The notes beneath the pieces were generated by a model, which did not search any database, was not told the DNA's origin, and saw nothing but the letters and a program-made list of their open reading frames with translations. Below are positions 1 to 18,213 of a stretch of DNA of 18,213 nucleotides, one piece after another. Source of the stretch: Candidatus Alcyoniella australis (GTDB lineage: Bacteria > Lernaellota > Lernaellaia > JAVCCG01 > Alcyoniellaceae). Every line of letters begins with the position of its first letter. Within the stretch, counting starts at the first letter, position 1. The translations under genes and the position numbers were made by a program. Where the stretch lies: NCBI GenBank assembly GCA_030765605.1, contig JAVCCG010000060.1:1-18213 (forward strand). Reading direction: 5' to 3'.

Positions 1-2
1 AA

Positions 3-3000
3 GAATTAAATACCTACAAGCAACTGCTCGAGCTGTACGACGAACGCGGATTGCAGCAGCGTTATCACGCTACGTTGCGCACCTACATCGGGCGGCTGGT
101 CTCGTTAAAACACTACGACCGCGTGCTTCGCCTCTACCGCGCCGAGCTGGAGCGCCGTCCGCGCGACCCCGACCTCTACAACGAGTTCCTGCGTTTCTTG
201 GAGAACCACAAGCTTTACCGCGAGCAGGGCGACGTCTACCGCCGGGCAGTGGAGAAGTTCAGCGACCCCAACTGGTACCACCGGTTGGCGCGCTGGACGA
301 TCCGTCACCGCAGCGACGCGGCGTTCCGCGAGCTGACCGGACACGTGGTCGGCATACTGGGCGATGCGGCGCTGGATGACTACCTCTCCGACTTCGTCTC
401 CAGGCCCGGCGCGCGGCGCTTTTATGAGGCTGAGGGTCGCTTCTTCGAGTCGATGCATTTGCGGGCACTCGAACGTTTCCCGTTCGATCTGCGCTTTGTG
501 CGACGACTGCTGCGGTTTTACGCCGAACGCGGATTCAGCTCGCGCTACAACGACGCCCAGGCGCGGACGAAATATCTTGAGCTTGCCGCGCGCTACGCGA
601 TGCTCGACAAGCCGATCCGCGCCGAACTGATGTCCAGACGCGCGGGCCGGGGGCTGAGTTACGATCTGTCCGACCGCGATCAGCTCAACCCGGCCGAGGC
701 GCTGTGGCTGGCCGACGCGCTGGCGTTCGACTCGCACTACGAACAGTCGTACGCGTTCTACAATGCGCTGGACATGCTGTACCCCAACGATATTGAGATC
801 GGCGCGCGCCTGGCCTCGCTGGGGCGCAGCCTCGACTTCTCGTTCTACGTGCAGTCGCCGCAACTAAGCCGCAAAACGGCCGAGGTCTATCTCAAGCTGG
901 CCGAGGTCTATCCCGTGGACAGCGTTTATCCGACAGCGGCCGGAGAGTTACTGATCGAGGTCGGCGAGCCGCGACGTGCGCTGCAAACCTGGGAGACGCT
1001 GCTAAATGCGGCCCCGGGCGATGCGCAGCGCTACCTGGAGTTGGCCACGCTCTATTGGGACTACTACTTCTTTTCCAACTCCGCGGGCGTGCTCTTGCAG
1101 GCCAGGAAACGGCTCGACGATCCGCAGCTCTACGGCGCGCAGCTCGCCGCGGTCTACGAGTCGATGGGCGACCGCGACCGTGCAGTGGAGGAGTACGTGC
1201 GGATGGTGCTCGGAGACTCGGCCCAGAGCTGGCAGGCCCGCGAGCGGCTGGCCTACCTTGAGTCGGCTCACAACCTGGCCCAGCGCATCGACGCCGCGTT
1301 CCGCCGGCAGGTCCAAGAGGCGGGGGACGACCATCGTCCGGCGTTGCGCTACGGCGAGTATTTGCGCTTCCGCAGCCGGCGCGATGTGTTGACCGCGTTC
1401 TATCGCAGCAGCCTCGAGCGCTATGCCGACCCGCTGTTCGTCGAGGAGCTGACCCTTTATTTCCAGCAGCAGGGACTTGCGGGCGATCTTGAGCGCGCGC
1501 TGCAAAGGCTGGTCGAGGTCAAGGGGCGCGACAGCGACAGCCTGGCGCGGCTGGCCGCGTTCTACGAGTATCACGACGATTCGGGACGAGCCAAAAAACT
1601 GCTCCGCGAAATCGCGCAACAGCAACCAAAGGGCAGCGCCGAACGCGCCGCGGCCCTGCGCGGGCTGGCCGACTTCTACTGGCGCGTTCAACGTCCGGCC
1701 GACGCGGTGACCGCCTATCGCACAATCGTCGACGAGACAGCGGCCGACGACCCCAAGGCCGCCGACGCGGCGCGTCTGGACTTGGCGCGCAATATGCTGC
1801 GAGCCACAGATTACGCCCAGGCCGAGCAAGTGCTCTGGGGACTGATCGAGCGCAATCCCGTGGATCGGCGCTACTTCGATGCGCTGTCCAATGTGTACAC
1901 CGCGCCGGGACGCGAGGACTATGAGGGGCTGGCCAAGCTCTACGCCTTCGGCATCCAGAGCGTCGGCCGTTCGACCATGCCCGCCGCGACCAAGACCATG
2001 CGTACCATCGAGCTGCGCCGCGGTCTGATCAGCGCGCTGTCCAAGCTCGGACGTTTCCACGAGGCCGTGGACCAATACATCGAGATCGTCAACCGTCGGC
2101 CGCTGGAGCGCTCGGTTGTGGAGGAGGCGTTCGAGTACGCCCGCGACCACGGCTTGGCCGCGCGGATGATCGACTACTACACGAACACCTCCCAGACCAG
2201 CCACAAGGACTATCGCTGGAACGTGGTGCTGGCCTCGATTCACTATCAGCAGCGGCAGTTCGCCGATGCCGAGAAGCAACTGCAGGCCGCGATCTCCAAC
2301 GAGCCGCATCGCCCCTGGCTGCAGATCAGGCTGGCCGAGGTCTATCAACAGACCGAGCAATGGGATCTGGCCGCGCAGCGCTACCGCCGGGCCTCGGAAC
2401 TCGAGGGCGGCGATCCGCAATATTTGCAGGACATCGCTCGGATGTACTTCCGCGCCGGACGCGTTGACGACGCGGTGCTCGCACTGGAACAGACGATCTC
2501 CGGAACCAAAGTGTCGGTGGAGCAGCGCTTTGCCGTTGTACGGCAACTCGATCAGTGGGAGTTGCATCAACAGGCGGTGCGACAGCTTTCAGGCGCGCTG
2601 GCTGCGCTGCTGGCCGATCCCTACGATTACGTGCTAAGCCCCTCGGAGGCCTCGCTGGCCCTGGAGGTGCTCTCGTTCGACCGCGGACGATTGGGGGCCT
2701 TTAACGAGGCGCGTCGCGTGATCGACCGCCTCGACGCCGAGGCGCGCAAGCCGCGCAATTTCGGCCGCGATCGTCCACGGTCCAGCGCCAAGCAACTGCG
2801 CAATGCTCTTTGCGACAGCTTTGCCCAGCGACTGCGAGCCACGGCCCAAGCCCAGGCACGACGCGAGGTCTCCAATGCGCTCGATGCCGAAGTCGAAACT
2901 GCGTTCACCGGCTTCGCGCTCAGCGCCGGGGGCGCCAAGCAGCTAAACGAGCGTACCGACTTTGTTCTACGTCTGGCCCGCGCTCTGGGACTGCCAGGCC

Positions 3001-5618
3001 TGGTCGAGCGGATTCTGGTGCGCCGCTCGCAGCTGATGGCGCCGCTGACCCGCGGCAAGAGCGGGGACTCCTACTACTCACGGGCGCTTGACGACCTGAT
3101 CGAACTCTACCGCTCTCGGGGCGACAGCGACGGCGTACTGCGCACCATGCGCGCCAAGCGTCGCGCGGGCTGGAGTTCCTACCCCGAGACGGCCCGCAGC
3201 GCCTACTGGGCCGGGAACCCGATGCAGGAGCGCAACCTGCTCGGACGCTGGCTGTGCGAGATGCACAACACCGGTGGACGCTTGCAGCCCTCGGCCGCAG
3301 AGCGGCGAGCGTTCGAGATCAACGCACTGGACGAACAACAGCTCGACGAGCTGCTCGACTCCAAATGCGCCCACGCCTTTTACCTCAACCTGCTGATCGA
3401 GCGCGGCGACCGCTTGCGGGCGGTGGGCTTCCTCAGCGATTTCGTCTCGCGCTATCAAAAACCGGTATGGATCGACCTCAAGCGTGCGGCCATTGCCCTG
3501 TATTTCAAGGAGGTCTCGCCCGAGGCCGAGCAGGCGTTCGCCCGCGTTCTGGATTTGCCAGCGACCATCGGCCGTCGCAGCGTTTCAAAGCCCGACCGCA
3601 ACGTCTCGCTCTACGGCGACGATTGGTTCCCGATCGCGGCGCTTTACGGCCGCTACCTCGAACGCGTGGACCACTCGTCGGGCTTCGTCGAATTTCTGCA
3701 GGCCTATGCCGAGTCCAAGCCCTGGAACGCCGGGAGCTACATGGCCGTGGGCGACGCGCTGGTCGAGCTGGAGCGCCCGCTGGAGGCGCTGCCGTATTAC
3801 GACCTGGGGCTGAGCTTGGCGCAGGGCGATTTTACGCTGATCGATCGCCGCGCAATCGCGCTGTTGCTCGCGGGCCGACGCGAGGAGGCGCTGGCCGGCT
3901 GGCGCATGATGATCCCCGCCGACTGCTCGCACTACGCGCTGCTCTCTTACATGGACGCCCTGGGACGCCAGGGTCTTTGGGAGGACGCGTTTAACGTGGT
4001 CGAGGAACGGATCGCCGCAAGCTTTGACGCGATCCACTCGTTCGACCGCTTCAACACTCTCCAGCGTGTGGCCCACGACCAGCGCGAAGTGGGGATGGAG
4101 GCGCGCATTGAACCATTCGTGCGTGCGTGCATCAAACGGATCACCCCGGAGATCGACCTGCTGCAAAAACTGATCGAGAGTGACCTGATCGGCGATGGAT
4201 TGCGCAACGAGCTGTGGCGCGTGCTGTTGGCCAAGGTCGACGATCCCGAATCGCGTAGCGTCTGGTTCCGCAGCGAGAAACTCGGAAGCTACTTGGAGTT
4301 CTGCGTCGAGTCCAAACGTCTGGCCGACGGCCGGTGGGCCATCGAACGTCTGGACGCGCTGCAGCCCCAGCGGCTCGAGGGCAATCAGCATGCGGAGCAA
4401 TCTACGCGGATCTACGCTGTCTGCGGCGAGCCCGATCAGGCACGCCAGGCGGTGGATCAACGGATCGACAAGCAGCCATCGCGTGAGACCTACAACTGGG
4501 CGCTACGGCTCTGGGACTCGCTGGGCCTGGAGCAGGAACAAGAGCGCACCCGTGCGGCCCAGCTGCGATTCCTCTACGAGGGCAAACTCGCCGGACCCGA
4601 AGAGCTACTCGAGTTCGCGCTGATCGAGGGGAGCTTGGGTAAGGTGGATCACGCGATGTCCGTGATCGAGGGTGTGATCTTCAGTAACTCCGAAAACGCT
4701 TCGCTGCTGCGACAGGCCGCGCAGATCAGCTTCGAGCTGCGGGCGATGAACCGATGCGGCGAACTGATCGAGCGGCTCGATCGACTCGATCCGGGCGATT
4801 TGCAGACCCTGGCGCTCAAGGTGCGCTACCTGCACCGGCGGTCCGGACTCGAGGATGCGCACAAGGTGCTGCTGGCGCTGTTGCAGCGTCCCGATTGCGA
4901 GTTGCATGTGCTGGAACTGCTCGACGCCGGATACCTTGCCGACCTGCGCAAGTCCGGAGCGCTGAGCGCCGAGGCGGCTTGGCTCGGAGAGCTGCCCGAC
5001 TTGCCGCCGTGGGGTGAGATCTATTTGGCGCGGATTCAGCTCGAACGCGGGGAGGCGGCCCAGGCGGCCGCGCGGTTGGAGCAGGCGAGCGTCGAATTCC
5101 CCGAGGTGTACTACCCGCTGCTGGCTCGCTCGCAGCTCGCGTCGGGCAATCCCGGCGCGGCGCGCAAGGCGCTGATCAACGCTTTGCGTTACCAACCCGA
5201 GCGCAAAGGCCTGCGCGTGGAACTGCTGCTGCTCGAGCTGGCGGAGAAAAGCGATCTGGCGGCCCTGTGGTGGCTGGGGCAGTTGCGCTTCGAATTGCGC
5301 GTCTACCCGCAGTCCCAGCCGCTGTTCGCGCCCGACCCCCATCAGCTTGCCAACGAGCTGGCAATGTTCGGTCTAAAACCCGCAAAGCTGGATCACGCTG
5401 TGCCGCTGATCGTAGAGCTGCTGGCGCGCACCGGTTGCCCGGCACATGCCGCGGCCCTGGCCCGTGCCTACGCCGCGATTACCGACGATCGGGCCCTGTC
5501 CGCCGAGCTGCTGCAACGGGCGCGTGAACTGCTCCCGGAGGTTGAGGCCGCGACTCAAATGGAACGCGGGCGACTGGTGATAACCCCCGGACTGCTCGAC
5601 CAGGGAGGTGAACGATGA
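3..5618 (+). CDS. Giant TPR-repeat protein, 5' end outside window
   Basis: The reading frame is open from position 3, and the residues before the first possible start (TTG at 51) already look like a TPR helix, so this is the last ~1871 residues of a longer protein. No catalytic motif is seen. The chain is built of repeated helix pairs with the TPR pattern (W/Y-x2-L/A-G/A-x2-Y...A...Y/F-x3-L...P); clear units lie near nt 2270-2480 and 3760-3900, with more throughout. Tetratricopeptide arrays act as protein-binding scaffolds, often in envelope biogenesis. The partner and location are unknown because the N-terminus is missing. The stop overlaps the start of the next gene (ATGA), so the two products are probably made together. 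The TPR assignment is firm; any role in the envelope is inferred only from the exported neighbours. Confidence 0.9.
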   Translation, partial: ELNTYKQLLELYDERGLQQRYHATLRTYIGRLVSLKHYDRVLRLYRAELERRPRDPDLYNEFLRFLENHKLYREQGDVYRRAVEKFSDPNWYHRLARWTIRHRSDAAFRELTGHVVGILGDAALDDYLSDFVSRPGARRFYEAEGRFFESMHLRALERFPFDLRFVRRLLRFYAERGFSSRYNDAQARTKYLELAARYAMLDKPIRAELMSRRAGRGLSYDLSDRDQLNPAEALWLADALAFDSHYEQSYAFYNALDMLYPNDIEIGARLASLGRSLDFSFYVQSPQLSRKTAEVYLKLAEVYPVDSVYPTAAGELLIEVGEPRRALQTWETLLNAAPGDAQRYLELATLYWDYYFFSNSAGVLLQARKRLDDPQLYGAQLAAVYESMGDRDRAVEEYVRMVLGDSAQSWQARERLAYLESAHNLAQRIDAAFRRQVQEAGDDHRPALRYGEYLRFRSRRDVLTAFYRSSLERYADPLFVEELTLYFQQQGLAGDLERALQRLVEVKGRDSDSLARLAAFYEYHDDSGRAKKLLREIAQQQPKGSAERAAALRGLADFYWRVQRPADAVTAYRTIVDETAADDPKAADAARLDLARNMLRATDYAQAEQVLWGLIERNPVDRRYFDALSNVYTAPGREDYEGLAKLYAFGIQSVGRSTMPAATKTMRTIELRRGLISALSKLGRFHEAVDQYIEIVNRRPLERSVVEEAFEYARDHGLAARMIDYYTNTSQTSHKDYRWNVVLASIHYQQRQFADAEKQLQAAISNEPHRPWLQIRLAEVYQQTEQWDLAAQRYRRASELEGGDPQYLQDIARMYFRAGRVDDAVLALEQTISGTKVSVEQRFAVVRQLDQWELHQQAVRQLSGALAALLADPYDYVLSPSEASLALEVLSFDRGRLGAFNEARRVIDRLDAEARKPRNFGRDRPRSSAKQLRNALCDSFAQRLRATAQAQARREVSNALDAEVETAFTGFALSAGGAKQLNERTDFVLRLARALGLPGLVERILVRRSQLMAPLTRGKSGDSYYSRALDDLIELYRSRGDSDGVLRTMRAKRRAGWSSYPETARSAYWAGNPMQERNLLGRWLCEMHNTGGRLQPSAAERRAFEINALDEQQLDELLDSKCAHAFYLNLLIERGDRLRAVGFLSDFVSRYQKPVWIDLKRAAIALYFKEVSPEAEQAFARVLDLPATIGRRSVSKPDRNVSLYGDDWFPIAALYGRYLERVDHSSGFVEFLQAYAESKPWNAGSYMAVGDALVELERPLEALPYYDLGLSLAQGDFTLIDRRAIALLLAGRREEALAGWRMMIPADCSHYALLSYMDALGRQGLWEDAFNVVEERIAASFDAIHSFDRFNTLQRVAHDQREVGMEARIEPFVRACIKRITPEIDLLQKLIESDLIGDGLRNELWRVLLAKVDDPESRSVWFRSEKLGSYLEFCVESKRLADGRWAIERLDALQPQRLEGNQHAEQSTRIYAVCGEPDQARQAVDQRIDKQPSRETYNWALRLWDSLGLEQEQERTRAAQLRFLYEGKLAGPEELLEFALIEGSLGKVDHAMSVIEGVIFSNSENASLLRQAAQISFELRAMNRCGELIERLDRLDPGDLQTLALKVRYLHRRSGLEDAHKVLLALLQRPDCELHVLELLDAGYLADLRKSGALSAEAAWLGELPDLPPWGEIYLARIQLERGEAAQAAARLEQASVEFPEVYYPLLARSQLASGNPGAARKALINALRYQPERKGLRVELLLLELAEKSDLAALWWLGQLRFELRVYPQSQPLFAPDPHQLANELAMFGLKPAKLDHAVPLIVELLARTGCPAHAAALARAYAAITDDRALSAELLQRARELLPEVEAATQMERGRLVITPGLLDQGGER
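5604..5610 (+). promoter_or_regulatory. Strong ribosome binding site at coupled start
   Basis: GGAGGTG lies four bases before the ATG at 5615, inside the last codons of the TPR gene. It fixes the start of the downstream gene and, with the ATGA overlap, supports translational coupling. Confidence 0.8.
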
Positions 5619-7186
5619 TCCGCCGGGCTCTCTGGCTGTTAATTATTGCGGCTATGTTCGCGCCGTGCAGCGCGCAAGCCGCGGGATTCGATCCGCAGAT
5701 CGTCGACTACGCGCCGGCGGGCGCAGTGATCTACCTCGAGGCCGCTAATCTAAAAGCCCTGGTGGACGGGGTCGAGCGGCTCGATGCCGCACAGCGTTAT
5801 ATCAAGTCCGCAGCGCCCGAGGCCTACGAGCGCTCCAAACTCTCGCTCAAGCTCGGAGACCGCATTGAGCAGCTCTCGCAGTTCCTCGGCGAAGACGTCA
5901 CGCTGCGTAAGCTGCTCTCGCTTTCCACCGGAGGGATGGGCCTGGCGCTGTACGACATCGGCGAGCTGGAGTTCCTGCTGCTGGCGCGCCAGCGTCCCGG
6001 CAGCGGACCGGCGCTGGCTTTCGTGCGGCAGCGCAGCGGCTTTGAGCAACGCACGTTGGCCGGCCGCGAGTACTGGGTCAAGTCCGAGGAGAGCGGCTAC
6101 AGCTTCGCTTTCACCATGGCCGACGACCTGCTGCTGCTGTCCAATTCGGTGCCGCGGATCGAGGCCGCGCTGCAGTGCCTGGCCGACCCGGGCGGGCCGG
6201 ACTCGCTGCGCGTAAACGCACGGCTGAACGACATGCTGGCCGAGCGCAAGCTGCATCAGTCGATCGACGGTCCGCTGTTCCTATTTCTGGATCAGGAGGC
6301 GATCGCCGGCACCAGCTACTTCAAGGTCTACTGGGCCTTTGGCAACCAGGCCGAACTAGCGTCGATCAAGGCCGCGGGCATCTGGCTGGACCTGCGTGAC
6401 GACGGCTCCCTGCGCGAGCATCGGCTGCTGCTGCGCGACCCGGCGGCGCTGTATGAGCTGGAGCAAACCCTGGACCTGGGGCGCCTGGAGCGCGAAGCGA
6501 TGGCCTACTTCCAGGCCCACTCGCCGGACCGGCCGTTCGAGCTCGAGACCCTGGACCGGATGCTCGGACTTGATTTCTCGTCGCAGAGCAAACCGCCGAT
6601 CGACCCGGCGTGGGTCAGCGCCGCGGCTCAGGTGGTACGCCCCGTGGTCTCGCAGCGCACCGGCGTGCTGTACAGCGCGCGGATGGTCGTACTGTTGCCG
6701 GCAAAGGGATCTGCCAACGAGCTTGACGAGCACAGCCTGGGACGCGCCATTGTCCAACGCCTGCGCGAGCGGCTGATCATCGAGCCGCGTAAGTTGGAGT
6801 TCGAACGACGCGGCGATGGAATCAGCGCGCTGGAACTGCTTCCCGGCCGTGCGCTGTATCTGACGCAGACCAAGGGCGGGGCGTTGCTGCTGGCCAACGA
6901 CGAGGAGCTGATCAAACAGGGACTGGACCAAGTCAAGGTACGCGACGTCACCGGCCCGCTGGTCATCGAATCGGGCGCGCTGCCTGCCAAGGCGTTGCAC
7001 GATGTTGTGGTCTCCGGGCTCGAGGGATTGGCCGGCGGTACGCTGTGGTCCAACTGGCAGGCGCGCGAGTTCTTCAACAAGGTGGGACAGGGTTATTTGG
7101 AGAGCCTCTCCTCGTTCGAGTTGATCAGCTACCAGGTGCAGTACTACGGGCGCTTCGACTACGAGACGGTTTCTTTCCAGCCCTGA
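5615..7186 (+). CDS. Exported DUF3352-like protein of unknown function
   Basis: This 523-aa protein has a clear N-terminal signal peptide: Arg-Arg at residues 3-4, a hydrophobic core to about residue 17, and an AQA-A cleavage site near residue 23. The mature part begins with a stretch on the pattern 'D-Y-A-P-A-G-A-V-x-Y-L-E', followed by alternating strands and helices with recurrent 'LLLLSNS..RIEAAL' and 'ALLLANDEELIKQGL' segments. This layout resembles DUF3352-type proteins, in which an opening proline-rich 'would-be dosage' segment is followed by repeats of this kind. No catalytic motif or C-terminal anchor is visible, so the mature protein is probably periplasmic. It overlaps the TPR gene by 4 bp, and the two may act as a scaffold and its exported partner (inference). 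The family call is from memory of its pattern and is moderate. Confidence 0.7.
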   Translation: MIRRALWLLIIAAMFAPCSAQAAGFDPQIVDYAPAGAVIYLEAANLKALVDGVERLDAAQRYIKSAAPEAYERSKLSLKLGDRIEQLSQFLGEDVTLRKLLSLSTGGMGLALYDIGELEFLLLARQRPGSGPALAFVRQRSGFEQRTLAGREYWVKSEESGYSFAFTMADDLLLLSNSVPRIEAALQCLADPGGPDSLRVNARLNDMLAERKLHQSIDGPLFLFLDQEAIAGTSYFKVYWAFGNQAELASIKAAGIWLDLRDDGSLREHRLLLRDPAALYELEQTLDLGRLEREAMAYFQAHSPDRPFELETLDRMLGLDFSSQSKPPIDPAWVSAAAQVVRPVVSQRTGVLYSARMVVLLPAKGSANELDEHSLGRAIVQRLRERLIIEPRKLEFERRGDGISALELLPGRALYLTQTKGGALLLANDEELIKQGLDQVKVRDVTGPLVIESGALPAKALHDVVVSGLEGLAGGTLWSNWQAREFFNKVGQGYLESLSSFELISYQVQYYGRFDYETVSFQP

Positions 7187-7212
7187 GGTCCGCGATTACA
7201 ACAGCAGCGGTC

Positions 7213-8151
7213 TTGCGACGGATTGTTTTTCCCTTGGTCGTGTTGTGTGCGGCGTTTTCTTTTTCGCAGCTCGCCGACGCCGACCCGGGCGGCGTTCCTC
7301 TGGACGTACCCAATGGCGTGCTGCTGGCAATCGACTGCCGTAGCGGCGAGGTGCTGCTGCTTAGCGGCGATCGATCCTTGCTCGCAAAACCGCAATCAGT
7401 CGGCAGCCTGATAAAGCCGCTGCTGATGTTGGCGGCATACGAACAAGGTGACTTTGATTTTCGGGGCACTATCTTTTGTCCGCTACGCAGCGTGGAGACG
7501 CCCGCCAATCGTCGTTGCTGGTTGGCGGCCGGGCACGGCCAAATGCAGCTCGAGGCTGCGCTGGCGCAGTCCTGCAACGTCTACTTCATGGCAGTGGCGC
7601 GGCAGACGGACTACAACGCATATCGTCGAGTACTGGCGCGCTTGGGAATTGAAGCACCGTCCAGTCCGACTGATCCGGCGACGTTGATGATCGGCCTGGA
7701 CCCGGCGTTGCGCGCGCGTCCGTTCGACCTGCTTGCCGCATACGTGGCGCTGTTCAACGGCGGTCTGTTGTTTTCGATGGACCCGGCGCATCCGTTGCAA
7801 GGGGCGCGCGTGGTGCGCAAGGTCGAGCTGGGATCGATCGACCTCGATCGCCTGACCACGGGCTTGATTGCTTCGGCAACACAGGGGACCGCCCATAGGG
7901 CAGGGCAGCTCAACCCCGGGTTGCCGCTGTTGGCCAAGACCGGCACGTCGCCTGCGGACGGCTCAGGGCAGGGCAACGGCTGGTGCGTGTTGCTGACGCC
8001 GACGCACGATCCGCGGGTGGCGATGATCGCGCTGGTGCAAGGCGGCACCGGCCCGGACAACGCCGCGCCGTTGGCCGGAGCTGCGATGCGCTATCTAGTC
8101 GAGTCCGGCGTGCTTGATCTCAGCGGCGCGACCCTCACCCCCGGACAGTAG
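7213..8151 (+). CDS. Stand-alone penicillin-binding transpeptidase domain protein
   Basis: From TTG at 7213 the product is 312 aa with an N-terminal export signal (Arg-Arg, then a hydrophobic stretch to about residue 20). All three active-site motifs of the serine acyl-transferase fold are present: S-L-I-K with nucleophile Ser65 and Lys68, S-C-N at 120-122, and K-T-G-T at 242-245. Enzymes of this fold cross-link peptidoglycan peptides outside the inner membrane and bind beta-lactams. Class B PBPs normally carry a dimerisation domain and exceed 550 aa; here only the catalytic domain remains. An ATG at 7045 would overlap the previous gene by 142 bp, and the residues it adds look non-native, so TTG 7213 is preferred although no good ribosome site precedes it. 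It could instead be a class D beta-lactamase-like or BlaR-sensor-like relative, but the SxN motif and KTGT fit a transpeptidase. The 3' end overlaps the convergent spoIID-like gene. Confidence 0.85.
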   Translation: MRRIVFPLVVLCAAFSFSQLADADPGGVPLDVPNGVLLAIDCRSGEVLLLSGDRSLLAKPQSVGSLIKPLLMLAAYEQGDFDFRGTIFCPLRSVETPANRRCWLAAGHGQMQLEAALAQSCNVYFMAVARQTDYNAYRRVLARLGIEAPSSPTDPATLMIGLDPALRARPFDLLAAYVALFNGGLLFSMDPAHPLQGARVVRKVELGSIDLDRLTTGLIASATQGTAHRAGQLNPGLPLLAKTGTSPADGSGQGNGWCVLLTPTHDPRVAMIALVQGGTGPDNAAPLAGAAMRYLVESGVLDLSGATLTPGQ

Positions 8152-9278
8152 GTCCGCAAAACCTCGAACGGATCCTGGCCCGCCTCGATCCGCGCGCGGG
8201 CTCCGACTTGGCACACGCCCAGGCGGTGGCCGAATCCGCGTCCGCTGATCAGCAGCGAACCATCGGGCCTAGGCTCGCTATCGAAGTCGTTACTGAGCAG
8301 CACGTTCCAGCCATATAGCCTGCCGTAGCAGATGCGGAAGCGCTCCTTGGTCGTGCAGGTCGGGCCACGATTGGACTCAAAGCAAATTTGATTGTCGCGG
8401 GTCCGGCCCAATCCGCGCGCGTCGGGCAGGGCGCAGTCGCGGGCCGCCTGCCAATGCGTCGGCGGCAGGTTTGCACTCCAACGAAACCGCGGGTGGCTGC
8501 GGCACCAGGCGCGGCCCTGTGAGTCGAGATCTTTGATGCCGGAGAGCCAGGTGGACGGCGTTTCGTCCGAGGACCAGACCTGTGATACGTCCGCTGTACT
8601 GCCGCCGCAGCAGGCGCTGAACGGTACGGCCAGCGCATGGTCGTTTAAAATCGGCACCAGGTCGTGGGTGTGACGCACTGCGTCGTAGGCAGCGGCGTCG
8701 CCGCGTCCGGCATAGACCTGGCAGGTGGTTAGGTCGATCAGGTCGTAACCCGGGAAAGTCTTGTCGTTCGCAACGGCCTGGCCGCGGGCCAGTACGGCCA
8801 GCAGTCGATCGTAGCCCGCCAGCGGCGGTCCGCCGCGTTCGGCAGTGACGACTCCGGCCAGGTAGTCCTCGGCCGCTACCAGATTGATCAGCCGCAGCAC
8901 GCCCGCAGACGCCTCGGCCCGGATCGTGCCGGGATAATCGCGCGTCGCGCCGCCGGGCAGCAGCAGAGAAAGACCGATGGTGTCGTGCGCCGGTCGCAGG
9001 GCGATCCACGGGGCATCGAGCAGCGGTTCGTTGCTACGCAACAGCAGTACGCGATTTCCCGAAGCGCTCAGGCTCAGGTTTCCGCTAAGCGCGGTCTCGC
9101 CATCGGCCGTGGCTGCGAGCAGTTCCTGGTTCCTAAGCTCGATAGCGCTCAGGTTGTAGATCGAGAGGATCGAGACGCGCAGAATGCGCTCGTCGAACGC
9201 CGCGGCGTGCAGCGTCACGGCGCAGAGCGTAAAGGCGATCAACAGGAGGATCATACGGCGCACGACGCATGCTATCAT
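8091..9278 (-). CDS. SpoIID/LytB-domain cell-wall protein
   Basis: The product is about 395 aa with a signal peptide (Arg-Arg then LLLIAFTLCAV). The SpoIID domain is recognised by E-D-Y-L-A-G-V-V-T-A-E near residues 137-147, an A-R-G-Q-A-V-A segment after it, a C-C-G-G-S-T-A segment near 223-229, and the terminal G-R-G-F-G-H-R-L-G-V-C-Q-V-G-A motif near 346-360. In Bacillus SpoIID is a lytic transglycosylase that cuts stripped glycan strands, and the Glu after GVV corresponds to its catalytic residue. LytB-type relatives enhance amidases. Many cysteines fit an exported, disulfide-bearing protein. The ATG at 9278 is chosen over 9299, which shares its CATG with the divergent start, and over 9254, which leaves only a bare hydrophobic N-terminus. 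No strong ribosome site marks any of them. Non-sporulating bacteria also carry this family, so sporulation is not implied. Confidence 0.9.
   Translation of the reverse strand: MIACVVRRMILLLIAFTLCAVTLHAAAFDERILRVSILSIYNLSAIELRNQELLAATADGETALSGNLSLSASGNRVLLLRSNEPLLDAPWIALRPAHDTIGLSLLLPGGATRDYPGTIRAEASAGVLRLINLVAAEDYLAGVVTAERGGPPLAGYDRLLAVLARGQAVANDKTFPGYDLIDLTTCQVYAGRGDAAAYDAVRHTHDLVPILNDHALAVPFSACCGGSTADVSQVWSSDETPSTWLSGIKDLDSQGRAWCRSHPRFRWSANLPPTHWQAARDCALPDARGLGRTRDNQICFESNRGPTCTTKERFRICYGRLYGWNVLLSNDFDSEPRPDGSLLISGRGFGHRLGVCQVGARARIEAGQDPFEVLRTYCPGVRVAPLRSSTPDSTR
9270..9278 (+). promoter_or_regulatory. Extended -10 promoter for the small gene at 9298
   Basis: TG at 9270-9271, one base, then TATCAT at 9273-9278 forms an extended -10 element. 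No good -35 is present, which extended -10 promoters tolerate. Transcription would start near 9285, giving a leader of about 13 bases that still contains the GAGGAG ribosome site. The element sits inside the start region of the divergent spoIID-like gene. Confidence 0.45.
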
Positions 9279-9297
9279 CCCCGCCCGAGGAGTTGCC

Positions 9298-9618
9298 ATG
9301 GATGATCAGCACGATCACGAACAACCGACCGACGATCTGGAGGAAGTGCCGATCGAGGTTTTTCAAATCGGCAACTTCACCGTGCACTCCCCGTTCGATT
9401 TGGATCTCACCCAGCGACTGCTGGCCCACTGCCTGGAGCGCGGAAAGATCAGGATGCGCGTGCCGCGCCGACCGCGTCCGGGATTTTGGAGCAATGCTTT
9501 GCAGTGGGAGAAGCGTTTTCGCTTTGAGGGCCGCCGCTACGTGGTCTGGGGCGCGGCCGCCTCGGGCGAGATCGGTTTCTACCCGGCCGAGGAGATCGAG
9601 AAGGACGCCCAGGGCTGA
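9298..9618 (+). CDS. Small conserved-looking protein of unknown function
   Basis: The product is 106 aa. GAGGAG at 9287-9292 lies five bases before the ATG at 9298 and decides the start; a longer reading from 9184 adds residues antisense to spoIID and is rejected. The first ~20 residues are acidic and His-rich (DDQHDHEQP...DDLEEVP). A compact basic and aromatic domain follows, with 'R-M-R-V-P-R-R-P-R-P-G-F-W' near 57-69 and 'F-R-F-E-G-R-R-Y-V-V-W-G' near 77-88. There is no signal peptide, membrane segment or metal motif, so it is likely cytoplasmic. I do not recognise the family. It ends 104 bp before the protease gene, so the two could share a transcript. Confidence 0.7.
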   Translation: MDDQHDHEQPTDDLEEVPIEVFQIGNFTVHSPFDLDLTQRLLAHCLERGKIRMRVPRRPRPGFWSNALQWEKRFRFEGRRYVVWGAAASGEIGFYPAEEIEKDAQG

Positions 9619-9671
9619 GCCGCGGGCAACTTTTGCGGGCTGCGCGCTGTCCCATGCTGTGAGGGATCGTA

Positions 9672-9700
9672 TTGTGCTCGATCGGGTCCGAAGCTAGAGT
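9672..9700 (+). promoter_or_regulatory. Possible promoter for the M48 protease gene
   Basis: TTGTGC at 9672-9677 and TAGAGT at 9695-9700 are separated by 17 bases. Each is a partial match to the sigma-70 boxes (3 of 6 and 4 of 6). If real, transcription starts near 9707 and only the later start codon (TTG at 9723) is usable. Confidence 0.3.
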
Positions 9701-9722
9701 GGCCGATGGGAGAAAAAAGGTT

Positions 9723-11108
9723 TTGATCCACAGCAAGAAACTTAGACAGGGCCTGGCGGCCCTTTTATTTATTGCGATGTTGGTCCCGACGCCGGTGTGG
9801 CCGATGAGCGTGGGCGAGGAAGTCGAGATCGGCCGAGAGTTGGCGCAGAAGTTCATCGTCACCCTGCCGATGGTCGAGGACCCGGAAATCAACCGCTATG
9901 TGCGGCGCATCGGCCTGCACGTGGTCGACTCCAATCAGCCGCAGCTGTTCCAATATCACTTCTACGTGGTGCGCAATAATTCGATCAACGCCTTTGCCCT
10001 GCCCGGAGGATTTATCTTCGTCAACACCGGGCTGATCATGGTCTGCGACAGCGAGGCCGAGCTGGCCGGCGTGCTCTCGCACGAGATCGGCCACGTGACC
10101 AACCGCCACATCAGCCGACGCATCGAGAAGATGAGCAAGATGAATCTGCTGGCCCTGGCCGCGCTGATCGCCGGTGCGTTTTTGGCCAAGGACGCCGAGA
10201 CCTTCGCGGCCGTGGCCTCGGCCGGACTGGCCGTGAGCTCCACCGCCAGCCTGGCCTACAGCCGCACCGACGAGGAGGAGGCCGACCGCACGGCAGTGCG
10301 CTATATGCGCGCCGCAGGCTACCGCCCGGACGCGATGTACACCTTCATGCAAAAGCTGCTCGGCGACAGCCCTGACCCCACGCTCTACCCGCCGTACATG
10401 TCGACCCATCCGTTTCCCACCCAGCGCGTGGGCTATTTAGCCGGGCTCAGCGATCCGCTGGGCATGGACGTGGGCCGCCTGGAACGCACGCCGGGGCGTT
10501 TCCGCAAGATCCAGATCATGCTCATCGCCCAAGAGAAAGACCTCGAGGACGCGATCAACACTTTCCGCGACATGCAGTTTGCCGATCCCGACGACCCGGA
10601 CGCGCTGTACGGCATGGCCCTGGCCTATGCCCGCCAGCGTCGCGACGAGCAGGCCCTGCAATATTTCTCGCAGGCGATTTCGCTACGGCCGCAGGACTCG
10701 GTCTACCGTCGTGACCTCGGTATTTTCGAGCTCAAACGCGGGCGGGTCGAACCGGCACTTGCCAGCCTAGAGCAGTCGTATCAGCTCAACTCCGACGACC
10801 TGACCACGCTGATGTACCTCGGATTGGCCTTTCAGGAGGACGAGCGATTCGAGCAGGCGGCCGTCTATTTCGAGCGCGGGATGAACCTCGACGACGAGGA
10901 ATTGAACTTCGTCTACCACCTGGGACGCAGCCGCGGCGCGGCCGGCGATGTGTGCGCCGGGCACTACTACCTCGCACTATATTACGAACGCCTGGGCAAC
11001 AAGCGGCTGGCCGAGCAGAACTTCAAACGCGCCCAGGAAGAGTGCTCGGAGAGTCCGCAATTCCTCAAGCTGGTCCAGGATCACCTGGAGACTGCCAATA
11101 GACCGTAA
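9723..11108 (+). CDS. Exported M48 metalloprotease with TPR tail (BepA/YfgC type)
   Basis: The product is about 461 aa. A signal peptide (KKLRQ then LAALLFIAMLV) precedes an M48 catalytic domain. The zinc motif H-E-I-G-H is encoded at 10080-10094, and the third ligand lies in the E-E-E-A-D segment near residue 185. An S-T-H-P-F motif near residue 230 matches the regulatory His loop described for E. coli BepA. After residue ~280 come four or so TPR units. BepA-type proteins act in the periplasm, degrading or helping to assemble outer-membrane proteins such as LptD. This architecture is typical in order and length. TTG 9723 is chosen because it gives a normal signal peptide and has GGGAGA upstream; TTG 9672 and GTG 9699 are also possible and would add an unusual N-terminal extension. 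Confidence 0.9.
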   Translation: MIHSKKLRQGLAALLFIAMLVPTPVWPMSVGEEVEIGRELAQKFIVTLPMVEDPEINRYVRRIGLHVVDSNQPQLFQYHFYVVRNNSINAFALPGGFIFVNTGLIMVCDSEAELAGVLSHEIGHVTNRHISRRIEKMSKMNLLALAALIAGAFLAKDAETFAAVASAGLAVSSTASLAYSRTDEEEADRTAVRYMRAAGYRPDAMYTFMQKLLGDSPDPTLYPPYMSTHPFPTQRVGYLAGLSDPLGMDVGRLERTPGRFRKIQIMLIAQEKDLEDAINTFRDMQFADPDDPDALYGMALAYARQRRDEQALQYFSQAISLRPQDSVYRRDLGIFELKRGRVEPALASLEQSYQLNSDDLTTLMYLGLAFQEDERFEQAAVYFERGMNLDDEELNFVYHLGRSRGAAGDVCAGHYYLALYYERLGNKRLAEQNFKRAQEECSESPQFLKLVQDHLETANRP

Positions 11109-11110
11109 CA

Positions 11111-11635
11111 TTGCTGCTGCTGACGCCGGCAGCTGTTGCCTGCGATCAGGCGGACGATGACGACGACGATCTGCCTGACGACGGCGGATTACAGATCCTC
11201 TATGCCCAGTACCGCGAGCAAAACAGCTACGACGATGGGAACCTGTACCACATCGCCAAGCCCGCGGGCGGGGATTGGGGCGAGCCCGAATGGATCGGCC
11301 ACGGCTCGGGCCCGAGCGCTTTGCTCGATCACGAGCAGCAGCTCCAGGCCGTGTATTTCATCAACCCCGAGCACGGCTGCAAAAAGGGGCCTGTCAAATA
11401 TCCCGACCTGGACCCCATCGGACTGCCCGGCGAACTGATTCACCTCAGCGGTTCGCCCGGCGACTGGCACGGCGCTGTCATCGAACGCCTGGAGGACAAC
11501 GAGTCGCCTTCCAAATATGGGATATACGAGCCGCAGTATTACAGCAACATCAGCCTGGGCATCGACCAGGCGGGCGCGCAGCACGACCATCATTGTTCAA
11601 AGCTCAGCCCCGCGTCGCGGCATGGGTCGACGTAG
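11111..11635 (+). CDS. Asp-run lipoprotein-like protein, probably truncated
   Basis: This 174-aa reading begins two bases after the protease stop with TTG. Its first residues (LLLLTPAAVAC) look like the end of a lipoprotein signal with a lipobox (A-V-A-C near residue 11). A linker with six consecutive Asp follows, then a domain with 'LQILYAQYREQ...DGNLYHIA', a pattern common in secreted beta-repeat proteins. The positively charged start of a lipoprotein signal is missing: an in-frame TAG at 11099 closes the frame and no ribosome site is placed for the TTG. The C-terminus stops just as another repeat seems to begin (SLGIDQAG, then a His-rich, unstructured tail). Both ends therefore look damaged, and this may be a remnant of a longer surface lipoprotein. 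The function is unknown. Confidence 0.5.
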   Translation: MLLLTPAAVACDQADDDDDDLPDDGGLQILYAQYREQNSYDDGNLYHIAKPAGGDWGEPEWIGHGSGPSALLDHEQQLQAVYFINPEHGCKKGPVKYPDLDPIGLPGELIHLSGSPGDWHGAVIERLEDNESPSKYGIYEPQYYSNISLGIDQAGAQHDHHCSKLSPASRHGST

Positions 11636-11653
11636 AACGACCAGGGAAAGATG

Positions 11654-11687
11654 CGAGCCTTGCCCCCGGCTCAAAGCCGGGAGCTCG
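11654..11687. terminator. Strong stem-loop between convergent genes
   Basis: CCCGGCT (11665-11671), a CAA loop and AGCCGGG (11675-11681) form a seven-pair stem. CGAGC (11654-11658) and GCTCG (11683-11687) extend it across an asymmetric bulge. It lies between the end of the + strand lipoprotein and the end of the minus-strand RNase Z gene, where a two-way terminator would be expected. No T-run follows on either strand, so it could instead be a dispersed palindromic (REP-like) element. Confidence 0.5.
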
Positions 11688-11701
11688 GTTGTTAAAGGTA
11701 C

Positions 11702-12628
11702 CTAGAAGCGGAATACGTCGCCGTCGCGGGCCGCGATCACGTGCGCAAACACCTCGCGCCCCTGGGCCTGGGCGCGTACGGGCGCGTCGGGATAGCGGTT
11801 GCTGAAATGGGTCAGCACGGCGCGCGTCACGCCCGCGTCGCGGGCGATTAGCGCGGCCTGGCGCGCGGTGAGGTGGCCGTGGTCTGCGGCCTGGGTCTCG
11901 TGCTCGTCCAGGTAGGTCGATTCGATCAACAGCAGGTCCGCGTCAGCAGCCAGCTCCAGCGCCGGGTCGCAGGCCCGGGTGTCGGCCACGTAGGCAAAGC
12001 GCGGTCCGCGGCGCAGACTGCCGACCTGCTCGGGCTCGATCAGTTGCCCGCGATGGGTCACGGACTCGCCTGCGACCAGCCGCGAGAGCAGCGGGTTGTC
12101 CTTAAGATCGAGCTCGTCGATCGACTGCGGGTCGAGCTGCCAGCGGTCGCGTTCGATAACTTGCAGGCCGATGCAGGGCACGTCGTGATCCAGCGGCGCG
12201 GCGCAAAGCGTCAGCGGGCCCGCCTCGTAGAACGGTCCGGACTCGACCTCGTGGATCGAGTACTCGTATCCCGGATGCCAGATGATTCCGGCCATCAAGC
12301 GTTCGAGGTACTCGGCGCCGCCCGGCGGGCAGAAGATCGGCAGCGGCTCAATGCGCTCGTGCCAGGTCAGGGTCTGCAACACGCCGGGCAGGCCCAAGCA
12401 ATGATCGCCGTGCAAATGCGAGATGAATACCACGTCGGTGCGCGAGGGCGGGATCTCGCTGCGGGCGAAGCGCATCTGGGTGGTCTCGCCCGGATCGATC
12501 AGCAGCCCCAGTCCGTGCCACTGCAAAAACGCGCCGGGATGCCCACGCCGTAGCGTGGGGATCTGGCTGCCCGTGCCAAACACGGAGAGCGTGCCGCCCG
12601 CCTGTTCGCCTCTGCGCTCCGGGTTCAT
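11702..12628 (-). CDS. rnz: Ribonuclease Z (tRNA 3'-end processing)
   Basis: The product is 308 aa, the usual length of the short (ElaC) form. It has the metallo-beta-lactamase fold: a G-T-G-S near residue 18, the zinc motif H-L-H-G-D-H at about 71-76, a D-H-D near 148, a V-A-D-T with the bridging Asp near 215, and a final H-F-S-N-R-Y. The H-F-S-x-R-Y block together with H-G-H-L-T-A separates tRNase Z from other members of the superfamily. The enzyme cuts tRNA precursors after the discriminator base in the cytoplasm. ATG at 12628 is preferred over the TTG two codons earlier. It lies 48 bp after the TonB receptor gene on the same strand and is probably co-transcribed with it. The tRNA in this window encodes its CCA and would not need this cut, so the link between them is only positional. 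Confidence 0.93.
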   Translation of the reverse strand: MNPERRGEQAGGTLSVFGTGSQIPTLRRGHPGAFLQWHGLGLLIDPGETTQMRFARSEIPPSRTDVVFISHLHGDHCLGLPGVLQTLTWHERIEPLPIFCPPGGAEYLERLMAGIIWHPGYEYSIHEVESGPFYEAGPLTLCAAPLDHDVPCIGLQVIERDRWQLDPQSIDELDLKDNPLLSRLVAGESVTHRGQLIEPEQVGSLRRGPRFAYVADTRACDPALELAADADLLLIESTYLDEHETQAADHGHLTARQAALIARDAGVTRAVLTHFSNRYPDAPVRAQAQGREVFAHVIAARDGDVFRF

Positions 12629-12676
12629 ACCCAAAGTTTCGACTTAGCGGTTCGCGCTGTCAAATCCGGGCCAGGA

Positions 12677-14719
12677 TTATAGTGCGAGGCGCAGGCCGAC
12701 CATCACCCGCACGGGGACCAGGTCATTGTCGGTGTCCTCGTCGATATTCAGCTCGCTGCCCAGAAGATTGTAGCCCTCGGCGAACAGCGCGATGTGTTCG
12801 CCGAACTCACGGCTGAGCCGTGCCGAGAGGTCGTAGCTGTCGTTGATCCAGGCCAGCCGGCCGTCGGGCAGGCGACGTTGCCACTCGCCGCTGTACCCGG
12901 TGCGGGCCTGTAGGTGTACGGCGATCGACTTGATCTCCAGGCCGAGCTCGAGGTGCGCGACGTGAGGCGGGGCCGCACCGATGGGCAGCAGGTCGCCTTG
13001 TTCGTCTTCGAGCTCGAGCAGCAGTGCGTGGGTGAAGGTGTAGTCCGCGCCCACGGTCAGCCAGCTCAGCGGCTGGACCTGAAGCGTACCGAAGGCACCC
13101 ATGCTGCGGGCTTGGCCCACGTTGCGATCCTCGACCGTGGGCGTGCCGTCGGGCCAGGTGTCGGCGGGCAGGCTGATTATCGCGTCGTCGATCTGGTAGA
13201 GGAAGTACGCGGTGTTGATGTTCCACAGCGCGTCGCTGGGCCCCAGGTCGAGCTCGAACGTGCCGCCCCAGCTCGTCTCGGGTTCGAGCTGCGGATTGCC
13301 GCGGACCACCAGCCGCCGCTCGCGCAAATAGTCGTGCGCCGCGCGGTCCAACGCGGGCTCGGTCCAGGCGCGCCCGCCGTCCAATCGCAACCGCACCAGC
13401 GGATGCAGCCGCAGCAGCAGACCCAGATTGCCCACGGCCATCGGGTCGTAGCGGTCCGAAAGCTCGAACCGCGCGCCGGGCTCGAGGGTCAGCAGCGAAT
13501 CGGCCAGCTCGTTGTGCGACTCGACGAACAGCGCTCCGTTAATGCGGTCGGTGCCAAAAGGCTGCCCGCCGAGCAGATCCTCGGCCTTTTCGTGGTAGCG
13601 GCCGCTGAACATTGCGAAGCCCAGCTCCAGGCCGCCGTCGATTCGCTGTCCGCGGCTGATGTCGACCCCCCAACCCAGTTGGTCGCGGTGCGACTCGTTA
13701 TTGGTCACGCCGTCGACGGTCAGCGGCCAACGCCGTACCCCGGGCAGCGGTTCGCCGCGATAGCCCAGGCGCGGAATCACTTGGTCGATGACCCGCCCGG
13801 TTTTCGTGCCCGAGATGCTCAGCGTCAAATCGACGATTCCCGGCTCGACGAGCAGGCCGGTGTGATAATCGAACTGGTAGCCGCGGTCGTTGAAGTTGCC
13901 CCCGAGCTTGTCCTTGCCGGTGTTGCGGTCGTAATGGTAGTGCCCCAGACCGGTGACCAGCAGCGGTCCGGTGTCGGCGTTGATCTTGAGCAAAATGTCG
14001 TTGGAAGAGTGGTAGGAGCCTTCCTCCCAACGCACCGTCTCCGGGCTGGGCAGGCTTTGCGGCGGGATCTCGGGCGAGACCATCGGACCGGGCGCGTACT
14101 CATCGGACCAGCCCTCGCCCACCACGCGCTCGATGGCCAGCACGTAGCCAAACCAGTTGGGTTTGTAGCTGTTGTGGCCGGTGACGAACAGCTCGTTGTA
14201 CGAGCCGTAGGAGATGTCCAGCGAGGCGGTCGGCGGCAGTTGGGGCATGCGCGTCATGATGCGCAACACGCCGGCCTCGGCCCCCGCGCCGTAGACCGTG
14301 GAGCGCGGGCCGCGCAGCAGCTCGATACGGTCGATGGCGTTGAGCGGAAGCTGCTGCAAGTCCACGCCATAGGTCCCGGAGGGCAGACGGATGCCGTCGA
14401 GAAACACCGCGGTGCGCGAGGCCGGCAGTCCGGCAAGGCGCAGGGTTGCGCCGGGAATGCCGCGTCCGCCGGGATGGGCATTGAACAGCGAGCCGCCGGC
14501 CAGCCGATCGGCTGCCCCGGCCATGTTTTGCATGCCCAGCGCGATCAGCCCGCCGGCGAGCAGCACCTGCGTGGAGATCGCCGTGGTTCGGCGGTCGGTG
14601 GGGCAGTGCTTGAGGTCGGGAATCCGCGGCGGATAATAGGGGTCATCCCCTTGAGCCCCGCTAACAAGGGCCGGCAGCAGGAGAATCGCAAACAACAGGG
14701 CGGCGGCTGTGTATCTCAT
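12677..14719 (-). CDS. TonB-dependent outer-membrane receptor
   Basis: The product is 680 aa. A signal peptide (MRYTAAALLFAILLLPALVSG) starts at the ATG at 14719; reading on to 14887 adds non-signal residues and is rejected. The plug domain is clear: 'V-F-L-D-G-I-R-L-P' near 110-118, then 'I-D-R-I-E-L-L-R-G-P-R-S-T-V-Y-G-A-G-A' near 132-150, and 'G-V-L-R-I-M-T-R' after it. The rest is an amphipathic beta-barrel with aromatic girdles. Such receptors import siderophores, cobalamin or glycans using TonB energy; the overall size and plug are BtuB/CirA-like, but the substrate cannot be read from sequence. Two oddities are seen: no recognisable TonB box after the signal peptide, and a final residue of Leu rather than Phe or Trp. 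RNase Z follows on the same strand. Confidence 0.9.
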   Translation of the reverse strand: MRYTAAALLFAILLLPALVSGAQGDDPYYPPRIPDLKHCPTDRRTTAISTQVLLAGGLIALGMQNMAGAADRLAGGSLFNAHPGGRGIPGATLRLAGLPASRTAVFLDGIRLPSGTYGVDLQQLPLNAIDRIELLRGPRSTVYGAGAEAGVLRIMTRMPQLPPTASLDISYGSYNELFVTGHNSYKPNWFGYVLAIERVVGEGWSDEYAPGPMVSPEIPPQSLPSPETVRWEEGSYHSSNDILLKINADTGPLLVTGLGHYHYDRNTGKDKLGGNFNDRGYQFDYHTGLLVEPGIVDLTLSISGTKTGRVIDQVIPRLGYRGEPLPGVRRWPLTVDGVTNNESHRDQLGWGVDISRGQRIDGGLELGFAMFSGRYHEKAEDLLGGQPFGTDRINGALFVESHNELADSLLTLEPGARFELSDRYDPMAVGNLGLLLRLHPLVRLRLDGGRAWTEPALDRAAHDYLRERRLVVRGNPQLEPETSWGGTFELDLGPSDALWNINTAYFLYQIDDAIISLPADTWPDGTPTVEDRNVGQARSMGAFGTLQVQPLSWLTVGADYTFTHALLLELEDEQGDLLPIGAAPPHVAHLELGLEIKSIAVHLQARTGYSGEWQRRLPDGRLAWINDSYDLSARLSREFGEHIALFAEGYNLLGSELNIDEDTDNDLVPVRVMVGLRLAL

Positions 14720-14736
14720 TGGCAGGATTTCGGCCC

Positions 14737-14764
14737 AGTCTAGTACCGACGAGAGGCATGTCAA
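14737..14764 (-). promoter_or_regulatory. Sigma-70-like promoter for the TonB receptor
   Basis: On the minus strand a perfect TTGACA (14759-14764) and TAGACT (14737-14742, 4 of 6) are 16 bases apart. Transcription would begin near 14730, leaving about 11 bases before the ATG at 14719 and no ribosome site. The promoter is arranged back to back with the secG promoter. Confidence 0.6.
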
Positions 14765-14792
14765 GGACCGCGCGTCGATGAGGGCCGCACTA

Positions 14793-14821
14793 TGGACACG
14801 CCAGGGCAAATTGCATATAAT
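14793..14821 (+). promoter_or_regulatory. Near-consensus sigma-70 promoter of secG
   Basis: TGGACA (14793-14798, 5 of 6) is followed after exactly 17 bases by a perfect TATAAT (14816-14821). Transcription would start near 14828, leaving a 30-base leader that holds the AGGAG site (14840-14844) and the ATG at 14858. It rules out the longer reading that begins at 14792. Confidence 0.85.
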
Positions 14822-14857
14822 CCCGGCTCCGTTTCGGGGAGGAGAGGAACCGATAAT

Positions 14858-15379
14858 ATGCTGACTGCAATCATCACCGTGATGCACGTCCTAATCTGCA
14901 TCACGATTATCGTCGTGATCTTACTGCAATCGGGCAAGGGCTCCGACCTGGGAGCCGTGTTCGGCGGCGGATCGAGCCAGACGCTGTTCGGCAGCTCGGG
15001 CTCGGCAACGTTTTTGTCCAAGCTGACCACGGCCGGGGCAATCGCCTTTATGTTAACCAGCCTGCTCCTGGCCTACCTATCGATGGGCCGGGCCGGTGAC
15101 AGCAGCGTGCTCGACGACGTCGAGTCTGGGTCGGCCGTGCTCGAGCAGACCCAGCCCGCCACGGACGATGCGCTCGCCGACGTTGATCAGCCGGCAGAGA
15201 CTGCACAGCCCGAAGCCGCGGACGAGTCCGGCGACGTCCAGGTGCAGGAACTGATCGTTGACGAGGTCGTGGTGGAGCAGGGCGACCAGCCCGCCGAATC
15301 GCCGACCGAGGCCGTTGAGGGCTCCTCTGAGCAGCCCCAGGACTCGGTCGCAGAACCTGCGGAACCGGCGGGGGAATAA
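14858..15379 (+). CDS. secG: Protein-export subunit SecG with long acidic tail
   Basis: The product is 173 aa. The first ~75 residues are typical SecG: a membrane segment (about 3-23), the conserved Q-S-G-K-G-S-D-L-G loop, G-G-G-S-S-Q-T-L-F-G-S-S-G, then a second membrane segment (about 53-72). SecG is the small accessory subunit of SecYEG and speeds SecA-driven preprotein passage through the inner membrane. Residues ~80-173 form an extra low-complexity tail rich in Asp, Glu, Ala, Gln and Pro. SecG is usually 70-120 aa, so this tail is long. The start at 14858 is fixed by the promoter at 14793-14821 and the AGGAG site. The tRNA-Leu gene follows, as in E. coli. Confidence 0.93.
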   Translation: MLTAIITVMHVLICITIIVVILLQSGKGSDLGAVFGGGSSQTLFGSSGSATFLSKLTTAGAIAFMLTSLLLAYLSMGRAGDSSVLDDVESGSAVLEQTQPATDDALADVDQPAETAQPEAADESGDVQVQELIVDEVVVEQGDQPAESPTEAVEGSSEQPQDSVAEPAEPAGE

Positions 15380-15463
15380 CCGAAATAAATCGACAGTGTG
15401 CCATCCTAATGGAAGCTTCATTTTTCATAAATAGTAGGGGCCGCAGTCGCTGATGTTTTACGT

Positions 15464-15550
15464 GCCGAAGTGGTGGAATCTGGTAGACACGCCATCTTGA
15501 GGGGGTGGTAGGCTATGCCTGTGGGGGTTCGAATCCCCCCTTCGGCACCA
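15464..15550 (+). tRNA. leuU: tRNA-Leu (anticodon GAG), CCA encoded
   Basis: The acceptor stem pairs GCCGAAG (15464-15470) with CTTCGGC (15540-15546), then A73 and an encoded CCA. The anticodon stem is CCATC/GGTGG around the loop TTGAGGG, with anticodon GAG at 15499-15501, reading CUC and CUU. A class II variable arm (AGGC-TAT-GCCT) and a five-pair T stem with loop TTCGAAT complete it. The symbol follows E. coli leuU, which has the same anticodon and the same place after secG. Confidence 0.97.
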
Positions 15551-15563
15551 TCGAACAAACGAG

Positions 15564-15597
15564 CGGCTCGGTCGATTCGACCGGGCCGTTTTATTTT
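15564..15597 (+). terminator. Intrinsic terminator after tRNA-Leu
   Basis: CGGCTCGGTC (15564-15573) pairs over ten positions, including one G-T wobble, with GACCGGGCCG (15579-15588) around a five-base loop. TTTTATTTT follows. This is a textbook rho-independent terminator closing the secG-tRNA unit. Confidence 0.92.
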
Positions 15598-15637
15598 ATC
15601 TCGAATCCTCACGAAGAATCCGGACAAGGGGGAGCCG

Positions 15638-16258
15638 ATGAACCGTTTTTGCATCTTGCTGCTGATCGCCGCACTGTTGCTCCCGCTGACCGCGATTGCC
15701 GCGCAGCCGCCGTTGCCCGAGCTGAGCAACGAGGAGCTGGCAACACTGCGTAGCGGCGAGCCGCTGCTGCGAGACGAGGTCTACGCCGATCCCAACGGCA
15801 ACAGCTGCGGCAGCGGCTACGCGCTGATCAAGGTCGATGCGTCTCCGGACGAGGTCTGGAAGCAGATCCTGGACTACAACCACTACGCCGACTTCTTCCC
15901 CAACGTCGACGAGGCCGTGCTCTACCGCCAGGAGGGCGAGCTGTACTTCACGCGCTTCACGCTCAGCGTGATCGCCGTGGTCAAGGTGACCTACCATTGC
16001 AAGCACACGCTGCATCGCGAAGACGGCTGGCTGGAGTGGCGCCTGGACGATACCAAGCCTAACGACTTTAAAAAAACCGACGGCCGATGGGTGGTCTGGC
16101 CGTTCGAGAACGGCTCGCTGCTGAGCTATGCGGTGTTCGTCGATTCGGGCCGCGACGTGCCGAAATTTATTCAGAACATGGCCAGCAAATGGGGCCTGAA
16201 GCAGGTGGTGCTCTCGGTCAAGCGACGGGTGGAGTCCGGCGGTCGATACACGCGATAG
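15638..16258 (+). CDS. Exported START/SRPBCC-fold protein
   Basis: The product is 206 aa. The start at 15638 has GGGGGAG a few bases upstream and gives a normal signal peptide (N-R-F-C-I-L-L-L... to A-A-Q near residue 22). The mature part follows the SRPBCC (START/Bet v1-like) pattern: 'V-D-A-S-P-D-E-V-W-K-Q-I-L-D-Y-N-H-Y-A-D-F-F-P' near 65-88, central strands, 'D-G-R-W-V-V-W-P-F' near 147-156, and a C-terminal helix before residue 200. This fold makes a deep pocket for lipids or other hydrophobic ligands. Export suggests a periplasmic lipid- or metabolite-binding role (inference). The longer reading from 15515 runs through the tRNA and terminator and is rejected. It has no obvious strong promoter in the 40 bp after the terminator. 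Confidence 0.8.
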   Translation: MNRFCILLLIAALLLPLTAIAAQPPLPELSNEELATLRSGEPLLRDEVYADPNGNSCGSGYALIKVDASPDEVWKQILDYNHYADFFPNVDEAVLYRQEGELYFTRFTLSVIAVVKVTYHCKHTLHREDGWLEWRLDDTKPNDFKKTDGRWVVWPFENGSLLSYAVFVDSGRDVPKFIQNMASKWGLKQVVLSVKRRVESGGRYTR

Positions 16259-16275
16259 CGTGGTCTGCATGCCGC

Positions 16276-16303
16276 TTGACGCCCTCATGACTGGTCCTAT
16301 ACT
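16276..16303 (+). promoter_or_regulatory. Promoter of the zinc-ribbon gene pair
   Basis: TTGACG (16276-16281, 5 of 6) and TATACT (16298-16303, 5 of 6) are 16 bases apart. Transcription would start near 16310, so starts at 16260, 16269 and 16287 cannot be used from it. Confidence 0.75.
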
Positions 16304-16333
16304 GGTAGCGACGCCGGACGATCCGGCGACTTT

Positions 16334-16337
16334 GGAG
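16334..16337 (+). promoter_or_regulatory. Ribosome binding site deciding the GTG start
   Basis: GGAG lies six bases before the GTG at 16344 and downstream of the predicted transcription start. Confidence 0.6.
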
Positions 16338-16343
16338 AACGTC

Positions 16344-16820
16344 GTGGGAGTCAAACTGACCTGCCATTACTGCCGACGCGAGCGCGACGACGTGCGCACG
16401 ATCCTGCTGGGCACGCACGCCGAGATGGTCTGCTCGGACTGCCTGCGCAGTGTGATCGAGCCCGGAATGCACGCTCAGCGAGCGAACAACGAGAGCCGCA
16501 GACCCCTTCGTCGGCCGTCGGCGCACACGCTTGAGGAAGTCGAAGACCTGTTGTCCGAGGGGCGGACGGTCCCCTGGGTCGACCTGCGCGACTTTGAGAT
16601 CGACGTTGAGAACATTCTGCTCGTGCCCGAAACGATCTGCCGCGAGTACCTGTTGATACCGTTGGGCCGGATCGAGGACACCTTGATCGTGGCCATGGCC
16701 GACGACAGCGACATCGCCCCGATCTGCGCCCATCTGCGTTACCTCACCGGATACGATGTCGAGCCGACCCTCGGAGACGAGGAAAGCATTTTACAGCTCA
16801 TCGAAAGGGTGTTCAGCTGA
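16344..16820 (+). CDS. Zinc-ribbon protein with MshEN (GspE N-terminal) domain
   Basis: From GTG 16344 the product is 158 aa. Residues ~5-36 carry a C-x2-C-x19-C-x2-C zinc site (Cys7, 10, 30, 33). A basic linker follows, and residues ~79-156 match the N-terminal domain of GspE/PilB/MshE ATPases: V-D-L-R-D-F-E-I-D, I-P-L-G-R near 105, T-L-I-V-A-M-A-D near 113, and L-T-G-Y-D-V-E-P near 134. In MshE this domain binds cyclic di-GMP through two longer motifs, and only part of that region is present here. No ATPase domain follows, so this is not a secretion motor but perhaps a free sensor or adaptor (inference). The frame is closed by TGATG, overlapping the next gene by one base. The start is chosen from the promoter and GGAG site. 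Confidence 0.75.
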   Translation: MGVKLTCHYCRRERDDVRTILLGTHAEMVCSDCLRSVIEPGMHAQRANNESRRPLRRPSAHTLEEVEDLLSEGRTVPWVDLRDFEIDVENILLVPETICREYLLIPLGRIEDTLIVAMADDSDIAPICAHLRYLTGYDVEPTLGDEESILQLIERVFS

Positions 16821-17569
16821 TGCGCTATTGCCCCAAATGTGGAGCCGAGTACGTTGACGAAGCCTTGATCTGCAACGACTGCGAGGTGGCGCTGGTCGAT
16901 ACAAAGCCGCAGCCCGCGGCCGACGAGCACGACGAACTGGTCGACGTTTACACGCCCTCGAATCGCATCGAGCTCGAGCTGGCCCGCGCCGCGCTGGAGG
17001 AGCAGGGCATCGACTGCGTGGTGGCCGACCACGAGACGCTCAACGCTCTGCTCAGCGAGGGGATCGCCACGGTCAACGTGCGGCTGCAAGTACCCTCGGC
17101 GCAGCTCGAGCAGGCGCAAGGCATCATCAAGCAGATCGTGGAAGCCGGACCCGTGCAGGACTTGGGCGACGATAACGGCGAGCGCGACGACGACGTGCCG
17201 GAGATCGTGCGTTACTGCCACCACTGCGCAGTCGATTACCGCATCGACATCGAGCGCTGCCAGATCTGCGGCGAGAAGCTGCACGACCATCCGCCCACGG
17301 ACAAAGAGCTCGAGGGCGTGGTCGCCTGGGAGCCGCTGAGCAAGATCGAGCTCGACATTGTCGGGCCCGGGCTGGAGCAGACCGGGATCGCTTACTCGGC
17401 CGTGGACCTTACGCCGGCCGGCGATTACGTGGGCGAGTCAGTGACCGCGCCGCAGATCCAGGTGCGCGTGCCCGAGTCGGATCTGCCCCGCGCGCGTCAG
17501 ATCATCGCCGAAGCAGTGACCGACGCCGAGCTGCCTGACGACTTCGACCCCGGCCCGCCCGCCGAGTAA
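16820..17569 (+). CDS. Tandemly duplicated zinc-ribbon plus DUF2007 protein
   Basis: The 249-aa product consists of two copies of one module. Copy one has a zinc ribbon with Cys4, 7, 18, 21 and a DUF2007-like alpha/beta domain at about 41-107 ('V-D-V-Y-T-P-S-N-R-I-E-L-E-L-A-R-A-A-L-E', then 'V-R-L-Q-V-P' and a closing helix). Copy two has Cys133, 136, 147, 150 with identical spacing (x2, x10, x2) and a second DUF2007-like domain at about 168-233. DUF2007 is annotated as a putative prokaryotic signal-transducing domain with no established ligand. No signal peptide or membrane segment is seen, so it is probably cytoplasmic. It starts inside the stop of the MshEN gene (TGATG), which suggests coupled production with the other zinc-ribbon protein. 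Confidence 0.8.
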   Translation: MRYCPKCGAEYVDEALICNDCEVALVDTKPQPAADEHDELVDVYTPSNRIELELARAALEEQGIDCVVADHETLNALLSEGIATVNVRLQVPSAQLEQAQGIIKQIVEAGPVQDLGDDNGERDDDVPEIVRYCHHCAVDYRIDIERCQICGEKLHDHPPTDKELEGVVAWEPLSKIELDIVGPGLEQTGIAYSAVDLTPAGDYVGESVTAPQIQVRVPESDLPRARQIIAEAVTDAELPDDFDPGPPAE

Positions 17570-17676
17570 TCACCAGCGCTGTCACAAATCATAATCGCCC
17601 AAGCGGGCTGTTCACCCAACTCCACCGGGGCTCCTCGACGACCCCGCGGTCTATGCGGTTGTCAGAGGCCTGCCTT

Positions 17677-17734
17677 GCCGACCTGTCCGCCGTAGCTTTA
17701 GCGAAGGTGGAAGTCTATGGCGTAGGCAGGTCGG
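17677..17734. repeat. Palindromic element with nested stems
   Basis: CCGACCTG (17678-17685) pairs with CAGGTCGG (17727-17734). Inside it CCGCC (17687-17691) pairs with GGTGG (17706-17710) around a loop containing GTAGCTTTAGCGAAG. The loop is reminiscent of dispersed palindromes seen in many uncultured bacteria (from memory, not searched). The element overlaps the last codons of the YezD-like gene. Confidence 0.6.
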
Positions 17735-17855
17735 TCGGCTTGAAGTTCCGCTCGACCTTCACGTTGCACAGCTTGCTGTTCTGGAAACTGAGCGTCACCG
17801 AGCCGAAAAATCGGTCAGCAACGAGCTTTTCCAAATAGGCGATCAGCTTGTTCAT
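17715..17855 (-). CDS. Small YezD-like (DUF2292) protein
   Basis: The product is 46 aa. Residues 4-37 follow the YezD/DUF2292 pattern: a short helix (L-I-A-Y-L-E-K-L), an F-F-G-S-V-T-L-S-F-Q-N-S-K turn between two strands, and a closing V-K-V-E-R. These small proteins, of unknown function, are normally 40-65 aa, so the length is ordinary. The last residues (T-D-L-P-T-P) are encoded by the palindromic element and are not family-like, so the element may have replaced the original end. No ribosome site precedes the ATG; the promoter places the transcription start almost on it. It lies 98 bp after the Avd-like fragment on the same strand. The family call is from pattern memory. Confidence 0.6.
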   Translation of the reverse strand: MNKLIAYLEKLVADRFFGSVTLSFQNSKLCNVKVERNFKPTDLPTP

Positions 17856-17861
17856 GAGAGC

Positions 17862-17890
17862 AGAATATGGGGCTGATTCTGAAACGGCAA
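17862..17890 (-). promoter_or_regulatory. Promoter predicting a leaderless YezD-like mRNA
   Basis: On the minus strand TTGCCG (17885-17890, 4 of 6) and TATTCT (17862-17867, 4 of 6) are separated by 17 bases. Only six bases lie between the -10 and the ATG at 17855, so transcription would begin at or next to the start codon. This agrees with the missing ribosome site. Confidence 0.4.
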
Positions 17891-17953
17891 TATCATGGGG
17901 TGTGCGAAATTGTTGGAAAAAAGCGCGACAGTAACACCCGACTAAAGACGCGC

Positions 17954-18112
17954 TCAGGCCCTCAAGACGATCACAATCTCCCAGCAGGCATCCCGAAGGC
18001 GCGTGCCGATCGTGTACTTGTGGTAGCGGGAAAAGTTCTTCGCCACGTCCTCCACGTACACCGTCAATTCAAGCGCCTTCTTGTAGATCGGCAGGTGATC
18101 GTATTTCGCCAT
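17954..18112 (-). pseudogene. Truncated Avd-type four-helix-bundle protein
   Basis: The 52-residue frame (ATG at 18112, stop TGA at 17954) begins 'Y-D-H-L-P-I-Y-K-K-A-L-E-L', then 'R-Y-H-K-Y-T-I-G-T-R-L-R' near 29-40. This is the N-terminal half of the bAvd/four-helix-bundle family. Full proteins are about 110-130 aa; here only helices one and two are present. Neither alternative frame after the stop resumes the family pattern, so the loss looks like a deletion rather than one frameshift. Avd proteins bind the reverse transcriptase of diversity-generating retroelements and help mutagenic copying, while relatives occur alone in rRNA intervening sequences. No reverse transcriptase lies in the window. 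Whether the short peptide is made is unknown. The leader is highly structured. Confidence 0.6.
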
Positions 18113-18129
18113 TCAAGAAAATGCCGCGA

Positions 18130-18172
18130 CCAAGGCTTCGCCTTGGACCCACCAGAGGGGATGCCCCTCTGG
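18130..18172. repeat. Two adjacent perfect hairpins upstream of the Avd fragment
   Basis: CCAAGGC (18130-18136), loop TTC, GCCTTGG (18140-18146) makes a seven-pair stem. CCAGAGGGG (18152-18160), loop ATG, CCCCTCTGG (18164-18172) makes a nine-pair stem. They are separated by five bases and lie 17 bases upstream of the Avd start on the minus strand. There is no T-run, so a terminator is unlikely; a mobile or dispersed palindromic repeat fits better. Confidence 0.65.
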
Positions 18173-18178
18173 ACTCCC

Positions 18179-18210
18179 CCAAATGACCAAAGAACCAAAT
18201 TACCAAATTT
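18179..18210. repeat. Tandem 8-bp repeat at the window edge
   Basis: CCAAA recurs at 18179, 18187, 18195 and 18203, exactly eight bases apart, giving four units of the form CCAAA plus three variable bases. The array may continue past 18213. Its low GC contrasts with the rest of the window. Confidence 0.6.
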
Positions 18211-18213
18211 CAC

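Follow-up and report, generated by a model that had tools for sequence, protein, structure and literature searches.

The open reading frame (ORF) on the minus strand at the right-hand edge of the window is very probably the 5' stub of the avd gene of a diversity-generating retroelement (DGR), copied along with a target gene of the DUF1566 type and the hairpins that follow it. DGRs are a bacterial means of rewriting the cell's surface-protein genes. The locus is best read as a scar of a known kind and not as a complete DGR. The window, 18,213 nt in length, is the whole of contig C60 from a genome bin of 4.29 Mb that is 98% complete. The features at its right-hand end are as follows.

17,715..17,855, minus strand: DUF2292-like ORF, 46 codons (weak), of a kind that follows avd stubs
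17,954..18,112, minus strand: avd 5' stub ORF, 52 aa, from the ORF call and matches to Avd profiles
17,972..18,112, minus strand: Avd-homologous part of the stub, codons 1-47, helix 1 and most of helix 2
18,087..18,213, no strand: 127 bases shared without mismatch with the beginning of contig C1, from the comparison of C60 and C1
18,130..18,146, no strand: hairpin 2, perfect, CCAAGGC-GAA-GCCTTGG, 7-bp stem, in the interval between target-gene end and avd start
18,152..18,172, no strand: hairpin 1, CCAGAGGGG-CAT-CCCCTCTGG as read on the minus strand, 9-bp stem, candidate retrohoming hairpin
18,179..18,213, minus strand: leader GTGAAATTTGGTAATTTGGTTCTTTGGTCATTTGG at the contig end, from similarity to the spacers of relatives

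An Avd-like stub at a contig edge

The stub ORF (17,954-18,112, minus strand) translates as MAKYDHLPIYKKALELTVYVEDVAKNFSRYHKYTIGTRLRDACWEIVIVLRA, followed by a stop codon. An earlier note, made from the sequence alone, had called it an Avd-type fragment and asked for a search of its 52 residues against bAvd. Profile searches bore this out, with matches to phrog_3206 ('Avd protein of DGR'; E = 1.2e-10), to the NCBIfam family DivGenRetAVD (NF033474; E = 1.4e-5) and to Pfam bAvd (E = 0.0024), scores that point to similarity beyond chance. They lie under the curated cut-offs, which is no surprise for a fragment; L196, a full-length relative linked to a reverse transcriptase (RT), is also under the NCBIfam cut-off (50 versus 80 bits), and DivGenRetAVD was matched by all 18 members of our alignment. 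Codons 1-47 correspond to the N-terminal 40% of a DGR Avd. Homology stops after codon 47, placing the truncation junction in avd at 17,971/17,972, and the last five residues and the stop codon are unrelated to Avd.

Upstream of the avd start the window continues for 101 bp, and from about 8-12 nt past the target-gene stop codon the spacers of relatives resemble this edge. The description of the region as palindrome-rich and lower in GC was accurate: positions 17,570-18,213 have 54.8% GC versus 64.1% for the window, and the interval upstream of avd holds two perfect hairpins. The stem of hairpin 1 recurs unchanged after target genes in G006_C230 and G002_C41, with a related stem in C100, and hairpin 2 has the same or a similar counterpart in G002_C24, G006_C230 and G006_C347. 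As between stub and hairpin, the latter is likely to be the part that matters. The exact 127-base overlap with C1 fits an assembly graph (k=127) broken at a repeat; the missing node should then hold a target gene, just past the edge of this contig. On the other side of the stub, the window contains no template repeat (TR) or RT. The DUF2292-like ORF found there also follows the avd stubs in C1 and G002_C33, and its end is overlapped by a GC-rich imperfect inverted repeat, CCGACCTG...CAGGTCGG, at 17,678-17,735.

Full-length relatives

The family context was examined at 26 bacterial-genome loci and 30 viral-contig loci. Most of the 26 are full-length Avds with a DGR RT 0.4-0.8 kb downstream, and over the two sets together the relatives are mostly full-length, with such an RT a short way downstream. 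Matches to phrog_3206 in distant genomes, most of which are S23-like four-helix proteins, were left uncounted. Plasmids yielded no close relatives. In two other bacterial loci (L099 and L104), the N-terminal half of avd is fused by deletion to the C-terminal end of an apparent DGR RT, which looks like another route of decay.

The best full-length relative found was L196, from a viral contig (118 residues, 60% identity over the stub). Its locus reads DUF1566 target with variable repeat (VR), 50-odd bases, avd, TR and RT, a complete DGR in which 20 of 21 TR/VR mismatches fall at template A. Because L196 is a complete DGR of the same type, the DGR origin of the stub is firm. The L196 Avd is predicted to form a four-helix bundle (helices 7-24, 35-55, 59-82 and 89-117; mean pLDDT 91), and a fold search aligned this prediction with the solved Avd 4dwl and the DGR RNP 8ub7 at a TM of about 0.8; a profile search of the PDB by sequence found no Avd. 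Mapped on the predicted fold, the stub takes in all of helix 1 but of helix 2 only residues 35-47, about 60%, making the earlier mention of 'the first two helices' right for helix 1 and slightly generous for helix 2. With part of helix 2 and all of helices 3 and 4 absent, the bundle is incomplete and the stub is probably functionless as a protein.

The same layout in other genomes

The note had offered two explanations, one of them a solo member spread with the repeats around it, and the unit does recur, in the host genome (on C60 and on C1) as well as in other genomes of the phylum. The second stub of the host bin, at C1:102, has 68 codons and 95% DNA identity to that of C60. A 208-aa ORF with a match to HEPN_RiboL-PSP (L004:636-1262 on G000:C1; E = 2e-5, below the cut-off) sits between this second stub and a DUF2292-like ORF.

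Among the seven genomes of the phylum in our collection, an avd start lies 86-123 nt past the stop codon of a DUF1566 target at G006_C347, G001_C57, G002_C24, G002_C33, G006_C230 and, in degenerate form, G005_C23. A GACCGTGAAATTGGTAATTTGG-like leader precedes it at all six loci (in G006, G001, G002 and G005), four of which have one or two perfect hairpins, and the DUF1566 targets of these relatives are lipoprotein genes. The avd copies of the phylum end after about 9 to 68 codons, and none of the seven genomes contained a complete avd of the stub's type; several target cassettes carry no avd at all.

A Desulfobacteraceae genome (L093) has a 50-codon stub flanked by two DUF1566 target genes, with no full avd found elsewhere in that genome, and a phage-like contig (L198) has a 37-codon stub after a tail-fibre-like target gene. 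No RT was found near either stub or near that of L088 (PMZC01000223.1, the same target region as G006_C347). Thus, stubs behind targets form the same layout in three unrelated settings. The link to a retroelement, which the note had inferred, is supported by the diversified targets that in relatives immediately precede the fragment, and also by target genes with DGR signatures within the host genome.

Diversification of target genes

In the VR codons of the phylum's DUF1566 targets, the first and second positions are near-random and the third is fixed as C. Across 14 such VRs, three of them from C157 of the host genome, C occupied the third position in 303 of 395 codons, versus 738 of 2,100 in the gene body. 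For 12 VRs, a 33-base core was set against an inferred AAC/AAT template, and the A positions of that template account for 73 of the 79 differences; the count is partly circular, as the template was derived from the VRs. Against the independent L196 template the figure was 65 of 93, and most of the remaining 28 differences lie in two columns where that template has T. As a control, three complete DGRs with FGE targets in G006 and G004 had 22 of 22, 23 of 23 and 14 of 15 mismatches at template A.

The three host VRs belong to tandem DUF1566 lipoprotein targets at G000:C157:61900-63887 (L187), the VR of the third ending only a few bases from the end of the contig; it is plausible that this end is the upstream partner of C60 or C1. 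The host genome also has FGE-sulfatase-type targets with the DGR-like ending LGFRCARD on C32, C100 and C111 (L140, L142 and L141, respectively). The C111 target is complete, that of C32 breaks off where the VR begins and that of C100 where it ends, and the assembly thus seems to break at variable regions. Target-gene ends with DGR-like VRs are found at the edges of C157, C32 and C100, and breaks exactly at VRs would fit either repeats or population variation.

Search for the DGR core

Together with several diversified target genes, the host bin contains the two avd stubs, no full avd and no RT (PF00078); as the bin is a MAG, absence from the organism is unproven. The note had regarded a genome without an RT as evidence against its reading, and the bin is such a genome, yet the diversified VRs show that such an enzyme acted. 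A search of the seven genomes with a 21-base pattern for the TR of the DUF1566 targets, which would read ...GCGTGGAACGTCAATTTCAACAACGGCAACGTC..., recovered mostly target genes, a few chance matches and no TR. Three RT candidates from other genomes of the phylum were judged from their sequence not to be of the DGR type: those on G001 C34 and G003 C130 are group II intron-like, and that on G003 C111 resembles the RT inside a large CRISPR-type protein. We infer that the RT and TR either reside in unbinned DNA or were lost recently. Binning loss would be a ready cause, because a repeat-bounded core is easily lost.

Origin of the stubs

A parent element would have had the order target gene with VR, one or more hairpins, avd, TR and RT. 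Its target cassettes would have been copied both as tandem duplicates and to remote locations, each with its downstream tail, and where the tail broke within the hairpins or avd, a truncated avd would have stayed behind as a scar. A remote cassette may still be diversifiable in trans, because retrohoming needs the VR, the 3' homology block and the hairpin, and not a local avd or RT. The other explanation of the note, the scar of a DGR, stands as regards the piece of avd, although a stub on a copied target cassette is a better reading than a whole DGR decayed in place.

Two junctions in the host genome are what tandem duplication would leave if breakpoints fell in avd or a hairpin and in a small ORF of about 110 aa. 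On C157 the tail of target 1 ends inside the hairpin, where it joins the 3' part of this ORF, with target 2 next in line; on C1 it is the avd stub that, at its codon 68, runs into this ORF. In the cassettes examined, right-hand breakpoints lie no more than about 330 bp from the target stop codon. The small ORF (MKLRYM...; L166:2101-2427 and L193:5540-5872) is complete in G005_C23 and G002_C33, and its fragments recur beside DGR target genes in the phylum. It had no Pfam match, and its C-terminal part also lacked NCBIfam and PHROG matches.

The intact stubs of C60, C1, G006_C347 and G002_C24 differ pairwise by 8-14 synonymous versus 0-3 nonsynonymous base changes, and this divergence therefore arose in genes still making Avd. 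Such a pattern requires that truncation was recent in each lineage or that the stub is under selection; an old, freely decaying scar would look different. Under selection, the truncated Avd of about 33-68 residues, or the DNA encoding it, would still be useful beside remote targets, for example as a small peptide that binds RT or RNA or as a component of the retrohoming target. Four intact stubs from three genomes that differ almost solely at synonymous sites are in line with such a use, as is the retention of the avd start behind target genes in unrelated lineages. However, the stubs end differently at each site and run into unrelated tails, helices 3 and 4 are absent, several target cassettes carry no avd, the G001 stub has nine residue differences from that of the window, two of them internal stops, and the G006_C230 stub is a decayed copy with a deletion. 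We consider a useful stub improbable. There is a similarly slim chance that the first 30-50 codons of avd, or their DNA, are a recurrent and perhaps selected tag of remote targets, helping a distant RT complex to recognise or diversify the cassette in bacteria of several phyla and in phages. Recent truncation is preferred over selection because stub ends and tails differ everywhere, and it predicts that a full avd and RT were recently present.

Two further readings place the ORF in other settings. The contig edge could be part of a functional and complete DGR whose avd is intact, the truncation being an assembly chimera; the breaks of C60 and C1 do fall in the same 127-mer, upstream of avd, in a repetitive region that is hard to assemble. 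Against this, the junction is set about 115 bases in from the border of the shared repeat, other truncations of the same gene occur in independently assembled genomes, and the DUF2292-like flank recurs behind the stubs in C1 and G002_C33, which makes a chimera very unlikely. That the ORF instead encodes a four-helix protein of the 23S rRNA-inserted type (S23/IVP), unconnected with DGRs, is scarcely credible: the fold family is the same and there is a weak match to PF05635 (E = 0.024), but DGR Avd models score far better, and relatives adjoin DGR RTs and sit behind DGR targets. Membership of S23/IVP was rejected at 15.3 bits against a cut-off of 33.8. A recently truncated avd, carried along with a target cassette, accounts best for the stub.

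Comparison with known systems

The stub shares the motifs MAxYDHLPIYK and KYTxG with DGR Avds (BPP-1 bAvd, PDB 4dwl; NF033474; PHROG 3206), as well as the order behind a target gene and, in its full-length relative, the fold. Unlike in those systems, only the first 40% of the protein is present, and the bin yielded no TR or RT.

Target genes remote from the DGR core, and others left over after its loss, are known from Treponema denticola (PMC4891356) and Thiohalocapsa PB-PSB1 (PMC10907252). The cassettes here are alike in having VR-bearing targets away from a core and redundant parts that are duplicated and lost. They differ in that a broken avd start tags the remote targets and that no core was found in the bin; avd goes unmentioned in the Treponema paper (PMC4891356). 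In the literature searched, we found no account of remote targets being repeatedly accompanied by a broken avd start. Remote targets are already known, and their recurrent tagging by avd stubs is apparently undescribed.

The VR, the 3' block and the hairpin are needed for retrohoming and are enough to direct the machinery to a different gene (PMC3240598). GC-rich stems of 7-10 bp stand behind the VR in BPP-1 (PMC3240598) and in nanoarchaeal DGRs (PMC4372165), as they do here, and three-base loops are shared with the nanoarchaeal elements (PMC4372165). Unlike in either, there are often two serial hairpins here, about 50 nt behind the stop codon, with loops of CAT, CTT and GAA (and one four-base CTTG), of which only GAA fits the published GRA/GRNA consensus.

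Avd stubs show how target families grow. In this phylum, stub and hairpin mark arrays of diversified surface lipoproteins for which no RT has been binned. A large DGR survey looked for targets near the RT and states that remote ones are missed (PMC8144416); an avd stub and hairpin right behind a target gene offer a simple search mark for such cassettes.
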